A stretch of DNA of 64,000 nt from Wenzhouxiangella sp. XN201 (GTDB lineage: Bacteria > Pseudomonadota > Gammaproteobacteria > Xanthomonadales > Wenzhouxiangellaceae). Position 1 is the stretch's first letter; each line of letters opens with the position of its first letter. The notes beneath the pieces were generated by a model that ran no database searches, was not told the origin of the DNA, and saw only the letters and a program-made list of their open reading frames with translations. Shown piece after piece: positions 1 to 64,000 of this stretch. The position numbers and the translations under genes are program-made. Location: assembly GCF_011008905.1 (NCBI RefSeq), contig NZ_JAAIVI010000017.1, positions 496,001-560,000 of the forward strand, written 5' to 3'.

Positions 1-601
1 CACGACGCCGCAGACGGTCGACCACGGCAGCGACGGAACCTCGGTCGAAGCGGTCCCCGACACCGGCTATCACTTTGTTCAGTGGAGCGACGCCAGCACC
101 GCCAATCCGCGCACCGATACCAATGTGCAGGCCGATGTGACGGTGGAAGCTGAATTCGAGATCAATTCCTACACGGTCACCTTCGTCGACCATGACGGCA
201 GCGAACTGAAGGCTGAAACCGTGGATCACGGTTCGGCGGCGACGGCTCCGGCCGATCCCACGCGCGAGGGCTACACTTTCACCGGCTGGGATGTCCCCTT
301 CGACAACGTCACAGGCAACCTGACGGTGACGGCCCAGTACGAGATCAATAGCTACACGCTGACCTATACGGTCGGCGCCAACGGCACTATCAGCGGCACG
401 ACAACGCAGACCGTCGACCACGGCAGCGACGGCGCGTCGGTCGAAGCGGTGCCGGACAGCGGCTACTTCTTCTCGCAGTGGAGCGACGGCAGCACCGAGA
501 ACCCGCGCACGGATGCGGGCGTCACTTCCGATGTCACGGTCGAAGCGGAGTTTCTGAGTATCTCGGTCTTCTCCGACCGCTTCGAAGATGCCGGTCCGTA
601 G
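1..601 (+). CDS. Secreted InlB/Listeria-Bacteroides repeat protein, 3' end
   Basis: The open frame enters at base 2 and ends with TAG at 599-601, so only about 199 C-terminal residues are visible. They alternate two repeat types. One resembles the Listeria-Bacteroides (Flg_new) repeat, with EGYTFTGW. The other resembles the divergent InlB B-repeat, with TVDHGSDG, SGYFFSQWSDGS and VTVEAEF, and occurs twice (about 1-160 and 345-555). Such repeats form small beta-rich domains in extracellular proteins. The chain ends in a short tail containing VFSDRFE, which recurs in other exported proteins of this window. No transmembrane anchor follows the tail. Family membership is clear; function is unknown. 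Confidence 0.8.
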   Translation, partial: TTPQTVDHGSDGTSVEAVPDTGYHFVQWSDASTANPRTDTNVQADVTVEAEFEINSYTVTFVDHDGSELKAETVDHGSAATAPADPTREGYTFTGWDVPFDNVTGNLTVTAQYEINSYTLTYTVGANGTISGTTTQTVDHGSDGASVEAVPDSGYFFSQWSDGSTENPRTDAGVTSDVTVEAEFLSISVFSDRFEDAGP

Positions 602-638
602 CCCACGACAGCGCGCCCCGAAACCGACGCGAATCGTC

Positions 639-660
639 GTCCCGGACCCCGATCCGGGAC
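639..660. terminator. Hairpin after the repeat-protein gene
   Basis: GTCCCGGA pairs with TCCGGGAC around a six-base loop, 38 bases after the stop codon. There is no T-run, so it is at best a Rho-assisted end or an mRNA-stabilising hairpin. Confidence 0.35.
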
Positions 661-714
661 CTCGCACATTCACGCCGGCACGGCAAAACTCACTGCCAGC
701 CGAAGCGTGCAAGG

Positions 715-744
715 CCCCGGATAACCGCTTCGCGGTTTCCGGGG
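715..744. other. Strong hairpin upstream of trpE
   Basis: CCCCGGA and AACCG on the left pair with CGGTT and TCCGGGG on the right, around a CTTCG loop. It lies about 40 bases upstream of the trpE -10-like box and has no T-run. No Trp-rich leader peptide was seen, so this is not a classical trp attenuator. Confidence 0.3.
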
Positions 745-785
745 CGACATAGTTGCTGTTGATGGCCAGCCCGCGCTTGGGCGCA

Positions 786-791
786 TACAAT
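786..791 (+). promoter_or_regulatory. Possible trpE -10 box
   Basis: TACAAT, five of six matches to TATAAT, lies 20 bases before the trpE start. No convincing -35 box was found at the usual spacing. Confidence 0.3.
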
Positions 792-810
792 AGCCGGCTC
801 GTTCTTTTCG

Positions 811-2298
811 ATGGATGGCCCAGTGGATTCGGCCCGTTTTGAGGAATTCGCCCGCGAAGGCTACAACCGCATTCCGGTCTGGCGCTCGATTGCGGCCGAC
901 CTGGATACGCCGCTGTCGGTCTACCTGAAGCTGGCCGACGGCCCCAACGCCTTTTTGCTCGAATCGGTCGAGGGCGGCGAGAACTGGGGTCGATATTCCA
1001 TAATCGGCCTGCCGTGCCGCCGCGCCTGGCGCGCCACGGGTCGCACGCTCGAATCCCTGGAATACGGCCGCGTCGTCGAGCGTAGCGACGACATCGACCC
1101 GCTCGAACAGATCGACGCCCTGGTCAAAAGCCGCAAGGCCCCCGAGCTGGACGAACTGCCCGGCTTCAGTGGCGGCCTGGTCGGCTACTTCGGCTACGAG
1201 ACGGTCGCCCACCTCGAACCCAGGCTGGATTTTTCGGCCAAGCCCGACGAGCTGGGCGTGCCCGAGATCCTGCTGCTGGAAGCCGAGGAACTGGCCGTGT
1301 TCGACAACCTGGCCGGCCGGCTCTACCTGATCGTCAATGCCGACCCGGACGAAGAACAAGCCTGGGACCACACCAATCGCCGCCTCGACCAGCTCGTCCA
1401 TCGCCTGCGCAGCGGCTCGCCCGGCTACCCGCCGCCGGTCTCGCTCGAAGCCCCGGGCGAGGATGATTTCCGCTTCGGCTTTGCCGAAAAGGACTTCAAG
1501 GACGCGGTTGCGCGCATCAAGCAATACATCCTCGACGGCGACACCATGCAGGTGGTGCTGTCCCAGCGCATGAGCGTGGACCTGGCCGCCCGGCCGCTCG
1601 ACGTCTACCGGGCCTTGAGAAGCCTCAATCCCTCGCCCTACATGTACTTTTTCGATTTCGGCGACTTCCAGGTCGTCGGCTCCTCGCCCGAAGTGCTGGT
1701 GCGCGTGTCCGACCGCGAGGCCATGGTGCGCCCCATCGCCGGCACACGCCCGCGCGGCAAGACGGCCGAAGAGGATCGCCGCCTTGAAGAGGAACTCAAG
1801 GCCGATCCCAAGGAACTGGCCGAGCACCTGATGCTCATCGACCTGGGCCGCAACGACATTGGCCGCATCGCCGCCACCGGCACGGTCGAGCTGACCGACC
1901 GCATGGTCATCGAGCGCTACTCGCACGTCATGCACCTGGTCTCGGAAGTCCACGGCCAGCTCGACACCGACATGAGCGCGATTGACGTGCTGCGCGCCAC
2001 CTTCCCGGCCGGCACGCTCTCGGGCGCCCCGAAAGTGCGCGCCATGGAAATCATCAACGAACTCGAGCCGGTCCGCCGCGGCGTCTACGCCGGCGCGGTC
2101 GGCCACCTGGACTGGCACGGCAACGCGGATCTGGCCATTGCCATCCGCACCGCGCTGGTCAAGGACCACACCCTGCACCTGCAGGCCGGCGCCGGCATCG
2201 TCGCCGACTCCGACCCGCAGGCCGAATGGGAAGAAACCCTCAACAAGGGCCGCGCACTGATCCGCGCGGTGAGTGAAGCAGGAGGGAGGCTGTCATGA
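811..2298 (+). CDS. trpE: Anthranilate synthase component I
   Basis: This 495-residue protein should be the large subunit of anthranilate synthase, which makes anthranilate from chorismate using ammonia supplied by TrpG, the first step of tryptophan synthesis. The N-terminal half has the family's regulatory sandwich fold (SVYLKLADGPNAFLLESVEGG). The C-terminal half is the chorismate-binding domain, with SSPEVLVR, RPIAGTRPRGKT, LIDLGRNDIGR and TFPAGTLSGAPKVRAMEI near residues 395-412. Length is normal for TrpE. The TGA stop overlaps the next gene's ATG by four bases, so the two are probably translationally coupled. TrpE is preferred over pabB because trpG, trpD and trpC follow. Confidence 0.97.
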   Translation: MDGPVDSARFEEFAREGYNRIPVWRSIAADLDTPLSVYLKLADGPNAFLLESVEGGENWGRYSIIGLPCRRAWRATGRTLESLEYGRVVERSDDIDPLEQIDALVKSRKAPELDELPGFSGGLVGYFGYETVAHLEPRLDFSAKPDELGVPEILLLEAEELAVFDNLAGRLYLIVNADPDEEQAWDHTNRRLDQLVHRLRSGSPGYPPPVSLEAPGEDDFRFGFAEKDFKDAVARIKQYILDGDTMQVVLSQRMSVDLAARPLDVYRALRSLNPSPYMYFFDFGDFQVVGSSPEVLVRVSDREAMVRPIAGTRPRGKTAEEDRRLEEELKADPKELAEHLMLIDLGRNDIGRIAATGTVELTDRMVIERYSHVMHLVSEVHGQLDTDMSAIDVLRATFPAGTLSGAPKVRAMEIINELEPVRRGVYAGAVGHLDWHGNADLAIAIRTALVKDHTLHLQAGAGIVADSDPQAEWEETLNKGRALIRAVSEAGGRLS

Positions 2299-3020
2299 AA
2301 CTTCGAAACTTGCTGATATTGATCGCTATCGTTCTGCTTGTCTGCGCTTGCGCGACCTCGCCGGAGGAGTCGTCGGAACCGAAGGGCTATGAAGTCTGGC
2401 ACGAGGCTGACCACATCATCTATCGCGGGATGATGATCGAAGAGGCGGTTGATGAGGTGGCCAAGCTGCTCCAGAAGCACGGTGACTCGATCAACTGGCT
2501 GGCAATCGAATCGCCCGGCGGCGACGTGATGATCGGCATGGATCTGGGCGAGCTGGTGTTCGAACACGGGCTCGATGTGAAAGCGGTCAACACCGGCTGT
2601 CACTCATCCTGTGCCAACTACGTCTTCACCGCGGGCCGCCGGAAAGTCATTGCCGAAGGCGCCACGGTGACCTGGCACGGGTCGGCGATACAGCGCAGCT
2701 GGAACATCCCGACGCGCGTCCAGCCTCGGACCGGGCTGTCGCTCCGTCGCCAACTCGAGCAAATAAGAGAGCGTCAGAAAGCGTTTTACGAGCGAATCGG
2801 CGTCGACGCGCGCATCACCGTCGTCGGCCACGATCTGGATTGCAATTGCGTCTGGGCCCTGTCGGCCGAAGATATGGCCCGGTTCGGACTGGATGGCGTC
2901 GAGGTGCCGGAAGACTACCACCAGACGGTGGCTGCCGATGCTGAGGAGCATCGCCGTACCAGGCTCCTGCCCCTGCCCGAAGATGTCTTCGACCGCATCC
3001 GCCCACCGGAGGATGCATGA
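2295..3020 (+). CDS. ClpP-like (crotonase-fold) lipoprotein within the trp operon
   Basis: This 241-residue protein has a lipoprotein signal ([14 protein letters not shown]), with the lipid-bearing Cys near residue 20, so it is probably anchored on the periplasmic side of a membrane. The mature part resembles periplasmic ClpP-class proteins (COG3904 type): [18 protein letters not shown] near residue 74, then [10 protein letters not shown] near 102-111, where a Ser would be the nucleophile, and VTWHGS. A conventional catalytic triad cannot be confirmed by eye. It overlaps trpE by ATGA and precedes trpG by 22 bases, so it is co-transcribed with tryptophan genes although no role there is known. 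The fold assignment is fairly safe; protease activity is inferred. Confidence 0.8.
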
Positions 3021-3042
3021 GCCCAGCCAGAGGACTGCACCG

Positions 3043-3627
<585 letters not shown>

Positions 3628-3637
3628 AGATAGAACT

Positions 3638-4657
3638 ATGACCGCCATCAAGCAGGCCCTGAACGAACTGGCCGAAGGCCGCGACCTCGAAGGCGAGCTG
3701 ATGCGATCGGCCATGCACGAGATCATGGCCGGCGAAGCCGAGCCGGCGCAGATCGGCGGCCTGCTCATGGCGCTGCGCGTCAAGGGCGAGACACCGATCG
3801 AGATTGCCGCCGCCGCCGAGGTGATGCGCCAGGTCGCCCAGCGCGTCGACATCGACCGCGAGGGCCTGACCGATATCGTCGGCACCGGCGGCGACGGCGC
3901 TTCGCTGTTCAACGTCTCCACCGCATCGGCCTTCGCCGCGGCCGCCGCCGGCGTGCGCGTGGCCAAGCACGGCAATCGCTCGGTATCCAGCAAGTCGGGT
4001 GCGGCCGACGTGCTCGAAGCCGCCGGCTGCCGGCTCGACCTCACGCCTGAACAGGTCGCCATCCTCATCGACGAACTGGGCGTGGGCTTTTTGTTCGCAC
4101 CGCAGCACCACACGGCCATGAAGCACGCCATCGGCCCGCGCAAGGCGCTGGGCTTGAGAACCCTGTTCAACCTGCTCGGCCCCCTGACCAACCCCGCCGC
4201 CGCACCCAACCAGGTGCTGGGCGTGTATGCCCCGGAATTGGTCCTGCCCCTGGCCGAGGTGATGCACGCCCTGGGCAGCCGCCACGTGCTGGTCGTCCAC
4301 AGCCATGACGGCCTCGACGAAATCTCCATCGTCGAGCCGACCAAGGCCGCCGAACTCAAGAACGGCGAAATCAGCGAGCTGGAAATCCAGCCCAACGATT
4401 ACGGCATCAAGCACACCAGCCTGGCCGCGCTGCAAGTGGGCGATGCGAAAGAAAGCCTGGGCTTGGTCGAAGCTGCCCTGGGCGGCGAGCCCGGCCCGGC
4501 CGCCGACATGGTCGCGCTCAACGCCGGCGCGGCCATCTACGTCTCCGGCCGCGCCGAGAGCCTGGAAGCCGGCATCCAGCAGGCCAAAGACATCCTCGCC
4601 ACCGGCGCCGGCCTGGAACGCCTCAAGCAATACGCCACCCGGAGCTACGCCCTGTGA
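3638..4657 (+). CDS. trpD: Anthranilate phosphoribosyltransferase
   Basis: This 339-residue enzyme transfers phosphoribose from PRPP to anthranilate, the second step of tryptophan synthesis. The PRPP-binding motif GTGGDGASLFNVSTASAF lies near residues 82-100, followed by KHGNRSVSSKSGAADVLE. The family's helical N-terminal bundle and the GPLTNPA segment are present. Length is normal. The ATG at 3638 gives MTAIKQALNELAEG, a typical N-terminus; the longer open frame upstream overlaps trpG and is not expected to be translated. Its TGA overlaps the trpC GTG start by four bases. Confidence 0.97.
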   Translation: MTAIKQALNELAEGRDLEGELMRSAMHEIMAGEAEPAQIGGLLMALRVKGETPIEIAAAAEVMRQVAQRVDIDREGLTDIVGTGGDGASLFNVSTASAFAAAAAGVRVAKHGNRSVSSKSGAADVLEAAGCRLDLTPEQVAILIDELGVGFLFAPQHHTAMKHAIGPRKALGLRTLFNLLGPLTNPAAAPNQVLGVYAPELVLPLAEVMHALGSRHVLVVHSHDGLDEISIVEPTKAAELKNGEISELEIQPNDYGIKHTSLAALQVGDAKESLGLVEAALGGEPGPAADMVALNAGAAIYVSGRAESLEAGIQQAKDILATGAGLERLKQYATRSYAL

Positions 4658-5448
4658 GCGCCGACATCCTCAAGCAGATCCTGGCCGCCAAGAAAGACGA
4701 AGTCGAACACCGCCGCTCCGACCGGCCACTGGAAGAACTCAAGGCAATCGTCAAGGATCTGCCGCCCACGCGCGACTTTGCCGGCGAACTGAAAACCCGC
4801 GCGGCCGCCACAAAGGACGCCGTTATCGCCGAGGTCAAGCGCGCCTCGCCCTCTGCCGGCATCATCCGCCCCGACTTCGACCCCGAAGCGATCGCCAAGA
4901 GCTACGAAGCGGGTGGGGCGACTTGTCTGTCCGTCCTCACCGACGAAGGCTTCTTCGGCGGCCAGTCGGCCTTCCTGGTCGAGGCTAGAGCGGCCTGCCG
5001 CCTGCCCGTCCTGCGTAAGGACTTCATTATCGACCCTTGGCAGGTCGTCGAGACCCGCGCCATAGGGGCCGATGCGCTGTTGTTGATTGTTGCCGCGCTG
5101 GATGATGACCAGCTTGCCGAACTGGCCGCGTTGGGTAAGGAAGTGGGGCTGGCTGTGCTGGTGGAAGTGCACGACGAGGCAGAGATGGAGCGGGCGTTGG
5201 CGGTGCCTGGGGATCTGGTGGGGATCAATAATCGGGATTTGCATCGGTTTGTTACTGACCTGGAGACTACGCTAAGGTTGGCGCCGATGGTGCCGGAGGA
5301 TCGGTTGGTGGTTTCGGAGAGTGGGATTCACAGCTCGGAAGATGTAAAGAGGCTGCAAGACGGAGGGATTGGGGCGTTTTTGATTGGGGAGGCTTTTATG
5401 AGGGCGCATGAGCCGGGCGAGGCTCTGGGAAGGCTAATGGCGAACTGA
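4654..5448 (+). CDS. trpC: Indole-3-glycerol phosphate synthase
   Basis: This 264-residue TIM-barrel enzyme closes the ring of carboxyphenylaminodeoxyribulose phosphate to give indole-3-glycerol phosphate. It starts at GTG inside the trpD stop (GTGA). Family motifs are EVKRASPSAG near residue 58, VLRKDF near 118, VGINNRDL, and VSESGIHS near 219. There is no PRAI (TrpF) fusion. The gene looks intact, but third-position base use changes sharply near base 5090: upstream codons mostly end in C, downstream ones often in G or T (TTG, GGG, GTT). The AT-richer accessory region begins directly after the stop. Confidence 0.96.
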   Translation: MSADILKQILAAKKDEVEHRRSDRPLEELKAIVKDLPPTRDFAGELKTRAAATKDAVIAEVKRASPSAGIIRPDFDPEAIAKSYEAGGATCLSVLTDEGFFGGQSAFLVEARAACRLPVLRKDFIIDPWQVVETRAIGADALLLIVAALDDDQLAELAALGKEVGLAVLVEVHDEAEMERALAVPGDLVGINNRDLHRFVTDLETTLRLAPMVPEDRLVVSESGIHSSEDVKRLQDGGIGAFLIGEAFMRAHEPGEALGRLMAN

Positions 5449-5609
5449 TGAAGTTGTTCGCTTTTGTTTAGTTCGGTTGTCGTTTCGTCGGGCTACGCGA
5501 ATGCGCCGAGTGACAGCCGGCCAGTCGTTGGTCAAAATCTGAATCGCATGCACACCCAGGTTCTTCGAGTCGCCTGTGGCCTCGATAGCCTTCATTCTTG
5601 GAGTGATTT

Positions 5610-6107
5610 ATGGCGCAAGGGGTTTATCGCTACTTCCTGAAGTTCTTCTTTCGAGGACAAGTTGAGCCTTTAGTTGCTGAAGTGCTAGAGCGGGAGCGCG
5701 ATCGTGTCCGCGAAATAGTGGCCGCCAATCCGGTAAACGCTACAAATGAGGGATTTTTGTGTTTCGATACCGTTGACGGTAAATCGGTTGCCGTGAATCC
5801 GAATTTTGTCCAGGTCTTGCATATACTTTTCGAGCCGAGTTTTCCGTCCGGACCAGGGCGATATGAGGGTCCAGTGCTCATGTATATGCGTGATGCTGAT
5901 GATCCCTTCGAAACGTTTATTGAGGACCCAGAGCAAGCTTACGACCTGTTCTTTCACCTTGAAAATGGTCCAGATGTGGTTCCCGCTGTCAGTTTTGATG
6001 ACGAAGATGGGGAGCAAGTAATAATCGCAGCGAGAGAGTTGCTGTTTATCGTTATTCCGAGGCATGTTCTTGAAGAGGGGAGGCAGCTCGTAGAGGAGGA
6101 TATGTAA
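5610..6107 (+). CDS. Unknown protein with two similar beta-rich segments
   Basis: This 165-residue protein was not recognised. GGAG seven bases before the ATG supports the start. No signal peptide or membrane segment is visible, so it is probably cytoplasmic and is rather acidic. Two stretches look alike: FDTVDGKSVAVNPNFVQVLH (from about residue 48) and FDDEDGEQVIIAARELLFIV (from about 130). Each reads as a hairpin turn at D-G followed by a beta strand and a helix, which suggests an internal duplication. Base composition is clearly AT-richer than the trp genes, pointing to acquisition by transfer. It may form a unit with the gene at 6201. Confidence 0.55.
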   Translation: MAQGVYRYFLKFFFRGQVEPLVAEVLERERDRVREIVAANPVNATNEGFLCFDTVDGKSVAVNPNFVQVLHILFEPSFPSGPGRYEGPVLMYMRDADDPFETFIEDPEQAYDLFFHLENGPDVVPAVSFDDEDGEQVIIAARELLFIVIPRHVLEEGRQLVEEDM

Positions 6108-6200
6108 TAGCAGGATGAGCCCTAATCCTCCTGAGAACACAATTTATTGGTGCGCACTGTTCAGGCAGATTAAACAGATGGAAGGAGATGATCGGTTACT

Positions 6201-6572
6201 ATGACTAAAGAGCTCGAGATTGATGCCAAGGGTGATCACCCCTATTTTGGCTGGACTGAAGAAGCTATCAAACAGTACATTATTGATAAGCCCTTAGCGC
6301 AGGGTGATCTCATGATGATTTACAACGGGTACGGGGGGCGGCATCACTACCAACTGGCACGCGTTCAAAACACCTGTGTTGGTGCGCAGAAGCGTGTTGT
6401 TCTGACCAAATCTGCATGGTTCGGAGGCCCAGTTTTCTACCGTACTGGGAAAAACTGCTATGCCCCAACAGGGCAGTCACGGATGCTGCCGCCGGTCTCT
6501 GAGCTGATGCAGTATTTGAAAGACGACGTCGACCTGTGGCTGAGGCGGGATTGGTCAGCTTCTAAAGCCTGA
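6201..6572 (+). CDS. Unknown 123-residue protein
   Basis: Not recognised. There is no signal peptide or membrane helix. Aromatic and glycine-rich stretches (PYFGWTEEAIKQYI, IYNGYGGRHHYQLARV, SAWFGGPVFYRTGKNCYAP) suggest a compact globular domain. A good GAAGGAG lies about 13 bases before the chosen ATG, which is farther than usual, so the start is uncertain. It is 93 bases downstream of the 5610 gene on the same strand, is also AT-rich, and converges with the reverse transcriptase gene. A role linked to either neighbour cannot be shown from sequence. Confidence 0.5.
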   Translation: MTKELEIDAKGDHPYFGWTEEAIKQYIIDKPLAQGDLMMIYNGYGGRHHYQLARVQNTCVGAQKRVVLTKSAWFGGPVFYRTGKNCYAPTGQSRMLPPVSELMQYLKDDVDLWLRRDWSASKA

Positions 6573-6786
6573 AAGGTGAGAACTAGCGTGCTCAAGATCC
6601 TGCGAAGCCTTGCCTAGCGGAGGTCTGTGCACTTCTTTCTGCTGATCGTTGCATGATAAGAATTTGGAAGAGAGATGCGTCGAAGTAGAGCGCATTCCTT
6701 TGCAATGTTAGGCGCAAATCAGAAAGCACCAAGTGTCGCATCCGTAGCCGCGGGGTATTTAATGAGGAGGGGAATGAATTCCGTCA

Positions 6787-8118
6787 TCAGCTGAAATTGC
6801 CGATATCCTGAAGAAGCTTTTTAGTCTCCCTGTCGACCCTCTTATGGAATCGCAGCCTTACTTCGTCATTGCTTAGCTGTTGGACATTTTCCCCATAGTA
6901 GTCTTCTAGTAAATTCCGCATTTTTGAAATGGAGTAGTCGTCGAAGTTTGGAATATAGTTGGTTTCATGCCTGCGATGATTCGTTTCAAAAAATGTCCGA
7001 ACGAACTTTTTCGGAGTGAAGTCAGCATTAAACCGCTTACATAGCTTCATTACGAAAGCATCCAAAGAATGCAAAAGTGGTTCGTCGTTAATTTCCGAAA
7101 AATAGATAAGCCAGCCCCTTCGTTTTCCCTCGAAAACGCAGCCTGTGATACGTAAATTGATACGCCACTGGAGGTAATTTAAGTCTTTTTGTTTTGCATG
7201 TCTAAAAGAAGTGAAAAGCGAAATTATGGATTCCCGGAGTTTGGTAATTGATAGTTCGCGCGGGCGGATACTGTTTGTGTCGAAGATGTATCCGAGGTAG
7301 GGAAAGGGGTCCGTAGCATCTCCACATACAGTCTTTCGTTCCGGATCGTTGAGCGGGTGAATCTTTAGGCCTAGTCGCCGGAAGCGAACTCTAAGCTCCT
7401 CATGCACCGTTTCACGGTTGCCTGAGTCCAGTAAGATGAGGACGTCATCGACAAATCGGAAATAGCGCATGTTTTGCTGTTTCCTGTAGTGGCCATCCAG
7501 GTTTTTTAGATAAAGGTCAGCAAGAAGATTTGATACCGATAGACCTTGGGGAACACCAAGTGTTGATAGCGGGCCTTTGTGTCTTTGATGAGATACGGAA
7601 GGCTGCGCGATCGCGTCCGCTACAAGATTTAGAGCGCGTGGATCACGGATCCGCTTCCTTAAGCGAGTCAGTAGTTCTTGGTGCTTTATGGAGGGATAAA
7701 AGTTCCTTATATCTGATTTTATGTACCCGAGAGGAGGGCGGGCCTGAATCTCCCTCTTTGTATCCGCAACAATTTTTTGTGGAAGGTGGTTATTTAGATC
7801 TGTTGAGAATCGACTCGCGATCAACTGGCTTAGGGCCTTTAAGACCAGTCGGTCTCGTACAGTTGGAATGGAAATTTCTCGCGGGGCTTTACCTCTCCCT
7901 TTGCTAATCAGGCGCAACTTATATCGTGTGAATGAAAAGTCTCCATTAAGGCACTTTTTGGATATTGTCGAGATGTTCTCTTTAAGGGAAGTTTCGAATA
8001 CAACAGCTCTTACGTTATCAACTCCAGTTGAGCTGGTGTGTTTGATATGAGTGTTCCAAATGTGCAGAAGCGAGGTTTCGCTAAATGTTTCTTCAAATTC
8101 TTTAGCTACGGTCTTCAT
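6787..8118 (-). CDS. Reverse transcriptase of a probable SLATT-linked defence system
   Basis: This 443-residue protein carries the ordered motifs of a prokaryotic reverse transcriptase: KGRGKAPREISIPTVRDRLV near residue 73; motif A GYIKSDIRNFYPSI with Asp near 136; motif B LGVPQGLSVSN near 187-197; motif C FRFVDDVLIL with the Asp pair at about 224-225; and PYLGYIFD near 273-280. No maturase, HNH endonuclease or other fused domain is visible, and no group II intron structure or retron msr/msd was noted, so it fits the unassigned/defence RT groups better. Its ATG is two bases after the SLATT stop, so the two are tightly coupled. AT-rich composition against the trp operon indicates horizontal acquisition. 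Catalysis is probable; the template is unknown. Confidence 0.9.
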   Translation of the reverse strand: MKTVAKEFEETFSETSLLHIWNTHIKHTSSTGVDNVRAVVFETSLKENISTISKKCLNGDFSFTRYKLRLISKGRGKAPREISIPTVRDRLVLKALSQLIASRFSTDLNNHLPQKIVADTKREIQARPPLGYIKSDIRNFYPSIKHQELLTRLRKRIRDPRALNLVADAIAQPSVSHQRHKGPLSTLGVPQGLSVSNLLADLYLKNLDGHYRKQQNMRYFRFVDDVLILLDSGNRETVHEELRVRFRRLGLKIHPLNDPERKTVCGDATDPFPYLGYIFDTNSIRPRELSITKLRESIISLFTSFRHAKQKDLNYLQWRINLRITGCVFEGKRRGWLIYFSEINDEPLLHSLDAFVMKLCKRFNADFTPKKFVRTFFETNHRRHETNYIPNFDDYSISKMRNLLEDYYGENVQQLSNDEVRLRFHKRVDRETKKLLQDIGNFS

Positions 8119-8120
8119 TT

Positions 8121-8693
8121 CTACATGTGCAAGGCTGCGGCTAAAACCAGTAAAGGCAGAGAGACGAGAAATAGTCCGGTAAGAAAACCTGCTGACAGGT
8201 GGAAAATGTAGGACACCACGACGTACAGCTTCGGTTCTCTGTCCAAATCGGTGGCATCATTCATCATAAATTCCTCACAGAGCGCTGCGAAGTAGTCTTT
8301 CTGGAGATGATTTTCAGATAGCGCGAGGATTTCACGGTATTCTTCAGCTGCGTCTGAAGCTCCGAGGTCTTGGCTTTCTAATCGAACGTATAAAGTGCTG
8401 AGTTCTTCGTACCCATGCTTAAATTGAATTGCCCGTTCCTTAAATCTGAATCCGTTCATGAATCCAGCGAGCGCTAAAACTAGAATGGAGAAGATGAGCC
8501 AAATAGTTTCGGCCGTTTGGTCTCCTGTTGCTATATTCAAGTAGTAAACACTAGCTGCAACGGCTGAGAACGAATACCAAAGCAGGAGAGCGTTAAAAAA
8601 AGCGTTATAGCGAAGCATCCGTTGCTCCGCTTTAATCCTTGCTTTTCTTGTCCACCAAATACGGCTCGCTAGTCGTGTTCCTTCATCCCCCAT
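8121..8693 (-). CDS. SLATT-like multi-pass membrane protein, likely effector of the RT system
   Basis: The ATG at 8693 has GGAG at good spacing and gives 190 residues. The frame also runs upstream to a TTG at 8888 without a ribosome site, through a sequence that looks like structured RNA, so the short form is preferred. A basic amphipathic start (RIWWTRKARIKAEQRMLRY) leads into hydrophobic segments at about residues 32-52, 64-82 and 156-188. A helix with RFKERAIQFKHGYEELSTLY sits between the second and third. This matches the SLATT group, described as membrane effectors of nucleotide-signal and RT-linked conflict systems. Membrane damage after infection is the expected role, by inference. Confidence 0.75.
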   Translation of the reverse strand: MGDEGTRLASRIWWTRKARIKAEQRMLRYNAFFNALLLWYSFSAVAASVYYLNIATGDQTAETIWLIFSILVLALAGFMNGFRFKERAIQFKHGYEELSTLYVRLESQDLGASDAAEEYREILALSENHLQKDYFAALCEEFMMNDATDLDREPKLYVVVSYIFHLSAGFLTGLFLVSLPLLVLAAALHM

Positions 8694-8712
8694 GTTCGAT
8701 CTCCAAAAAAGA

Positions 8713-8849
8713 TGCTCCGGAGCGCCCAGCAAGTAGCAGTGTTTCGCCTCAACTTTTTGAGGCTTGTCGCGAGCGACAAGGAGTGATGACTCCTCTAGAT
8801 TAGTGTCGTCCAACAGGGACGGCTCCACATGGGAGCGCGCTCCGGAGCA
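8713..8849 (-). ncRNA. Candidate structured RNA upstream of SLATT-RT
   Basis: A perfect 13-bp inverted repeat (8713-8725 TGCTCCGGAGCGC with 8837-8849) encloses five successive hairpins. They are 8746-8763 (7 bp, GCCTCAA/TTGAGGC), 8764-8779 (TTGTCG/CGACAA), 8779-8794 (AGGAGT/ACTCCT), 8805-8823 (7 bp with one G-U) and 8822-8836 (GCTCC/GGAGC). The last two share two bases, so they may be alternatives. The element ends 20 bases before the SLATT start and lies downstream of a promoter-like sequence. Strand is assigned from the operon direction. It could be the RT's template or cofactor RNA, or a regulatory leader. Function is inferred. Confidence 0.65.
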
Positions 8850-8935
8850 ATAGCGGTTCCACCACCAATCATAACGAGGATATTGCAAGTTTCTGGGCCG
8901 CGCAACCCAAATTGAAGAACCAGAGAGAACTAGGG

Positions 8936-8962
8936 CATATATGGACGCCTCCCTCTCGTCAA
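8936..8962 (-). promoter_or_regulatory. Possible promoter of the RT-SLATT unit
   Basis: Read on the minus strand, TTGACG (8957-8962) and TATATG (8936-8941) are separated by 15 bases. The -35 box matches five of six positions; the spacing is shorter than ideal. Transcription would start near 8928 and run through the structured element into SLATT and RT. Confidence 0.4.
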
Positions 8963-9012
8963 GGGGATTTCGCCGCCTGATTGTTGCTGCCGCTGAACCG
9001 AATCAAGACGGA

Positions 9013-9095
9013 AGAACCAGGACACCCACGATTTTGCCGGGTGAATTGGTTTCGACTTGGTTGGCTGGGAAACTGAGAATGTTGTATTGGAAGTC
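9013..9095 (+). repeat. Dispersed repeat, left part
   Basis: It begins with GAACCAGGACACCCACGATT, then a diverged interior resembling the copy at 29898 (GGTTGGC, GAGAATG). No right terminus was found. Confidence 0.7.
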
Positions 9096-9207
9096 TTGAG
9101 AGGGGAAATCTGACGATTCGGGCGGCGGGCAGCGAGTCTGACGCCGATTTCGGCCACGGGATGGCGACGTGAGTGCCTGAGTCAGGGGTTGGGCCTTTAA
9201 CGGGACA

Positions 9208-9525
9208 CTACCAGGGCTGCGTCTGTTGCCTCAGTGTCTTGAGAACAAACTCTCCAGATACACCCTTCATCCATTGTTGGCCTAGATCAGAAGCCCTCAG
9301 TATGAGGGGTTCGGCTGAGCCAATCGGCCGGTAGTAGCGGCTTTCAGTTCCCTGGACACGATGCATCCACTCACGGGGATGTTTGGCAACCTGCCAACGT
9401 CCGTCCGGCGGAGCCTCCTCTGCTACGGAGAGTTTACCGGGCTCTACTTTCGAGGCGCACCAAAACGGGGGATTACCGGAGGAATTCTGCATTTCCTGCT
9501 TGCGCAGTTGAAGAATTCGTGCCAC
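9208..9525 (-). CDS. Doubtful reading frame across a repeat
   Basis: A 105-residue frame, not recognised. Its middle (QVAKHPREWMHRVQGTE and what follows) is also encoded, with substitutions, by the related DNA at 11545-11661. Either a real gene contributed to the repeat or the frame is an accident of it. No ribosome-binding site was identified. It is listed because the peptide similarity is preserved over about 39 residues without a gap. Confidence 0.2.
   Translation of the reverse strand: MARILQLRKQEMQNSSGNPPFWCASKVEPGKLSVAEEAPPDGRWQVAKHPREWMHRVQGTESRYYRPIGSAEPLILRASDLGQQWMKGVSGEFVLKTLRQQTQPW
9277..9393 (+). repeat. 117-bp direct repeat, first copy
   Basis: It aligns without gaps to 11545-11661, with 97 of 117 positions identical by hand count. 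The two copies flank the two-gene ImmA/IrrE module in the same orientation. The second copy lies inside the long dispersed repeat at 11349-11694. Confidence 0.8.
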
Positions 9526-9558
9526 AATTGAGGCGAAAAAACTTCAACTGGAGTGCCA

Positions 9559-10194
9559 GTGACACGCTCAGCAATCTACAAATCTGTCTTCGAGGTTCGA
9601 AACAAGCTGCACGACTTCGGCTGCGAGCCTTCGATTCTCCGAGATGTCGCCTTGGCGGCAACCGCGGCTCGAAATGAGGCCACGCCGCTCCATCCTCAGA
9701 ACGCACCAGGCCTGTTGTCGTATTTGGCGGGCGTGGCAAACCTTCGAGGCGCGTTTCTCAGGCTGAATGGCTGGGAAGGATACTCCGTGAAGGGAGTCGA
9801 GGGGGTCCAGAACAGCCAGCGTGGACTCATCATCCTTTTTCAGAACGTCGACTTTGCCTGCGGTGTCGTTGAGCCCCGTCCGATCTGTCCGAAGAGGGAA
9901 GGTGTCACCAAACTGGTCGACAACGGCACACTTTGCCTCTTTGAAGAAATGGCCGGTGAGGATGGGCTTCGTGAGAACAAGGAAGTGTGGTTCTTCTGCG
10001 TTTCGAACCGGAGTGAGGAGCCTCAGGCTGAGCTTTCACGACCGAGCAGGATCGAAGACGGCGCTTTTGGTAAGCTCCTTGAGCGAGTCTACATCCTGAC
10101 CGGCTCGGAGGACGACCCGCAGCCTTACGGCAAGGAGCAGGATTTAGTATCCGATAAAGATGATTTCGAAGTGTCGGTCACCAAGAAGGCGTAA
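9559..10194 (+). CDS. Unknown partner of the XRE-ImmA/IrrE protein
   Basis: This 211-residue protein was not recognised. The GTG at 9559 is preferred because GGAG lies six bases upstream; an in-frame GTG at 9553 would overlap that site. There is no signal peptide or membrane helix. The centre holds hydrophobic strands (RGLIILFQNVDFACGVV, GTLCLFEEM, EVWFFCVSN), and the C-terminal third is acidic and probably flexible. It ends two bases before the next gene's start, so the two form an operon. ImmA-type peptidases cut partner repressors or regulators, so this protein could be a substrate or a toxin controlled by it. That is inference from context only. Confidence 0.6.
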   Translation: MTRSAIYKSVFEVRNKLHDFGCEPSILRDVALAATAARNEATPLHPQNAPGLLSYLAGVANLRGAFLRLNGWEGYSVKGVEGVQNSQRGLIILFQNVDFACGVVEPRPICPKREGVTKLVDNGTLCLFEEMAGEDGLRENKEVWFFCVSNRSEEPQAELSRPSRIEDGAFGKLLERVYILTGSEDDPQPYGKEQDLVSDKDDFEVSVTKKA

Positions 10195-10196
10195 CC

Positions 10197-11273
10197 GTGT
10201 TCAACCCGACCCGACTCGTTTTCGCCAGGAAGCGGAGGAAGTTGACAGCGCGCCAGCTTGCCGAAAAGAGCGGGATTACGCCGCAATACCTCTCAATGAT
10301 CGAGAACGGCAAGGCTGAGAATGTCGAAGCCGACACGCTCAGGGCGATTGCTGCTCAGCTGAATTTCCCGTACGAGTTCTTCTTTGGGGACGATGTAGAG
10401 GTTCCCGGCGTCGACTCGATCAGCTTCAGGTCACTGTCAACCATGTCGGTAAAGGAAAAGGACGCTGCAGTCAATTCAGGGGCGCTGGCACTGCAGCTAT
10501 CCGACTGGATAGAGGAACGGTTTAACCTACCGAAGGTCGATCTCCCTGATATGCGCTTTGAGGGCGATCCACAGGCCGCGGCCCGATCGTTGCGGACTTA
10601 TTGGGGAATCGGCGAACGGCCGGTCTCTAATGTCATCAAGCTGCTGGAGTCCAAGGGTGTTCGTATTTTCTCGTTGGCGGAAGACACGCGGAACGTGGAT
10701 GCGTTCTCGTGCTGGCGAAACGACCGACCTTTTATTTTCTTGAACACTTTCAAAACGGCGGAGCGGAGCCGCTTCGACGCCATGCACGAATTGGGGCACT
10801 TGGTCCTGCATCGCCATGGTAAGCCCCAAGGCAGAGAAGCGGAGAAGGAGGCGGATCAGTTCGCATCCTTCTTCCTCATTCCGACTATGGACATGCTGGG
10901 CAACGTTCCTTCGCATGTTCGATCGCTTAGCCAGCTTGTCAAGCTCAAGAAGCGGTGGGGCGTTTCGGTCGCAGCACTGGCCTATCGACTCCACAAAGAG
11001 GGCATTCTCAGCGATTGGCAGTACCGGGGATTCTGCATTGAAATCCGATCGACTATGAAGGACTCAGAGCCTGAAGGCATGGAAAGAGAGCGTTCTGTTG
11101 TGCTTCAGAAGGTGTTTCAGGAACTTTGGAAGGAGCGAACTACCCGCTCGCACGTAGCCAAGGAGCTTTCTCTTCCAGTCGAGGAGTTAGATAACTTGGT
11201 CTTCAGCCTGCTGGACCCACCGAGCCCCACAGCCAAGGGCGCCCTCGGGAAGCCCCAACTCAGCCTGGCCTGA
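10197..11273 (+). CDS. XRE-family regulator fused to an ImmA/IrrE (M78-like) metallopeptidase
   Basis: This 358-residue protein starts at GTG two bases after the preceding stop. Residues about 5-60 are an XRE helix-turn-helix (RKLTARQLAEKSGITPQYLS). A zinc metallopeptidase domain follows, with MHELGHLVLH (HExxH at about 197-201) and the downstream acidic ligand in EKEADQFASFF near 217-226. The C-terminal 90 residues are helical and unassigned. Fusions of this kind regulate mobile elements, stress responses or toxin-antitoxin modules by DNA binding combined with cleavage of a partner. The pair is AT-richer than the core genes and flanked by repeats, suggesting a mobile accessory module. Confidence 0.88.
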   Translation: MFNPTRLVFARKRRKLTARQLAEKSGITPQYLSMIENGKAENVEADTLRAIAAQLNFPYEFFFGDDVEVPGVDSISFRSLSTMSVKEKDAAVNSGALALQLSDWIEERFNLPKVDLPDMRFEGDPQAAARSLRTYWGIGERPVSNVIKLLESKGVRIFSLAEDTRNVDAFSCWRNDRPFIFLNTFKTAERSRFDAMHELGHLVLHRHGKPQGREAEKEADQFASFFLIPTMDMLGNVPSHVRSLSQLVKLKKRWGVSVAALAYRLHKEGILSDWQYRGFCIEIRSTMKDSEPEGMERERSVVLQKVFQELWKERTTRSHVAKELSLPVEELDNLVFSLLDPPSPTAKGALGKPQLSLA

Positions 11274-11282
11274 AGAATCCCG

Positions 11283-11320
11283 AAAACCCGGACACCCAGG
11301 ATCTTCCGGGTTGAGTTAGC
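11283..11320 (+). repeat. Dispersed repeat, left-terminus fragment
   Basis: AAAACCCGGACACCCAGGAT and a short interior start ten bases after the ImmA/IrrE stop, followed within 30 bases by the next copy. Confidence 0.65.
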
Positions 11321-11348
11321 TTCTCCCGGGTCGCAGAAACCAGGGACG

Positions 11349-11694
11349 AAAACCAGGACACCCACGATTTTCTCGGATAAATCAGCCTCGGTGTGGTCGC
11401 CCGGAAATCAAAATCTGCTGAGGTTGGAGTCGAGGTGGCCCTGATTTGGCGTGTCGAGCGGCTCGCCGGAGGTCTGAGGCCGAACTCACGCACGGGCTGG
11501 CGCCCGGTTCATACCATTCAACCGGAGGTCCAGATTAGGTCGGGGTTGGCCCAGATCAGCAGCCTTCAGCATCAACGCTTCGGCTGAGCCAATCGCCCGG
11601 TAGCAGCGGCATTCAGTTCCTTGGACGCGATGCATCCATTCGCGAGGGTGCCGGGCAACCTGAAATTCCCTAAAAGTCGTTGGTGTCCTGGATT
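11349..11694 (+). repeat. Long copy of the dispersed repeat (about 346 bp)
   Basis: The left terminus GAAAACCAGGACACCCACGA and right terminus GTTGGTGTCCTGGATT bracket an interior with AAATCTGCTGA, GATTTGGCGTGTCGAGCGG and GCTGGCGCCCGG. That interior is shared with copies at 46595 and 53295. The 117-bp direct repeat (second copy) is its right third. Confidence 0.8.
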
Positions 11695-11701
11695 ATCGCT
11701 C

Positions 11702-12625
11702 CTAGTGTGACGATGCATATCTGGTGTTAAAGGATCCAGACAGCACATGTTTTCTTTCTAGATTCTTCCGCTCAATTATCAGGTCTCTGTTGATGGGAAG
11801 TTCTGTGTAATCGTCGCCATCGACGCGGGTGCAGAACACAGCGTGAGGTGCCTCACCTGATTCAGATCTAAGATCTGAGTAGGTGTTTTCAAAAAGGGTA
11901 TCTGCGCCATTTATAAGATTTTCATACATTCTTTTAACGCGCAAATGGATATCTGAAATATAGCTAACGTACTCTCGAACAATTGGGAATGCCTCTACGC
12001 GACCGTGGCTATCGGAAATGCTTTGAAGCTCTTTTAGTGCCGAGCGGTTGAAGCGGGTGTCCGCTTCCAGCATTCGAGGCATTATTCCGAAAGAAACCGT
12101 ATATCTATTGCGAGGGGAATCAGGATTAGATTCGTCGACTTTTGTGTTAAAAGAAATAGAGTGTGCGGGCAGACTACAGTGCTGACTGTAGTTTCTTAGC
12201 GCCTCCATAATGCGATAAGACGAATCTCCGTCGTAAGCATTTTTGCGAAGATTCCTGAACGCTTGGGTAGTGCCTTCTGGTGAATGCTTGAATCGCGATA
12301 TAGCGCTTGCTGTTTGATCAAGATATAACCGAGCACTTGACAGCAAGTTAACTAGAAGTCGGTTGATCTCATGCTTTGTTTCAGACAGCGCACTGCTTGC
12401 CTGTCCAGGGAATATGGCATTGTTGACCGCAGCTCTCATGACGTAACGTTCCAATGCAGCATAATTCTCTAGGAGAAGATCCAAGCGAAGCTCTAGATCA
12501 AGAGTGAATACGAGGCAATCTTTTGCGTCGTTTAGGTTGCGATAGATCTGCTCATTTACATCGATCTGTTTCTTGTTATCGCTAAGGAAGGCGATAAGTG
12601 CGTATTGTCGCTTGTTGAGTCCCAT
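11702..12625 (-). CDS. Unknown helical protein with a HEPN-like RNxxxH motif
   Basis: This 307-residue protein was not recognised. It looks mainly helical and has no signal or membrane segment. EALRNYSQHC (near residues 142-151) has the R-N-x-x-x-H pattern of HEPN ribonucleases, within a helical context that would suit such a domain. The base composition is among the lowest in GC in the window, unlike the GC-rich gene just upstream, so transfer is likely. The ATG at 12625 lies six bases after the stop of the small membrane-protein gene and lacks a clear ribosome site. The HEPN assignment rests on one motif and is tentative; an anti-phage RNase would fit the location. Confidence 0.6.
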   Translation of the reverse strand: MGLNKRQYALIAFLSDNKKQIDVNEQIYRNLNDAKDCLVFTLDLELRLDLLLENYAALERYVMRAAVNNAIFPGQASSALSETKHEINRLLVNLLSSARLYLDQTASAISRFKHSPEGTTQAFRNLRKNAYDGDSSYRIMEALRNYSQHCSLPAHSISFNTKVDESNPDSPRNRYTVSFGIMPRMLEADTRFNRSALKELQSISDSHGRVEAFPIVREYVSYISDIHLRVKRMYENLINGADTLFENTYSDLRSESGEAPHAVFCTRVDGDDYTELPINRDLIIERKNLERKHVLSGSFNTRYASSH

Positions 12626-12631
12626 GCCGCG

Positions 12632-12844
12632 TCAGGCCGTGCGGTCGCGGTAGCCCAGCATTCTGGCCGGCAGCAGGCCGATCGCGCGCAGTAGAGCAAA
12701 CACGCCCTCGACGGCAATGCCCAGAACCCGGAAGGGCAGGCTGAGCAGCCAGATCAGCGGCCACAGGAGCAGGACAAGCAGCGCAAGCGGCCAGCTCAGC
12801 ACAAACAACAGACACGAGCAAATGGCAATAAGCAGTGCTTTCAT
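12632..12844 (-). CDS. Small two-helix membrane protein, copy A
   Basis: This 70-residue, very hydrophobic protein begins MKALLIAICSCLLFVLSWPL and ends LPARMLGYRDRTA. It closely matches the protein at 30123-30338, differing mostly by conservative changes. Two long hydrophobic stretches are separated by a proline-containing turn, indicating an inner-membrane hairpin. The frame extends upstream, but the ATG at 12844 aligns exactly with the paralogue's start. No function is known. The unknown gene at 11702 follows on the same strand after six bases. Confidence 0.65.
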   Translation of the reverse strand: MKALLIAICSCLLFVLSWPLALLVLLLWPLIWLLSLPFRVLGIAVEGVFALLRAIGLLPARMLGYRDRTA

Positions 12845-12951
12845 AGTGGAGCGGCGCGTGAGCGGCAGAAGTAAGAGTTTCATTCTATGAGTGCCAAGCC
12901 ATTCCTGGCAAATGCCAGAAGTCATTGCCGGGACCCCGGCCTTTCTCGCTC

Positions 12952-12981
12952 TTGGATTTCAGGAAATAGGGCGCTTATACT
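12952..12981 (+). promoter_or_regulatory. Probable sigma-70 promoter for the haem/propeller lipoprotein
   Basis: TTGGAT (12952-12957) and TATACT (12976-12981) are 18 bases apart, about 70 bases before the start at 13050. The surrounding GGCGCTTATACTTC resembles the sequence upstream of the P1 peptidase gene. Confidence 0.5.
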
Positions 12982-13049
12982 TCCATAGGCAAGATTACAT
13001 CCCGCATAAGCCTGTCCTTCACCGGACCGATTCTTGAGGAGGTCTCATC

Positions 13050-15287
13050 ATGTCAGACCGTTTCCCCGGCTTGCTCTCGGTGTTCAGTGCAACCATTCAG
13101 TGGTCTCTCTGTGTCCTCATTCTGGTCGGGCTGACTGCCTGCGAGGCCGATCAGGATGTGGAAGTGGGCGAGGCCGATCAGGTTGTGGAAGTGGGCGAGG
13201 CCGATCAGGTTGTGGAAGTGGGCGAGGACGATGTCGGTGGTGTGGTCACGGGACCAGACGGGCCGGAGGCAGGGGTATGGGTGATCGCCGAAACCCACGA
13301 TCTGCCGACGCGGTTCGCCCGCATCGTGGTCACCGACGAGGAGGGTCGCTATCTGGTCCCTGATCTTCCCGATGCCACCTATGAGATCTGGGTGCGGGGC
13401 TACGGACTTGTGGACTCTCCGAAGCAGGAGGCGACCCCGGGCACGTCACTTGATCTGGAGGCGGTCGAAGCCCCCGATCCACAAGTGGCGGCGCAGTACT
13501 ATCCGGCCGGATACTGGCTCTCTCTGCTCGAGGTCCCCTCCAGGGACGCGTTCCCGGGCACCGGCCAGGACGGCAACGGGTTTTCTGCCAACATCCAGCA
13601 CCGGGCCGGCTTCCTGAGCTTCCTCAACTTCAGCTGCCTGGGGTGCCACGGCATGGGTACCCGGGGGACGCGCGAGTTTCACCCGGAGATGGGTGAGTTC
13701 GAGACCCACAGGGAGGCGTGGGAGCGACGCATCAAGTCCGGCCAGGCCGGCGCGAGCATGATGGGGAGTACCAACATGATGGGTTGGGACGGCACACTCC
13801 AGATGTTCGCGAACTGGACGCAGGCGATCGCCGATGGTGCCTTGCCGCCCGAGCCGCCCCGTCCGCAGGGCCTCGAGCGAAACGTGGTCATCACCCAGTG
13901 GGATTGGGCCGGTCCCCAGGACTATCTCCACGACCTGGTCTCGACAGACCGCCGGGATCCGACCGTCAATTCCGACGGCAAGCTCTATGGGGCACTGGAA
14001 GCCAGTGCCGACTACCTGCCCGTGCTGGATCCGAAAGTCCACGAGGCGAGCCGGATTCCCCTGCATACCCTCGAGCCGCATCCGCCGATCGCACCGGCTC
14101 AGTCGATGCCCGCCCCGTCCCCGTACTGGGGAGAGGAACTGATCTGGGACAGTCGAACCAACGTCCATAACCCGATGATCGATGCGGAGGGCCGGGTATG
14201 GATCACGGCCACAGCGCGGGCCTTCGAAACCCCCGATTACTGCCGGGAGGGTTCGGATCATCCTTCCGCCCAGGCATTCCCGCTCGAGCGCTCCACGCGG
14301 CACCTGGGCGTCTATGAGCCCGAAAGCGGGGAGTACACGCCGATTCCCACGTGCTTCAGTACGCACCACCTGATGTTTGCCGAGGACGAGCAGGACACGC
14401 TGTGGACGAGCGGGGGCGGCCCGGTGATCGGCTATCTGGATACAAAGGAGTACCTGGAGACCGGTGACGAGGAAGCCGCCCAGGGGTGGACGCCGTTCAT
14501 CCTGGATACGAACGGCAACGGCAAGCGCGACGACTACGTGGAGCCGGATCAAGCGGTGGATCCGGAGCTGGACAAGCGGATCACGCCCGGCTTCTACGGC
14601 CTCTATGCCGTTGCCCCGGCAGCGGACGGCTCGGTCTGGGGCTCCATGCCGGGCTACCCGGGCGGCCTTGTACGCATCGAGCCCGGGGAGGATCCGGCCC
14701 GAACGGCCCTTACTGAGTACTACGCTTTGCCCCTGGACGATGAAGGAGGGCCGATCGAGGGCTATTCCCCCCGCGGCATGGATATCGACCGCAATGGGGT
14801 GGCGTGGGTAGCCCTCGGCAGCGGTCACCTGGGCCGGTTCGACCGCTCGGCGTGCCAGGGACCGCTCAACGGCCCGGATGCCACCGGTCAGCATTGCCCG
14901 GAAGGGTGGACGTTCTACGAGGAGCCGCTCCCCCAGCTCAAAGGGCTGGAGGATGAGTCTGGAAGTGCTGAAGCCAGTTATTACACCTGGGTTGACCAGC
15001 ACGACGTGCTCGGCCTCGGGCCGAATACGCCCATCAACACGGGCAACGAGTCCGAGGGCCTGCTTGTCTGGAACGATGGGGAATGGGTCGTGTTGCGCGT
15101 GCCTTATCCCACCGGCTTCTACACGAAGTGGATGGACGGTCGGATCGACGATCCGGGCGCCGGCTGGAAAGGCCGCGCGGTCTGGGCGACGCTGAGTACC
15201 CGCGCGCCGTTCCACACCGAGACCGGCAAGGGTACTACCAGCCAGGTCTACAAATTCCAGTTACGGCCCGATCCGCTGGCAAACTGA
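13050..15287 (+). CDS. Lipoprotein with a haem-c motif and a lyase-like beta-propeller
   Basis: This 745-residue protein has a lipobox (LVGLTAC, Cys near residue 31), followed by a three-fold nine-residue repeat and a carboxypeptidase-regulatory-like beta domain (GVVTGPDGPEAGVWVIAET). A single CLGCH motif near residues 196-200 should bind haem c covalently. The C-terminal half has repeated strand patterns (MIDAEGRVWITA, DIDRNGVAWVALGSGHLGRF) resembling the Vgb/streptogramin-lyase-type propeller. An exported redox or sensing protein is likely; substrate and partner are unknown. It stands alone behind its own promoter. Confidence 0.75.
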   Translation: MSDRFPGLLSVFSATIQWSLCVLILVGLTACEADQDVEVGEADQVVEVGEADQVVEVGEDDVGGVVTGPDGPEAGVWVIAETHDLPTRFARIVVTDEEGRYLVPDLPDATYEIWVRGYGLVDSPKQEATPGTSLDLEAVEAPDPQVAAQYYPAGYWLSLLEVPSRDAFPGTGQDGNGFSANIQHRAGFLSFLNFSCLGCHGMGTRGTREFHPEMGEFETHREAWERRIKSGQAGASMMGSTNMMGWDGTLQMFANWTQAIADGALPPEPPRPQGLERNVVITQWDWAGPQDYLHDLVSTDRRDPTVNSDGKLYGALEASADYLPVLDPKVHEASRIPLHTLEPHPPIAPAQSMPAPSPYWGEELIWDSRTNVHNPMIDAEGRVWITATARAFETPDYCREGSDHPSAQAFPLERSTRHLGVYEPESGEYTPIPTCFSTHHLMFAEDEQDTLWTSGGGPVIGYLDTKEYLETGDEEAAQGWTPFILDTNGNGKRDDYVEPDQAVDPELDKRITPGFYGLYAVAPAADGSVWGSMPGYPGGLVRIEPGEDPARTALTEYYALPLDDEGGPIEGYSPRGMDIDRNGVAWVALGSGHLGRFDRSACQGPLNGPDATGQHCPEGWTFYEEPLPQLKGLEDESGSAEASYYTWVDQHDVLGLGPNTPINTGNESEGLLVWNDGEWVVLRVPYPTGFYTKWMDGRIDDPGAGWKGRAVWATLSTRAPFHTETGKGTTSQVYKFQLRPDPLAN
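13143..13223 (+). repeat. In-frame 27-bp tandem repeat (three units)
   Basis: The units encode EADQDVEVG, EADQVVEVG and EADQVVEVG directly after the lipidated Cys. The last two units are almost identical, so unit number may vary between strains and change the tether length. Confidence 0.85.
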
Positions 15288-15432
15288 AACTGGATGAAAA
15301 TCGGGTAGCCGCGTTTCTGGCTGTTCTCGTAGCTTCTTGAGCGCGAATTCGCCTGAAGCACCCCATCCACGCATGACGGCATTCCGCACTCGCTTTCTGC
15401 GCGTGTCGCGCAAACCGCAACTGCTCCATTGC

Positions 15433-15482
15433 CTATGCTGCTGGCCAGATCGGCAGCCTGCAAATCCTGGGTGTCCTGGTTC
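15433..15482 (+). repeat. Dispersed repeat, right part
   Basis: GGCCAGATCGGCAGCCT and the right terminus GGGTGTCCTGGTT resemble the interior and end of the copy at 40280. It abuts the stop codon of the minus-strand Cys-rich lipoprotein. Confidence 0.6.
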
Positions 15483-15853
15483 TAATGATCTTTCACATTG
15501 CCATCACTGTCGCAATTGCCGTTATGACTACATGAGCAGGCCTTTTCAGTGCAGATCTTATTGAGACAACAATTTAATACCAATTCCGCACAATCACCAG
15601 CGTTATCACAGACACAAAGTCCCTCGCTCAAATTGCACTTCTTCTTGAATGGGTTAGGGGAGTTCTCGAATACTCGGCCCACTTCTGGCGATAGTTCATC
15701 AACCCGTTGGAAGCCGGCACTTGAGCGCACCGCGCCGGACGAAGTGTCTCCGTTACTTGATAATGACCCATCACTACCTGAATCCGAGTTCGAGCACGCA
15801 AATGCAAATGAACAGACCAATGCGATAACACCAACCCTTGCTATTGAGATCAT
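15482..15853 (-). CDS. Small cysteine-rich lipoprotein
   Basis: This 123-residue protein has a clear lipoprotein signal (VCSFAFACSNSD). A Ser/Gly-rich linker leads to a C-terminal domain of about 50 residues with around ten cysteines (LCVCDNAGDC, LNCCLNKIC, ACSCSHNGNC). The spacing suggests a disulphide-stabilised or metal-binding module. GGAG seven bases before the ATG supports the start. It is AT-richer than its neighbours. The family was not recognised. Confidence 0.6.
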   Translation of the reverse strand: MISIARVGVIALVCSFAFACSNSDSGSDGSLSSNGDTSSGAVRSSAGFQRVDELSPEVGRVFENSPNPFKKKCNLSEGLCVCDNAGDCAELVLNCCLNKICTEKACSCSHNGNCDSDGNVKDH

Positions 15854-15970
15854 TTCCTCGCTCCATTGAGTTTGAGATAAGGCAGATTGGAACCACTCAA
15901 CTCCTGTTCACGCTGTTTGCAGCCTGTTCCCGCCAAGTTTCTCCCTGGAAGTACGCATACGCATACTCGC

Positions 15971-16130
15971 AAACAGGACACCCACGATTCTGTTTCCCAA
16001 ATCGGCGATAAGCGGGACCCAGGGCCGCTTCACTCATGACTTATACGAAATCCCCTACGAACGCAGGCGGTATTTTCCGACATGCGCGTCGACCGGTGTG
16101 ACTTGGCAGAATTCGTGGGTGTTCTGGATC
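15971..16130 (+). repeat. Full-length dispersed repeat E1 (about 160 bp)
   Basis: The termini AAACAGGACACCCACGATT and ATTCGTGGGTGTTCTGGAT flank the shared core (TTCCCAAATCGGCGATAAGC, CATGACTT, GACATGCGCGTCGACCGG). It shares this core with copies at 17808, 21527 and 24208. Confidence 0.9.
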
Positions 16131-16153
16131 TCGCTGGATTCCGCTGAGTACGA

Positions 16154-16183
16154 ATGGAAATCAGGAAATTGGCCGCTTATACT
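16154..16183 (+). promoter_or_regulatory. Possible promoter upstream of the P1 peptidase gene
   Basis: The -10 box TATACT (16178-16183) lies in GGCCGCTTATACTTC, similar to the promoter at 12952. The -35 box (ATGGAA) is poor. The rest of 16184-16351 shows no recognisable gene. Confidence 0.3.
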
Positions 16184-16351
16184 TCGATTCACGGGCGCGA
16201 GGATGACCTGGGAAGCCAGACACCTAGAGAACCTTTGTTTCCCGACGAGGGCGATGTCCGGCAGAAGACCGAGAGCCGCGTGACCTCGGTGACCGGGCTT
16301 ATCCAGGTTTGGACCACCTCGATCGTGGTATACCCGAACGAACGGCAATAG

Positions 16352-17878
16352 GTGATGACGTTGGAGAAGGTCGCAGCGTTTCCGTTTCTCGACGACTCGA
16401 TAGGGGATCTGGCGCCGTTTTGCCAGATGGTGCTGGTGCTGGTCATGTGCTTCGCCGCGGCACCTGCCTCGCACGCGGCCGATGCCGGACAACCGATCCC
16501 GGTCACTCCTCGAGCCGAGTCCGTGCTCACCTTCGACTTCCCCGAAATGCTCGTCGGCGTTGCTGAGTATGACGAAGGGCCGACCGGCACTACCGTGTTC
16601 TACTTCCCCGACGCAGTGAAGGCCGCGGTCGACGTCCGGGGTGGCAGTCCCGGCACCGTCAACGCTGCGGCGCTCATGAATGGATGGGATCGGAAGATGA
16701 TGGAGCTGGTCGTGTTCTCCGGCGGCTCCTGGTACGGGCTGTCGGCAACAACCGGCGCGGCCAACGCCCTGAAGCATCTCGAGGCCGAGCGCAGCAACCC
16801 GAATTTCATCGCGGGAGCCGTCGGAGCCATCATCTATGACGTCGGCGGCCGCCGCATGACGCGCATCACGCCGGACGACCGCCTGGGCCGTGTTGCACTC
16901 GAGAACGCCCGGCCCGGTCAGTTTCCCCTGGGTCCCCACGGTGCCGGAAGGTTTGCCATGCAGGGCGTGTACTTCACGGAACCACTCAGCGCCTCGAATA
17001 GCCATAGGTGGCCGCACTCGGGGCAGGGCGGCGCCTTCACTCAGGTCGGCCCCACGAAGATCGGTGTCTTCACCGTGGTCAATTCGGTCGGCGCCATCGT
17101 GGATCGGAATGGACGGGTCGTGCGCTGCGCGCGCAACGATCCTGACCGCGATTGCCCATCAATTCGGGAAATGCTCGAGGTGCGTGTCCACGATGCAAGT
17201 GAGGCTCCAGCCGGCGGGCCGACCACGAACACGACGCTCACGCTCGTGGTGACCAATCAGAAGCTGCCTATCGCACACCTGGAGCGACTGGCCAAGCAAG
17301 TGCACGGTTCCATGAGCCGCGCCATCCAGCCCTTTGCCACCCAGCACGATGGCGATGTTCTCTACGCAGTCTCGACCGACCAGGTCGATAACCCGGACCT
17401 CACGCCACACGACCTCGCGATGATCGCCTCCGAGCTGGCTTGGGACGCCGTGCTGACGAGTGTTCCGGAACTGCCGGAGCAGCCCGTACCGTTAGACGTC
17501 CCGCTGCCCCCGGCGGAGTTGGCGGACTTCGTGGGTGACTTCGAGTTCACCGACTTCGCCAGGGTCGCAATTCGGGAAAAGGATGGCGTCCTTGTCGCCT
17601 GGTACGGAGGCATCGACCAGATCTACTTCGACCAGCCAGAACACGCTCTTCTTGCGGCCGACGGTGACCGATTCATCATTGATCTTCCCGCGCGCGATGT
17701 CATCCGCTTCGAGCGCACGGGCGGAGAGGTCAGCTCGCTGACGCTCAATCCGGGCCCGTGGGCCATAAGCGCCAGGCGGGTGCCGATCGATGCTGATAGC
17801 CGACAACAAAACCAGGACACCCACGATTCTGTTTCCCAAATCGGCGAGAAGCGGGAACCAGGACCGGTCTACCCATGA
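16352..17878 (+). CDS. Exported P1-family (S58, DmpA/NylC-like) peptidase with a repeat-derived tail
   Basis: The protein resembles DmpA/NylC-type N-terminal nucleophile hydrolases, which self-cleave to expose a Thr or Ser. Visible signs are TVNAAALMNGWDRKMMELVVFSGG in two short pieces, IAGAVGAIIYDVG, GPHGAGRFA and PTTNTTLTLVVTNQKL, where the Thr after Asn would be the nucleophile. MVLVLVMCFAAAPASHA looks like a signal peptide, so the ATG at 16427 is a good alternative start; the longer frame adds 25 acidic residues ahead of it. A further domain of about 120 residues follows the peptidase. The last 25 or so codons lie inside repeat E2 and read NQDTHDS and onward, so the natural C-terminus was probably altered by insertion. 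Confidence 0.82.
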   Translation: MMTLEKVAAFPFLDDSIGDLAPFCQMVLVLVMCFAAAPASHAADAGQPIPVTPRAESVLTFDFPEMLVGVAEYDEGPTGTTVFYFPDAVKAAVDVRGGSPGTVNAAALMNGWDRKMMELVVFSGGSWYGLSATTGAANALKHLEAERSNPNFIAGAVGAIIYDVGGRRMTRITPDDRLGRVALENARPGQFPLGPHGAGRFAMQGVYFTEPLSASNSHRWPHSGQGGAFTQVGPTKIGVFTVVNSVGAIVDRNGRVVRCARNDPDRDCPSIREMLEVRVHDASEAPAGGPTTNTTLTLVVTNQKLPIAHLERLAKQVHGSMSRAIQPFATQHDGDVLYAVSTDQVDNPDLTPHDLAMIASELAWDAVLTSVPELPEQPVPLDVPLPPAELADFVGDFEFTDFARVAIREKDGVLVAWYGGIDQIYFDQPEHALLAADGDRFIIDLPARDVIRFERTGGEVSSLTLNPGPWAISARRVPIDADSRQQNQDTHDSVSQIGEKREPGPVYP

Positions 17879-17970
17879 CTTGAAGGAAACCTTCTAGGAA
17901 CGCAGGCGGCATTTTCCGACCTGCGCGTCGACCGGTGCGACTTGGCAGAATTCGTGGCTGTCCTGCTTTT
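17808..17970 (+). repeat. Full-length dispersed repeat E2 (about 163 bp)
   Basis: The left terminus AAAACCAGGACACCCACGAT lies inside the end of the P1 peptidase frame; the right terminus is AATTCGTGGCTGTCCTGC with a T-run. Same core and orientation as E1, so the peptidase gene is bracketed by direct copies. Confidence 0.9.
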
Positions 17971-18025
17971 GGCTACTTTCCACTAGAGGCGCGGCCGCGT
18001 TGGTGCTCTGGCCTGGCGCGCCCGC

Positions 18026-18487
18026 CTAGGGCGTGTCCGGCAGTGGGCTGGCATGTTCGTAGCGTAGCCGCCACGCGCCGTCCTCTTTGACCCAGACGGT
18101 GGTGAAGTGCTCGCTGAACCGCGCTTCGCGGCCGTCCGCGATGTAACCCCCCGAAAACCGGCCGGTGACGAGGGCGGCGTCCGTGAAGACCTCCACCTCA
18201 ATTTCCTCGCTCCGCGCGTCGGTGAGCCGGTTTGCCGGATCGGTCAGAAACGCGATCTTCTCCGCGCGGCCTCGCATCGCGCCGTCCTCGGCCAAGTATC
18301 GGTAGCGCTCGGAGTACAGCGCCTCGAGCGCGGCGCGGTCCTGCGCCAGAATCGCCGCGTCATACGCGGCGTTGGCGGCTTCGAGCGTCGCTCTGGTCTC
18401 TTCGCCGGTTTCAGCCTGGCTGGTGCAGGCCGCCAAAAGGAGCACGGCCAGGGCGGCGCGCGCCGGTGTAAACCATCTTGCCGTCAT
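18026..18487 (-). CDS. NTF2-like (DUF4440/SnoaL-type) lipoprotein
   Basis: This 153-residue protein has a lipobox (AVLLLAACTSQ). The mature part is one NTF2-like cone domain: an N-terminal helix (AANAAYDAAILAQDRAALEALY), SERYRYLAEDG, then strands ending FSEHFTTVWVKEDGAWRLRYEHAS. Members range from small enzymes to binding domains, and no catalytic residues can be assigned here. Anchoring makes a periplasmic role likely. It is flanked by repeats on both sides and is probably transcribed alone. Confidence 0.85.
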   Translation of the reverse strand: MTARWFTPARAALAVLLLAACTSQAETGEETRATLEAANAAYDAAILAQDRAALEALYSERYRYLAEDGAMRGRAEKIAFLTDPANRLTDARSEEIEVEVFTDAALVTGRFSGGYIADGREARFSEHFTTVWVKEDGAWRLRYEHASPLPDTP

Positions 18488-18534
18488 CAGTCCTGTCCGT
18501 TCAATGAACCGGCCTCAGTCTAAGGTAATTCGGG

Positions 18535-18560
18535 AAAACCAGGACACCCACGATTTTCCC
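18535..18560 (+). repeat. Dispersed repeat, left terminus
   Basis: GAAAACCAGGACACCCACGA followed by TTTTCCCGCC; no right end was recognised. Confidence 0.7.
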
Positions 18561-18710
18561 GCCGGGCCAAGAAGTACGCCAATCCCGAGATTGCCGCGTT
18601 GCGCTGTAGGAAAGTTCGCGCAGACCGAATCAACTCCCTTTCCAGCGGTCCAATCATTGTGGGCGCAATGCCCGCCCACCATGGGCGGCGAGTGCCTCGT
18701 GGAGACGACT

Positions 18711-18866
18711 ATGACCAAAGGCAGAGACACCCAGCACCGGGAAGGCAAGAAGAAGCCCGGCAAGACGCTGAAGGAAAAGCGTGCCGACAAGACGGCCAAG
18801 AGGGAGGGCACATACAAGCCCAATAGCCTCAACAACGTGCTGGGGGACAAGCCGTCCTCCCGCTAG
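18711..18866 (+). CDS. Small very basic protein
   Basis: This 51-residue protein begins MTKGRDTQHREGKKKPGKTL and is about one-third Lys/Arg. GGAG six bases before the ATG makes translation likely. It is probably disordered and might bind nucleic acid or ribosomes; short Lys-rich proteins of this style occur in other proteobacteria without a known role. The frame is also open far upstream, but the start with the ribosome site is preferred. A repeat copy begins seven bases after the stop. Confidence 0.6.
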   Translation: MTKGRDTQHREGKKKPGKTLKEKRADKTAKREGTYKPNSLNNVLGDKPSSR

Positions 18867-18872
18867 GAAGGG

Positions 18873-18896
18873 CAAAACCAGGACACCCACGAATTT
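18873..18896 (+). repeat. Dispersed repeat, left terminus
   Basis: CAAAACCAGGACACCCACGA, seven bases after the small basic protein's stop. Confidence 0.7.
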
Positions 18897-18916
18897 CACA
18901 GCGCTTAGAGTGCGGC

Positions 18917-20737
18917 CTAGCGGTACGCGGCAGCCTGCAGTTCGAACAGGGTGGCGTACTGGCCGTCGAGCGCCATCAATTGTTCATGCGTACCGATCTC
19001 GGTGATGCAGCCCTGGTCCATCACTGCGATCAGGTCGGCCTGGCGCACGGTCGAGAAGCGATGCGAGATCAGGATCAGAATGCGGTTTCCAGCCATCGCC
19101 TGGAAGTGCTGGAACACTTCAGCCTCGGCTTTAGCATCCATGGCTGCCGTGGGTTCGTCCAGGATCAGGATGTCGGCATGCTCCCGCATGAAGGCCCGGG
19201 CTAGTGCGATCTTCTGCCATTGCCCGCCGGACAGCTCGCGTCCGTCCTTGAACCAGCGGCCCAGTTGCGTTTCGTAGCCCTTCGGCAGGTCGCGGATGAA
19301 CTCGTCGGCCAGGCCTTTGATCGCGGCCGTATGCCATTTCGATTGGCTCTCGAACTCTTCGACGTCCCCGGCACCGATGTTGTGGCCCACCAGCCACTGG
19401 TAGCGCGCGAAATCCTGGAAGATCACTCCGATGCGATCCTGCAGAGCCCGTTCATCCCAGTCGCGCAACGAGGTTCCGTCGAGCCGGATGTCGCCGCTTT
19501 CGAGTTGGTAGAGCCCGGCGATCAGCTTCGTCAGTGTCGTCTTGCCGGACCCATTTTCGCCGACCAGCGCCAGGCTCGTACCGGGTTCCAGCTTGAGGTT
19601 GATGCCATCGAGCGCCAGGGTGTCGCTGCCCGGATAGCGGAAGGACAGATCCACGATCTCGAGCCCGCGGCCGGGGGTCTCGCCCTGACTGACCTTGCCT
19701 TCGCGCGCGCGCACCGGCTGCTCGAGAAATTCGTACAGGCTGGTCAGGTACAAATGGTCCTCGTACATGCCGTTGATCGAGGTCAGGCTGGCACTAACGG
19801 CCGACTGACCTTGCTTGAAGACCATCATGTACATCGTCATCTGGCCCAGCGTCAGGCGCCCGGCCACGGTGGCCAGCACCACCCAGGCGAACGCGCCGTA
19901 GAGCGCCAGGGTGCCAACGAGGCCAAGGCCGAACGCCCACCAGCCGCGTCGGATGGTCAGCTTGCGGTCCTCGCGGAAGATTTTGGTGAAGATGTCCTTG
20001 TAGCGCTGGAGTAGGGTCGGCGCCAGGTCGAACAGCTTGACCTCCTTGGTGTAGTCCTCCCGCGCCAGCACCGATTCGAGGTACATCATTTCGCGCGTCT
20101 CGGGCGAACGCCACTGGAACAGCCGGAAGGCCTGACCGGCAAATTTGGCTTCGGCCAGGAAGGCCGGCAGGCCGCCGGCGATCAGCACCAGCACCGCCCA
20201 CGGCGAGAACGCGAACAGCAGGCCGCTGAAGCTGACGATGGCAATCCCGTTCTGGATCACGCCGAAGGTCTTCTGAACCAGCGAAAGCGGTCGCGTGGAT
20301 GCCTCGCGCCGGGCGCGGGTGAGCCGGTCGTAGAACTCGGCGTCCTCGAGCTGGGCCAGTTCCATTTGCTGGGCCTTTTCCAGAATCATCACGTTGACCC
20401 GGTGTCCCAGACGCGCGCGCAGCAGGTTGTTGCAGATATTGAGCGCCGTCTGGGAGGCGGCCATCGCGGCGACTAGCAGGGCCTCCAGCGAGAGCCAGAA
20501 CCACACCGCCTCGGTCAGCGTGTTGTTCTGGATGGCGGCCACCACGCTGTCGACCAGCCACTTGCCGACATAGGCAATCGAGGCCGGCAGCAGGCCGGCG
20601 ACCAGCGTGAGAAACGCCAGCGCCACCGTGAGCCACGGGCTGGTCGCCCAAACCAGGGAAAGTGCGCGCCGGCCATAGGTGGCCAGCGGCCGGATCTGGG
20701 TGAATATGCCGGGCGGCTGATCAGGCTCGCTGCTCAT
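18917..20737 (-). CDS. ABC exporter (fused permease and ATPase)
   Basis: This 606-residue half-transporter would work as a homodimer exporting lipid, peptide or drug. The N-terminal half has about six membrane helices (from LTVALAFLTLVAGLLPASIA). The C-terminal ATPase has Walker A GENGSGKTTL near residue 393, the signature LSGGQWQKIALARA near 500, Walker B ILILDEPTAAMD near 523 and the switch His in ISHRFST. It lacks an obvious peptidase domain and an adaptor gene nearby. It is divergent from the 20954 gene. The substrate cannot be predicted. Confidence 0.93.
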   Translation of the reverse strand: MSSEPDQPPGIFTQIRPLATYGRRALSLVWATSPWLTVALAFLTLVAGLLPASIAYVGKWLVDSVVAAIQNNTLTEAVWFWLSLEALLVAAMAASQTALNICNNLLRARLGHRVNVMILEKAQQMELAQLEDAEFYDRLTRARREASTRPLSLVQKTFGVIQNGIAIVSFSGLLFAFSPWAVLVLIAGGLPAFLAEAKFAGQAFRLFQWRSPETREMMYLESVLAREDYTKEVKLFDLAPTLLQRYKDIFTKIFREDRKLTIRRGWWAFGLGLVGTLALYGAFAWVVLATVAGRLTLGQMTMYMMVFKQGQSAVSASLTSINGMYEDHLYLTSLYEFLEQPVRAREGKVSQGETPGRGLEIVDLSFRYPGSDTLALDGINLKLEPGTSLALVGENGSGKTTLTKLIAGLYQLESGDIRLDGTSLRDWDERALQDRIGVIFQDFARYQWLVGHNIGAGDVEEFESQSKWHTAAIKGLADEFIRDLPKGYETQLGRWFKDGRELSGGQWQKIALARAFMREHADILILDEPTAAMDAKAEAEVFQHFQAMAGNRILILISHRFSTVRQADLIAVMDQGCITEIGTHEQLMALDGQYATLFELQAAAYR

Positions 20738-20797
20738 GGAACCAAGTGTACGGGAGCATCGGGTCCGGGCCGTGACGGAAACGGCCGGGAATCGTTA

Positions 20798-20837
20798 CCT
20801 CATGATTTGTAGGAAATCTCCTACAAATCGTGGCTGT
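20798..20837 (+). repeat. Internal fragment of the dispersed repeat
   Basis: A perfect ten-base inverted repeat (GATTTGTAGG/CCTACAAATC, 20804-20829) corresponds to the central palindrome of E1-E4 and is followed by CGTGGCTGTC from the right end. It lies between divergent genes. Confidence 0.55.
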
Positions 20838-20953
20838 CGCGAGTCCCCAGTGTTGGAGAAGCGCCGTTCGTTGCATTGGCAGGCGCTCTTTTAGTGCGAC
20901 GACTCTAGAATCCCTCGCTAGCTTGAAAAGCCAGTTCTTGAGGGAAATGGTCA

Positions 20954-21508
20954 ATGGTTCGATTCATCAAGGCACTGCTCGTGCTTTCCGCCGGTGCGTG
21001 GTTTTCCATGGGGGGCGCACAGAAACCTGCTGATTTTGAGAGCAATCCCGTTCGGATCGCAGACCTCGGTCTGGAGAGTAACATCCGGTCGGCCATCGAT
21101 CTGGTCGGGCCCGATGGCGGTTCGGCAGGTCGTCATCGCGATGCGCTGGTGCGCCGCTTACAGTGCTGGATCGACGGCGTCGAAGATTGTTCGGCGGCGG
21201 ATCTCAACGATCCGCGCGTTCGCGCGATGCGCCGTTTTATTGCGCAGGGCCGGGCCGAACAAGACGGCATGGTGACGATCCATTTTCCCGATCGAACCCG
21301 GGTCATGGTGCGGCTGGAGCAGTTGCCCGACCTGGATCCGAATGACTGGGAACAGCGCGTCTACGAGGCGGTCGTCCTTCCGGATACCGTGCAGGCACCG
21401 GGGCTGCCGGCCGTTCCGACTCGTCACGGTGATTTCGAAGGCTTTGCCTACATGGGCCAGCCCGCAATTCAGGCTGCGCTGGAGCGGTTGAAACAGCGGA
21501 TCGAGTAA
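20954..21508 (+). CDS. Exported protein of unknown function
   Basis: This 184-residue protein has a signal peptide (FIKALLVLSAGAWFSMGGAQ). The mature part was not recognised. It contains a Cys pair (LQCWIDGVEDC) that could form a disulphide, and a strand region TIHFPDRTRVMVRLEQLP. A GGGA sequence lies a suitable distance before the ATG. It is divergent from the ABC exporter and followed 19 bases later by a full-length repeat. Confidence 0.6.
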   Translation: MVRFIKALLVLSAGAWFSMGGAQKPADFESNPVRIADLGLESNIRSAIDLVGPDGGSAGRHRDALVRRLQCWIDGVEDCSAADLNDPRVRAMRRFIAQGRAEQDGMVTIHFPDRTRVMVRLEQLPDLDPNDWEQRVYEAVVLPDTVQAPGLPAVPTRHGDFEGFAYMGQPAIQAALERLKQRIE

Positions 21509-21526
21509 TTGCTCAAAGGAGAATTG

Positions 21527-21690
21527 GAAAACCAGGACACCCACGATTCTGTCTCCCAAATCGGCGAGAAGCGGGACCCAGGGCCGGTCCACCCATGACT
21601 TGAAGGAAATCTCCTGCGAACACCGGCGACATTTTCCGACCTTCGCGTCGACCGGTGCGACTTGTCAGAATTCAGGGGTGTCCTGGTGTT
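21527..21690 (+). repeat. Full-length dispersed repeat E3 (about 164 bp)
   Basis: Termini GAAAACCAGGACACCCACGA and AATTCAGGGGTGTCCTGG; the core has TCCCAAATCGGCGAGAAGCG and TTCGCGTCGACCGGTGCGAC. Confidence 0.9.
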
Positions 21691-21708
21691 TCCTTGTGGT
21701 GTTTTCCC

Positions 21709-24024
21709 TCACTGCGTTGCTGATCTGGCTAAACGGAAACCGGCACCTTCGTACCCGAAGTCCCGGTGGTATTGCCAGTTGCGGGAGGCCGAACGCACGA
21801 ACTGGCCGCCGTTGCTCCAGGAACCGCTCCGCAGCATAGCCTTGTCGCAGTCGCCCGACATCCAGGCGCTGCCATCGACCGGGCCATCTACATAGTTATC
21901 GTTCCAGCAGTCCTGCACCCACTCCCAGACATTGCCATGGGTGTCGTACAGCCCGAACGCATTGGGGTCAAAGCTCGCAACCGGCAGAGTCTGCTGGGGT
22001 TCGTTGCCGGTCGCGCAACCCGTTGCCGGTGTCGTCGAGGCGCGGAAATTTGCCTGGTCGCCGGAAATGCAGGCGCCGGTGTTGAAACGGCCCGTGGTGC
22101 CGGCGCGGGTGGCATATTCCCATTCCGACTCCGAGGGCAGGCGGTAGTCCTGGCCGGACTTGTTGCTGAGCCAGGTGACATACTGCTGGGCGTGGTTCCA
22201 GCTCACATTGATCACCGGGCGATCGCCACGACCCCAGCCTTCATCGTCAGGATTGTGCCCACAGCCACCGTCAGCCACGCAGGCATCCCACTGCGCAAAT
22301 GTCACCTCGGTCTGGCTGATCGCGAAAGTCGGGACATTGACCATCCGCCTCGGACCTTCGTCGGTGTTTCTCTGCGGCTCGCCGGGTGGACTGCCCTGCA
22401 TGAAGCTCCCGCCGGGGATATTGACCATCACCGGACAGTCATCACAATCCTTGAATGGACTGCCAATGGCCTCGAGACGATCCGCAAACAACGTACCCGA
22501 GTTGTAGACCACAACCACGTCTCCGGCCTCCAAAACATTGGCCACTTCGCGATTTGGGCTGCTGATCACGGCATCATCGAGGCCGTCGCCGTCGAAATCG
22601 GCCAGCAATACGGCCGATCCGAAGCGGTCGTAGCTGACGGGATTGCCGGCGACTTCGAGGTCGGAGCGGTCCCAGAGCATGCTGCCCTCGTTGACCAGCC
22701 CGACGCCCGGTTCGCCATAGGCGATCAGTACCGCGCCGGCACTGCGCTGTAAACCGACGTGGCGGTCTCGGCTTCCAACCATGAGTTCGTCAGCACCATC
22801 GCCATTGATGTCTCCGGCCGTCAGGTCGTCGGCAAACCGGGATTCCTGCAAGGGCGAGCCGGCAAAGCCGTCGACCCCTGGCTGCAGGAGCCGATGGCGC
22901 GCGCTCGCCAGCCCTTCATTGGTGCCATGGAGGACCAGCGCGGCACCTGTGCTGTTCTGGTAACCGCGCAGGCCGACCACCAGGTCATCGAAGCCATCGG
23001 CGTCGAAGTCACCAACGGTGAAACTGCTGCCGAATTCGTCGCCCTGGGCGGGCAGCAGGTCGATTCCGGGCGAGTCCAGGCCCCAGACTTCATTGGTCGA
23101 CAGGTCCGGGCCATCAACCCCGCCGTAGATGAGGTGAACCGTCCCGGCGTTATCAGTCGTGCGTGAGTCGAACGGTGCGCCGATGGCCAGGTCGGGGAAC
23201 TGATCCCCGTTGAAATCACCGACGGCGAGTGCATTGCCGAAGACATCATCGGTGGCGACACCGCCCATGCCATCAGCACTGCGATCCAGGAAGAAGTTCC
23301 CTTCGGCGGCCAGCCCGCTCGCACTGCCAAGCAGCACCTGGACCGTGCCGGCATCTTCGACCGTGCCGATATCCTCGGTCGGAACGCCGATGGCCACATC
23401 ATCGAAGCCGTCGTTGTTGAAATCGCCAGCGGCCAGCGAATACCCCATTTGGTCGCCTTCCTCTGATTCGCCGCTGATGCCCGTAGTGTCCTGATTAAAC
23501 CCCCGATTGTTGATATCAGTCAGGCCTGACGGCGATCCGTAGATCACGTTGATGCCGCCGGCGCGAAAGATCGAGCCAATGTCTTCGCCCGGGCCGCCAA
23601 AGGCCAGGTCGTCGATGCCGTCGCCGTTGAAATCACCGGTGGTCACCGAGAAGCCACTTTCGTCCCTTGGTTCCACCAGGCCTTCGATCGTGCCAGCCTG
23701 ACTCCAGATCTCATCATCTTCGGCAGACAGACCGCCGCGCCTGCCGTAGACCACGTGGACCCAACCGGATTCGGTGTTATCTCCCTGGTCTTCATACGGA
23801 ACAGCAATCACCAAATCCAGGTGGCCGTCACCATTGAAATCACCGGAAGCGAGTGCCTGTCCGATCCTGTCACCGAATTCGACACCACCGCCCAGGTCCG
23901 TCTTCGAACTTGCGCTGCTCTGGCTGAAGACCTGCGAGGTTTCCGGGATCAGCTGCGCCTTGGCGCCGCAGCACAGCAGCAGGGCAGGCAGAAAGAAGAT
24001 CGTTGTTCTGGAACTGAATATCAT
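21709..24024 (-). CDS. Exported FG-GAP propeller fused to a formylglycine-enzyme-like (SUMF1) domain
   Basis: The ATG at 24024 has GGGAG upstream and gives 771 residues with a signal peptide (TTIFFLPALLLCCGAKA). Residues about 40-500 are about seven FG-GAP/integrin-like units with calcium-binding loops (ASGDFNGDGHLDLVIAVP type). A junction containing LFADRLE and KDCDDC leads to a SUMF1 domain from about residue 530 (NIPGGSFMQGSPPGEP, YRLPSESEWEYATRAG, NVWEWVQDCW, GFRLAR). The catalytic Cys pair of true formylglycine enzymes is not obvious, so it may be a binding or structural version. Full-length repeats flank it on both sides. Confidence 0.88.
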   Translation of the reverse strand: MIFSSRTTIFFLPALLLCCGAKAQLIPETSQVFSQSSASSKTDLGGGVEFGDRIGQALASGDFNGDGHLDLVIAVPYEDQGDNTESGWVHVVYGRRGGLSAEDDEIWSQAGTIEGLVEPRDESGFSVTTGDFNGDGIDDLAFGGPGEDIGSIFRAGGINVIYGSPSGLTDINNRGFNQDTTGISGESEEGDQMGYSLAAGDFNNDGFDDVAIGVPTEDIGTVEDAGTVQVLLGSASGLAAEGNFFLDRSADGMGGVATDDVFGNALAVGDFNGDQFPDLAIGAPFDSRTTDNAGTVHLIYGGVDGPDLSTNEVWGLDSPGIDLLPAQGDEFGSSFTVGDFDADGFDDLVVGLRGYQNSTGAALVLHGTNEGLASARHRLLQPGVDGFAGSPLQESRFADDLTAGDINGDGADELMVGSRDRHVGLQRSAGAVLIAYGEPGVGLVNEGSMLWDRSDLEVAGNPVSYDRFGSAVLLADFDGDGLDDAVISSPNREVANVLEAGDVVVVYNSGTLFADRLEAIGSPFKDCDDCPVMVNIPGGSFMQGSPPGEPQRNTDEGPRRMVNVPTFAISQTEVTFAQWDACVADGGCGHNPDDEGWGRGDRPVINVSWNHAQQYVTWLSNKSGQDYRLPSESEWEYATRAGTTGRFNTGACISGDQANFRASTTPATGCATGNEPQQTLPVASFDPNAFGLYDTHGNVWEWVQDCWNDNYVDGPVDGSAWMSGDCDKAMLRSGSWSNGGQFVRSASRNWQYHRDFGYEGAGFRLARSATQ

Positions 24025-24207
24025 TCGAACTCCCACAACATTGCGCTCAATGCAAGACGCCGTCAGGTGTGCGGGTTGGTGCTGCGGGACTTCTCAGCCC
24101 CTCGCTGCGCTGACCGGAGTCGTCCATGTGGACGCGATGTGATGATGGTATGGCTTTTTACTCTGCTCCCGTGCGGCCCGTTTTGCAATGCTGTTTCGCA
24201 CAGGCAA

Positions 24208-24370
24208 GAAACCAGGACACCCACGATTCTGCCTGCCAAATCGGCGAGAAGCGGGACCCAGGGCCGGTCCACTCATAACTTGTAGGAAATCTTCTAGGAA
24301 CGAAGGCGACATTTTCCGACCTGCGCGTCGATCGGTGCGACTGGGCAGAATTCGTGGGTGTCCTGGATTC
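24208..24370 (+). repeat. Full-length dispersed repeat E4 (about 163 bp)
   Basis: Termini GAAACCAGGACACCCACGAT and AATTCGTGGGTGTCCTGGAT; the core has GCCAAATCGGCGAGAAGCGG and ACTTGTAGGAAATCTTCTAG. With E3 it brackets the FG-GAP/SUMF1 gene. Confidence 0.9.
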
Positions 24371-24407
24371 CGATCCTGAAAGTATCGCGTTCGAATGTAG
24401 AAGACTT

Positions 24408-24432
24408 CCCACGATTCATGGGTGTCCTGGAT
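24408..24432 (+). repeat. Minimal repeat fragment
   Basis: CCCACGATTCATGGGTGTCC joins the inner end of a left terminus to a right terminus, 38 bases after E4. Confidence 0.6.
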
Positions 24433-24650
24433 ATCAAATCGAATTGGCGGATCAGGCGATGAAAGAACGTGTGTATGACTAGGGCCGCGCTCTGAAAGCC
24501 GGCTCAAGGCGATCGCGTCCGCTGGGTCGGCAGATGGCCGGGCACGCAGCCAGTCGTGCCGGGGCGTCGAGTGCGCGATCAGACTGTAATGGCAAATGTG
24601 TTGATCAGCCAGGCGCCCTGGCGCTGGTCTGCCGGACGGGGAAGGTGGAG

Positions 24651-25931
24651 ATGAAACTAGTATCAGATGTCGTTCAGCTGAGCCTTGTCGTCCTTGCACT
24701 GTCGTCATGTGGTGCGGTCGCGCAAGTCGCGGATTCGGTTTTCCGTGATCGATTCGAGTTCTCTACACCGGTTCAGCCAGACAGCCGGGTGCATGCCTAT
24801 GTCTGGGGGGACAACAGCCGCGGTCAGCTGGGGCTGGGCTACGAGGGTGGCCAGGCCGCGCTGCCCACGCAGGAGATCTCCGCCAGCGCGTGGGCTGACA
24901 TGGACGCCGGCCGCTATCACAGCTGTGGAATCAAGGTCGACAACACGTTGTGGTGCTGGGGTCTGAATCGCTCAGGCCAGCTCGGCGTCGGTGACACGGA
25001 CAACCGCTCGTCTCCGGAGCAGGTGGGAAGCGACACGGGATGGATGGTCGTGTCCGCAGGACGCGGGAACACCTGCGGCATCCGAGCCGGTGAGCTCTAT
25101 TGCTGGGGATGGGACCGCTCCGGGGTGTTGGGGCAGGGGACGCTCAACGAGGGCTCGTCGGTTCCGCTGCGGGTGGGTTTGGCTTCGGACTGGGTCGATG
25201 TCGTCGCCTCGGTCGGCGGAGGTCACGTGTGCGGAATCCGAGGTGGTGGACGGCTCTACTGCTGGGGAGCCAACAACGATGGGCAGCTGGGCATCGGCTC
25301 ATTCGATCAGCGCTCCATACCGACGCAGGTCGGCGGATCCTGGATCCAGGTGGCCCTGGGACTGCGCCACAGCTGCGGGATCGAAACCTTCGCCGAACCA
25401 GATCGTGGCGGCCGGCTTTTCTGCTGGGGCGACAACGGACTCAACCAGTTCGGCTCCGAAGCGGGCGAGGGGAGCTCGACCCCGGTCGACGTGTCGGCGC
25501 ACTACTCGGTGCCCGGCAGTGACTGGGCGCTGCTGAGCGCCGGCTACAACAACACGTGCGCTGTTACTTCCCGCGGCACGTTGTACTGCTGGGGGAACCT
25601 GAGGCAGGTGCTGGGCGAAGACGCGTGGTATGGCACCGGCTGCGCCTATCTTTATGAGCGCTGCCTGATCGGCTCCGGCTCAAGCCTGGGTGGTGGCATC
25701 AAGGCGTTAAGCGTCGGCGGCGCGAACGTTGTTGATGACGGTGTGCGGCGCGCCCTCATCCACGCCTGCGTCGTCGCCGGCACGACGCTGCACTGCTGGG
25801 GCAATGACAACCTTGGCCAGCTAGGTGGAGACCCCCCGAGAGATGCTGCGCTCGTCACGTCGCCGCTCTCGGGCTGGATCGACGTAACGGCGGGAGGGGC
25901 TCACACCATCGGGCTGAGAGACGAAAGCTGA
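24651..25931 (+). CDS. Exported RCC1-repeat beta-propeller protein
   Basis: This 426-residue protein is a chain of RCC1 repeats, each around W-G-x-N-x-x-G-Q-L-G (VWGDNSRGQLGLG, CWGLNRSGQLGVG, CWGANNDGQLGIG, CWGNDNLGQLGG), enough for one seven-bladed propeller. The signal region VVLALSSCGAVAQ could be a lipobox (LSSC) or be cut after AVA. VFRDRFE stands at the start of the mature chain. Many cysteines (HSCGI, CWG) suggest disulphides outside the cytoplasm. The ATG at 24651 has a purine-rich site; the longer open frame upstream is unlikely. Binding partner unknown. Confidence 0.87.
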   Translation: MKLVSDVVQLSLVVLALSSCGAVAQVADSVFRDRFEFSTPVQPDSRVHAYVWGDNSRGQLGLGYEGGQAALPTQEISASAWADMDAGRYHSCGIKVDNTLWCWGLNRSGQLGVGDTDNRSSPEQVGSDTGWMVVSAGRGNTCGIRAGELYCWGWDRSGVLGQGTLNEGSSVPLRVGLASDWVDVVASVGGGHVCGIRGGGRLYCWGANNDGQLGIGSFDQRSIPTQVGGSWIQVALGLRHSCGIETFAEPDRGGRLFCWGDNGLNQFGSEAGEGSSTPVDVSAHYSVPGSDWALLSAGYNNTCAVTSRGTLYCWGNLRQVLGEDAWYGTGCAYLYERCLIGSGSSLGGGIKALSVGGANVVDDGVRRALIHACVVAGTTLHCWGNDNLGQLGGDPPRDAALVTSPLSGWIDVTAGGAHTIGLRDES

Positions 25932-25953
25932 ATCGGGTTCGGCCCGTCGGGAA

Positions 25954-26040
25954 GAAACCAGGACACCCACGATCCTCCAGGCTGAATCCACAGCGCGTCC
26001 AGCGGTGCGACTTGGCAGAATTCGTGGGTGTCCTGGTTTT
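25954..26040 (+). repeat. Shortened dispersed repeat E5 (about 87 bp)
   Basis: It has both termini, with most of the core deleted (CCTCCAGGCTGAATCCA joined to GGTGCGACTTGGCAGAATTC). The right end GGGTGTCCTGGTTTT looks like a terminator for the RCC1 gene, whose stop is 23 bases upstream. Confidence 0.85.
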
Positions 26041-26104
26041 GCGTGATTTGTCGGCGCAAGCTACTGCCGCTATGCTTGGGGTTTCGGAACGGCGGGATCA
26101 TTCC

Positions 26105-27073
26105 ATGACAGACCTGTCCGATTACCTGGATTATTCCGGTGCCGACGACCAATTCACCGGCGGCATCAATATGATTCCGATCGAAACCCCCAGGGGAACG
26201 TTCCGGGTCTGGACCAGGCGCGTCGGGAATAGCCCGAAGATCCGTGTACTGCTGTTACACGGCGGCCCCGGTGCGACGCACGAGCTATTCGAATGCTTCG
26301 ACGGCTGGCTTCCGCGCGAGGGCATCGAGTACATCTACTATGACCAGATCGATTCGTACTACAGCGACCAGCCAGGCGATCCGACGTTGTGGACCATCGA
26401 GCATTTTGTCGACGAGGTCGAACAGGTCCGTCGGGTACTGGGACTGAATCCGGACAACTTCTTTCTGCTGGGCCAGTCCTGGGGCGGCATGCTGGCAATG
26501 GAGTATGCCTTCGCACACCAGCGGAATCTCAAGGGCCTGATCATCTCGAACATGGTTTCCGACGTGGGCGAGTACAACCGCTACGCGCGCGATGTGCTCG
26601 GCCCGCAGATGGATCCCGAGGTGTTTGCCGAAATCCAGCGCATGGAAGCCGAAGACGATTACGAGAACCCGCGCTACGAAGAGTTGCTGATGCAGCACCA
26701 TTACACCGAGCACGTGCTGCGCATGCCGCTGGAAGATTGGCCCGATTCGATCATGCGCACTTTCAAGCACATCAACAAGGAAATTTACGTGCACATGCAA
26801 GGCTACAGCGAGTTCGGCATGACGCCCGGCGCCACACTGGCCGAGTGGAACCGCTCCGCCGACCTGTCGCAGATCACGGTTCCGACGCTGACCATAGGCG
26901 CCGCGCACGACACCATGAACCCGAAGCACATGGAATGGATGGCCGGACAGGTAGGACGCGGCCGCTACCTGCACTGCCCGGACGGCAGCCATCTGGCGCA
27001 GTACGACGATCAGAAAACCTACATGATGGGTCTTGTCCGGTTCCTGCGCGATGTCGATGCCGGAAACCTTTGA
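26105..27073 (+). CDS. Proline iminopeptidase-like alpha/beta hydrolase (S33)
   Basis: This 322-residue protein has LLLHGGPGATHE (oxyanion HGGPG) and the nucleophile motif LLGQSWGGMLAMEYA. The acid is probably in GAAHDTMNP and the His in PDGSHLAQYDD. It matches proline iminopeptidase/tricorn-interacting F1-type enzymes that remove N-terminal residues from short peptides. There is no signal peptide, so it should be cytoplasmic. The frame is open upstream through repeat E5, but the start at 26105 (MTDLSDYLDYSG) excludes repeat-derived sequence. The exported RidA gene follows after 63 bases. Confidence 0.9.
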   Translation: MTDLSDYLDYSGADDQFTGGINMIPIETPRGTFRVWTRRVGNSPKIRVLLLHGGPGATHELFECFDGWLPREGIEYIYYDQIDSYYSDQPGDPTLWTIEHFVDEVEQVRRVLGLNPDNFFLLGQSWGGMLAMEYAFAHQRNLKGLIISNMVSDVGEYNRYARDVLGPQMDPEVFAEIQRMEAEDDYENPRYEELLMQHHYTEHVLRMPLEDWPDSIMRTFKHINKEIYVHMQGYSEFGMTPGATLAEWNRSADLSQITVPTLTIGAAHDTMNPKHMEWMAGQVGRGRYLHCPDGSHLAQYDDQKTYMMGLVRFLRDVDAGNL

Positions 27074-27136
27074 TTCGGGAAGTTCGAAAGGTCATTCCGA
27101 AACGCGCGTTGCGGACAAAAGACTGGAGAAGCCGAT

Positions 27137-27682
27137 ATGAAATCAGATAATCCCGGAGTTTCAATACGCCACCAATTGCTGGCCGGTCTGCTTTTGATTG
27201 CCATCTGCTTCGGCGCCGTCGCCGAGACCCCGGAAGAACGCCTGGCCGCCGCCGGCCATGAACTTCCCGAGCCGCCGAAGCCGGTCGCGACCTACGTCAC
27301 GTCCCGCCAGGCCGGCAATCTGCTGTTCCTGTCCGGCCACGGCGAGTGCGGCGATGACTTCACCACCGGCAAGGTCGGGCGCGACCTGACCCTGGAGCAG
27401 GGCCGGCGATCGGCCGAGCTGACCGGGCTTTGCATGCTGGCGACCATTAAATCGGCCGTGGGCGAACTGTCGCGGGTCAAACAGGTGGTGCGAATCCTCG
27501 GCATGGTCAACGCCGCCGACGATTTCACGGATCACCCAAAAGTCATCAACGGCTTTTCCGATCTGTTCGTGACCGCGTTCGGCGAGGCGGGCAAGGGCGC
27601 GCGCGCAGCAGTGGGTATGGCTTCGCTGCCGTCGAACATCGCCGTCGAGATCGAAGCCATCGTCGAATTGCACGAGGAATGA
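27137..27682 (+). CDS. Exported RidA/YjgF-family protein
   Basis: This 181-residue protein has a signal peptide (LLAGLLLIAICFGAVAE) ahead of a RidA-like domain (LLFLSGHGECGDDF, ATIKSAVGELSRVKQVVRIL, GARAAVGMASLPSNIAVEIE). Cytoplasmic RidA hydrolyses reactive enamines and uses an Arg equivalent to that in GARAAVG. Export suggests a divergent member with another role. It probably shares a transcript with the peptidase upstream. Confidence 0.88.
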   Translation: MKSDNPGVSIRHQLLAGLLLIAICFGAVAETPEERLAAAGHELPEPPKPVATYVTSRQAGNLLFLSGHGECGDDFTTGKVGRDLTLEQGRRSAELTGLCMLATIKSAVGELSRVKQVVRILGMVNAADDFTDHPKVINGFSDLFVTAFGEAGKGARAAVGMASLPSNIAVEIEAIVELHEE

Positions 27683-27741
27683 CCCCGGATAGTTTTGCGT
27701 AACGGGAAGGCCCGCACAACGCCGGCAATACTTGGCGAGCG

Positions 27742-27766
27742 GAAAACCAGGACACCCACGATTTTT
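27742..27766 (+). repeat. Dispersed repeat, left terminus
   Basis: GAAAACCAGGACACCCACGA followed by TTTTTCTCGGC; no right end. Confidence 0.7.
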
Positions 27767-27809
27767 CTCGGCTCGGCCGCACGCCTGGCCGGTAGCGGCC
27801 AATCCCTGG

Positions 27810-27945
27810 CTATTCGCGTTCGATGAAAGCCTTCAGTGCGGCGTGGAAGTTTTCCGCGTCGCACCAAGGGTCCCCATGGCCGCAATCGGCATCAAGGACC
27901 AGCGATCGCGCTCCGGTGAGGGTGGCAAATTCGAGAGTCTCATAT
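27810..27945 (-). pseudogene. C-terminal fragment of an alpha/beta hydrolase
   Basis: Read on the minus strand, these bases encode QYETLEFATLTGARSLVLDA and then DCGHGDPWCDAENFHAALKA, ending FIERE-stop. This is the last strand, the catalytic-His loop and the final helix of an alpha/beta hydrolase. A stop lies just upstream in frame, and no start or upstream domain exists. The intact hydrolase at 27957 ends differently, so this is the remnant of another gene, cut off by rearrangement next to a repeat copy. Confidence 0.6.
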
Positions 27946-27956
27946 TGATGCGGCGT

Positions 27957-29042
27957 TCAAGGATAGCGTGACAGGAAGTCCGACAATTCCTTCGTCCAAA
28001 ACACCGAGTGAGTGTGGGTCCCATGGCCCCTTGTTTCCTCGCTCGCGGGGATGAGGACGAATTCAGCATTCGGCATTCGCTGAGCCAATTGTTCCGGGTT
28101 GCCGAGTCCGGGAGGATTTATGAAATCGTCGGCAGAATTGATCCACAGCACCGGTACCGTGATTTGCTCGAGGCGGGAACTCGGATCGTAATGGCGTGAA
28201 GAACCAAATTGGTAGATGGTGTCGTTGGGATCGGCAGCCCTGGCGAGTATTCTGTCCACGGAGTCCCGAAGATATTCGATGGCTTCCGCGCGCGTGGGGG
28301 CTTGTGCCTGCAAGCGATATGGATTGCTGCCCGCCATTATGATCGCATTTGCGAATATTTGCTGACCCAGCGCCAGATCGGCAGCATCGCGATAATTTCC
28401 GTTCGCATAGGCTGGATCGTTTTCGAACCCGTCTATGACCATCTGGCGAAGCATCAGGTTTCGGCCGGCAATTTCGATCGCATTGCAAGCTAATTTTACA
28501 AGCCTGCGAGCGAAGCGGGGATGGTCCAATCCCCAGATGAAGCTGTGCATGCAACCCATCGAGGTTCCGACGATCATTTCCAGTTGCCGGACCTGGAGAT
28601 CCTCTGTCAGCACTCTGTATTGTGCGAGGACCATGTCATCGTAATCGTAACGCGGGAACGCGGCACGCAGCCCGTCACTGGGTTTTGAACTGTCGCCATG
28701 CCCCAGATTGTCCGGTGAGATGATGTAGTAGCGTTCTATATCCAGCGGTTGGCCCGGGCCAAAGAGTTGGTCACCGAACGAAGGGCGAAGGAGTGACAAT
28801 CCACTTCCGCCCGTTCCATGCAAGAGCATCACCGCATTGGAGATATTCCCGGCCTCATCGCGCCGCGGTTCCCCGAGTGTGTAAACGTTCATCGTGACCG
28901 AGGGCAGGGTTTCACCGTTATGGAAGGTGAAATCCTGCAATTCGAACGTGTGCTGTTCGGCGAGATTATTCCAATCGTTGGCAGTTGCAGGGTTGTTGAA
29001 GAAGATGGTGGCCAATAACGACAAAAGACAGGCTAGGCGCAT
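27957..29042 (-). CDS. Exported alpha/beta hydrolase of the homoserine acetyltransferase (MetX-like) type
   Basis: This 361-residue protein has a signal peptide (CLLSLLATIFFNNPATA). It resembles MetX-type enzymes: AVMLLHGTGGSG, ISPDNLGHGDSSKPS, and the nucleophile in MIVGTSMGCMHSFIWG. The acid lies in NSADDFINPPG and the His in RGHGTHTH. True homoserine acetyltransferase works in the cytoplasm, so the exported form is probably an esterase or acyltransferase of unknown substrate. A hydrolase remnant lies directly downstream. Confidence 0.85.
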   Translation of the reverse strand: MRLACLLSLLATIFFNNPATANDWNNLAEQHTFELQDFTFHNGETLPSVTMNVYTLGEPRRDEAGNISNAVMLLHGTGGSGLSLLRPSFGDQLFGPGQPLDIERYYIISPDNLGHGDSSKPSDGLRAAFPRYDYDDMVLAQYRVLTEDLQVRQLEMIVGTSMGCMHSFIWGLDHPRFARRLVKLACNAIEIAGRNLMLRQMVIDGFENDPAYANGNYRDAADLALGQQIFANAIIMAGSNPYRLQAQAPTRAEAIEYLRDSVDRILARAADPNDTIYQFGSSRHYDPSSRLEQITVPVLWINSADDFINPPGLGNPEQLAQRMPNAEFVLIPASEETRGHGTHTHSVFWTKELSDFLSRYP

Positions 29043-29206
29043 CTTGATCCTCCGGCAGACGCATAGGGGCCGCTGCGCGTCTCATTAGGTATCTCATTTC
29101 TGAGGGCAGGCCAAGCGACGCCAAGCGTATAGGAAGTATAAGCACCCCATTTGCTGATTTCCAGCGGAGGGTTTTCCCGAAGGTCGGGACGAGGTTCTGG
29201 AGTTCA

Positions 29207-29779
29207 TCAGCGTTTCAGCCACCAGCAGCCGCCGTTCATGACCAGCTTGAAATCCGTGCGAATGGTCTGGCCCGGGCGCTCGGGAACATACTGGTCCAGC
29301 CAGAGCCGGGTCGGCTGTTCCTCGCCATCGAGTTCGATCGACTCGACCTCGACGTCAACCAGGCGCCGGCTGCTGATGACTTGCAGTTCGTCCATCAGTA
29401 TGTTGGCGCTGTTTGGCGTGTCTTCCATCCAGTGGTAGAGGCCGGAAAGCTTGTTGACGTCGCCTGAATCAAGCGCGGCACTGACCTGGGCGTGGAAAAG
29501 TTCGATCTGCCGTGAGCAGTCATGATGCGGCGAGGGTGGGTTGAGTACTGCTGGTCGGACAGGTTCTTCTACCCGGTCCTGTGTCCTGAGCGCGTTGCAG
29601 GCGCGATCGGTGAAGATCGTCACGTCGTCTTCCCCGATGCATCGATGTATGTCGGACTTGACGGAAGCTGACGCGGCGCCACCCGAGATCGGCAGCCAGG
29701 CCAGAAAAGCGACGGCCAGGACAGTGTTCCTCAAAGGTCCTTGAGAGCGATCCAGAACGTGATGACCTTCGTTGTGCAT
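29207..29779 (-). CDS. Exported DUF4124-like protein
   Basis: This 190-residue protein has a hydrophobic export signal (TVLAVAFLAWLPISGGAASA) and a DUF4124-like start (IHRCIGEDDVTIFTDRAC, with two Cys that could pair). The C-terminal part (LYHWMEDTPNSANILMDELQ and TDFKLVMNGGCWWLKR) was not recognised. The first 15 residues ahead of the signal are hydrophilic, and a later start is possible. Confidence 0.65.
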   Translation of the reverse strand: MHNEGHHVLDRSQGPLRNTVLAVAFLAWLPISGGAASASVKSDIHRCIGEDDVTIFTDRACNALRTQDRVEEPVRPAVLNPPSPHHDCSRQIELFHAQVSAALDSGDVNKLSGLYHWMEDTPNSANILMDELQVISSRRLVDVEVESIELDGEEQPTRLWLDQYVPERPGQTIRTDFKLVMNGGCWWLKR

Positions 29780-29897
29780 TTCTCTTGACTGGAGTTTCAG
29801 CGGCCAAAATCCCGCATCGGGTGCATACGGGCCACCGCAGACACAATGTCAGGGTTTCACAATTGAGTCAGTGCGCTGAGCCTCATTGCGAGACGAG

Positions 29898-29975
29898 AAA
29901 ACCAGGACACCCACGATTCTCCTGGCTGAATCAGCCTCTACCTGGTTGGCGAGACATCGGAATGTGCTGAGAATG
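29898..29975 (+). repeat. Dispersed repeat, left part
   Basis: GAAAACCAGGACACCCACGA, then TCCTGGCTGAATCAGCCTC, GGTTGGCGAGAC and GTGCTGAGAATG. The rest of the 29780-30122 gap holds no gene apart from a possible promoter. Confidence 0.75.
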
Positions 29976-30035
29976 AGCCCGAAGGTGAGTACGCAACCAT
30001 GACTTCCGGCGCTGTCGTTCCGCCGATCGAATCCC

Positions 30036-30041
30036 TATAAT
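30036..30041 (+). promoter_or_regulatory. Perfect -10 box before the small membrane-protein gene
   Basis: TATAAT lies about 80 bases before the start at 30123. No clear -35 box was found. Confidence 0.35.
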
Positions 30042-30122
30042 TTTCCTGACAAGAGTCATCGCCGGCCCGGAAATCCCGCTCACGGTCGGTCGAGGATTCG
30101 TTACCGGAAGGAGCTCTTCGTC

Positions 30123-30338
30123 ATGAAAACACTTTTGATCGCGATCTGCTGGTGCATCCTCTTCGTGCTCAGCTGGCCGCTGGCACTGCTGGTGCTGCTG
30201 CTCTGGCCGGTGATCTGGCTGCTGTTGCTGCCGTTTCGTCTGATCGGCATCGCATTTGAAGGCTTTTTCGCACTGCTGCGGGCGATTGTTCTGCTGCCGG
30301 CCAGATTGCTGGGATACCGCCGCCCGGCCGTTTCATAG
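30123..30338 (+). CDS. Small two-helix membrane protein, copy B
   Basis: This 71-residue protein begins MKTLLIAICWCILFVLSWPL and ends LPARLLGYRRPAVS. It is a close paralogue of copy A at 12632-12844. GGAAGGAG upstream of the ATG is a good ribosome site. Two hydrophobic stretches around a Pro-Phe-Arg turn suggest an inner-membrane hairpin. Function unknown. Confidence 0.75.
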   Translation: MKTLLIAICWCILFVLSWPLALLVLLLWPVIWLLLLPFRLIGIAFEGFFALLRAIVLLPARLLGYRRPAVS

Positions 30339-30367
30339 CAGCACAGCCGAGGCCAGGCCGAGGAACG

Positions 30368-30428
30368 AAAAACCAGGACATCCACGATTTTTTCTCCGAA
30401 ATCCGTGAGACCCGGGACCGAGAATCGG
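30368..30428 (+). repeat. Dispersed repeat, left part (E1-type core)
   Basis: AAAACCAGGACATCCACGAT, then a diverged core (CTCCGAAATCCGTGAGACCC). It lies between the convergent genes at 30123 and 30430. Confidence 0.75.
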
Positions 30429-30429
30429 T

Positions 30430-31074
30430 CTATCTTTGAGCAGCCCTGTTGATCACATCGCCCAGCACCTCGGGTGGTTGCGCGCCGGAGATGCCCTCGT
30501 TGAGCTGTGTGAAAACGAAGCAGGGCACGCCTGTGATACCGAGCTTGCGAGCCAGGTCTTCGTCGTTGCGCACGTCCTCGGCGTAATCGGTGCCCTCGAG
30601 TACTGCCGACACGTCGCTGGCGGCAAGACCAGTTTCAGTCGCGACCGCCAACAGGGTCTCGGGGTCCGAGATAGACCGCCCTTCATGCAGATACGCCTGG
30701 AACAGGTTTTCCTTCAACTCGGTCTGGCGGTCGTGCCGATGGGCAAACGCCAGAAGCCGGTGGGCATCAAAGGTATTCGACGGCCGGATCCGATCGAAAC
30801 GGATTTCCAGACCGCGCCCGCGGCCGGCCTCGACCATGCGAGCGATGAAGCCCTCGGCCTCGTCCCGGCTGGTGCCGTATTTGTCCGCCAATCGGGCCAC
30901 GTAATCGACCGCTTCCGGCGCATCGGCCGGCGCGTCCGGGTTAAGCTCGAAGGCTCTCCAGCGGATTGCGACCTCGTGGTCCGAGGATGCGATGGCCGCT
31001 TCCAGCGAGCGCTTGCCGATCCAGCACCAGGGACAGGCGATATCGGACCAGATTTCGATGTTGACTGCATTCAT
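30430..31074 (-). CDS. DsbA-family oxidoreductase, FrnE-like
   Basis: This 214-residue protein has WSDIACPWCWIGKRSLE, with a CPWC redox motif near residues 13-16, and the cis-Pro loop GITGVPCFVF near 175. This matches the FrnE/2-hydroxychromene carboxylate isomerase branch of the DsbA family, which lacks a signal peptide and works in the cytoplasm. The start at 31074 gives the usual short N-terminus; the frame is open further upstream but without family similarity. Confidence 0.9.
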   Translation of the reverse strand: MNAVNIEIWSDIACPWCWIGKRSLEAAIASSDHEVAIRWRAFELNPDAPADAPEAVDYVARLADKYGTSRDEAEGFIARMVEAGRGRGLEIRFDRIRPSNTFDAHRLLAFAHRHDRQTELKENLFQAYLHEGRSISDPETLLAVATETGLAASDVSAVLEGTDYAEDVRNDEDLARKLGITGVPCFVFTQLNEGISGAQPPEVLGDVINRAAQR

Positions 31075-31122
31075 GCTCACCAGTGTATGGGAATGCGAGC
31101 TCGCCTCCGGTGAGAAACAGCC

Positions 31123-31180
31123 AAAATCCATGATCTTTCTTCCAAATCGGCGAGAACCGGGAACGAGAACCGGCCACTCA
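31123..31180 (+). repeat. Dispersed repeat, diverged core fragment
   Basis: AAAATCCATGATCTTTCTTC and CAAATCGGCGAGAACCGGGA are a damaged left end plus E1-type core. It abuts the EF-G terminator. Confidence 0.6.
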
Positions 31181-31181
31181 T

Positions 31182-31214
31182 AAAAAAAGCCCCGGCAGCT
31201 TTCGCCGCCGGGGC
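31182..31214 (-). terminator. Intrinsic terminator of the EF-G gene
   Basis: GCCCCGGC pairs with GCCGGGGC, and the A-run AAAAAAA on the plus strand gives a U-run after the hairpin on the minus-strand transcript. It lies 28 bases after the stop codon. Confidence 0.85.
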
Positions 31215-31242
31215 CCTGATTTCCACGCTATGAAGTTCGCGC

Positions 31243-33333
31243 TTAGCTGGCCTTGGCCGCTTGGCGTTCCTTCTCCGCTTCGATTACCTTCTCGGCAATC
31301 TGCTGCGGGCACGGCATGTAGTGGGAGAACTCCATGGAGAACTGACCGCGGCCGGAGGTGATGGTACGCAGGTGGCCGATGTAGCCGAACATCTCCGCCA
31401 GCGGCGCTTCGGCCTTGACGCGGATGCCGGTCGGGTTGGGTTCCTGTTCCTTGATCATGGCGCGGCGACGGTTGAGGTCACCGATCACGTCACCCACGTT
31501 GTCTTCAGGGGTAAACACGTCCACCTTCATGAACGGTTCGATCAGTTGCGGTCCGGCCTTGACCATGGACTGACGGAACGCGCCCTTGGCTGCCAGTTCG
31601 AATGCGACTGCCGAGGAGTCGACCGAGTGGTAGGCGCCGTCGAAGAGCTCAATCTCCACGTCCAGCACGGGGAAGCCGGCCAGCGGGCCCTGCGCCATCA
31701 TGCCGGCGAAGCCTTTCTCGATCGCGGGGAAGAATTCCTTGGGCACGTTGCCGCCGACGACGCTGGACTCGAACTTGAAGCCGGAACCGGGTTCGCCGGG
31801 CCTGATGCGGTAATCGATCTTGCCGAACTGACCGGAACCACCGGACTGCTTCTTGTGGGTGTAGCTGTCTTCCACCGGCTGGGTGATCGTTTCGCGGTAG
31901 GCCACCTGGGGCTCACCCACTTCCAGCTCCACGCCGTAGGTCCGCTTGAGGATGTCGACCTTGATATCCAGGTGGAGTTCGCCCATGCCCTTGAGGATGG
32001 TCTCACCGGAATCCTGATCGGTCTCGACGCGGAAGGACGGGTCCTCGGCAATCATCTTGCCGATGGCTACGCCCATCTTTTCGCTGCCGGCCTTGTCCTT
32101 CGGTGCAACCGCGATCGAGATCACGGGTTCCGGGAAGACCATGGCTTCCAGGGTGCAGGGGTGGTCCGTGGCGCACAGGGTGTGGCCCGTCTGCACATTT
32201 TTCATGCCCACACAGGCGAAGATGTCACCGGCATGAGCGTAGTCGATCTCATTGCGGTCATTGGCGTGCATTTCCACCATACGGCCCACGCGTTCGGTCT
32301 TGCCGGTCGCCGAGTTCAGGATGGTGTCGCCCTTCTTGATCTTGCCGGAGTAAATGCGGATGAAGGTCAGGGCACCGAATCGGTCGTCCATGATCTTGAA
32401 TGCCAACGCACGGAACGGCTCGTCCAGGGAAACCAGCGCATGCTCGCCGGTGGGATTGCCTTCTTCGTCGGTCAGGTCCTGCGGCTCCACTTCGTCGGGG
32501 CTCGGCAGGTAATCAACGACCGCATCCAGAACCAGCTGAACGCCCTTGTTCTTGAACGCCGAACCGCAGTAGGTCGGGAAGAACTTCAGCGTGCGGGTGC
32601 CTTCGCGGATGCAGCGCTTGATGTCTTCGATGGAGGGCTCATCGCCGTCCATGTAAGCCATCATCAGGTCATCGTCCATCTCGACCGCGGTCTCGATGAG
32701 CTCCTGACGGTAGGCCTCGACGTCGTCCGCCATATCGGCAGGGACATCGGTAATCTCGTAGTTCTCGGGCAGGCCGGTATCGTCCCAGATGTAGGCCTTG
32801 CGGGTGAGCAGATCAACCACGCCCTTGAAGTCACTCTCGGTGCCGATCGGCAATACCATCACCAGCGGGTTGGCGGCCAGCACGTCCTTGACCTGCTTGA
32901 CCACCCGGTAGAAGTCAGCACCAATGCGGTCGAGCTTATTGACGAAAATGATGCGCGCGACTTCAGAATCGTTGGCATAGCGCCAGTTGGTTTCCGACTG
33001 GGGCTCAACGCCGCCGGAACCGCAGAACACGCCCACACCACCATCAAGCACTTTCAGGGAGCGATAGACTTCAACGGTGAAGTCCACGTGTCCGGGCGTG
33101 TCGATGATATTCAGGCGGTGGTCCTTCCAGAAGCAAGTGGTCGCAGCGGACTGAATCGTGATGCCGCGTTCCTGCTCCTGGTCCATGAAATCGGTGGTGG
33201 CAGCGCCGTCATGTACTTCACCCATCTTGTGGGTCTTGCCGGTCAGCTTCAGGATGCGCTCGGTCGTGGTGGTTTTGCCTGCATCAACGTGCGCAAAAAT
33301 GCCGATGTTTCGGTAGTGCGAAAGTTCACTCAT
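31243..33333 (-). CDS. fusA2: Elongation factor G, stand-alone fusA2 type
   Basis: This 696-residue GTPase begins [20 protein letters not shown]. It has the P-loop [44 protein letters not shown] and [10 protein letters not shown], and the domain IV-V region ends [12 protein letters not shown]. The canonical role is ribosomal translocation or recycling. There are no rpsL, rpsG or tuf genes next to it, and the wording ([34 protein letters not shown]) matches the second, stand-alone EF-G of many gammaproteobacteria. The symbol is given on that basis. The frame is open upstream, but 33333 matches the family start. Confidence 0.93.
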
Positions 33334-33625
33334 GATTCTATTATTGCCAGTGGGTGGGTTTGTGGAAAAGCTGCCATGCGTTGAAAGGCCCTCTGGTACC
33401 GCCTTGCCGAAGGCGATAGGGCGGACTTGTCGTCCCGCTAGAGCCAGAAAACGCACGAAACGGCGCTCACCGCTGGGTGGCGCCGTTGGGGGGAAGCTTT
33501 CTTGCACGCGCGTTATACAGGAAAATGGCTGAAAAGCCAACAAATGTCTGAACTTTTTCGTATATTTTTTCGCCACGGGGCGCTTATAGTTCTCATACAC
33601 CCGTCGCCATGAAAGGAATGAGATC

Positions 33626-35590
33626 ATGCCGAGACACATCCTGAAAACGCTGGGCGTCCTGTTTCTCGCGGCAAACGGCTTCTGGCTGACGGCCTGCGGC
33701 TCGGATTCGGACCCATCCACCGATACACCGGCTAGCCCTCAGACTGAGCCCGCGCCGGCCGCCGAGGCTGACCCGAAGGCCGACGACCTGGCGGCAAAGG
33801 TCGAGCGCATGGCGGCTCTCGACCGCGCCTATGGCGGCCTGTTCTCTCCCGGGGGCGACAGGATTCTCTACACCTCCAGCGAGCCGGGCCTGCCCCAGCT
33901 TTTCCTGTCCAGCCTCGACGGTAGCGCAGCCACGCAGATCACCGAGGTCACTGACCAGATCCGCGGCGTGTCCTGGTCGCCCGACGGGGAGACCCTGGCC
34001 CTCAGCCTGGCCCCGGGCGGCGGTCTGAACACCCAGATTTACCTGCGCCCGCTGGAGGGCGGCGACATGCAACGCATCACCGAGGGCGGCAAGACCAACA
34101 ACTGGCTCGGGGAGTGGAGCGACGACGGCCGTTACCTGGCCTACTCATCAAACAAGGCGGGCGACGGCTCGATGGACGCGTACCTGTACGACTCCCAGAA
34201 CGGCGAGTCCAGGCTGATCGCGGAAAACCCGGGAATCGGTACGGTCTCCGACATATCACCAGACTCCAGCCGCGCCGTGATCTGGCGCATGCGATCGCGG
34301 GGCAACACCGACCTCTATCTGCTCGATATCGAGACCGGCGAGGAGCTGCTCCTGACGCCCCACGAGGGCGTGGCGCTGTCGCAGGATGCGCATTTCATCG
34401 GCAATTCGCGCATCATTTTTGCCTCCAATGTCGGCCGCGAAATGGTTGCCCTGGCAGAAGTGACCATCGATGCCGATGGCCGCGCGTCGCCCATGGCCTT
34501 CATCGCGGAACGCGAGGACGCGGAGCTCAGCGGTATCAAGGTCAACGAAGCGCACACGGAGGCGGTCCTCAACTGGAACGCGGCCGGGCGCAGTGAGCTG
34601 GCGGTCTTCGATCTGGAGACCAGCGAGATGCGGGCCGGTCCGGCCCTCCCGGCCGAGATCGCGGGCGTCAACGACTATAGCGGCGACGGGCGCATGCTTA
34701 CGCTGACCGTGTCGGGCTCGGACGAGCCCACCAATGTCTGGACCCTGGATCGTGCGAGCGGGCAGTTCCGCCAGGTGACCGAGACCGACCCGCGGGGGAT
34801 TGACTTCGAGTCACTGGTTTCCCCCGAGCTGGTGCGCTACAACGCCCACGACGGGCTGGAACTGTCGGGTTGGCTGTATCGTCCCCGCGACGTCGGCGAG
34901 CCGGCGCCCTACGTGCTGGATTTCCACGGCGGGCCCGAGGGTCAGGAGCGTCCATCCTTCAACGCCACCATCCAGGCGATGGTGAGCCAGGGGATCGGGG
35001 TGTTCGCGCCCAACGTGCGGGGGTCGTCCGGGTTCGGCAAAACCTTCGTCAACCTGGACAACGGCCGGCTGCGGTTCAACGCGGTGAAGGACATCAAGGC
35101 GTCGGCGGACTACCTGATTGAGGCGGGCATTGCCGATGCGGACCGCCTGGGCATCATGGGTGGTTCCTACGGCGGTTACATGGTGATGGCCGGCCTCACC
35201 GAGTACCCGGACCTGTTCGCCGCCGGCGCCAACCTCTTCGGGGTGGTCAATTTCAAGACTTTCTTCGAGAACACCGAGCCATGGATGGCCGCGATCTCGA
35301 CCGTGGAGTACGGCGACCCGGAAACCGAGGCCGACTTGCTGCGCGAGCTCTCACCCATCCACAGGGTCGACCAGGTCAAGGCCCCGACCATCGTGCTACA
35401 CGGCGCCAACGACACGAATGTGCCGGTGGTGGAAGCGGAGCAGGTGGTGGACAACCTCGAGGAACGCGGCGTGCCGGTGAAATACGTCCTTTTCTCCGAT
35501 GAAGGCCACGGCTGGCAGAAGACTGAGAACCGCGTGACCTCGACGGTCGAAATCGTTAGATGGTTCGACCGCTACTTGAATGATGGATGA
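33626..35590 (+). CDS. S9-family (prolyl oligopeptidase-type) lipoprotein peptidase
   Basis: This 654-residue protein has a lipobox ([10 protein letters not shown]). Residues about 60-380 form a WD40/PD40-type propeller ([31 protein letters not shown]). The C-terminal alpha/beta hydrolase has the nucleophile in MGGSYGGYM near residue 512, the acid in [11 protein letters not shown] near 594 and the His in SDEGHGWQK near 628. This is the dipeptidyl/acylaminoacyl peptidase layout, which degrades oligopeptides; the lipid anchor places it outside the cytoplasm. It is divergent from the EF-G gene. A repeat begins four bases after its stop. Confidence 0.93.
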
Positions 35591-35593
35591 TGC

Positions 35594-35650
35594 CAAAATC
35601 AGGACACCCATCAATTTCCTGGCTGAGTCAGCCTTGCCTCGGTCTGACTG
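35594..35650 (+). repeat. Dispersed repeat, left part
   Basis: AAAATCAGGACACCCATCAA, then TTCCTGGCTGAGTCAGCCTT. It starts four bases after the S9 peptidase stop. Confidence 0.75.
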
Positions 35651-35714
35651 AATCGCACTGGATTCCCCGACCCATCCGTCACGATGGTTATCACATTCGA
35701 GCGGAGCCGAAACC

Positions 35715-36824
35715 ATGAACGACAAGCAGACCGTGACCCGACTTCTGATGAATCGCGATCGGTTTTCCGACATGAAGACCGACTCGCCCGGCCAGCGGCC
35801 CGACGCGCTGGATGGCGAGGTGATCCTGGCGCTGGACCGGTTCGCGCTGACCGTCAACAACATCACCTATGCGGCCTTCGGTGATGCGCTGCACTACTGG
35901 GATTTCTTCCCCACCGGCGTCGAGGGCTGGGGTCTGCTGCCGGTCTGGGGCTACGCAGACGTGGTCGATTCAGGCGTCGACGGCATCGACGTCGGCCAGC
36001 GATTTTTCGGGTATTACCCCACCGCTACGCATCTGACGGTGCATCCGGGCAAGTCCGGGTCGGAAAGCTTCCGCGACGAGGCGCCACACCGGCGCGAACT
36101 GCCGGCGGTCTATAACTGGTATCAGCGCACCGACGAGAACCCGCTCCACGACGACGCCACCGAACCGCTGAACGCGATCTTCCGGCCGCTGTTCGTCACC
36201 GCCTACGGGCTTGCCGACTTTCTCGCTCAAAACGATTTCTTCGGCGCCGAACGCGTCGTGCTCTCCAGCGCATCGAGCCGGACCGGCTACGCGGTCGCGT
36301 TCTGCATAGACCAGCTTAAGGCGATCGAAACGATCGGCTTGACGTCGGCCGAGCACCGCAAGTTCGTCGACGGGCTGGGTCTTTATGCCAGTGCGCTGAC
36401 CTACGACGACCTCGAGGATCTGGAAGCCGACAGGTCGACCGTGTACGTGGACGTCGCCGGCAATGTCGACGTGCAAAAGCGCATCCATCGGCATCTGGGC
36501 GACAAGCTGGTTTACGACGCCGCGCTAGGCGCCGCCCATCGCCACGAGCCGCCCCAGGCGCCCGACGATCTGCCCGGCCCGGAGCCGAAATTCTTCTTCG
36601 CCCCGGACTGGGTGGCGCAGCGCCAGGCCGACTGGGGCACTGCGGGCTTCGAGCAGCGAATCGGTCAGGCGACCGTCAGATTTTTCGATTATGTGCGTGG
36701 CAACCAGTTGATCGACGTCCGCCAGCAGCAGGGCCTGGACGCGGCGCGCGACATCATCGGCGAAATGCTTGACGGCAAAACCGACCCGGCGGTCGGCCAC
36801 GTCGTGCGGCTACGGGGAAGCTGA
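35715..36824 (+). CDS. DUF2855-family protein
   Basis: This 369-residue protein resembles the DUF2855 family, distantly related to medium-chain dehydrogenases. Signs are ITYAAFGDALHYWDFFP, PVWGYADVVDSGVDGIDVGQ, and SSASSRTGYAVAFC at the place of a nucleotide-binding turn. The enzyme activity of the family is not established. No signal peptide, so cytoplasmic. The start ATG aligns with the family N-terminus. A repeat begins four bases after the stop. Confidence 0.85.
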   Translation: MNDKQTVTRLLMNRDRFSDMKTDSPGQRPDALDGEVILALDRFALTVNNITYAAFGDALHYWDFFPTGVEGWGLLPVWGYADVVDSGVDGIDVGQRFFGYYPTATHLTVHPGKSGSESFRDEAPHRRELPAVYNWYQRTDENPLHDDATEPLNAIFRPLFVTAYGLADFLAQNDFFGAERVVLSSASSRTGYAVAFCIDQLKAIETIGLTSAEHRKFVDGLGLYASALTYDDLEDLEADRSTVYVDVAGNVDVQKRIHRHLGDKLVYDAALGAAHRHEPPQAPDDLPGPEPKFFFAPDWVAQRQADWGTAGFEQRIGQATVRFFDYVRGNQLIDVRQQQGLDAARDIIGEMLDGKTDPAVGHVVRLRGS

Positions 36825-36828
36825 CCAA

Positions 36829-36903
36829 GGAAACCAGAACCCCACGATTAACTTGGCCGAGCCGGCCTCGCCATCCAATAATAATCGTAGGTTTCCTGGA
36901 TTG
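36829..36903 (+). repeat. Short dispersed repeat E9 (about 75 bp)
   Basis: Diverged termini GGAAACCAGAACCCCACGAT and TAATCGTAGGTTTCCTGGAT with CTTGGCCGAGCCGGCCTCGC between. It separates two convergent genes. Confidence 0.7.
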
Positions 36904-36911
36904 GATTTCTC

Positions 36912-38204
36912 TCAGGCGCGAACTCCGACAAGCCGCCGGGCCGCGAGCAGTGCCACCATCATCGCAAGAATGGCCAGCGCCCAGCGGGCGTCGAGGGGCA
37001 CGGGTGACGGCGCGGGGGTGATCCCGACACCGCGGTTCAGGGTCCGGGCGTCCGAAAGCGCGTGAGCTGCCGTTTCCACCGAAGCCTCGACCCGAAAATC
37101 CGGGGTTGGCTGCTGCGCAAGATCCAGACTGTAGATGAAACTCAGACGACCGCCGGGGGCCAGCGGACCGTCAACCTGAAACGCTCCGCTCCCCGAAGCT
37201 TGCGGACAGACTGCACCGTCGGCGGCCGAGCACGTGAACCGGGGATTCGATGTGCCCGGGGGCGTCGGAATCGCGGCCGAGAAGGTGCGTTCGGCCGGGG
37301 CGGAATTGGTCAGCATAAGCTCGAATGAAACCGCGTCACCGGAGGCGCCTCGTGTCCCTGTCTGACGGATCTCTGCATCCACCGGCTGGCCGCGGTCGAG
37401 CAGCGTAAGACCGGGCCCCAGCGGGTCGAGGTAGGTGTTGGTCCGCCCCGTGTCGGTGTCGGTCAGCGTGTATTCAAGTTCAAGGTCGCCGACTTGCGAG
37501 GTCAGGAACCAGAACGCCGTGTTGTCGGCACGACCGTCGATCACCGTCGAGAGCAGGTCCAGATTGAGGCTGTCAAAAGCCCAGCCAAGCCCCGAGTGAT
37601 CCACCGATGCGGCGTTGCTGATCTGTCCAGATGATCCGGTACTCGCCGAAAAAGCCACTTCGAGCGCGAATCGGTCATCCTGCAGGCAGAAGGTCGCGCC
37701 ACAGGTACCCCGGACATCATCCCGGAGCCGTTCGGCGGGGCCTTTGGTCTGCGCCGCCGGCAAAGGCTGGTCGCATGTCGCAAACGCGTCGGTGTCAGCG
37801 ATCGGTGCGAACGCCTGCCCGGCCGGAGAGAAATATTCGATCGTCTCACCCGTTGCGGTATCGGTCACGCTGACGGTCACCTGGCTGTCGGTGGCGCCGG
37901 CGGCGAAAACCCAGAATCGGTCGTTGACCGGGCATCCTGCAAGCACCTTGACGTACACGTCCATCTGTTCGGCATCGTAAAAAGAGAATGCGACGGTGTC
38001 GGAGGTTAGAAAGGCTACCTCGGCGTTGCCCGAAACGCTGCCCACGGCGGGCGGCACGAACGAGGCCGCCTCAGTATCGAATGCGACGGTGACTTCGAAC
38101 CTTTCCTGAACCAGGCAGGCGGTGGTTGAAGAAGGCAGGCAAGCCGACTGAGCGATCGAAGCGCCGCTGACGAGCAGCAGCAGGCAGGGCAAGAAATGGT
38201 TCAT
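36912..38204 (-). CDS. Exported protein with an IPTL-CTERM-like sorting tail
   Basis: This 430-residue protein has a signal peptide (FLPCLLLLVSGASIAQSA). The body contains two similar beta segments starting CLVQERFEVTVAF and CLQDDRFALEVAFSA, each followed by strands typical of extracellular domains. A further domain (SFELMLTNSAPAERTFSAAI) resembles DUF11-like beta sandwiches. The C-terminus is VPLDARWALAILAMMVALLA followed by ARRLVGVRA: Pro-Leu, WAL, a membrane helix and a basic end, as in IPTL-CTERM sorting signals. It is probably surface-bound after processing. The role of the body is unknown. Confidence 0.78.
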   Translation of the reverse strand: MNHFLPCLLLLVSGASIAQSACLPSSTTACLVQERFEVTVAFDTEAASFVPPAVGSVSGNAEVAFLTSDTVAFSFYDAEQMDVYVKVLAGCPVNDRFWVFAAGATDSQVTVSVTDTATGETIEYFSPAGQAFAPIADTDAFATCDQPLPAAQTKGPAERLRDDVRGTCGATFCLQDDRFALEVAFSASTGSSGQISNAASVDHSGLGWAFDSLNLDLLSTVIDGRADNTAFWFLTSQVGDLELEYTLTDTDTGRTNTYLDPLGPGLTLLDRGQPVDAEIRQTGTRGASGDAVSFELMLTNSAPAERTFSAAIPTPPGTSNPRFTCSAADGAVCPQASGSGAFQVDGPLAPGGRLSFIYSLDLAQQPTPDFRVEASVETAAHALSDARTLNRGVGITPAPSPVPLDARWALAILAMMVALLAARRLVGVRA

Positions 38205-38674
38205 GAGGGACTCCCGGGTGGCTCGAAACCGTCAGGAAAACCGGGATTCGGGATTCGACGGCGGACATCAATGTCCTGTATCGGGAGCGAGCCATCGGGG
38301 ATGTCGTCGTTCCTGCAGTCAACAGGTAAAATTTCGCTCTCTGAGAATACTGCCAGGGAGGTCTTCTGGCAATAGAAATCAGGACCCCCACAATTCTCCG
38401 GACCGAATCAGCGTCTCTGCCATCTTCGTTTCGCTGGTCGGCGCCACATGGAAACACGCGACGGACGTACCGGCTTACACAATTGTCCTTGATGCTCGCC
38501 ACTCTGCATGGAGCGTATTTCTATTGCCATCGCACTCGTCTGACCCGCATCTGAATGGTTCAGTGTGGTGGGGCGAACAGACCGGCATCGGAATGGGAGC
38601 GAGCATGGGTTAGCGCAAGACGCTGCAACGCTTGTCGACTTCGTCAGGTGATGGCGCCATGCCCTGGAAAGCCC
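38205..38674. other. Gene-free interval
   Basis: Apart from the repeat copy at 38375 and a small hairpin (GCCAG/CTGGC, 38352-38370), no gene, terminator or convincing promoter is seen. A plus-strand frame runs through part of it, but only the section from 38675 looks like protein. Confidence 0.5.
38375..38415 (+). repeat. Dispersed repeat, left part
   Basis: GAAATCAGGACCCCCACAAT, then TCTCCGGACCGAATCAGCGT; diverged. Confidence 0.6.
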
Positions 38675-39208
38675 ATGGTCACTTCAGCCACAGACATTGC
38701 CGCAATCGTCTTTACCCTGGCGTTCGCGTCCCCGGCAAAAGCCGAGGAGGGTGTCGAGGGCGAGGCATTCATCGAGTATGTGCGCATCCACTCAATGAGT
38801 GCCGGGAACGAGAACCGCTATGTCATGCGTTGGCTCATCGATGGGCGCGTGGAGCTGCAGCTTCCGTCGTACGCGCGCAATGGTGGGCACCATATGCTGG
38901 AGCCGGGCGAATACGATATCGATACGCTGGAAAACGTAATCGCCCGAACCGAGCAGGCCCAGCGGGCGCTGCAGGATATCGATGTTCATCGCAGTCTGAC
39001 CCGCAGCGGGAAAGTTCACCAGGTGCACGACGCCGATGTCGTTTTGATCCGGACGCATCCCGGCAGTCGTTCACCGGTCAATATCCGCATTCAGGCTCCC
39101 GATCATTGGGCAGGCGTCATGCCCGGAAATCAGGCGCTGGCCGAGGCGGCCTATATTGACCGGGTGCTGATGGACTGGATCGTGAATCACGCTGCCGCTA
39201 CGCGGTGA
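38675..39208 (+). CDS. Exported protein coupled to a metzincin-like protease gene
   Basis: This 177-residue protein has a short export signal (AAIVFTLAFASPAKA) from the ATG at 38675. The mature part was not recognised. It has GGHHMLEPGEYDIDTLENVI, then a polar helix region and ADVVLIRTHPGSRSPVNIRI. Its TGA overlaps the next gene's GTG start (GTGA), so the two products are made together. It could be a propeptide-like inhibitor, chaperone or partner of the protease; this is inferred from coupling alone. Confidence 0.6.
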   Translation: MVTSATDIAAIVFTLAFASPAKAEEGVEGEAFIEYVRIHSMSAGNENRYVMRWLIDGRVELQLPSYARNGGHHMLEPGEYDIDTLENVIARTEQAQRALQDIDVHRSLTRSGKVHQVHDADVVLIRTHPGSRSPVNIRIQAPDHWAGVMPGNQALAEAAYIDRVLMDWIVNHAAATR

Positions 39209-40269
39209 GCCTCCAATCCTTGCGTGATGCGAGTTACCCACTGATGATTCTGCTCCTTACATCGGGAGTGTGCGCCCCGGTGTTCGCGGGTTCGTTCAGT
39301 TTTGCGGACCTGTTGCAGGAGCCGGCTACGATTACCCACCCGAGCGGCTACATTGGCGAGGGCGGCAAGGTGACGGTCTCGGTTTGCATCGATCCGGAAA
39401 GTGAGAGTAGGGTCGAGCTGGCAATCGCCATACAGAACAGCATTCAGCACTGGAACCGACTCGAGCCCAGCCTTGGCAACAGTCAGATGTCGCCGGAATC
39501 CGGTGTGCCCGCTGACCATGTTGATGCCGAGTCGGTGCTGCTGCATGAAATCGGGCATTGCATCGGGCTGGCTCACCCGAACCTGGCCTCGGAGTCGGGA
39601 CTGAGCGGTGACAAGCGCCGGTTCGCGCGAGCCATCCCCGGTAGCGGACCGGATAATGGCTATACCCTGCACGCGGGCAGTGACGGCGTGATCGCAACCG
39701 TCGACGACGAACGTGGCGACGACGTGAACCTGCACTGGTTTCGCAAGAGCAACAACAATCCCTTCTCGATTGCCGATGTCGTAGATGCCTCGACCTACAG
39801 TGTCGACGTGGCCGACCTGCCGGCCGGTCACGCCTATCCTGCGGTCGCCGGAAAACAGGTTTCGAGTAGCCTCGGTCTGACGCCCGCCGAAGCGGTCATG
39901 CACCAGGGGATCTACTATGGTGAAAAACGTACTGGGCTGGGACACGATGACGTGGCGATGGCGCGCCTGGCCATGGCGGGGACGGACCGCGTGCACGACA
40001 CGGAGAATAGCTACGAGCTGGAAATCTCGTATGAAGGAGTCGGCAGCAACTGTGACATCACCGTCTGGATGGGCGGGCATTCATTCGCTCAGTGCAGTGT
40101 CTCCGGTTCGCCGATTGCCCCGAATCACTGGCAGGTGTCCGGGGCGACGATCAAGATGGCGCCCACTTCGCACATCAACTGGCATTTCAATGACACGGTC
40201 GAAACCGACGAGCCGGTCGATAATGAAGCGGGCCGCATTTTCGGCAGCAGCTTTGACGGTTCCAACTGA
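39205..40269 (+). CDS. Exported metzincin-like zinc protease
   Basis: This 354-residue protein starts at GTG within the preceding stop and has a signal peptide (LMILLLTSGVCAPVFA). HEIGHCIGLAHP (about residues 114-125) fits the metzincin zinc site HExxHxxGxxH. A second region (SSSLGLTPAEAVMHQGIYYG) could supply the Met-turn, but it lies far downstream, so the fold is unusual. The C-terminal beta domain contains two Cys and ends AGRIFGSSFDGSN, a variant of the F-x-D-R-F-E tail seen in other exported proteins here. Substrate unknown. Confidence 0.8.
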   Translation: MSLQSLRDASYPLMILLLTSGVCAPVFAGSFSFADLLQEPATITHPSGYIGEGGKVTVSVCIDPESESRVELAIAIQNSIQHWNRLEPSLGNSQMSPESGVPADHVDAESVLLHEIGHCIGLAHPNLASESGLSGDKRRFARAIPGSGPDNGYTLHAGSDGVIATVDDERGDDVNLHWFRKSNNNPFSIADVVDASTYSVDVADLPAGHAYPAVAGKQVSSSLGLTPAEAVMHQGIYYGEKRTGLGHDDVAMARLAMAGTDRVHDTENSYELEISYEGVGSNCDITVWMGGHSFAQCSVSGSPIAPNHWQVSGATIKMAPTSHINWHFNDTVETDEPVDNEAGRIFGSSFDGSN

Positions 40270-40279
40270 GTTCGGACCG

Positions 40280-40384
40280 AAAAACCAGGACACCCACGGT
40301 TTCCGCCGCTGGCCCAGATCGGCAGCCTTCCAAAGCCGTTCGGGAGGCATCTCCTCGTCCAGGAATTTGTAGGTGTGCTGGATT
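40280..40384 (+). repeat. Dispersed repeat E8 (about 105 bp)
   Basis: The left end AAAACCAGGACACCCACGGT lies 11 bases after the protease stop; the right end is AATTTGTAGGTGTGCTGGAT. The interior GCTGGCCCAGATCGGCAGCC is shared with 11549 and 15433. The rest of the gap to 40588 contains only the next gene's ribosome site. Confidence 0.75.
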
Positions 40385-40587
40385 CTCCTGGATTCCCATC
40401 CCAGATATCCTCCCACATTCCCCCTCGTTGTCTTGCTGGCGGGAATCCTGTCCCCAGCATGGGACATCTCGTCCATTTAATCCGATCTCCCGATTCTTGG
40501 CACGGAAACCGGACCCGTGTCGTTAGATAGGCTGACCCCGCATTCCGTGTTGCGGGCAAGTTCCCTGTTGGGAGAAGGAAGCTTCGA

Positions 40588-42357
40588 ATGATCAAGCAAT
40601 CCCTCAAGCCGATCTCGTGCCGGTCGACGAACCTTTCGCCTCGCCAGGCCGGCCGCGTCACCGCCGTGAACGTTCATCGCCCCGGCTGGTGCGCTTTCCT
40701 CACGCTCCTGCTGATCCTGGCGAGTCTATCTGCAGCGCCCGTCTCGGCGCGCGTGATCTGGGTCGGCCCGAACTCGGACGGAAACTGCGAGACGAACAGC
40801 CTGTCAGCCGCCGTTCTTACCGCAGCTTTCGCAGCCGGCGATGACGCGATCCATCTGGCGAACGGCGTTGCACACACCGACATCAATCTTGCGCTGAACG
40901 GCTTCGACCCCGGCACCAGCACGGGCGGTTTGAGCATCCGCGGGGGATTCGCGTCGTGTGGCGATGGCACTCCCACCGCCGGGCGCACCACCATCGACGG
41001 GGGCGCCAGTAACCCGATCTTCGAAATCTCGGGCTCGAGTGGCGGCAGCTCGGTGATCGAGCTGGTCGACCTGGAGCTCAGTGGCAGTGGAGTGCGAGCC
41101 CTGGAAGTGGGAAACGGAGGCGAGCTCGATCTGAACAATGTGTGGGTAAGGAACAATGGTGGCGCCGTTCGTGTTCAGGGCAATGGCCGATTCTCCATGG
41201 AGAGTGAGAGCTGGCTGTTCGACAATACGGTATCTGGCGGATTCGGAGGCGGTCTTTATTGCACCGACGATGCAGTCGTCAACGTCGGTGGCCCGATATC
41301 CAACAACTTCGCCGGTCAGTGGGGTGGTGGTATCTATGCTCGCGGTTCATGCCAGGTAATCCTCCGGAACAAGGCCTGGATTCAGAGCAACACCGCCACG
41401 TTCAATGGCGGTGGGATTGCCGCTTTCTCGTCTGCCCTGGTCACGCTCTCGGCATCGGAAACGACCCAGATTCTGGTCAAGAACAACAGCGCCGAGCGCG
41501 GTGGTGGTATCTATGCCGAAGGCGCGGAAACCAACGTGTTGCTGGCCAACGCCAAGATCGAAAACAACCAGGCCGAGCGCGGGGCGGCCGTCTATGCCAC
41601 CCAGAATAGTTATGTGCAAATCTACCGAATTCCGGTCGACTCCTGCGCTGATCCGTTGCGCTGCTCAACCCTGTCGTTCAACCAGCTGGGTGATGATTTC
41701 TTCGGTGCCGTCGCCTGGGTTGACCAGGGTGCTCGGATATCGATCAGCGAAACCTACATGGAAGGCAACAGCAGTAGCGCCGGGCGTGAAGATCAGATTT
41801 CCCTGTTGGCGGTGTCGGATGAATCGTCCTCTCTTTCGCTCTCCAACGTCATGGTCTGGGACAACGAGGCCCGTTACATTGCCGAGCGTATCGGGACAAG
41901 TCAGATCCGGTTCGAACACGTCACGACGGCGGACAACTTCTATCCGACAACTTCGGGTACTGCACCAATCAGCTTGTTCCTGGGTACTGACTCGGTCAGC
42001 GCCACCGTAATCAACAGCCTCCTGTGGGACGTAGGGTCATCGGGCAACTTCGGTGGAAGCTGTAATTTCGCAGCATCTTCTGCGGCGCTTTCTGACTCGA
42101 CTGCTTCGGCAGCGATAGCCGACCCACGATTCATCGCCGCGGCAGGTGGCGACCTGCGCCTCGAGCCGGATTCCCCCGCCGTGGACGCTTGCTTCAGCGG
42201 TTCGGCGGGACGCGATATCGAGTTGCAGGACAGACCAGCGGATGTCGAGGGCAATGCCAACGGAAATCCGGGCCAGGCCGGCGGTCTGTTCGATGCCGGC
42301 AGCGGTGAAGTGGTGTTGACACTCTTCGCAGACCGTTTCGAGGAGGGCGGCTTCTAA
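40588..42357 (+). CDS. Exported right-handed beta-helix (polymorphic outer-membrane repeat type) protein
   Basis: This 589-residue protein has GGAGAAGGAAG before the ATG. A long basic N-terminus leads to a signal segment (FLTLLLILASLSAAPVSA) near residues 34-52. The central part is built of beta-helix turns with GGG-IY motifs (GGGLYCTDDAVVNVGG, GGGIYARGSCQVILRN, GGGIAAFSSALVTLSA, GGGIYAEGAETNVLLA), as in chlamydial-type Pmp repeats. The end is SGEVVLTLFADRFEEGGF with no autotransporter barrel, so the F-x-D-R-F-E tail may replace an anchor. Its stop overlaps that of the convergent sugar dehydrogenase by four bases. Confidence 0.82.
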   Translation: MIKQSLKPISCRSTNLSPRQAGRVTAVNVHRPGWCAFLTLLLILASLSAAPVSARVIWVGPNSDGNCETNSLSAAVLTAAFAAGDDAIHLANGVAHTDINLALNGFDPGTSTGGLSIRGGFASCGDGTPTAGRTTIDGGASNPIFEISGSSGGSSVIELVDLELSGSGVRALEVGNGGELDLNNVWVRNNGGAVRVQGNGRFSMESESWLFDNTVSGGFGGGLYCTDDAVVNVGGPISNNFAGQWGGGIYARGSCQVILRNKAWIQSNTATFNGGGIAAFSSALVTLSASETTQILVKNNSAERGGGIYAEGAETNVLLANAKIENNQAERGAAVYATQNSYVQIYRIPVDSCADPLRCSTLSFNQLGDDFFGAVAWVDQGARISISETYMEGNSSSAGREDQISLLAVSDESSSLSLSNVMVWDNEARYIAERIGTSQIRFEHVTTADNFYPTTSGTAPISLFLGTDSVSATVINSLLWDVGSSGNFGGSCNFAASSAALSDSTASAAIADPRFIAAAGGDLRLEPDSPAVDACFSGSAGRDIELQDRPADVEGNANGNPGQAGGLFDAGSGEVVLTLFADRFEEGGF

Positions 42358-43502
42358 GGCAAGTCCTGAGGTGTGAGCTTCAACAGCCGTCCCTGACTCT
42401 CGCCGCGCTCGTCCTCGAGTACCCAGATGCTGCCGTCCGGTGCCTCTTCGATGCTTCGGATCCGCGCGCCCATGTCATAGCGCTCGAGTTCGGCGGCATT
42501 GTCGCCGTCGAAGCGGATTCGCACGATGGCCTGGGACGACAGCCCGGCCGCAAAGGCGTCCCCACGCCAGTCCTCGAAGAGTTCGCCGCCGTAGATCATG
42601 AGGTCGCCCGGAGAGATGACCGGCGTCCAGGAGATCACGGGCTCGGTGAATTCCGGACGGGTGTCGTGATCCGGTATATCGCGCCCGTCATAATGATCGC
42701 CGTTGGAGACCACCGGGTAGCCGTAGTTGGCGCCCCGCACGATGCGGTTCAGCTCGTCCCCGCCCGCCGGGCCCATCTCGATCGCCCAGAGCTGCCCGTC
42801 GGCATCGAAGGCCATCCCCAAGGGGTTGCGATGGCCCAGGGTCCAGATCTCGTTGTAGGGGCCGACTCCATCGACCAGGGCTTCCTCTTCGAAGTAGTTC
42901 ACGAAGGGATTGTCCGACGGAATTGAACCGTCCTCCTCGAGACGCAGGATCTTGCCCAAGTTGCTCTGCATATCCTGGGCGGGCGTGAACTTCTGTCGAT
43001 CGCCGGAGGAGATCCAAAGATAGCCTTCGTCGTCGAAAGCGAGGCGATGCCCGTAATGGCCGTCGTCGAGTACCTTCGGATACTGGCGCCAGATCACCTC
43101 CGCGTCGGAGAGCCGACCGCCGCGCTCGCCGAGCTCAAGGACGGCGCGCATGACCGCCGCACCGCGGACATCCCCGATGCCGCTCTCGGCGTAGCTCAGG
43201 TAGATGATTCCGTTGTCGGCGTAGTCCGGGTGCAGGATCACGTCGCCCAGCCCGCCCTGGCCGCGATAATCGACGTCCGGCAGGCCTTCGACCGGTCCCG
43301 ATTGCTGACCCGCCTGCGTGACCACCCTGAGATTCCCCTTCTTCTCGGTGACCAGCATCCGGCCGTCCGGCAGAAAGGTGAGCGTCCACGGTTCGTCGAA
43401 AGAGGTGATGGGCTCAACCGAGAACGGCCTCTCGTCCTGGGCCTGGACGGTGAACGCAAGCAGGATTCCGAGCAGCGCGGGCAGTGCGTATCGTGTGTGC
43501 AT
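42354..43502 (-). CDS. PQQ-dependent aldose sugar dehydrogenase (Asd/YliI-like)
   Basis: This 382-residue protein has a signal peptide (ALLGILLAFTVQAQ). It is a six-bladed propeller of the soluble glucose/sorbosone dehydrogenase type: PWTLTFLPDGRMLVTEKKGN, YRGQGGLGDVILHPDYADNG, YGHRLAFDDEGYLWISSGDR, YNEIWTLGHRNPLGMAFD and WAIEMGPAGGDELNRI. These match the PQQ- and calcium-binding loops of the family. It should oxidise aldose sugars in the periplasm, passing electrons to a quinone or cytochrome. PQQ synthesis genes are not in the window. Confidence 0.93.
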   Translation of the reverse strand: MHTRYALPALLGILLAFTVQAQDERPFSVEPITSFDEPWTLTFLPDGRMLVTEKKGNLRVVTQAGQQSGPVEGLPDVDYRGQGGLGDVILHPDYADNGIIYLSYAESGIGDVRGAAVMRAVLELGERGGRLSDAEVIWRQYPKVLDDGHYGHRLAFDDEGYLWISSGDRQKFTPAQDMQSNLGKILRLEEDGSIPSDNPFVNYFEEEALVDGVGPYNEIWTLGHRNPLGMAFDADGQLWAIEMGPAGGDELNRIVRGANYGYPVVSNGDHYDGRDIPDHDTRPEFTEPVISWTPVISPGDLMIYGGELFEDWRGDAFAAGLSSQAIVRIRFDGDNAAELERYDMGARIRSIEEAPDGSIWVLEDERGESQGRLLKLTPQDLP

Positions 43503-43630
43503 GGCTGGCCTCTCGTTGATGAGTTAGATATCCACTGTAACAAATCCACCGTGTCCCGGATTCCGTTAGCTTGCCGCCGTACGGCAAGGCGCGTAGTATT
43601 TCAGCCGGGCTGTGGCCAGGGAGGGCCGAC

Positions 43631-44458
43631 ATGCCGTACAAACACGCGAACTATTTCGTCGGCTTTGTGCTGCTGACGATCATCGTGGGCTTTTGGGGCA
43701 GCTATTTCGTGCCGATCGCCGAAGTGCCGCTGGCCTTCCACGTCCACGCCACTACGGCCACACTCTGGGTCATCCTGCTCATGATCCAGCACTGGTCGAT
43801 CCACAGTCGCCGCAGGCATCTTCACCGGTACGGCGGGATGCTCAGTCTCTTCCTGTTCCCGTTCTTGATTGTCGGTTTCGTCATGATCATCAACGTTTCC
43901 GCCGAGCGCTTCGTTTCGAGCGACGGCGGCAGCGGTCAGTGGCTGACGCCCAGCTTTGGAATCGGCATGGCCGTGGCCATCGTCGCCTACCTGTCGCTGT
44001 ACTACCTGGCGTTGAGCAATCGTCGCAACGTTCGGTTGCATGCGGGTTACATGCTGTCAACGCCGTTGATCCTTTTCGAGTCGGCGTTCAGTCGGATCAT
44101 TCTGGACCATATGCCTTTCCTGGTCTTCACCGGCAGCGAATTCCCGCAGCAAATAATCGATGCGATCGTGATCTCTATCGGAATCAGTATCGTCTTTTCG
44201 GTGGTGCTGTATCTTCGTGATCGCCGCTGGCGCACTCCTTTCCTGCTGGCGGCGATTCTGATGACCGTGCAGGCCGTAGCGATGTACGTCGGCCCAAGCA
44301 GTGAGTGGCTCCGTGCCGGGTTCGCTTTGTACGCATCCATGCCGGACTGGCTCACCCTGGTGATCGGCTTTGCGTTGGGGGCCGCGGTCTCATGGGCTGG
44401 CTGGCGGGCAGTTCCAGGTAGCGGTACACGTAGTCCCGCGGCGCCTGTCGCGGCCTAA
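43631..44458 (+). CDS. Multi-pass membrane protein, unknown function
   Basis: This 275-residue protein has about seven or eight hydrophobic helices, starting at YFVGFVLLTIIVGFWGSYFV. Several histidines lie near membrane ends (FHVHATTATLW, IQHWSIHSRRRHLHRYGG), which could bind haem or metal. The family was not recognised with confidence. The ATG at 43631 gives an N-terminus without the upstream non-coding stretch. It is divergent from the sugar dehydrogenase. Confidence 0.7.
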   Translation: MPYKHANYFVGFVLLTIIVGFWGSYFVPIAEVPLAFHVHATTATLWVILLMIQHWSIHSRRRHLHRYGGMLSLFLFPFLIVGFVMIINVSAERFVSSDGGSGQWLTPSFGIGMAVAIVAYLSLYYLALSNRRNVRLHAGYMLSTPLILFESAFSRIILDHMPFLVFTGSEFPQQIIDAIVISIGISIVFSVVLYLRDRRWRTPFLLAAILMTVQAVAMYVGPSSEWLRAGFALYASMPDWLTLVIGFALGAAVSWAGWRAVPGSGTRSPAAPVAA

Positions 44459-44476
44459 ATCAGGAATAGGGATAAC

Positions 44477-44509
44477 AACGACACCCAAAAGCGTGGGTGT
44501 CCTGAATCC
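44477..44509 (+). repeat. Minimal dispersed repeat
   Basis: CGACACCCAAAAGCGTGGGTGTCC is a short palindrome of the two termini, about 20 bases after the membrane-protein stop. Confidence 0.6.
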
Positions 44510-44652
44510 TGAATCTTCGATCTCGGACTCAGGACTGGAATTGAGGTCCGGAACCAGGGTTGATAGTGTTGACACTCAAGAGTTCGAGTGTTTGCGCTTT
44601 TTGGATTGTCGTGTGCACTTGAGTCCGGCTTCTCGAATTTGGAGGAGTTCTC

Positions 44653-45029
44653 ATGAACACGAAACCACATCTTACTGATCCGGCCGATAGCGAACCGCCG
44701 CGGCTCAATCGTGCGCTACGTTCGGTCGGCATCATCCTCGCCCTGGTCTGGCCGATATCGGCACCTACCAGGTCATGTTTCAAGTCAGCGTGGACGAGTC
44801 CGGTCAGCTCACGCTCACACTCAATGGGACGGAGCTTGCCTATACCGTGGTCGGCCGTGCGACGGGTACTTCTCAGATTGCAGGAATTGCTCTTGTGGAG
44901 ACGACAGCAGTTGACTCGATACTCTCTGTACAGAATCCTGCTGGTTCACCCGCAGCGCTAACGATCACTCCTCTCGCTGGAGGAGTAGAACCTGTATCAG
45001 CCCACCTGGTGATCACACGACTCCGATAG
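44653..45029 (+). pseudogene. Frameshifted gene with a BclA-type C-terminal domain
   Basis: The start at 44653 has an excellent site (GGAGGAG) and reads about 33 residues (MNTKPHLTDPADSEPPRLNR) to near base 44750. The frame that continues then encodes GTYQVMFQVSVDESGQLTLT, GTELAYTVVGRATGTSQIAG and PLAGGVEPVSAHLVI, typical of the BclA/collagen-like C-terminal jelly roll. The two frames differ by one base, as after a single deletion. No collagen Gly-X-Y repeats remain. Domain recognition is confident; whether it is dead or read by frameshifting cannot be settled here. Confidence 0.7.
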
Positions 45030-45100
45030 AGGCTTGGGATCACTGAGTATCGGCGTATGGTGGGATTGACTCGGTGTTCAATCAATTAGATATGAAATCT

Positions 45101-45144
45101 TGTTCACGGGGTTTTTGCAAAAATGCAATAAGCCCGCAAGAACA
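45101..45144. other. Interrupted hairpin
   Basis: TGTTC/GAACA, GGG/CCC and TTGCA/TGCAA stack into a three-part stem. It lies between the BclA-type remnant and the candidate small RNA. Confidence 0.4.
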
Positions 45145-45186
45145 TGATTGTTATGAAATTTCTTGTCACTTTTTTATCGAAAAGTC

Positions 45187-45215
45187 TTGACAGGCATGCG
45201 CAACAGGCGTAAATC
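45187..45215 (+). promoter_or_regulatory. Promoter of the candidate small RNA
   Basis: A perfect TTGACA (45187-45192) is 17 bases from TAAATC (45210-45215). AT-rich DNA upstream could be an UP element. The -10 box is weak (three of six). Confidence 0.5.
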
Positions 45216-45221
45216 TGTATC

Positions 45222-45401
45222 CCACGCGAAAGCCTCACAAGGGTGAAGCGGTGCTAGAAGGCTCTCTCCATTGAGATCTGGCGACAAGTTTGAAAGCTCT
45301 TCGAGCAGTCAGGTTTGCCGAGCATCAGGAGACCAGCGCTAGCGCTCCAATCTCAAATTATTCGCGGACAAACCCCGGTTCCAGAAGGCCGGGGTTTTGT
45401 T
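45222..45401 (+). ncRNA. Candidate small RNA of about 180 nt
   Basis: No protein frame of note lies between the promoter and the terminator. The sequence can form a TCAC/GTGA hairpin enclosed by AGCC/GGCT, a GAGAT/ATCTC pairing that encloses CTGG/CCAG, a GCTC/GAGC hairpin and the palindrome AGCGCTAGCGCT, before the terminal hairpin. It does not match 6S, 4.5S, RNase P or tmRNA by eye. A trans-acting sRNA is the simplest reading. Confidence 0.5.
45370..45401 (+). terminator. Intrinsic terminator
   Basis: AAACCCCGG pairs with CCGGGGTTT around a ten-base loop, followed by TTGTT. No protein gene lies close upstream, which supports a non-coding transcript. Confidence 0.8.
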
Positions 45402-45418
45402 ATGTGCGGCCCACTTGA

Positions 45419-45440
45419 AGAAACCAGGACACCCACGATT
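45419..45440 (+). repeat. Dispersed repeat, left terminus with central palindrome
   Basis: AGAAACCAGGACACCCACGA, then TTTGCAGGAAATTTCCTGAA just beyond; 18 bases after the terminator. Confidence 0.7.
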
Positions 45441-45528
45441 TGCAGGAAATTTCCTGAACATCAAGGGAGCCTTGGTTTTTCTGACAGCTCGACTATCCGG
45501 ATGCCAGTCATTCAGGCGAGATAGCTGA

Positions 45529-46566
45529 CTATCTCAACCTGCTGCCGATCCAGCTGTTCAAGGTCTCCAGAACTTCTGGATGAAGCTTCGGCATGTGTGT
45601 ATCCGTCGTCTCTGGGTTCCACAGCGCGTGACCGGCACCGGCGATCACGTGCACCGAGGCGTCCGGGTGCTCTTCCTCCAGGAATACGCGAAGGAGGCGG
45701 TAGGTGCTGCGCACAGCCGGCGCATTTCGGTCTTCCTCCCCATAGATGACCAGCACCGGTTGTTTCACGGCTCGCCAGAACGGAAGTGGATCGTAGTCGC
45801 CGACGCCACGGAAGAACGTCCATTGCCAGGCGTCCTCGGTCTGCGGGAACCCCTCGGCTACGGGCCGCCAGGGGCTTTCCAGCCCTCGCGACAGCGCCGC
45901 CTCGAATCGCGCCCAGTCGATTTCTCCACGCAGATACTTTTCGGCCAGTACCTGAAGCTCGAGCGCTTTCTGAAGCTCAACGCCACTCACGCCCGCCTCC
46001 CGGAAGGTATGAAACATCTCCCAGGAAACCTGCTCCACGAGGCTTGTGGCGGCGCCGACGATGTTGATCACGAAGGCGATGTCGTCACTCCCGGCCGCCG
46101 CGATCGGTGCGATCTTGCCGCCCTGGCTGAGGCCGGCAATGCCGACCGCGTCCGTGCGCATTCCAGGTTGCGCCTTCAGGAATTCAACGGCCGCAATCGT
46201 GTCGCCGGCCAGTTCTTCGAAATCGGCGTGCCGCCAATCGCCCTCGGACTTGTCCGATCCACGCTTGTCTGGCAATAGAACGGCAATGTTGTGGCGAAGA
46301 AAGACTTCGGCGAAGGCCCTTGCCCAATAACTGTCACGACTGGACGGGCCCGACCCGCGGATGAATACAACCGCCGGATACGGACCAACCGACGACGGCC
46401 TGAACAGCAGCCCTGAAAGCGTAAGGTCTTCGCTTTCGAAGTAGACTTCTTCGGGCGATGCGAGCAGAGCTGCCTCGTCCGTTCCCGGCGCAGTTTCGGG
46501 GGCTGCCGTCGAAGGTGTCCCGACGTAGAAAACCAGGACGAACATCCAAAATACGGTGATCCTCAT
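45529..46566 (-). CDS. Exported alpha/beta hydrolase (acyl-peptide hydrolase-like)
   Basis: This 345-residue protein starts at 46566 with GGGAG upstream and has a signal peptide (FWMFVLVFYVGTPSTA). It has an early strand domain (EEVYFESEDLTLSGLLFRPS), oxyanion VVFIRGSGPSSRD, LLPDKRGSDKSEG, the nucleophile in IAGLSQGGKIAPIAA, the acid in IYGEEDRNAPA and the His in GAGHALWNPE. It should be a serine esterase or peptidase outside the cytoplasm. The frame continues upstream into a repeat copy and should not be used as the start. Confidence 0.88.
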   Translation of the reverse strand: MRITVFWMFVLVFYVGTPSTAAPETAPGTDEAALLASPEEVYFESEDLTLSGLLFRPSSVGPYPAVVFIRGSGPSSRDSYWARAFAEVFLRHNIAVLLPDKRGSDKSEGDWRHADFEELAGDTIAAVEFLKAQPGMRTDAVGIAGLSQGGKIAPIAAAGSDDIAFVINIVGAATSLVEQVSWEMFHTFREAGVSGVELQKALELQVLAEKYLRGEIDWARFEAALSRGLESPWRPVAEGFPQTEDAWQWTFFRGVGDYDPLPFWRAVKQPVLVIYGEEDRNAPAVRSTYRLLRVFLEEEHPDASVHVIAGAGHALWNPETTDTHMPKLHPEVLETLNSWIGSRLR

Positions 46567-46594
46567 TTTCGTCTCCCGGTCAAAAGTGTGAGAG

Positions 46595-46725
46595 TAAACC
46601 AGGATGCCCATGATTTCCCCGGCTGAATTAGCCTCGCCGGGGTCGGTTGCAAATCTGAATCCGCTGAAAATGGGGTCGGAAGGGCCGCGACTTGGCGTGT
46701 CGAGCGGTCCGCCGGTCAGAACGAG
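46595..46725 (+). repeat. Long-type dispersed repeat, left part
   Basis: TAAACCAGGATGCCCATGAT, then CCCCGGCTGAATTAGCCTCG, GAATCCGCTGAAAATGGGG and CTTGGCGTGTCGAGCGG. Same interior as 11349 and 53295; the right end is missing. Confidence 0.75.
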
Positions 46726-46784
46726 CCACAAGCCGCCCCGACTGTGACAGACTGATTGTCCACAATCGCCGAACGGGACATGGC

Positions 46785-47717
46785 ATGGCCGGAGCCAGCT
46801 TACTCAGTCTTCTCGACGACATCGCCACCTTGCTCGATGACGTCTCCGTGATGACCAAGGTCGCCGCCAAGAAGACCGCGACGCTGGTTGCGGACGACCT
46901 GGCGGTCAATGCCGAGCAGGTCACGGGCATCTCCGCCAAGCGCGAACTGTCTGTCATCTGGGCAGTTGCCAAGGGCGCGACTCTCAACAAGATCATCCTG
47001 ATCCCGGCCGCGCTGCTGATCAGCGCGTTCATCCCATGGGCGATCGTGCCGCTGTTGATGATCGGCGGTGCCTTTTTATGCTACGAGGGTGCCCACAAGG
47101 TCCACCAAAAGCTCTTCCACAGCGAAGCCGACAAGCAGGAGAAGGAGCAGCTGAAAAAGGCGTTTAGAGATCCCAAGGTCGACCTGGTCGCTTTCGAGAA
47201 GAAAAAGATCAAGGGTGCAATTCGTACTGACTTCATCCTGTCGGCCGAGATCATCGTCATCGCGTTGGGCTCGGTTGCCACGGCCACGCTGGGCGTGCAG
47301 CTCGGCGTACTTGTCGCCATCGGCGCGCTCGTAGTCGTAGTCGTATACGGACTTGTCGCCGGCATCGTCAAGATCGACGACCTGGGTATCAAACTGTCGA
47401 AACGCGGTGGCTGGATCGGCCGTTTTGGAGAGTGGCTTATCGGCGCCTCTCCGGTAGTGATGAAGGGCCTTGGGATCGTGGGCACCCTCGCAATGTTTCT
47501 GGTCGGCGGCGGCATTTTCTCGCACAACATCCCCTGGGTCGAGCACCTCTTCAAGGGCTGGGCGGCAGTGACCGGGCCGCTAGAGCCGGTCACGCGACTG
47601 TTGCTCGACGGACTTCTCGGCGTCGTGATCGGCGCTATTGTCGTGGCGATCATTACGCTCGGTGCCAGGCTCACAGGCCAGGGCGAGAACCAGGACACCC
47701 ATGATTCTCCTGGCTGA
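46785..47717 (+). CDS. DUF808 (YedI-like) inner-membrane protein with a repeat-derived tail
   Basis: This 310-residue protein begins MAGASLLSLLDDIATLLDDV, the hallmark of DUF808/YedI proteins. It has LIPAALLISAFIPWAIVPLL, FLCYEGAHKVHQKL and several later membrane helices. The family is widespread with no settled function. The last seven or so codons (NQDTHDSPG) lie in a repeat copy, so the native C-terminus has been replaced. The start at 46785 fits the family; the open frame upstream is repeat DNA. Confidence 0.9.
   Translation: MAGASLLSLLDDIATLLDDVSVMTKVAAKKTATLVADDLAVNAEQVTGISAKRELSVIWAVAKGATLNKIILIPAALLISAFIPWAIVPLLMIGGAFLCYEGAHKVHQKLFHSEADKQEKEQLKKAFRDPKVDLVAFEKKKIKGAIRTDFILSAEIIVIALGSVATATLGVQLGVLVAIGALVVVVVYGLVAGIVKIDDLGIKLSKRGGWIGRFGEWLIGASPVVMKGLGIVGTLAMFLVGGGIFSHNIPWVEHLFKGWAAVTGPLEPVTRLLLDGLLGVVIGAIVVAIITLGARLTGQGENQDTHDSPG
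47686..47715 (+). repeat. Dispersed repeat, left part within a reading frame
   Basis: GAGAACCAGGACACCCATGA, then TTCTCCTGGCTGA; it encodes the last residues of the DUF808 protein. Confidence 0.75.
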
Positions 47718-47901
47718 TCCGACTGGGTGGGGGTGCCGCTGCTACGCAAGCCGCGATCACGTAATCCGAGCCGGAAGGATATTTGACATTAGTGTGATGC
47801 ACGTCACATAATCAGTTCGGGGTTGATGGTCCCTCCTGGGATTCAATTTTCGGCATGAGCGGATTATTTGCTCCAGTTTCGGACTGTGAGGAGGTCCCGG
47901 C

Positions 47902-48945
47902 ATGCACGAACACATCCATCGAGCCCGTTCCAGACTGCCACTTGTCGTTCTACTCCTTTGTGCCCTTGTCCATTCCGGCATTGCCGGCGCGGACGATGAT
48001 GACTTCCAGCTTTTGTGGTGGAACAGCGATATCCAGAAGGTGCTTTCCGATGCGGAGAACGCTGCTTCCCGTGCCGCCAACGCCGCCACCGACGCGGGCA
48101 CCGTGGCAACCCGGGTCCAGAACGCCCGTACCAAGATCCTCAACCTGCAGGACACCATCGAAGAGGCGGTCGGCGATCTGAAGAGCCGCGTCGACGAAAT
48201 GAACGAAGGTCGCGGTGAGTTCCTGGGCAATGACTGCGATTCGAACTCGCCCTGCGGGCAGTTTCGCGGCGAGATGCTCGGCGTGATCGACGATTTCGCC
48301 CTGTCCAACAACGCTCTGCTGCGGGCGGCCAACCTGGATGTCGAAGCCGACTTCGGCCGCTTGAGATCACTGGTTCAGCAGGCTCCGGGCCGGGCGCTCT
48401 TTCCACTCTACCGGGTGCTCGACGGTCACCTTCCGATCATGGAGTCGGGTTTTTCGGACATGTTGTCCGAACTGGCGCTCCACCTCGACTTTCTCGCCCT
48501 GGCATTGGCGCCAGCGGAGCAATCCGTGCAGTTCGACGCACCGAGTAGTTGTGACATTCTGCTGGATGATCCGGCGTTCAGTCAGAACGCCGTCGTGGTC
48601 ACGACTGGCGCTGGTGTTGTGTTGACCTTGCTCGGCAAAACCCTCGATGGGTTGGGCGAGACCCATCTGGAAGGTAAGGCCGGGGTACATGGATACCCCG
48701 GCATCCTCGTGAAGCAGAATTCGCGTAAGCAGTGGGGAGCGCTTTTCTCCGGGCTTGGCGATGGCGTGGGAAGAATCGCCACGGCAGGGTCCAACAAGCT
48801 GCGTTACTGCACGATGGTTGAAAACCAGCGGATGGTACTGGCCAACCAGCGCATGATTCTCGACAATCAGAAAAAGTTGTGGAACGCCATGCCGCCTGGG
48901 TGGACTAGCGGTGACGAAATCCTCACGCCCGGGGGGTCCGATTGA
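47902..48945 (+). CDS. Exported coiled-coil protein, unknown function
   Basis: This 347-residue protein has a signal peptide (PLVVLLLCALVHSGIAGA). Residues about 45-105 are an Ala/Asp-rich heptad region (AENAASRAANAATDAGTVAT) that should form a coiled coil. Four Cys (NDCDSNSPCG, SSCDIL, RYCTM) may form disulphides. A hydrophobic stretch (AVVVTTGAGVVLTLLGKTL) may insert in a membrane or be a buried helix. Not recognised. A minimal repeat starts seven bases after the stop. Confidence 0.65.
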   Translation: MHEHIHRARSRLPLVVLLLCALVHSGIAGADDDDFQLLWWNSDIQKVLSDAENAASRAANAATDAGTVATRVQNARTKILNLQDTIEEAVGDLKSRVDEMNEGRGEFLGNDCDSNSPCGQFRGEMLGVIDDFALSNNALLRAANLDVEADFGRLRSLVQQAPGRALFPLYRVLDGHLPIMESGFSDMLSELALHLDFLALALAPAEQSVQFDAPSSCDILLDDPAFSQNAVVVTTGAGVVLTLLGKTLDGLGETHLEGKAGVHGYPGILVKQNSRKQWGALFSGLGDGVGRIATAGSNKLRYCTMVENQRMVLANQRMILDNQKKLWNAMPPGWTSGDEILTPGGSD

Positions 48946-48951
48946 GAACCC

Positions 48952-49001
48952 GAAAACCAGGGCATCCACGATTTGCACAGATTAATGGGTGTCCTGGATT
49001 T
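48952..49001 (+). repeat. Minimal dispersed repeat E10 (50 bp)
   Basis: GAAAACCAGGGCATCCACGA, a short loop, and TAATGGGTGTCCTGGATTTC form a single hairpin with a T-run, terminator-like, directly after the coiled-coil gene. Confidence 0.8.
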
Positions 49002-49094
49002 CTCCCGCTCAGTTGAGGAATCCGGTCAGCACTGCTAGATTGCTGTAAGGATGCGCCATTAGCTGGCGGATTCACATACCATTTCAACCCGATA

Positions 49095-50411
49095 ATGGGG
49101 TCTGTCATGCCTAGAATTAGCGCCCTGCTGCTCTTGGCCTTCCTGCAGATTCCCCTTGCCACCTCTGCGTCAGAGCCCACGCTTGTGGTGGAGAATGCCC
49201 GAGTATTTGTTGGTGACGTTACTGTTCTGGAGAGTGGATCGATTGCGGTGGCCGGGGACCGCATCGTGACCGTTGCCGAGGGAACAATCGATGCGCCGGG
49301 GGCAAGCCGGATCGATGCGGCGGGTGGCACCGTAATGCCCGGGCTCATTGATACGCACGTGCACCTGATGATGGAGAATCTCTTCGAGCAGCCGCGCAGT
49401 GATGCTGCGATGGCTGAGTATGTCGAGGAACGCTTGCCGGAACGCCTGCGTGACTACATCGAGGCGGGTATCACGACGGTGATGTCACCGGGAGACTATT
49501 GGCCCTTCGTTGCGGGGGTGCGTGATCGCGTGCGTGAGGGTGGCCTCCTCGGACCTCGTATTTACACCGCTGGGCGATTGTTCACGGCGCCCGATGGTCA
49601 CCCTGTCTTTACGTTCTGCGGCTTCCTGGACAAGGGCGGCCCGAACCCGTGGTGCCGCGAGCACCTCGCCGTGGAAGTGGCCACGCCACAGGAAGCCAGT
49701 GCGGGTGTCGCCAGGGTCGATCGTGAGGGCGTCGACCTCATCAAGTTTGTTTACGAGGCAGCGGAAGAAAGCGAGGGTGGTGTGCTCGAGCCCGAAGTGA
49801 TGCGTGCCATTGTGGACGCCGCCCACGGTCAGGACCTGCGGGCGTACGCACACATCCAGCAGCCGGCCAAGGCCATCGATGCCATTGAGGCCGGCCTTGA
49901 CGGTCTCGTGCACATTCCCGCCGCTTCGTCGGAGTCCGGGGACGTCGAGCGGCTTGTCGAACTCATGCAGGCAAAGGGCGTGTCGGTGGCAACGACGCTG
50001 ACCATCTTCGATAGCTTTGCCGAGATCACCGCCGCCCAGGGCGACCATGAGACTTCGCAGGTTATGCAAGGATTGCTTGAGGGAATGCACACTACGCTCG
50101 CCCGGATCGCAGAGGCGGACCCTCGTCTCATCGTTCTTGGGACCGATTCGCCCCATTTATCTCCGGGTGAGGCGTTCCACAGAGAAGTAGCGCTGCTCGG
50201 GGAAAATGGCCTCTCGGCCGTCGAAATCCTTCGGGCCGCTACCGGGCAGGCAGCAGAATATATGGGGCTGGGCAACAAGCTTGGCACGCTCGAGGCCGGC
50301 AAGTTCGCCGATTTCATCATCGTCGATGGCGACCCGACAACGGACCCGACCGTGCTGGAGAAGGTGGTCGTGGTGGCGAAATCCGGGGAGATAGTCTACG
50401 CGCGCCCGTAG
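49095..50411 (+). CDS. Exported amidohydrolase-family enzyme 1
   Basis: This 438-residue protein has a signal peptide (SALLLLAFLQIPLATSA). It shows the amidohydrolase metal sites: MPGLIDTHVHLMM with His near 87 and 89, Lys in DLIKFVYEA, and His in LRAYAHIQ and DGLVHIPA. The final Asp is in VLGTDSPHLSPG near residue 350, and AGKFADFIIVDGDPTTDP closes the small beta domain. It resembles imidazolonepropionase-like and Xaa-Pro dipeptidase-like members. An in-frame ATG at 49107 is an equally good start. Substrate unknown. A related enzyme follows. Confidence 0.92.
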   Translation: MGSVMPRISALLLLAFLQIPLATSASEPTLVVENARVFVGDVTVLESGSIAVAGDRIVTVAEGTIDAPGASRIDAAGGTVMPGLIDTHVHLMMENLFEQPRSDAAMAEYVEERLPERLRDYIEAGITTVMSPGDYWPFVAGVRDRVREGGLLGPRIYTAGRLFTAPDGHPVFTFCGFLDKGGPNPWCREHLAVEVATPQEASAGVARVDREGVDLIKFVYEAAEESEGGVLEPEVMRAIVDAAHGQDLRAYAHIQQPAKAIDAIEAGLDGLVHIPAASSESGDVERLVELMQAKGVSVATTLTIFDSFAEITAAQGDHETSQVMQGLLEGMHTTLARIAEADPRLIVLGTDSPHLSPGEAFHREVALLGENGLSAVEILRAATGQAAEYMGLGNKLGTLEAGKFADFIIVDGDPTTDPTVLEKVVVVAKSGEIVYARP

Positions 50412-50521
50412 TTCAAACGACCTGCGTCGGCGGGGTGCAGGCTGTCCAGCCGCGTAATGAGTGAACCTTGTATGATCCATGTTTTGGTGCACGACGCGTG
50501 CATCGAAACTGGAGAGTTCAG

Positions 50522-52054
50522 TTGAAAGCAAGGTATCTGAAGCGCGTTATAGCCACTCTCGCCATTGTCGTAGCGAGTGTTCTGGTGGCATTTGCGGTTG
50601 GCGTGCTGTGGCCTCTCGATTCGGTCAAGCCCGCGCCGGGTCTTGAGCGATTGGCGCTGAGCAATGTCACGATTGTCGATATACAGAACGGGACCTTGAT
50701 ACCCGGGCAGACCGTCTTGGTTGAAGGCGGTCGAATTGTGGCGGTCGGCAATACATCAGATACCCAGGTTCCGTCAGTTGACCTTGATCTCGATGGGACG
50801 GATCGATTCCTGATTCCAGCTCTCTGGGACATGCACGTCCATGTATATGCAGTCTCACCCCTGCTGGATATGCCCCTCTACACTGCATACGGCGTGACAA
50901 ACGTCCGCGACATGCAGGGCTGTCCGCAGCCTAAGGATCCGTTCATTGCGTGCCCCGAGGATAAACGCCGATGGAGCCGCGAAGTGGAACAGGGCGAGCG
51001 GGTCGGGCCCCGAATCATGGCTTCTACAAGTTTCATGGCCAATGGGCCCGGAATGCTTGCGCGGATGAAGGGACTGCCGGATTTTTATGGAACAGCCACA
51101 CCGCAGCAGGCCCGGGCGTTCGTCCGGCACTTTTCAGACCGTGTGGACGCGATCAAGGTTTATGATCGAATTCCGCGTGACGCTTACTTAGCACTCGTGG
51201 ATGAGGCGCGGGAGCTTGGTCTGGATGTGGTCGGGCACCGTCCGCATGCAGTCAGCGCGATTGAAGCGGCGGTGCACCAGAAGAGCATTGAACATGCTCG
51301 GTTCATGCTCCATGAGTCATTCAGCGGAAGTGAAAAGCTTCGGACGCTGGCGGGTACGCCGGAGTGGCGCGAGAACCGGCGGCTTATGCTCGATGAGCAT
51401 GATCCAGGAATGGCACAAGCCATTTTTGAGGTAATGAAGCGCGAAGGGACATGGTATGTCCCGACACACCTGACACGTTGGGTGGATGCCTATGCAGACG
51501 CGCCTGCTGTTCGTGACGATCCACTCTTGCGATACCTGCACCCATTGATGAAATGGCAGTGGATGGAGGATGTGAATGCGACACTCGCACAGGACCCATC
51601 GTCTGAGGCGAGGGCGACCTATCAGGAGTTTTACGAAAAAGGGCTGGAGTTGACGGCTGCCGCTCATCGCGCCGGTGTCAAGGTGCTCGTGGGAACGGAT
51701 TACATCGTCGCCGGTGCCGATGTGCACCGGGAAATGGAGCAGCTGGTGCGGGCGGGTCTGTCACCGGCCGATGCCTTGCACGCCGCGACGCTGGAACCTG
51801 CTCGATACTTTGGTCTTGAAGCTGATTACGGCACCGTGGAAGTTGGAAAGAGAGCGGATCTTGTTTTGCTCAACGCCAATCCACTGGAAGATATTCGCAA
51901 TACCTGGAAGATCGAGTCCGTGATTCAGGGAGGGAATCTGTATGATCGAAGCGCGATCGATCGGATATCGAGACAGGTCGAACGTCGCGCACGAAGCTGG
52001 ACGATTGCCTGCAAGATACTGTGGCGTTTCATCAAGAATCCGGTTTCCTATTAA
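50522..52054 (+). CDS. Membrane-anchored or exported amidohydrolase-family enzyme 2
   Basis: The best start is TTG at 50522, with GGAG eight bases upstream; it gives 510 residues. A hydrophobic segment (VIATLAIVVASVLVAFAVGV) near the N-terminus is a signal or anchor. Amidohydrolase motifs are ALWDMHVHVYAV (His near 104 and 106), AIKVYDR, DVVGHRPHA, KSIEHARF and VGTDYIVAG near residue 391, ending VGKRADLVLLNANPL. It is distantly similar to the preceding enzyme, suggesting paired paralogues of different specificity. Confidence 0.9.
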   Translation: MKARYLKRVIATLAIVVASVLVAFAVGVLWPLDSVKPAPGLERLALSNVTIVDIQNGTLIPGQTVLVEGGRIVAVGNTSDTQVPSVDLDLDGTDRFLIPALWDMHVHVYAVSPLLDMPLYTAYGVTNVRDMQGCPQPKDPFIACPEDKRRWSREVEQGERVGPRIMASTSFMANGPGMLARMKGLPDFYGTATPQQARAFVRHFSDRVDAIKVYDRIPRDAYLALVDEARELGLDVVGHRPHAVSAIEAAVHQKSIEHARFMLHESFSGSEKLRTLAGTPEWRENRRLMLDEHDPGMAQAIFEVMKREGTWYVPTHLTRWVDAYADAPAVRDDPLLRYLHPLMKWQWMEDVNATLAQDPSSEARATYQEFYEKGLELTAAAHRAGVKVLVGTDYIVAGADVHREMEQLVRAGLSPADALHAATLEPARYFGLEADYGTVEVGKRADLVLLNANPLEDIRNTWKIESVIQGGNLYDRSAIDRISRQVERRARSWTIACKILWRFIKNPVSY

Positions 52055-52072
52055 CGACAAGAAAGCAGGAAG

Positions 52073-52107
52073 TTCAAGATACCCACGATTTTCCTGGCTG
52101 AATCAGA
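52073..52107 (+). repeat. Dispersed repeat, left part
   Basis: TTCAAGATACCCACGATTTT, then CCTGGCTGAATCAG; 19 bases after the amidohydrolase stop. Confidence 0.65.
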
Positions 52108-52128
52108 ATAGGCAGAGTCGTCTGAGCG

Positions 52129-52866
52129 TCAGGAACGCACGTCAGCAACGCCGCGTGCGGCCAGATGATCATCAAGGCGAATGCTGAAACTGTCCAGTTG
52201 ATCGGCGACATGTACGGTCGCGCGCTGCCAGTCCCAGAACAGGTCGTAGATTTCCCAGGCGGCGTTGCGCAGTTCCCGGTTGGCACAGGCCGCATCGAAA
52301 TCGAAGTTTCTGAGGGTCGGCACGCCTTCTTCATCGTAGGAGAGATCAAGGTGGCGCCACAGCACCTGGTCAATCACCGGCAGTGAAACCCGGACTTCGG
52401 TAACGAAGTGCTTGTAGTTGCGCAGCCCGCTGAACATGCCGGCAATGGCACTGCTAAGTTGTCGATCTGCCATTGCCGCCAGTGCCCCGGAGGCAAGCAT
52501 CTCTTCGTAAGTGCGCTCGACCAGCACCGCGGTACGCTGGTTTTGGTAGAAGGCGAAGGTCAGCCGGAAATCGTTCGGCTCGGCCAGCGCGGCGTCGCAG
52601 GCTTCCAGCGCCCGGAACGCGCGCAAAGCATTATCAGGGAGGCCTTTCGCGCGCTCCTGGATTTCAGCGATCTCGGTGCGCATGGCGCCTACGTCCTCGG
52701 CCAGCCGCACCAGGTAATTCAATTCGCGCTCGCGCAACTGGCGTTGTTCGTTCCACTCGGTCACCTGGAGGCCCACGAAGATCCCGGCGACCACGATCAC
52801 GAATTCGATGACGACGATGAACCAGTCCTGGCGGCGGATGGCGGTGGCGAGGCGGCGCAACAGCAT
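52129..52866 (-). CDS. DUF6090-like membrane-anchored protein
   Basis: This 245-residue protein has a single membrane helix near the N-terminus (QDWFIVVIEFVIVVAGIFVG), followed by LQVTEWNEQRQLRERELNYL and a long, mainly helical domain on the far side. This layout is typical of DUF6090-type proteins of unknown function. Its ATG overlaps the stop of the preceding NTF2-like gene by one base (TGATG), so translation is coupled. The frame continues upstream inside that gene and is not used. Confidence 0.8.
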   Translation of the reverse strand: MLLRRLATAIRRQDWFIVVIEFVIVVAGIFVGLQVTEWNEQRQLRERELNYLVRLAEDVGAMRTEIAEIQERAKGLPDNALRAFRALEACDAALAEPNDFRLTFAFYQNQRTAVLVERTYEEMLASGALAAMADRQLSSAIAGMFSGLRNYKHFVTEVRVSLPVIDQVLWRHLDLSYDEEGVPTLRNFDFDAACANRELRNAAWEIYDLFWDWQRATVHVADQLDSFSIRLDDHLAARGVADVRS

Positions 52867-53207
52867 CAGTCGTCGCTGACATCTTGCGCGAGAGGCGGCG
52901 TGTCGGGAGACTCGTCCGGCTCGACCGTCCACATGAAGTTGGCGAGTTTCCACACACCGTCGACCTTGACCACGTCGATCGAATCCACGCCGCAGTGAGG
53001 CCGCTCGCCATCCGGGCGGAACGACAGCGTGGTCCCTTCAGCAAGCTGAATCGCACGCCAGTCGTCCGTATCGCCGGAGGCGACCGCAGCAAATGCCTGG
53101 TCGATCAATTCGAGAATGGCCGCCCGGTCGCTTGCTTCGTCCTGTGCCGGCGCTGCTGTTGATAATAGGCAACCCAAGGCCAGCGCCAGTGCGTTCATGT
53201 TCTTCAT
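52866..53207 (-). CDS. Short exported NTF2-like protein
   Basis: This 113-residue protein has a signal peptide (ALALALGCLLSTAAPAQ). The first helix (DRAAILELIDQAFAAVASGD) and the last strands (CGVDSIDVVKVDGVWKLANF, MWTVEP) belong to an NTF2-like domain. The middle strands that normally lie between TTLSFRPDG and HCGVDS appear to be missing, perhaps 30-40 residues, so an in-frame deletion is likely. It is coupled to the DUF6090-like gene. Confidence 0.7.
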   Translation of the reverse strand: MKNMNALALALGCLLSTAAPAQDEASDRAAILELIDQAFAAVASGDTDDWRAIQLAEGTTLSFRPDGERPHCGVDSIDVVKVDGVWKLANFMWTVEPDESPDTPPLAQDVSDD

Positions 53208-53294
53208 TGATTCGGTCTCCCTGACCTGCCTGTCACGTGTGAGATTTTAAAACGTGAATAGCGTCACATCATAGCCGACTGACTTTGTGGGTAC

Positions 53295-53542
53295 AAAAAT
53301 CAGAAGACCCACAATTTTGCTGGCGGTATCTGCCCCCTCGTGCCCAGCTGGACTTCAGAATCTGCTGAAAATGGGGCCGAATTGGTCGCGATTTGGCATG
53401 TCGAGCATTCCGGGGGGCGCCTGAGACCGTATTCGGGCATGGGCTGGCGCCCGGCACGTTCCGGTCAACCGGAAGGCCCGATCGGGGGCTTGCTACCAGG
53501 GCCGCGGCTGTTTCTGTACAAATCGTGGGTGGCCTGGTTTTT
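53295..53542 (+). repeat. Long dispersed repeat E7 (about 248 bp)
   Basis: The termini AAAATCAGAAGACCCACAAT and AAATCGTGGGTGGCCTGG (plus a T-run) flank the long-type interior (GAATCTGCTGAAAATGGGG, GCTGGCGCCCGG, CCGGTCAACCGG). The stretch 53543-53808 holds no clear gene. Confidence 0.8.
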
Positions 53543-53808
53543 GTTCTTGGTCGTCAGCAAGATCTATGGATGGAATCCGGATCGAGGATCAGCCGTTCAT
53601 TGTCTCTCTGAGGATCCGAGAGGGCGTTGGGGAAGCCAATACCTTTTCAATCTGCGCCAAATCCATACTGGCGTGGAGATACATCGATGGCAGTAAATTG
53701 CTCTGAATTCCGATTTAATTGGCAACAGGCCGTCGATCAGCCGATCGGGTGAGATGATTGGTAGAGCGGAGCCCATGACGAAATGCAAGCCCCTAAATAG
53801 GATTACCA

Positions 53809-55704
53809 ATGATGAGATGCTCAGTTCTATTATGCGTTCTGGTAGTAGGCACAGTTCCGACGCTGAGCCATGCACATTCGCTAACGGATGAAGTCGAAGC
53901 GGCCGTTCGGGCCGAAGTCGAGGAACAGCATCGACAGGAGCAAAAGGCGTTTATCGAAGGCGATTGCGATAAGGTCGCTTCGTTCTTCAGCGACGAAGCC
54001 ACCCGTTATCTGGGGGGAAGACGAGTTAACTTGATGGAGGGTCTGGAGTTCTGCAGGAATCTCCCCCGACCGTTCGGGCAAAAGTCTGGCTCGCCGGAGA
54101 TCAACGATGCCTTTCACGTGCTCGCGGAAGATGCTGTCTATTTTATCAGGACTATCGATTTCCAACCCTCCGATGATGACCCGCGTTCATTCAAGAGGGA
54201 AGTGGTCACCAAGGTCTGGCAGAAGACGAATGACGAATGGAAAATCGTACACTTTCATTCTTCGGTGCATTCGGTCCAGGTTAAGGCTCAGGAGAACAGC
54301 AGCCCGGTGAATGCTGCGCTCCCCGATTTTTCCGAACTCGAGGACGGCTGGAACACGCTTCACCCTGGTGGCGAGACCACCTGTGCTCACGGGGACGACT
54401 TTCACTTCTTCACACGCGTGGCCGATCCTGATCGCCTGATGGTTTACCTGCATGCCGGAGGCGGGTGCTGGGATGCCAGGACGTGTGATCCCGAGCAGGA
54501 GGCTCTCAGGTACGCCTCGACGGTCGAACCGAAGCGCGATCCGGCTGGGATGAGCGGGATTTTCGATCTGGAGCATCCGGACAATCCCGTTGCCGGCTAC
54601 TCGATGGTGGCGGTGCCGGTATGCACTGGGGATGGGCGCCTGGGTGACCGCGACGTGACCTACACGCTGGAGTCAGAGTCCGGCGAAGCACGGCAGTTCA
54701 CGATCCACCACCGCGGGGTGACGAACACCATGGCCGCCATGGACTGGATCCGCTCGAATTTTGAGTCACCGCGGGAGATCTTCGTCGCGGGTAAGAGTGA
54801 TGGTGCGCTGGGAACGCCGTTCTACGCCAGTTTGCTGGCGCAGCATTACCCGTCGGCTCGTGTCGTCGGTCTCGGTGACGGACTCGGGAGCTTCGGCGAG
54901 GAGATCCCCGGCGCTGATCCGGGCCAGTGGGGTGTTCCCGAGGTCCTGCGTCGCCACAGCGGGTGGGAGCGTTTCGAGGGCGATATGGGAATGAACCCGG
55001 TCTACATCCACGCCGCGCACACCGCGCCCAACCTCCGGCTCTACCAGTTCGACCATGCGCATGACGCCACACAGCGCTTCTATCTGGAGCTTGCCGATGC
55101 CGAGGACCTCGACGTTCTCCGGCGCCTTCGGGCCAACCGTCGGATCATCCGCGAGCACGTGCCGGAGTTCCGGTCCTTCACGGTCGGCGGGTTTCGACAC
55201 ACAGTTCTGAACCAGGATCTGTTCTACCACTATCGATCGAACGGCCATCGCCTTCGCGACTGGGTAGCTGCGATCGTGGCGGGCGAGTCGGTGGCCTCGG
55301 TCGATTGTGGTGACGACTGCCTGCGGCCCGGCCTGGTGTATAACGAGGACGATCTGCGCATTGTCGAGCGGACGATCGAGATACTCTCTGCACCCGATGC
55401 CTGGAACCCACGGGATGTGCCCGGTGCCTGCCCCACGCAGGCCGACCGCTACAGCCTCCGCTGCGCCGGGGCACAGGCGGCGAAGGAGGTGACAGGCCGG
55501 ACCCCGATGGGCTCCAGGAATGTCCCGCCCGCAATTTTGGATGTGGTCTTTACGATCACCGAGCGCTTGCCGGCCCGCAATCGGCGTGCCAGCAATCCCT
55601 TCGCGTTGTTCAACAACCATCCCGGCACCACCGCCGCGGATATGCTCGCGGTGCTTGAGGAAGTGAGAGAACGAATCCGCACCAGTCTGGCCGCAAATCG
55701 GTGA
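53809..55704 (+). CDS. Exported NTF2-like domain fused to a pectinacetylesterase-family hydrolase
   Basis: This 631-residue protein has a signal peptide (VLLCVLVVGTVPTLSHA). Residues about 27-160 are an NTF2-like domain (AEVEEQHRQEQKAFIEGDCD, VTKVWQKTNDEWKIVHFHSS). From about 175 it matches the pectinacetylesterase/Notum family: LMVYLHAGGGCWDARTC, VPVCTGDGRLGDRDVTY, the nucleophile in FVAGKSDGALGTPFYASLL near residue 329, and YQFDHAHD. It should be a secreted carboxyl-ester hydrolase; pectin itself may not be the substrate. The NTF2 fusion is unusual. Cys pairs (CGDDC, CWDARTC) fit an exported protein. Confidence 0.85.
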   Translation: MMRCSVLLCVLVVGTVPTLSHAHSLTDEVEAAVRAEVEEQHRQEQKAFIEGDCDKVASFFSDEATRYLGGRRVNLMEGLEFCRNLPRPFGQKSGSPEINDAFHVLAEDAVYFIRTIDFQPSDDDPRSFKREVVTKVWQKTNDEWKIVHFHSSVHSVQVKAQENSSPVNAALPDFSELEDGWNTLHPGGETTCAHGDDFHFFTRVADPDRLMVYLHAGGGCWDARTCDPEQEALRYASTVEPKRDPAGMSGIFDLEHPDNPVAGYSMVAVPVCTGDGRLGDRDVTYTLESESGEARQFTIHHRGVTNTMAAMDWIRSNFESPREIFVAGKSDGALGTPFYASLLAQHYPSARVVGLGDGLGSFGEEIPGADPGQWGVPEVLRRHSGWERFEGDMGMNPVYIHAAHTAPNLRLYQFDHAHDATQRFYLELADAEDLDVLRRLRANRRIIREHVPEFRSFTVGGFRHTVLNQDLFYHYRSNGHRLRDWVAAIVAGESVASVDCGDDCLRPGLVYNEDDLRIVERTIEILSAPDAWNPRDVPGACPTQADRYSLRCAGAQAAKEVTGRTPMGSRNVPPAILDVVFTITERLPARNRRASNPFALFNNHPGTTAADMLAVLEEVRERIRTSLAANR

Positions 55705-55789
55705 GCGATGTGCCCTCAGGCCTGGTCCAGATAGCGCATCAAGAGCAAATCAGAGTATGAGGACGTCGGTTTCCAGAGCAATCTCCCGC

Positions 55790-56572
55790 TTAGTCGGCCG
55801 TGTCGTCCCTGTCCAGGAAATCGAGAATGCGCCGGTGGGCATCTTCAGCCACTTCGGCATCGTATTTCACGGCAACAAAACTGTCGCGAGAGGCGTTGCG
55901 CTGTCCCGAGAGACCGCCGCGAAACGCCTTGTAGTCAAAGCCGTGGTAGGTCTCCGGATAGATCACCCACTCCGCGCCGTTTGCTTCGCTGCGCGCCCGT
56001 ATGCCCGCGCACTCCGAAAGCGGCGTCAGCCGGTCCTCGGCACCCGCCAGGACGAGATAGTCGATGTGGACCGACAGGGATGCAAAGGGCGTGCAGTCCG
56101 GATACAGCGCCACGACACGATCGGCTCCGGCCCGGTCGCCCGCCAGGAACACGCCCGAGCCGCCGAGCGACCAGCCAACGAGGGCGATCGGGTCTGAAAG
56201 TCCGGCGGCCACGCGGCCCTGATCAGCGGCCAGCGCGATTGCATCTGCAACATCCTCCAGACGCGCACCACCATGGCAGGTTCGCTTCATGCCATAGGCG
56301 CTTTCATAGTCGGCGATCACGACGTGATGCCCGTGAGCCGACAGTCGTCGGGCGAGCGGACGCATCGGTTGGGTATGGTCCTTGTCCGAAACCCCGCCAC
56401 ATCCCGGCGCCAGAACGACGACGCTTTCAGCCTTGCCATCGGCCTGGAACGACTCGAACACGAAACCATCCGGAGCGGCTTCGGGCGGGCCATTGGCAGC
56501 GCAGGCGACCAGACCAAGGGCTACCATCAGGCCCAACCAAGTCCGCGCATATGACTGTGTTAAACGTCTCAT
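55790..56572 (-). CDS. Dienelactone hydrolase-like lipoprotein
   Basis: This 260-residue protein starts at 56572 (AGGCGG upstream) and has a lipobox (VALGLVACAANG). An alpha/beta hydrolase follows: VVVLAPGCGGVSDKDH, the nucleophile in ALVGWSLGGSGVFLAG near residue 133, the acid in LAGAEDRLTPL and the His in YPETYHGFDYKAF. It resembles the dienelactone hydrolase group; the lipid anchor points to periplasmic ester cleavage. The frame continues far upstream over another gene's start, which is not coding on this strand. Confidence 0.87.
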   Translation of the reverse strand: MRRLTQSYARTWLGLMVALGLVACAANGPPEAAPDGFVFESFQADGKAESVVVLAPGCGGVSDKDHTQPMRPLARRLSAHGHHVVIADYESAYGMKRTCHGGARLEDVADAIALAADQGRVAAGLSDPIALVGWSLGGSGVFLAGDRAGADRVVALYPDCTPFASLSVHIDYLVLAGAEDRLTPLSECAGIRARSEANGAEWVIYPETYHGFDYKAFRGGLSGQRNASRDSFVAVKYDAEVAEDAHRRILDFLDRDDTAD

Positions 56573-56606
56573 CGCCGCCTGATTATCGCTAACAGCAGCG
56601 GACAAG

Positions 56607-56654
56607 GGAAACCAGGACAACCGCGAATTGCAGGAAATTGCTGTCGTCCTGCTA
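56607..56654 (+). repeat. Minimal dispersed repeat E11 (about 48 bp)
   Basis: GGAAACCAGGACAACCGCGA and AATTGCTGTCGTCCTGC surround GAATTGCAGG. It lies between the divergent genes at 55790 and 56685. Confidence 0.65.
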
Positions 56655-56684
56655 TGCTCGGCGCAGTTGTCACGGACCTTGTCG

Positions 56685-58472
56685 ATGAAGAACTTGCTTG
56701 CAATCACGTTGTGCGTCATGTTTTCCGCGACGGCGGTCGCCGAATCCCCCGACGATGTCGGCCGCGCTGACACAGATGTCGACTTCACCTGGGGCGTGGA
56801 GATTCCGGTGCGCGACGACACCGTGCTCAATGGCACGCTGTACCGGCCCGACGGCTATTCGCTCGATGATGACGGGCCGTTGACGACGATAGTGACGATC
56901 ACGCCGTATATCAGCGATCGCTATCACCCCGATGCGCAGTATTTCGCCCGGCACGGCTTTGCGTTCCTGATCGTCGACACACGCGGGCGGGGCAACAGTG
57001 AAGGGTCGTTCAAGCCGCTGGATCTCGAAGACGGCCGCGACGGCCACGATATCGTGCAGTGGATTGCCGAACAGCCCTGGTCGAACGGCAAGATCGGTAT
57101 GCGCGGCGGCTCTTACGGTGGCTACAACCAGTGGGTCACGGCGCGCTATTTTCCCGAGAATCTCGATACGATCGTGCCGATTGCCTCGCCGTATCACGGC
57201 GTCGATTTTCCGATGAACGACAACGTGCAGTACCCGTACGTTATCCGCTGGCTGACGCTCACGGCCGGCGTGACGCCGCAGGGCCGCACGTTCGGTGATA
57301 ACGCTTTCTGGGAGCGCAAGTTCCTCGAGTATCACCAGTCCGGCCTGGCGTTCGAGGAACTCGACGTGCTTGTCGGCATGCCGAGCGAGACGTTCGACGA
57401 GTGGATCTCACGGCCGGTCATGGACGACTACTGGGCGGCACGTGTCCCGTCGGCCGATGAACTGGCCCGGCTCGACCTGCCCATCCTGACGATCACCGGC
57501 TACTACGACGGCGACCAGCCCGGCGCGATGCAGTACTACCGCGAACACATGCGCCATGGAAGCGAGGCGGCGAAGGAAAAGCACTACCTTTTGCTCGGCC
57601 CGTGGAACCACAGCGGCACGCGCATGCCCGCGCAGTCGTTTGGCGGCATCGAGTTCGGCGACAAGATGATGTTCGATGCCTTCGCGCTCGACCGCGACTG
57701 GTACCGCTGGACAATGGAAGACGGCGAGCGGCCGGAGTTCCTGCTTGATCGGGTGACCTACTTTGTCGCCGGCGCCAACGAGTGGAAATCGGCGCCATCG
57801 CTGGATGCGGTCGCCGATGACGAGCTCGTTCTGAATCTCGGCGCGGACCGCCCGAAGCACAATATCTATCAATCTGGCGTGCTGGCGCCCGAGCCGGATA
57901 CCGGCAGCGATTATTCCGAATACGTCTACGATCCCCTGGATACGTCCAGGGCCGAGCGCGGTACGGCCGACGACTACATCGTCGACCAGACCGAGGTGGT
58001 GATGACCCACGGCGATGGGTTGATCTTCCACACCGAGCCATTCGACGAGGCTACCGAGATCAGCGGCTACGTCCGACTGGAAGCCTTTATCGAGATGGAC
58101 GTGCCCGATACCGACATCGACGCCACGCTCTACGAAATCCGCGCCGACGGCAGCAGCATTGCGCTGGCCGGCCAGACGCTACGCGCGCGCCACCGCGACG
58201 GTCCGCGCGAGGTCCGCATGATGAGCCCGGGCAAAGTCGAGAAGCTGGTGTTCGACCGCTTCTACTGGTTCTCGCGCAAGATTGCCGACGGCAGCCGCCT
58301 GCGGCTGTTCATCCGGCCGGCCAACGGCATCGACAACCAGCGCCACTACAACGCCGCCAAACCGGTACACGAGCAGATCGCAGCCGATGCCCGCACCGCG
58401 ACGGTGCGACTGCACCACGATGAAGATCACCCAAGTCGACTCATCCTGCCGGTTGTCTCAAGCGATGGCTGA
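56685..58472 (+). CDS. Exported CocE/NonD-family (S15-like) hydrolase
   Basis: This 595-residue protein has a signal peptide (NLLAITLCVMFSATAVAE). The catalytic part has VRDDTVLNGTLYRPDG, VDTRGRGNSEG and the nucleophile in MRGGSYGGYNQW near residue 142. ITGYYDGDQPGAM supplies the acid region and LLGPWNHSG the His. The C-terminal beta sandwich (FHTEPFDEATEISGYVRLEA) is the X-Pro dipeptidyl-peptidase C-domain. Related enzymes cleave X-Pro peptides or acyl esters such as cocaine; the natural substrate here is unknown. Confidence 0.93.
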   Translation: MKNLLAITLCVMFSATAVAESPDDVGRADTDVDFTWGVEIPVRDDTVLNGTLYRPDGYSLDDDGPLTTIVTITPYISDRYHPDAQYFARHGFAFLIVDTRGRGNSEGSFKPLDLEDGRDGHDIVQWIAEQPWSNGKIGMRGGSYGGYNQWVTARYFPENLDTIVPIASPYHGVDFPMNDNVQYPYVIRWLTLTAGVTPQGRTFGDNAFWERKFLEYHQSGLAFEELDVLVGMPSETFDEWISRPVMDDYWAARVPSADELARLDLPILTITGYYDGDQPGAMQYYREHMRHGSEAAKEKHYLLLGPWNHSGTRMPAQSFGGIEFGDKMMFDAFALDRDWYRWTMEDGERPEFLLDRVTYFVAGANEWKSAPSLDAVADDELVLNLGADRPKHNIYQSGVLAPEPDTGSDYSEYVYDPLDTSRAERGTADDYIVDQTEVVMTHGDGLIFHTEPFDEATEISGYVRLEAFIEMDVPDTDIDATLYEIRADGSSIALAGQTLRARHRDGPREVRMMSPGKVEKLVFDRFYWFSRKIADGSRLRLFIRPANGIDNQRHYNAAKPVHEQIAADARTATVRLHHDEDHPSRLILPVVSSDG

Positions 58473-58514
58473 GTCTGGTAGAAGCGGAGTGCCTGGAAGC
58501 GCTGCAGTAGTTGC

Positions 58515-58557
58515 CGTAGGGCGGTTTCCGGTCCGCCGGCTGGCTGTGCCAGCCGGC
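58515..58557. other. REP-like double hairpin between convergent genes
   Basis: GTAGGGCGG leads into a small GGCGG/CCGCC stem, then a perfect ten-base stem GCCGGCTGGC/GCCAGCCGGC with a TGT loop (58535-58557). There is no T-run. The GTAG base plus hairpin recalls REP elements; a bidirectional transcription end is also possible. Confidence 0.45.
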
Positions 58558-58606
58558 TGTTGAATCACGGAGCTGTCTGGCGTCCGGAATTGGGTGTGTC
58601 CCGGTG

Positions 58607-59962
58607 TCAGTTCAAGGGCTTGAAATAGAGTTGGGCGGCCCGGGCGCCAATCTTGCGGCCGTGTTCCAGTCCCATTTCTACCGCCAGGCGGAAGTGATAG
58701 CCGACCAGAATTCGCGATTCACCGTTTTCCCGGGCGGCATCGGAAAAGCTGGAGAAACTGCGCCGGATCTCGGCCGGGCCGCCGCAATGCGTATCCGGAT
58801 CGGGAAGGCTCAGGCTGCAGACGTCGAAGGCCATTAGATCGGTGCCGAAGAACTGGCGAAAGGCCTCCGCGGCAGACGCGCCCTCCACGGCATGGGCCGA
58901 ATCGTAGTCGGGGATCGGCGGTGTCGGGGTCAGAGGCGTCCAGAGCGTATCCTCCACCGTCCATGGATTCCCGTCACTGCTCGCCGTCCGGATCGCTGTT
59001 TCCGGTCGCCAGTACCGGTAGTGGTACTTGGTTTCCATGGATCCGATGTAACCGTCGGCCATGGCGGTATTGAGAATACCGAACAGGCGCGCGTTCTCCC
59101 ACGAGTCCAGCCCGTTAGCCGTGGAGAGATCCCTGGCCAGCCGGTTCCAAGACAGCGGGGAGCTTTCGATCCAGAACAGCGCGATCTCGGTCTGATCCGG
59201 CGTGCGGTCGTGTCCGGTGGCATCGTTGCCGCCCAGGACCTGGACCTCATACAGATCTTCGGCATACTTTTCGCAGCGCCCGGAGTGCAGGTCCGGTGAC
59301 GGCTGTCCACAACTGACCGCGTACGGGGGTGGTGGCCGGAACTGGGCGGCATGATTCAGGACGAACGGCGTGACATCGCCCCATGCTGGTGCCGCGGCGA
59401 ACGGCAAACCCTCGGTAAACCGGTACTCGCCCGGCGCCGTGCCCTCGGGGAAGGCGAAGTCGAGAAACTCGGCATCCGCCCCGTCTCCGGTGCGAAGTGC
59501 CACGATCGAATCGGCCGCCTGTTGTCCGATTGAAATTCCGTCGGATTTGGCCGGGCCGTCGGGTATCGCCGCCAGCGCGTCTGCGTAGTAAGCGTCTGCC
59601 AGTGCCACCGCGCCGGGAACTGCAGCGGCGAATACATCGGGGATGCCGGGCAGTTCCGCCACCAGCACTCCGTGGGCTGCGGCGGCCACCGCGGCGTCGG
59701 CCGAGGCACCGGGCGCATGGCCGTCGAATGCATAGGGACGGGACCTGCGATCGATGGCGTTCAGGGCGTCGTGGATCGCGATATGCACCATGGCGTAGAT
59801 GCGCGATTCATGAAATGGATCCTGCGCCGGAGAGATGACCGCTGCCTTGGCGATTTCCCCGGCATTGGCATTCCAGTCGGTAACCGCGTCCGCGCCGGCC
59901 AGGTGCGGCCAGCCGGCGATGGCGATGGCGGTGAGTAGGTATGTGATTCTGAGTGGCTTCAT
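58607..59962 (-). CDS. Exported vanadium-dependent haloperoxidase-like (PAP2-superfamily) enzyme
   Basis: This 451-residue protein has a signal peptide (ITYLLTAIAIAGWPHLAGA). The vanadate/phosphate-binding residues appear in order: Lys and Arg in KYHYRYWRPETAIR near 300-313, PDYDSAHAVEGASAAEAFRQ (Ser-Ala-His) near 350, and SRILVGYHFRLAVEMG (Arg and His) near 420. Such enzymes oxidise halides with peroxide; related acid phosphatases use the same pocket. The substitution of Asp for the usual Pro-Ser-Gly before His (DYDSAHA) leaves the activity open. Confidence 0.88.
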   Translation of the reverse strand: MKPLRITYLLTAIAIAGWPHLAGADAVTDWNANAGEIAKAAVISPAQDPFHESRIYAMVHIAIHDALNAIDRRSRPYAFDGHAPGASADAAVAAAAHGVLVAELPGIPDVFAAAVPGAVALADAYYADALAAIPDGPAKSDGISIGQQAADSIVALRTGDGADAEFLDFAFPEGTAPGEYRFTEGLPFAAAPAWGDVTPFVLNHAAQFRPPPPYAVSCGQPSPDLHSGRCEKYAEDLYEVQVLGGNDATGHDRTPDQTEIALFWIESSPLSWNRLARDLSTANGLDSWENARLFGILNTAMADGYIGSMETKYHYRYWRPETAIRTASSDGNPWTVEDTLWTPLTPTPPIPDYDSAHAVEGASAAEAFRQFFGTDLMAFDVCSLSLPDPDTHCGGPAEIRRSFSSFSDAARENGESRILVGYHFRLAVEMGLEHGRKIGARAAQLYFKPLN

Positions 59963-60224
59963 GGGTTCCTCCGGTAGCGTTGAGTGCTTTGAGAGGGATT
60001 CCTGTGCGCAGGAATGTCGACTGTGCGCACTGGATTGTCCCTAAGCGGGGTCATTGCCCCGGAGAATCACTGTGAGGGGGCGGTGCCCCAAATGTCCTGA
60101 CGAAGCCCTGATATCGGGCTGATTTCAAACGGGATTCAGTATTCCTGGCCGGTGTGCGGGCCCTCCGTTTCCTTGATGCGCTGCAGGCGATTGTCAATCC
60201 TGATGGAACATTGATATTCTTCTG

Positions 60225-62153
60225 ATGGGGACCATGCGGATCCTGTTTATGGACGAGACGACGCATGCCGCTGCAGATGGGGAGCCAGTTGGTCGGTTCC
60301 GCCTTGACGGGCTTCGAGTGGATGTGGCCACTGGCCGGATTGTTGGTCCCGGCGGTAGTGAGCGCGTCGATCCCAAGGTCATGCAGGTGCTTGAAGCCCT
60401 GGTCATCGCCGCAGGTGGTGTCGTGACCCGCACGGAGTTGCTGGACCGGATCTGGCATGACCGGGTGGTGACCGAGGATGTGGTTTCCCGGTGCATCTAC
60501 CAGCTCCGGCGGCACTTGGTGCTTGCCGGCGGCGACCAGCGCTTCCGCCGCCTCATCGAGACCCTGCCGCGACGTGGCTATCGCCTCCGCGTCAAGCCGG
60601 AACCCCTGGCGGAAAACGACCTGGACGAGCCCCGTGGTCGCCCGACAAGACTGGCGGCGATGATCCTGGTGTTGCTTTCGGTGGCCGCCGCATGGTGGTT
60701 TAATCCCTGGTATGGCGGTCTCCCGTCGGGTGACGAGATCCCGGCTGACCGTGACGCAATCGTCGTGGTATTGCCCTTCGCCGATCTCAGTGCCGCCGGC
60801 GACAAGGGTTACCTGGCCGACGGCATTACCGAGGAGTTGATCAATGTGCTGGCCGGCCTGCCTGAATTGCGAGTGATAGCCCGAACCTCGTCATTTTCCT
60901 TCAAGGGCCAGTTCCCGGATATCGCCACGGTGGCGTCGACCCTGAATGTGACCCACGTGCTGGAAGGCAGTGTACGATCGTCCGGTAACCGCATCCGCGT
61001 GACCGCGCAGCTTATTGATGCCGGCAACAGCTCACACCTCTGGTCCGAAACCTTCGAGCGCGAACTGGGCGACATTTTCATCATCCAGGACGACATTGCC
61101 CGATCGGTTGCCAGCGCCCTTGAGATCAGCCTGGCCGGCGACATGGAAGCCCGCGAGCCGCGGCTCACTGATCCGCGAGCCTATGCCCGCAACGTGGAGG
61201 CACGCTTCCTGCTGCACCGCAGGGAAACCGGCGATCTGCTGCAAGCCCAGGCGCTGTTCCGGGAAGCCGTGGAACTGGATCCGGATATGGTCGAAGCCTG
61301 GGCCGGGCTGGCCGGTGCCTATTACCTTCTGGCAGCGCATGGCGAGATGCCGGAAGCACAAGCCCTGGAGCAAATGCGGTCGGCTGCCGAACGCGCCATC
61401 GCGCTGGACCCGGAACACCCGGAGGCTTATTCCCGACTGGCCCAATGGTATTACTACAAGGGAGAGGTCGATACCGCCAGGGAGTTGTTCGACAAGGCCG
61501 TGGCTCGGGGCCGCAACAATGCCCTGATTCTGGGCAACCTGGCTGGGATGGCCAAGGCGCGGAATGATCTGGACCAGGCCGTGTCCCTGATGCGCGAGGC
61601 CCTGGCCATCGATCCGCTGTCCGCTGTCAATCGCTTCAACCTGGCCAACTTGCTGATCATGAACGGCCAGTTTGCCGAAGCCCGCGAACTGATCGAGCAA
61701 TCCCTACGTCTGCTGCAGGGAGAACGGGTCCAGCAGATCCTGCACCACATGTTGGGTCGGCTCCACCTGCTGGAAGGCGATCCGCAGGCGGCCCTGGCAC
61801 TGTCCCGGGAACTGGGCGATACGGCGGAAGCCGACTGGTTGGAGGCCATGGCTCGGGTAGTGATCGACGGTACTTTGCCGGATGCCGAGGTTGTGGCACG
61901 TCTGCAGGCTGCTTCCATGGACTTGCCGGAACTACGTCTCGCCGAACTGTATGCCTTCGCCGGACTCCCGAATCCGGCCTTCGAATGGCTGCAGCGTGGC
62001 TACAGGTTACGGGAAGAGGGCTACCTGGCGCGGCGCGAGTACATAAGCTTTGCCCTGGCGTCGGAGTTCCTGCGGCCGCTGGGGACTGACCCGCGCTGGG
62101 ACGAGTGGCTGGCGGTGGCAACTTCGCGCGGGACAACAACGACGGCCGACTGA
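60225..62153 (+). CDS. Membrane-bound wHTH (CadC-type) regulator with TPR repeats
   Basis: This 642-residue protein has an OmpR/CadC-type winged helix at about residues 20-125 (VDPKVMQVLEALVIAAGGVV, LLDRIWHDRVVTEDVVSR, RRLIETLPRRGYRLRV). A membrane helix follows near 140-158 (LAAMILVLLSVAAAWWF), then a TolB-like domain (VVVLPFADLSAAGDKGYLAD, TEELINVLAGLPELRVIART) and about six TPR units (VEAWAGLAGAYYLLA, AYSRLAQWYYYKGEVDTARE). It should bind DNA in the cytoplasm and sense a periplasmic signal. An in-frame ATG at 60234 is an alternative start. Targets are unknown; the divergent haloperoxidase gene upstream is a candidate. Confidence 0.9.
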   Translation: MGTMRILFMDETTHAAADGEPVGRFRLDGLRVDVATGRIVGPGGSERVDPKVMQVLEALVIAAGGVVTRTELLDRIWHDRVVTEDVVSRCIYQLRRHLVLAGGDQRFRRLIETLPRRGYRLRVKPEPLAENDLDEPRGRPTRLAAMILVLLSVAAAWWFNPWYGGLPSGDEIPADRDAIVVVLPFADLSAAGDKGYLADGITEELINVLAGLPELRVIARTSSFSFKGQFPDIATVASTLNVTHVLEGSVRSSGNRIRVTAQLIDAGNSSHLWSETFERELGDIFIIQDDIARSVASALEISLAGDMEAREPRLTDPRAYARNVEARFLLHRRETGDLLQAQALFREAVELDPDMVEAWAGLAGAYYLLAAHGEMPEAQALEQMRSAAERAIALDPEHPEAYSRLAQWYYYKGEVDTARELFDKAVARGRNNALILGNLAGMAKARNDLDQAVSLMREALAIDPLSAVNRFNLANLLIMNGQFAEARELIEQSLRLLQGERVQQILHHMLGRLHLLEGDPQAALALSRELGDTAEADWLEAMARVVIDGTLPDAEVVARLQAASMDLPELRLAELYAFAGLPNPAFEWLQRGYRLREEGYLARREYISFALASEFLRPLGTDPRWDEWLAVATSRGTTTTAD

Positions 62154-62471
62154 TTATCGCGCGGCGCGGGGCAGTCTTCCACCACATCCGGTTCCTCTCC
62201 AATTTCCCCGACCAGGCTTTGGTGGCCAGATTGATTGGCTGAAATCTTGTGATCTGGTGATAGTGCGATTCATGACGCTATGTATCCCGTTGCTTCTTGC
62301 CACTTCGCCTTAGGCGGAGTAGGTCCAGCTGATCAGGGACTGAGATCATCTCCGGGATCGGCTGCTGTCTGAAAATGTATCCCCCGGCGAGGACGAACCC
62401 GGGCCGGGCGACCACGCGATGTGCGTCAGCGACGCGGGTGCCATCCGCAGGGAAAACAGGAACGCTTCTTG
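62154..62471. other. Gene-free interval between convergent genes
   Basis: No gene, repeat copy or clear terminator was recognised. One short GCCTTAGGC palindrome lies near 62310. Confidence 0.4.
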
Positions 62472-62975
62472 CTATTCGCTCGGACGATGGCCGTAGCTTA
62501 GAACCCGCGTGACTCGCCAGCGGTGTCCATCATTGCGCCAGATGGTGGTAAATTCCGCCACGCCCGGACAATCGCCGGTGGCGAATTCGCAGAACCGGTG
62601 CTTGCCGATCGCAATGGCGCCGAAGTTCGCGATCGGGTGGATCTCCAGACTGCCCTCGATGCGCTCGCGCCAGTAGTTTCCGCAGGCGTTTTTACGCGTT
62701 GCTTCGATCATCTCGTCGCGTGAGAAGGTCGCTCCACCCTGATCATGATAGAACTCGACGTCCTCGGCGAAAAAGGCCTCATGCCGCGCCAACTCTTCCG
62801 GATCTTCGCAATTGTTGAATGCTTCGAAAAGAGCCGTGTCGAGCGAGGCAATGGTCGTTTCCAGGCTGGCGGGCGCTTCGTCAGCCAAAATAGCCATCGA
62901 GTAAATGAGTGCCGCCCCTGTCAGACTGAAACGAATGCATGCTGAGATGTTCAATGTACTGTTCCCGATCACCAA
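62472..62975 (-). CDS. Exported NTF2-like (DUF4440) protein
   Basis: This 167-residue protein has a hydrophobic N-terminal segment (FSLTGAALIYSMAILA) that should direct export. One NTF2-like domain follows (LDTALFEAFNNCEDPEELAR, EDVEFYHDQGGATFSRDEMI, FATGDCPGVAEFTTIW, RWRVTRVLSYGH). Three Cys could form a disulphide. The function is not predictable from the fold. Divergent from the acyl-CoA dehydrogenase gene. Confidence 0.82.
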   Translation of the reverse strand: MVIGNSTLNISACIRFSLTGAALIYSMAILADEAPASLETTIASLDTALFEAFNNCEDPEELARHEAFFAEDVEFYHDQGGATFSRDEMIEATRKNACGNYWRERIEGSLEIHPIANFGAIAIGKHRFCEFATGDCPGVAEFTTIWRNDGHRWRVTRVLSYGHRPSE

Positions 62976-63072
62976 TCGGTATTATCGAACAGTGTCATCC
63001 TGATGGCCTGTGCCGATAGTCATTGAGCTCTCCGGAGCTGTCCGGATCTATGCTTAACAAGGGAGATTGTTC

Positions 63073-64000
63073 ATGACCGAAGCGTTGCTCGATCGGCGGG
63101 ATCTCGAATTCCAGCTCTACGAGGTGCTGGATACGGCTGGGCTGTGCGAGCGGGAGCGGTTTCGCGAGCATGATCGTGACACCTTCGACGCGGTGATCGA
63201 TTCGGCCGATCGCATCGCCAGGGAGAAATTCGCGCCGCACAACGCTGTGGCCGACCGCGAGGAACCACGTTTCGTCGACGGGCGGGTCAAGATGCGGCCC
63301 GAGGTCAAGGAAGCGATCAACGCCTATGCCGAGGCCGGTTTCATTGCCGGGCGCTACGACGAGGCGCTCGGAGGCATGCAGCTGCCCGAGAGCGTCATGA
63401 CCGCCTGCAATGGCTTTTTCGTTGCGGCCAATCCCGGGACCGCCGGCTATCCCTTCCTGACCATGGCGGCGGCCAATGTGATCCGGCTGTTCGGGTCTCA
63501 GTTGCAGCGCTCGACCTACCTTCCGCCCATGCTCGACGGCCGGTTTACAGGCACCATGGCGCTGACCGAACCGCAGGCTGGTTCCTCACTGGCCGATCTG
63601 ACCACTTCGGCCACGCCCACTGAGGACGATCATTACCTGATCCGGGGCGCCAAGCTCTACATTTCAGGTGGCGAACACGAACTCGCCGACAACATCATTC
63701 ACCTGGTACTCGCCCGCATAAAGGGCGCACCCGCCGGCGTGAAGGGCATTTCCATGTTCATCGTGCCCAAGTACCGGCTGGACGCCGACGGCAGTCCGGC
63801 TGAACGCAATGGAATTTCGTTGGCCGGGCTGATCCACAAGCTGGGTTACCGCGGAACCACGTCCACCGCCCTGAGCTTCGGCGACGACGCGCCGTGCCAC
63901 GGCTACCTGGTGGGCGAGCCGCACCAGGGCCTGAAATATATGTTCCAGATGATGAACGAGGCCCGCCTGGGTGTCGGTTTCGGCGCAGCGGCCATCGGCT
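63073..64000 (+). CDS. Acyl-CoA dehydrogenase, 5' part
   Basis: The frame opens at ATG 63073 with AAGGGAG upstream and runs off the window after about 309 codons. It shows the acyl-CoA dehydrogenase fold: an N-terminal helical domain (RIAREKFAPHNAVADREEPR) and the FAD/substrate region MALTEPQAGSSLADL. LYISGGEHELADNIIHLVLA and KLGYRGTTSTALSFGD follow. The wording suggests the larger AcdH/DmdC-like branch with an extended C-terminus, which lies outside the window. It would oxidise acyl-CoA thioesters, feeding electrons to ETF. Confidence 0.93.
   Translation, partial: MTEALLDRRDLEFQLYEVLDTAGLCERERFREHDRDTFDAVIDSADRIAREKFAPHNAVADREEPRFVDGRVKMRPEVKEAINAYAEAGFIAGRYDEALGGMQLPESVMTACNGFFVAANPGTAGYPFLTMAAANVIRLFGSQLQRSTYLPPMLDGRFTGTMALTEPQAGSSLADLTTSATPTEDDHYLIRGAKLYISGGEHELADNIIHLVLARIKGAPAGVKGISMFIVPKYRLDADGSPAERNGISLAGLIHKLGYRGTTSTALSFGDDAPCHGYLVGEPHQGLKYMFQMMNEARLGVGFGAAAIG

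What the first reader, a model, noticed from the sequence alone, without database searches (positions are those of the whole stretch)
8713..8849. 137-nt element with a 13-bp closing stem and five consecutive hairpins
The perfect inverted repeat at 8713-8725 and 8837-8849 encloses five hairpins of 5-7 bp covering almost every base from 8746 to 8836. Such dense nested pairing is not expected in a coding 5' region and argues against the longer SLATT reading from 8888. Its order and position suit a template or cofactor RNA for the RT.
Basis: seen in the sequence. Interest (0 to 1): 0.9.

Follow-up and report, generated by a model that had tools for sequence, protein, structure and literature searches.

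The report
Template RNA of DRT10 defence operon
This stretch very probably makes a small folded RNA that a bacterial anti-virus enzyme, a distant cousin of telomerase, copies over and over into repetitive DNA; the same kind of RNA was described in 2025, so this is a new, divergent example of a known kind.

Summary
A 137-nt element (minus strand, 8849 to 8713) has a perfect 13-bp closing stem and five hairpins; it folds far below shuffled controls (z -6.7). It lies directly upstream of a SLATT gene (8121-8693) and a UG17 reverse transcriptase (6787-8118). That ncRNA-SLATT-RT order is the DRT10 anti-phage system of an October 2025 preprint (PMC12632851). Relatives with RTs 34-46% identical carry the same fold at the same place in different sequence: 23 of 27 modelled pairs show changes on both sides that keep pairing (0 of 500 shuffles). 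A covariance model built without the window finds the element as its only hit in 64 kb. The RT ends in serine, the residue from which Eco3DRT10 primes. In 29 of 31 loops that I cut out, a repeated segment starts at the fourth base after the last hairpin. Applied here, that gives AC-ACUGCU-AC and a predicted product (AGCAGTGT)n; a 7-nt register, (AGTAGCA)n, is the rival. Nothing was tested at the bench. Verdict: real; DRT10 ncRNA; new member of a known kind.

The parts
8713..8849 (-). DRT10-type ncRNA, 137 nt, read 8849 to 8713 (boundaries taken as the closing stem; true transcript ends not mapped)
   Evidence: fold z -6.72; leave-window-out covariance model hit 8718-8844, 36 bits, E 1.8e-5; covariation
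8837..8849 (-). closing stem P1, 5' arm
   Evidence: 13 perfect pairs; all 8 modelled P1 pairs show changes on both sides in relatives
8713..8725 (-). closing stem P1, 3' arm
   Evidence: as 5' arm
8822..8836 (-). hairpin H1 (5 bp)
   Evidence: covarying helix 2
8807..8821 (-). hairpin H2 (5 bp)
   Evidence: helix 3 (3 of 6 pairs with changes on both sides)
8795..8806 (-). single-stranded junction with the conserved CUAAU
   Evidence: CUAAU columns invariant in A3 (10 sequences) and A6 (8 sequences)
8779..8794 (-). hairpin H3 (6 bp)
   Evidence: covarying helix 4
8765..8778 (-). hairpin H4 (5 bp)
   Evidence: not among the modelled pairs of R1 or R2, so its covariation was not tested
8746..8763 (-). 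hairpin H5 (7 bp), counterpart of the published SL5 / template-boundary stem
   Evidence: helix 5, 98.6% of cells paired; SL5 role from PMC12632851
8726..8745 (-). template loop GAAACACUGCUACUUGCUGG
   Evidence: position corresponds to the published template loop
8733..8742 (-). predicted A-B-A' = AC-ACUGCU-AC, giving cDNA (AGCAGTGT)n; inferred
   Evidence: A starts at loop position 4 as in 29 of 31 loops; same layout in E. coli L104
8728..8738 (-). alternative A-B-A' = UGCU-ACU-UGCU, giving cDNA (AGTAGCA)n; inferred
   Evidence: longest repeat in the loop; shuffle P 0.147 for this loop alone
8121..8693 (-). SLATT_5 membrane protein, 190 aa, proposed start ATG 8693-8691
   Evidence: Pfam SLATT_5 1.7e-24, NCBIfam NF033631 3.7e-37, PADLOC RTasSLATT 2.8e-47
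6787..8118 (-). UG17 (DRT10) reverse transcriptase, 443 aa, FVDD active-site motif, C-terminal Ser443
   Evidence: PADLOC RT_UG17 1.1e-155 over 4-443

Best explanation
The element is the noncoding RNA of a DRT10 (UG17) anti-phage operon: ncRNA (8849-8713), SLATT membrane protein (8693-8121), RT (8118-6787), all on the minus strand. Shown here: the fold, its conservation by compensatory change, its place before SLATT and RT, the UG17 family of the RT and its C-terminal serine. Inferred from the published DRT10 experiments: the RT binds this RNA, starts DNA synthesis from its own C-terminal Ser443, copies the loop after H5 up to a boundary set by H5, lets the DNA go, re-anneals its 3' end to A' and repeats, making single-stranded tandem-repeat DNA. 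By the three-base spacer seen in relatives the unit here should be 8 nt, (AGCAGTGT)n. The DNA is proposed in the paper to act on the SLATT protein; how is unknown there as well.
For: UG17 RT at 1.1e-155 and RT-associated SLATT. Fold z -6.72, 0 of 200 shuffles. Eleven RT relatives, 29-44% identical, and 54 of the 80 loci listed at E <= 1e-56 (92 found, 80 kept). Closing stems of 8-15 bp and of different sequence at the corresponding place in many of them. Covariation: 20 of 27 pairs with compensatory change in 10 MAFFT-aligned sequences; in 15 distinct model-aligned sequences 91.7% of cells paired, 23 of 27 pairs changed on both sides, 0 of 500 shuffles on all five measures, slid controls 37-52% paired. 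Model R2, built from 8 relatives without the window, has one hit in the 64 kb at E up to 10: 8718-8844 minus, 36 bits, E 1.8e-5. Published: DRT10 = ncRNA upstream of SLATT + SLATT + RT, 137-nt ncRNA in Eco3, A-B-A', SL5, C-terminal Ser/Tyr primer. Locus L054 holds the exact published Eco3 template in a comparable fold upstream of its RT. 63 of 67 RT frames end in Ser or Tyr, many of them near-copies. A repeat of at least 2 nt starts at loop position 4 in 29 of 31 loops, shuffle mean 12.5, 0 of 1000. RT tree: window in a 9-row clade whose rows I all labelled five-hairpin (98 SH-aLRT, quick tree).
Against: No transcript, RNA binding, cDNA or defence data exist here for this locus. No sigma-70-like promoter was found in 8650-9200. 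R1 matched 17 of 51 sources at E up to 1, three of them only at 0.008-0.08; R2 matched 4 of 34 other sources and missed the Eco3-like loci L054, L102 and L013 and the five-hairpin L030, so the link to the published Eco3 RNA rests on position, architecture and the L054 template, not on a model match. The longest repeat in the window's loop (UGCU) is not at the usual position, the positional reading has only a 2-nt A, and the loop's repeat is not significant alone (P 0.147). R2 run by the genome search on the own genome returned nothing, although the direct search found the element. The window's GAA replaces the GUU that 22 of 31 loops have (counted by eye). Loops were cut out by eye. The published consensus is described with four small stem-loops; this RNA has five.
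Confidence: 0.93

Rival explanations
1. Same DRT10 ncRNA, but with a different register: the 4-nt repeat UGCU-ACU-UGCU (8738-8728) or ACU-GCU-ACU (8740-8732) sets the product, (AGTAGCA)n or (AGCAGT)n, perhaps as a mixture.
For: UGCU is the longest repeat in the loop. The paper reports imprecise repeats in Eco1DRT10 from a cryptic re-annealing site.
Against: A would start at loop position 8 (or 6), whereas a repeat starts at position 4 in 29 of 31 loops; over all 31 loops, starts at positions 6-8 are not clearly enriched. In the ten-loop clade subset position 6 is mildly enriched (13-15 of 1000 shuffles), so this is not closed.
Confidence: 0.25
2. Retron-type msr-msd RNA: the inverted repeats are a1/a2 and one hairpin is copied once into msDNA.
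For: Folded RNA with terminal inverted repeats upstream of an RT operon.
Against: The RT is UG17 (517 bits); the one retron model listed (St85) scores 42 bits against a cut-off of 235. No Rfam family reached its gathering score in the window. The conserved features are those of DRT10.
Confidence: 0.03
3. A structured 5' leader or attenuator that regulates SLATT-RT translation or transcription and is not an RT cofactor.
For: It ends 19 nt before the SLATT ATG, and the stem is followed by UCUUUUUU; one terminator-like site, 8729-8717.
Against: Terminator-like sites are expected at 0.8 per shuffle of the region, and a long U-run after the stem is seen in few of the 19 sequences listed. The E. coli DRT10 RNAs are bound by the RT and template DNA. 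A leader role in addition is not excluded.
Confidence: 0.04
4. Part of a longer SLATT coding sequence starting at 8888.
For: The frame is open from 8888.
Against: SLATT homology starts at residue 72. In relatives the element ends shortly before the SLATT start, its length varies without regard to frame, and base pairing is conserved while sequence is not.
Confidence: 0.01

Closest known systems
DRT10 / UG17 ncRNA, Eco3DRT10 type (PMC12632851)
   Same: ncRNA upstream of SLATT and UG17 RT; 137 nt; long closing stem; last hairpin before a ~20-nt template loop; repeat starting three bases after that hairpin; RT ends in Ser.
   Different: L054, which holds the Eco3 template, folds with four hairpins (one bulged hairpin in place of H1+H2) and has GAUAAU where the window has CUAAU. 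The window RT is 33-38% identical to RTs I assigned to this type (L013). Predicted A is 2 nt rather than 4. Model R2 does not match L054, L102 or L013.
Five-hairpin DRT10 ncRNAs (E. coli L104, Marinobacter L009, Pseudoalteromonas L012); probably the paper's Eco1-like type
   Same: Five hairpins, CUAAU junction, AC-N6-AC template layout with 8-nt period also in L104 and L023; window RT in the same clade as L009, L012 and others (L104 was not in the tree). L104's RT is 444 aa ending in Tyr, matching the residue the paper gives for Eco1DRT10 (Y444).
   Different: Window RT is the first branch of the clade and ends in Ser; L104, L009, L012, L025 and L027 end in Tyr, L022, L023, L024 and L051 in Ser. 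Loop starts GAA instead of GUU. That L104 corresponds to Eco1 is my inference.
Telomerase RNA
   Same: Works alike by the paper's argument: template plus alignment segment plus boundary stem.
   Different: Not tested here; different RNA, primer and enzyme.
DRT9 and DRT3 ncRNAs
   Same: ncRNAs of other UG RT systems with a template loop at a like position.
   Different: DRT9 copies a poly-U tract and DRT3a an ACACAC motif; the window loop has neither.

Membership tests
DRT10 (UG17) | RT of the UG17 group | tested here: met
   PADLOC RT_UG17 E 1.1e-155, 4-443 of 443; next family Drt3a 6.4e-39
DRT10 (UG17) | SLATT gene adjacent | tested here: met
   SLATT_5 / RTasSLATT at 8121-8693
DRT10 (UG17) | Structured ncRNA region upstream of SLATT | tested here: met
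   conserved structure; that it is transcribed was not testable
DRT10 (UG17) | Central stem with smaller stem-loops, last one before the template loop | tested here: met
   P1 + H1-H5 + loop; five small hairpins where the Eco3 consensus is described with four
DRT10 (UG17) | A-B-A' pattern in the template loop | tested here: inconclusive
   Present in three registers, but repeats this short in one 20-nt loop are not rare by chance (P 0.147 for the 4-nt one); the positional rule over 31 loops is significant
DRT10 (UG17) | C-terminal Ser or Tyr as primer | tested here: met
   last residue Ser443; priming itself not testable
DRT10 (UG17) | RT binds the ncRNA and makes tandem-repeat cDNA; phage defence | not testable with these tools
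   needs RIP-seq, miniprep-seq, plaque assays
Retron | Retron-type RT | tested here: not met
   St85 retron model 41.9 bits, cut-off 235; UG17 516.7 bits
DRT9 | poly-U template loop; Drt9 RT | tested here: not met
   no U run above 2 in the loop (sequence); Drt9 model 42.3 bits against 516.7 for UG17
DRT3 | ACACAC template; Drt3a RT | tested here: not met
   loop lacks ACACAC; Drt3a 132.6 bits; NF041747 106 bits, cut-off 200

The most novel reading that the evidence does not exclude
A deep-branching serine-ended DRT10 of the five-hairpin kind whose loop (ACUGCU-ACUUGCU) holds overlapping re-annealing registers, so that it makes mixed 8-, 7- and 6-nt repeat DNA; and a general rule that DRT10 templates begin exactly three bases after the boundary hairpin, which would let products be predicted from sequence alone.
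Probability: 0.35. Interest if true: 0.5.

Novelty: new member of a known kind. Interest (0 to 1): 0.42.

Why it matters
A reader with no tools recovered a telomerase-like template RNA from raw sequence, and the comparison now gives it a checkable prediction of the repeat unit. The three-base spacer between the boundary hairpin and A (29 of 31 loops) is a simple rule that could turn DRT10 ncRNA sequences into predicted DNA products, and it can be tested on the published systems with known products. I did not find the rule stated in the parts of PMC12632851 that I read; its supplement was not opened.

Tried and rejected
Rfam at gathering thresholds: 0 matches in the window. tRNA/tmRNA: none. 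Genome contigs with the window RT: 2 loci. Viral contigs with the window RT alone: no relative; with alignment A1 it worked. Phage records: 56 records with distant RTs, top row about 24% identity over 85% of the query. The 61 nearest genomes (own included): 17 match the UG17 model at 1e-3, but apart from the window's own the best is 2.8e-37; class sample: 2 of 369, own included, at 1e-60; phylum sample: 5 of 398, own included, at 1e-50, of which G444 and G541 are weak. Automatic stem picking chose a wrong stem in several loci (for example L009, L015, L016, L038, L054, L102); I corrected by position and sequence. L018 and L019 showed no comparable stem that I could recognise and no SLATT motif upstream; the SLATT motif search found one in 47 of 67 loci, but some misses have little upstream DNA and one, L015, is annotated as SLATT in its record. 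My first register (UGCU-ACU-UGCU, noted) was displaced by the positional test. Promoter scan: 0 found. L010 DNA against E. coli genomes: no match.

Rows dropped before counts: of 65 upstream regions, 9 were too short and 9 duplicate, leaving 47. Of these 47, 30 loops were used: 10 had a loop already represented (L026, L032, L034, L035, L038, L047, L048, L050, L061, L102) and 7 had no loop I could define with confidence (L016, L063, L067, L068, L070, L073, L075); L104 was added, giving 31. The loops of L010, L011, L014, L017, L058 and L066 have uncertain edges. Loops are related by descent, so the shuffle counts overstate independence. In one search positions 2, 3 and 5 are enriched too (repeats extend over neighbours), and in the ten-loop clade subset the summed length is higher at position 3 (33) and 2 (30) than at 4 (29), while the number of loops with a repeat is highest at 4 (10 of 10). 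In one search, 63 of 67 frames end in S or Y; three of these (L029, L072, L074) are shortened frames, and many are near-copies. For the RT tree 47 rows were kept, near-copies and short frames left out; the careful search did not finish, so the quick tree is used, and the hairpin labels are mine. Five-hairpin labels also fall outside the window's clade (L030, L011, L052).

Full report
What is there. On the minus strand 8849-8713 lies a 137-nt element with a perfect 13-bp closing stem and five hairpins. Its energy is -68.4 kcal/mol against -43.5 for shuffles, z -6.72, none of 200 as low. The plus strand also folds (z -5.87). Two longer stretches are outside the hairpins: the junction ACACUAAUCUAG (8806-8795) and a 20-nt loop GAAACACUGCUACUUGCUGG (8745-8726) between H5 and the closing stem.

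Setting. Downstream on the same strand are a SLATT protein and an RT. The RT is UG17 (PADLOC 1.1e-155), with an FVDD motif and Ser443 as its last residue. The SLATT protein matches SLATT_5 and the RT-associated SLATT models. The mechanical frame from 8888 is probably not the gene: SLATT homology begins at residue 72 of it, an ATG at 8693-8691 is preceded by GGAGA, and several relatives have an ATG at the corresponding place.

Published counterpart. A preprint held in PMC (PMC12632851; I read the abstract, parts 1-4 of 8 of the text and part 1 of 2 of the figure legends, and passages) names UG17 systems DRT10: an ncRNA upstream of SLATT (137 nt in Eco3DRT10), SLATT and RT, all needed for defence. 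[quoted passage not shown] I saw only passages of PMC13174585, which calls DRT3a repeat synthesis analogous to DRT10, and of PMC8934634, which reports SLATT_5 with 82% of UG17 RTs. Among the papers listed by three searches (8 of 8, 3 of 3 and 20 of 72 listed) I saw no other functional study of DRT10; preprints outside PMC and most subscription papers are not in that library.

Homologues. RT relatives came from genome contigs, whole genomes, plasmids, IMG/VR contigs and E. coli. In many loci with enough upstream DNA a long inverted repeat of different sequence but a similar inner plan lies about 550-830 bases before the RT start, before SLATT. I sorted them by eye into two plans: five hairpins with CUAAU (window, L009, L012, L022-L025, L027, L030, L051, also L011, L052 and E. 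coli L104) and four hairpins (L013, L031-L036, L050, L053, L054 and others). L054 contains the exact published Eco3 template CAATGATTCCAAT in a comparable fold, which ties the four-hairpin set to the experimentally defined RNA.

Covariation and an independent model. In ten five-hairpin sequences 20 of 27 consensus pairs have a compensatory change. Model R1, built from these ten with the window among them, gave 17 matches at E up to 1 in 51 sources, the last three at 0.008-0.08. On its 15 distinct rows 91.7% of cells are paired, 23 of 27 pairs change on both sides, and 0 of 500 shuffles reach any of the five measures; slid controls pair 37-52%. That alignment was fitted to the model, so it leans to the structure; one search was counted on a MAFFT alignment, for which I had trimmed the sequences to eight closing pairs. 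Model R2 was built from eight relatives without the window and finds 8718-8844 minus as its only hit in the 64 kb (36 bits, E 1.8e-5). The same model through the whole-genome tool returned nothing, while R1 returned the element alone. R2 gives 85.6 bits on the E. coli locus L104; of 34 other sources it matched 4 at E up to 1 (L065, L052, L014, L011), and not the Eco3-like L054, L102 or L013, nor L030.

Template. Taking the longest repeat in each loop, 21 of 30 loops have a repeat of 4 or more; the summed length is 117 against a shuffle mean of 99 (0 of 2000), but the window alone is not significant (P 0.147). Fixing the start of A is more telling: with A at the fourth base after H5, 29 of 31 loops have a repeat of at least 2 nt, shuffle mean 12.5, 0 of 1000; without the window 28 of 30. 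Positions 2, 3 and 5 are enriched as well, in fewer loops (20, 26 and 21 of 31), and the signal is gone at positions 7-8. In L054, with the Eco3 template, the spacer is also three bases (GUU, then CAAU). For the window this gives GAA|AC-ACUGCU-AC, the same layout as E. coli L104 (GUU|AC-ACGAUU-AC) and L023. The predicted cDNA is (AGCAGTGT)n. The UGCU-ACU-UGCU register remains a rival. The loops were cut by eye and are related by descent, so the counts are a guide, not a probability.

RT relationships. In a quick tree of 47 RTs the window RT is the first branch of a nine-row clade, all labelled five-hairpin (98 SH-aLRT); the four-hairpin rows form one side of a branch (100); three further five-hairpin rows (L030, L011, L052) lie elsewhere. 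Within the window's clade the last residue is Ser in some (window, L022-L024, L051) and Tyr in others (L009, L012, L025, L027). L104's RT is 444 aa and ends in Tyr, as the paper gives for Eco1DRT10 (Y444), so the window's clade is probably the Eco1-like type; that identity is inferred. None of the 60 other genomes has a UG17 match of comparable score, and one other of the 369 has, which suggests horizontal gain.

Conclusion. The element is real and is the ncRNA of a DRT10 operon (0.93). It is a divergent new member of a kind made public in October 2025, not a new kind. What it adds is a positional rule for the template start and a specific, testable repeat unit. Expression, RT binding, the DNA product and defence are all untested here.

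Noticed in passing
9553-11273 (+): Beside the DRT10 operon, on the opposite strand, lie RmrT (9553-10194) and RmrA (10197-11273, HTH plus Peptidase_M78) by PADLOC (1.8e-37 and 4.3e-139; Pfam): a pair that I recall as RosmerTA (the system name comes from no call), so this looks like a small defence island.
   Followed up: partly
9276-9393 and 11545-11662: A 118-nt direct repeat (83% identical) flanks the RmrT/RmrA pair, 2269 bases apart; 57-nt repeats (61-74% alike) sharing GGACACCCA at 9015, 11285 and 11351 lie at the same edges. They could be borders of past insertion or REP-like elements.
   Followed up: no
8713-8725 and 8837-8849: Each arm of the closing stem holds the self-complementary 10-mer GCTCCGGAGC, so the stem is both an inverted and a direct repeat (sequence); a protein-binding role on DNA is not excluded.
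   Followed up: no
L067, L068, L073, L063, L018: A separate branch of UG17-like RTs without a SLATT motif found upstream and, in L067, L068 and L018, without a terminal Ser/Tyr; neither model matched there.
   Followed up: partly
13050-15287 (+): A 745-aa reading frame with near-identical short tandem repeats (EVGEADQVV) close to its N-terminus.
   Followed up: no
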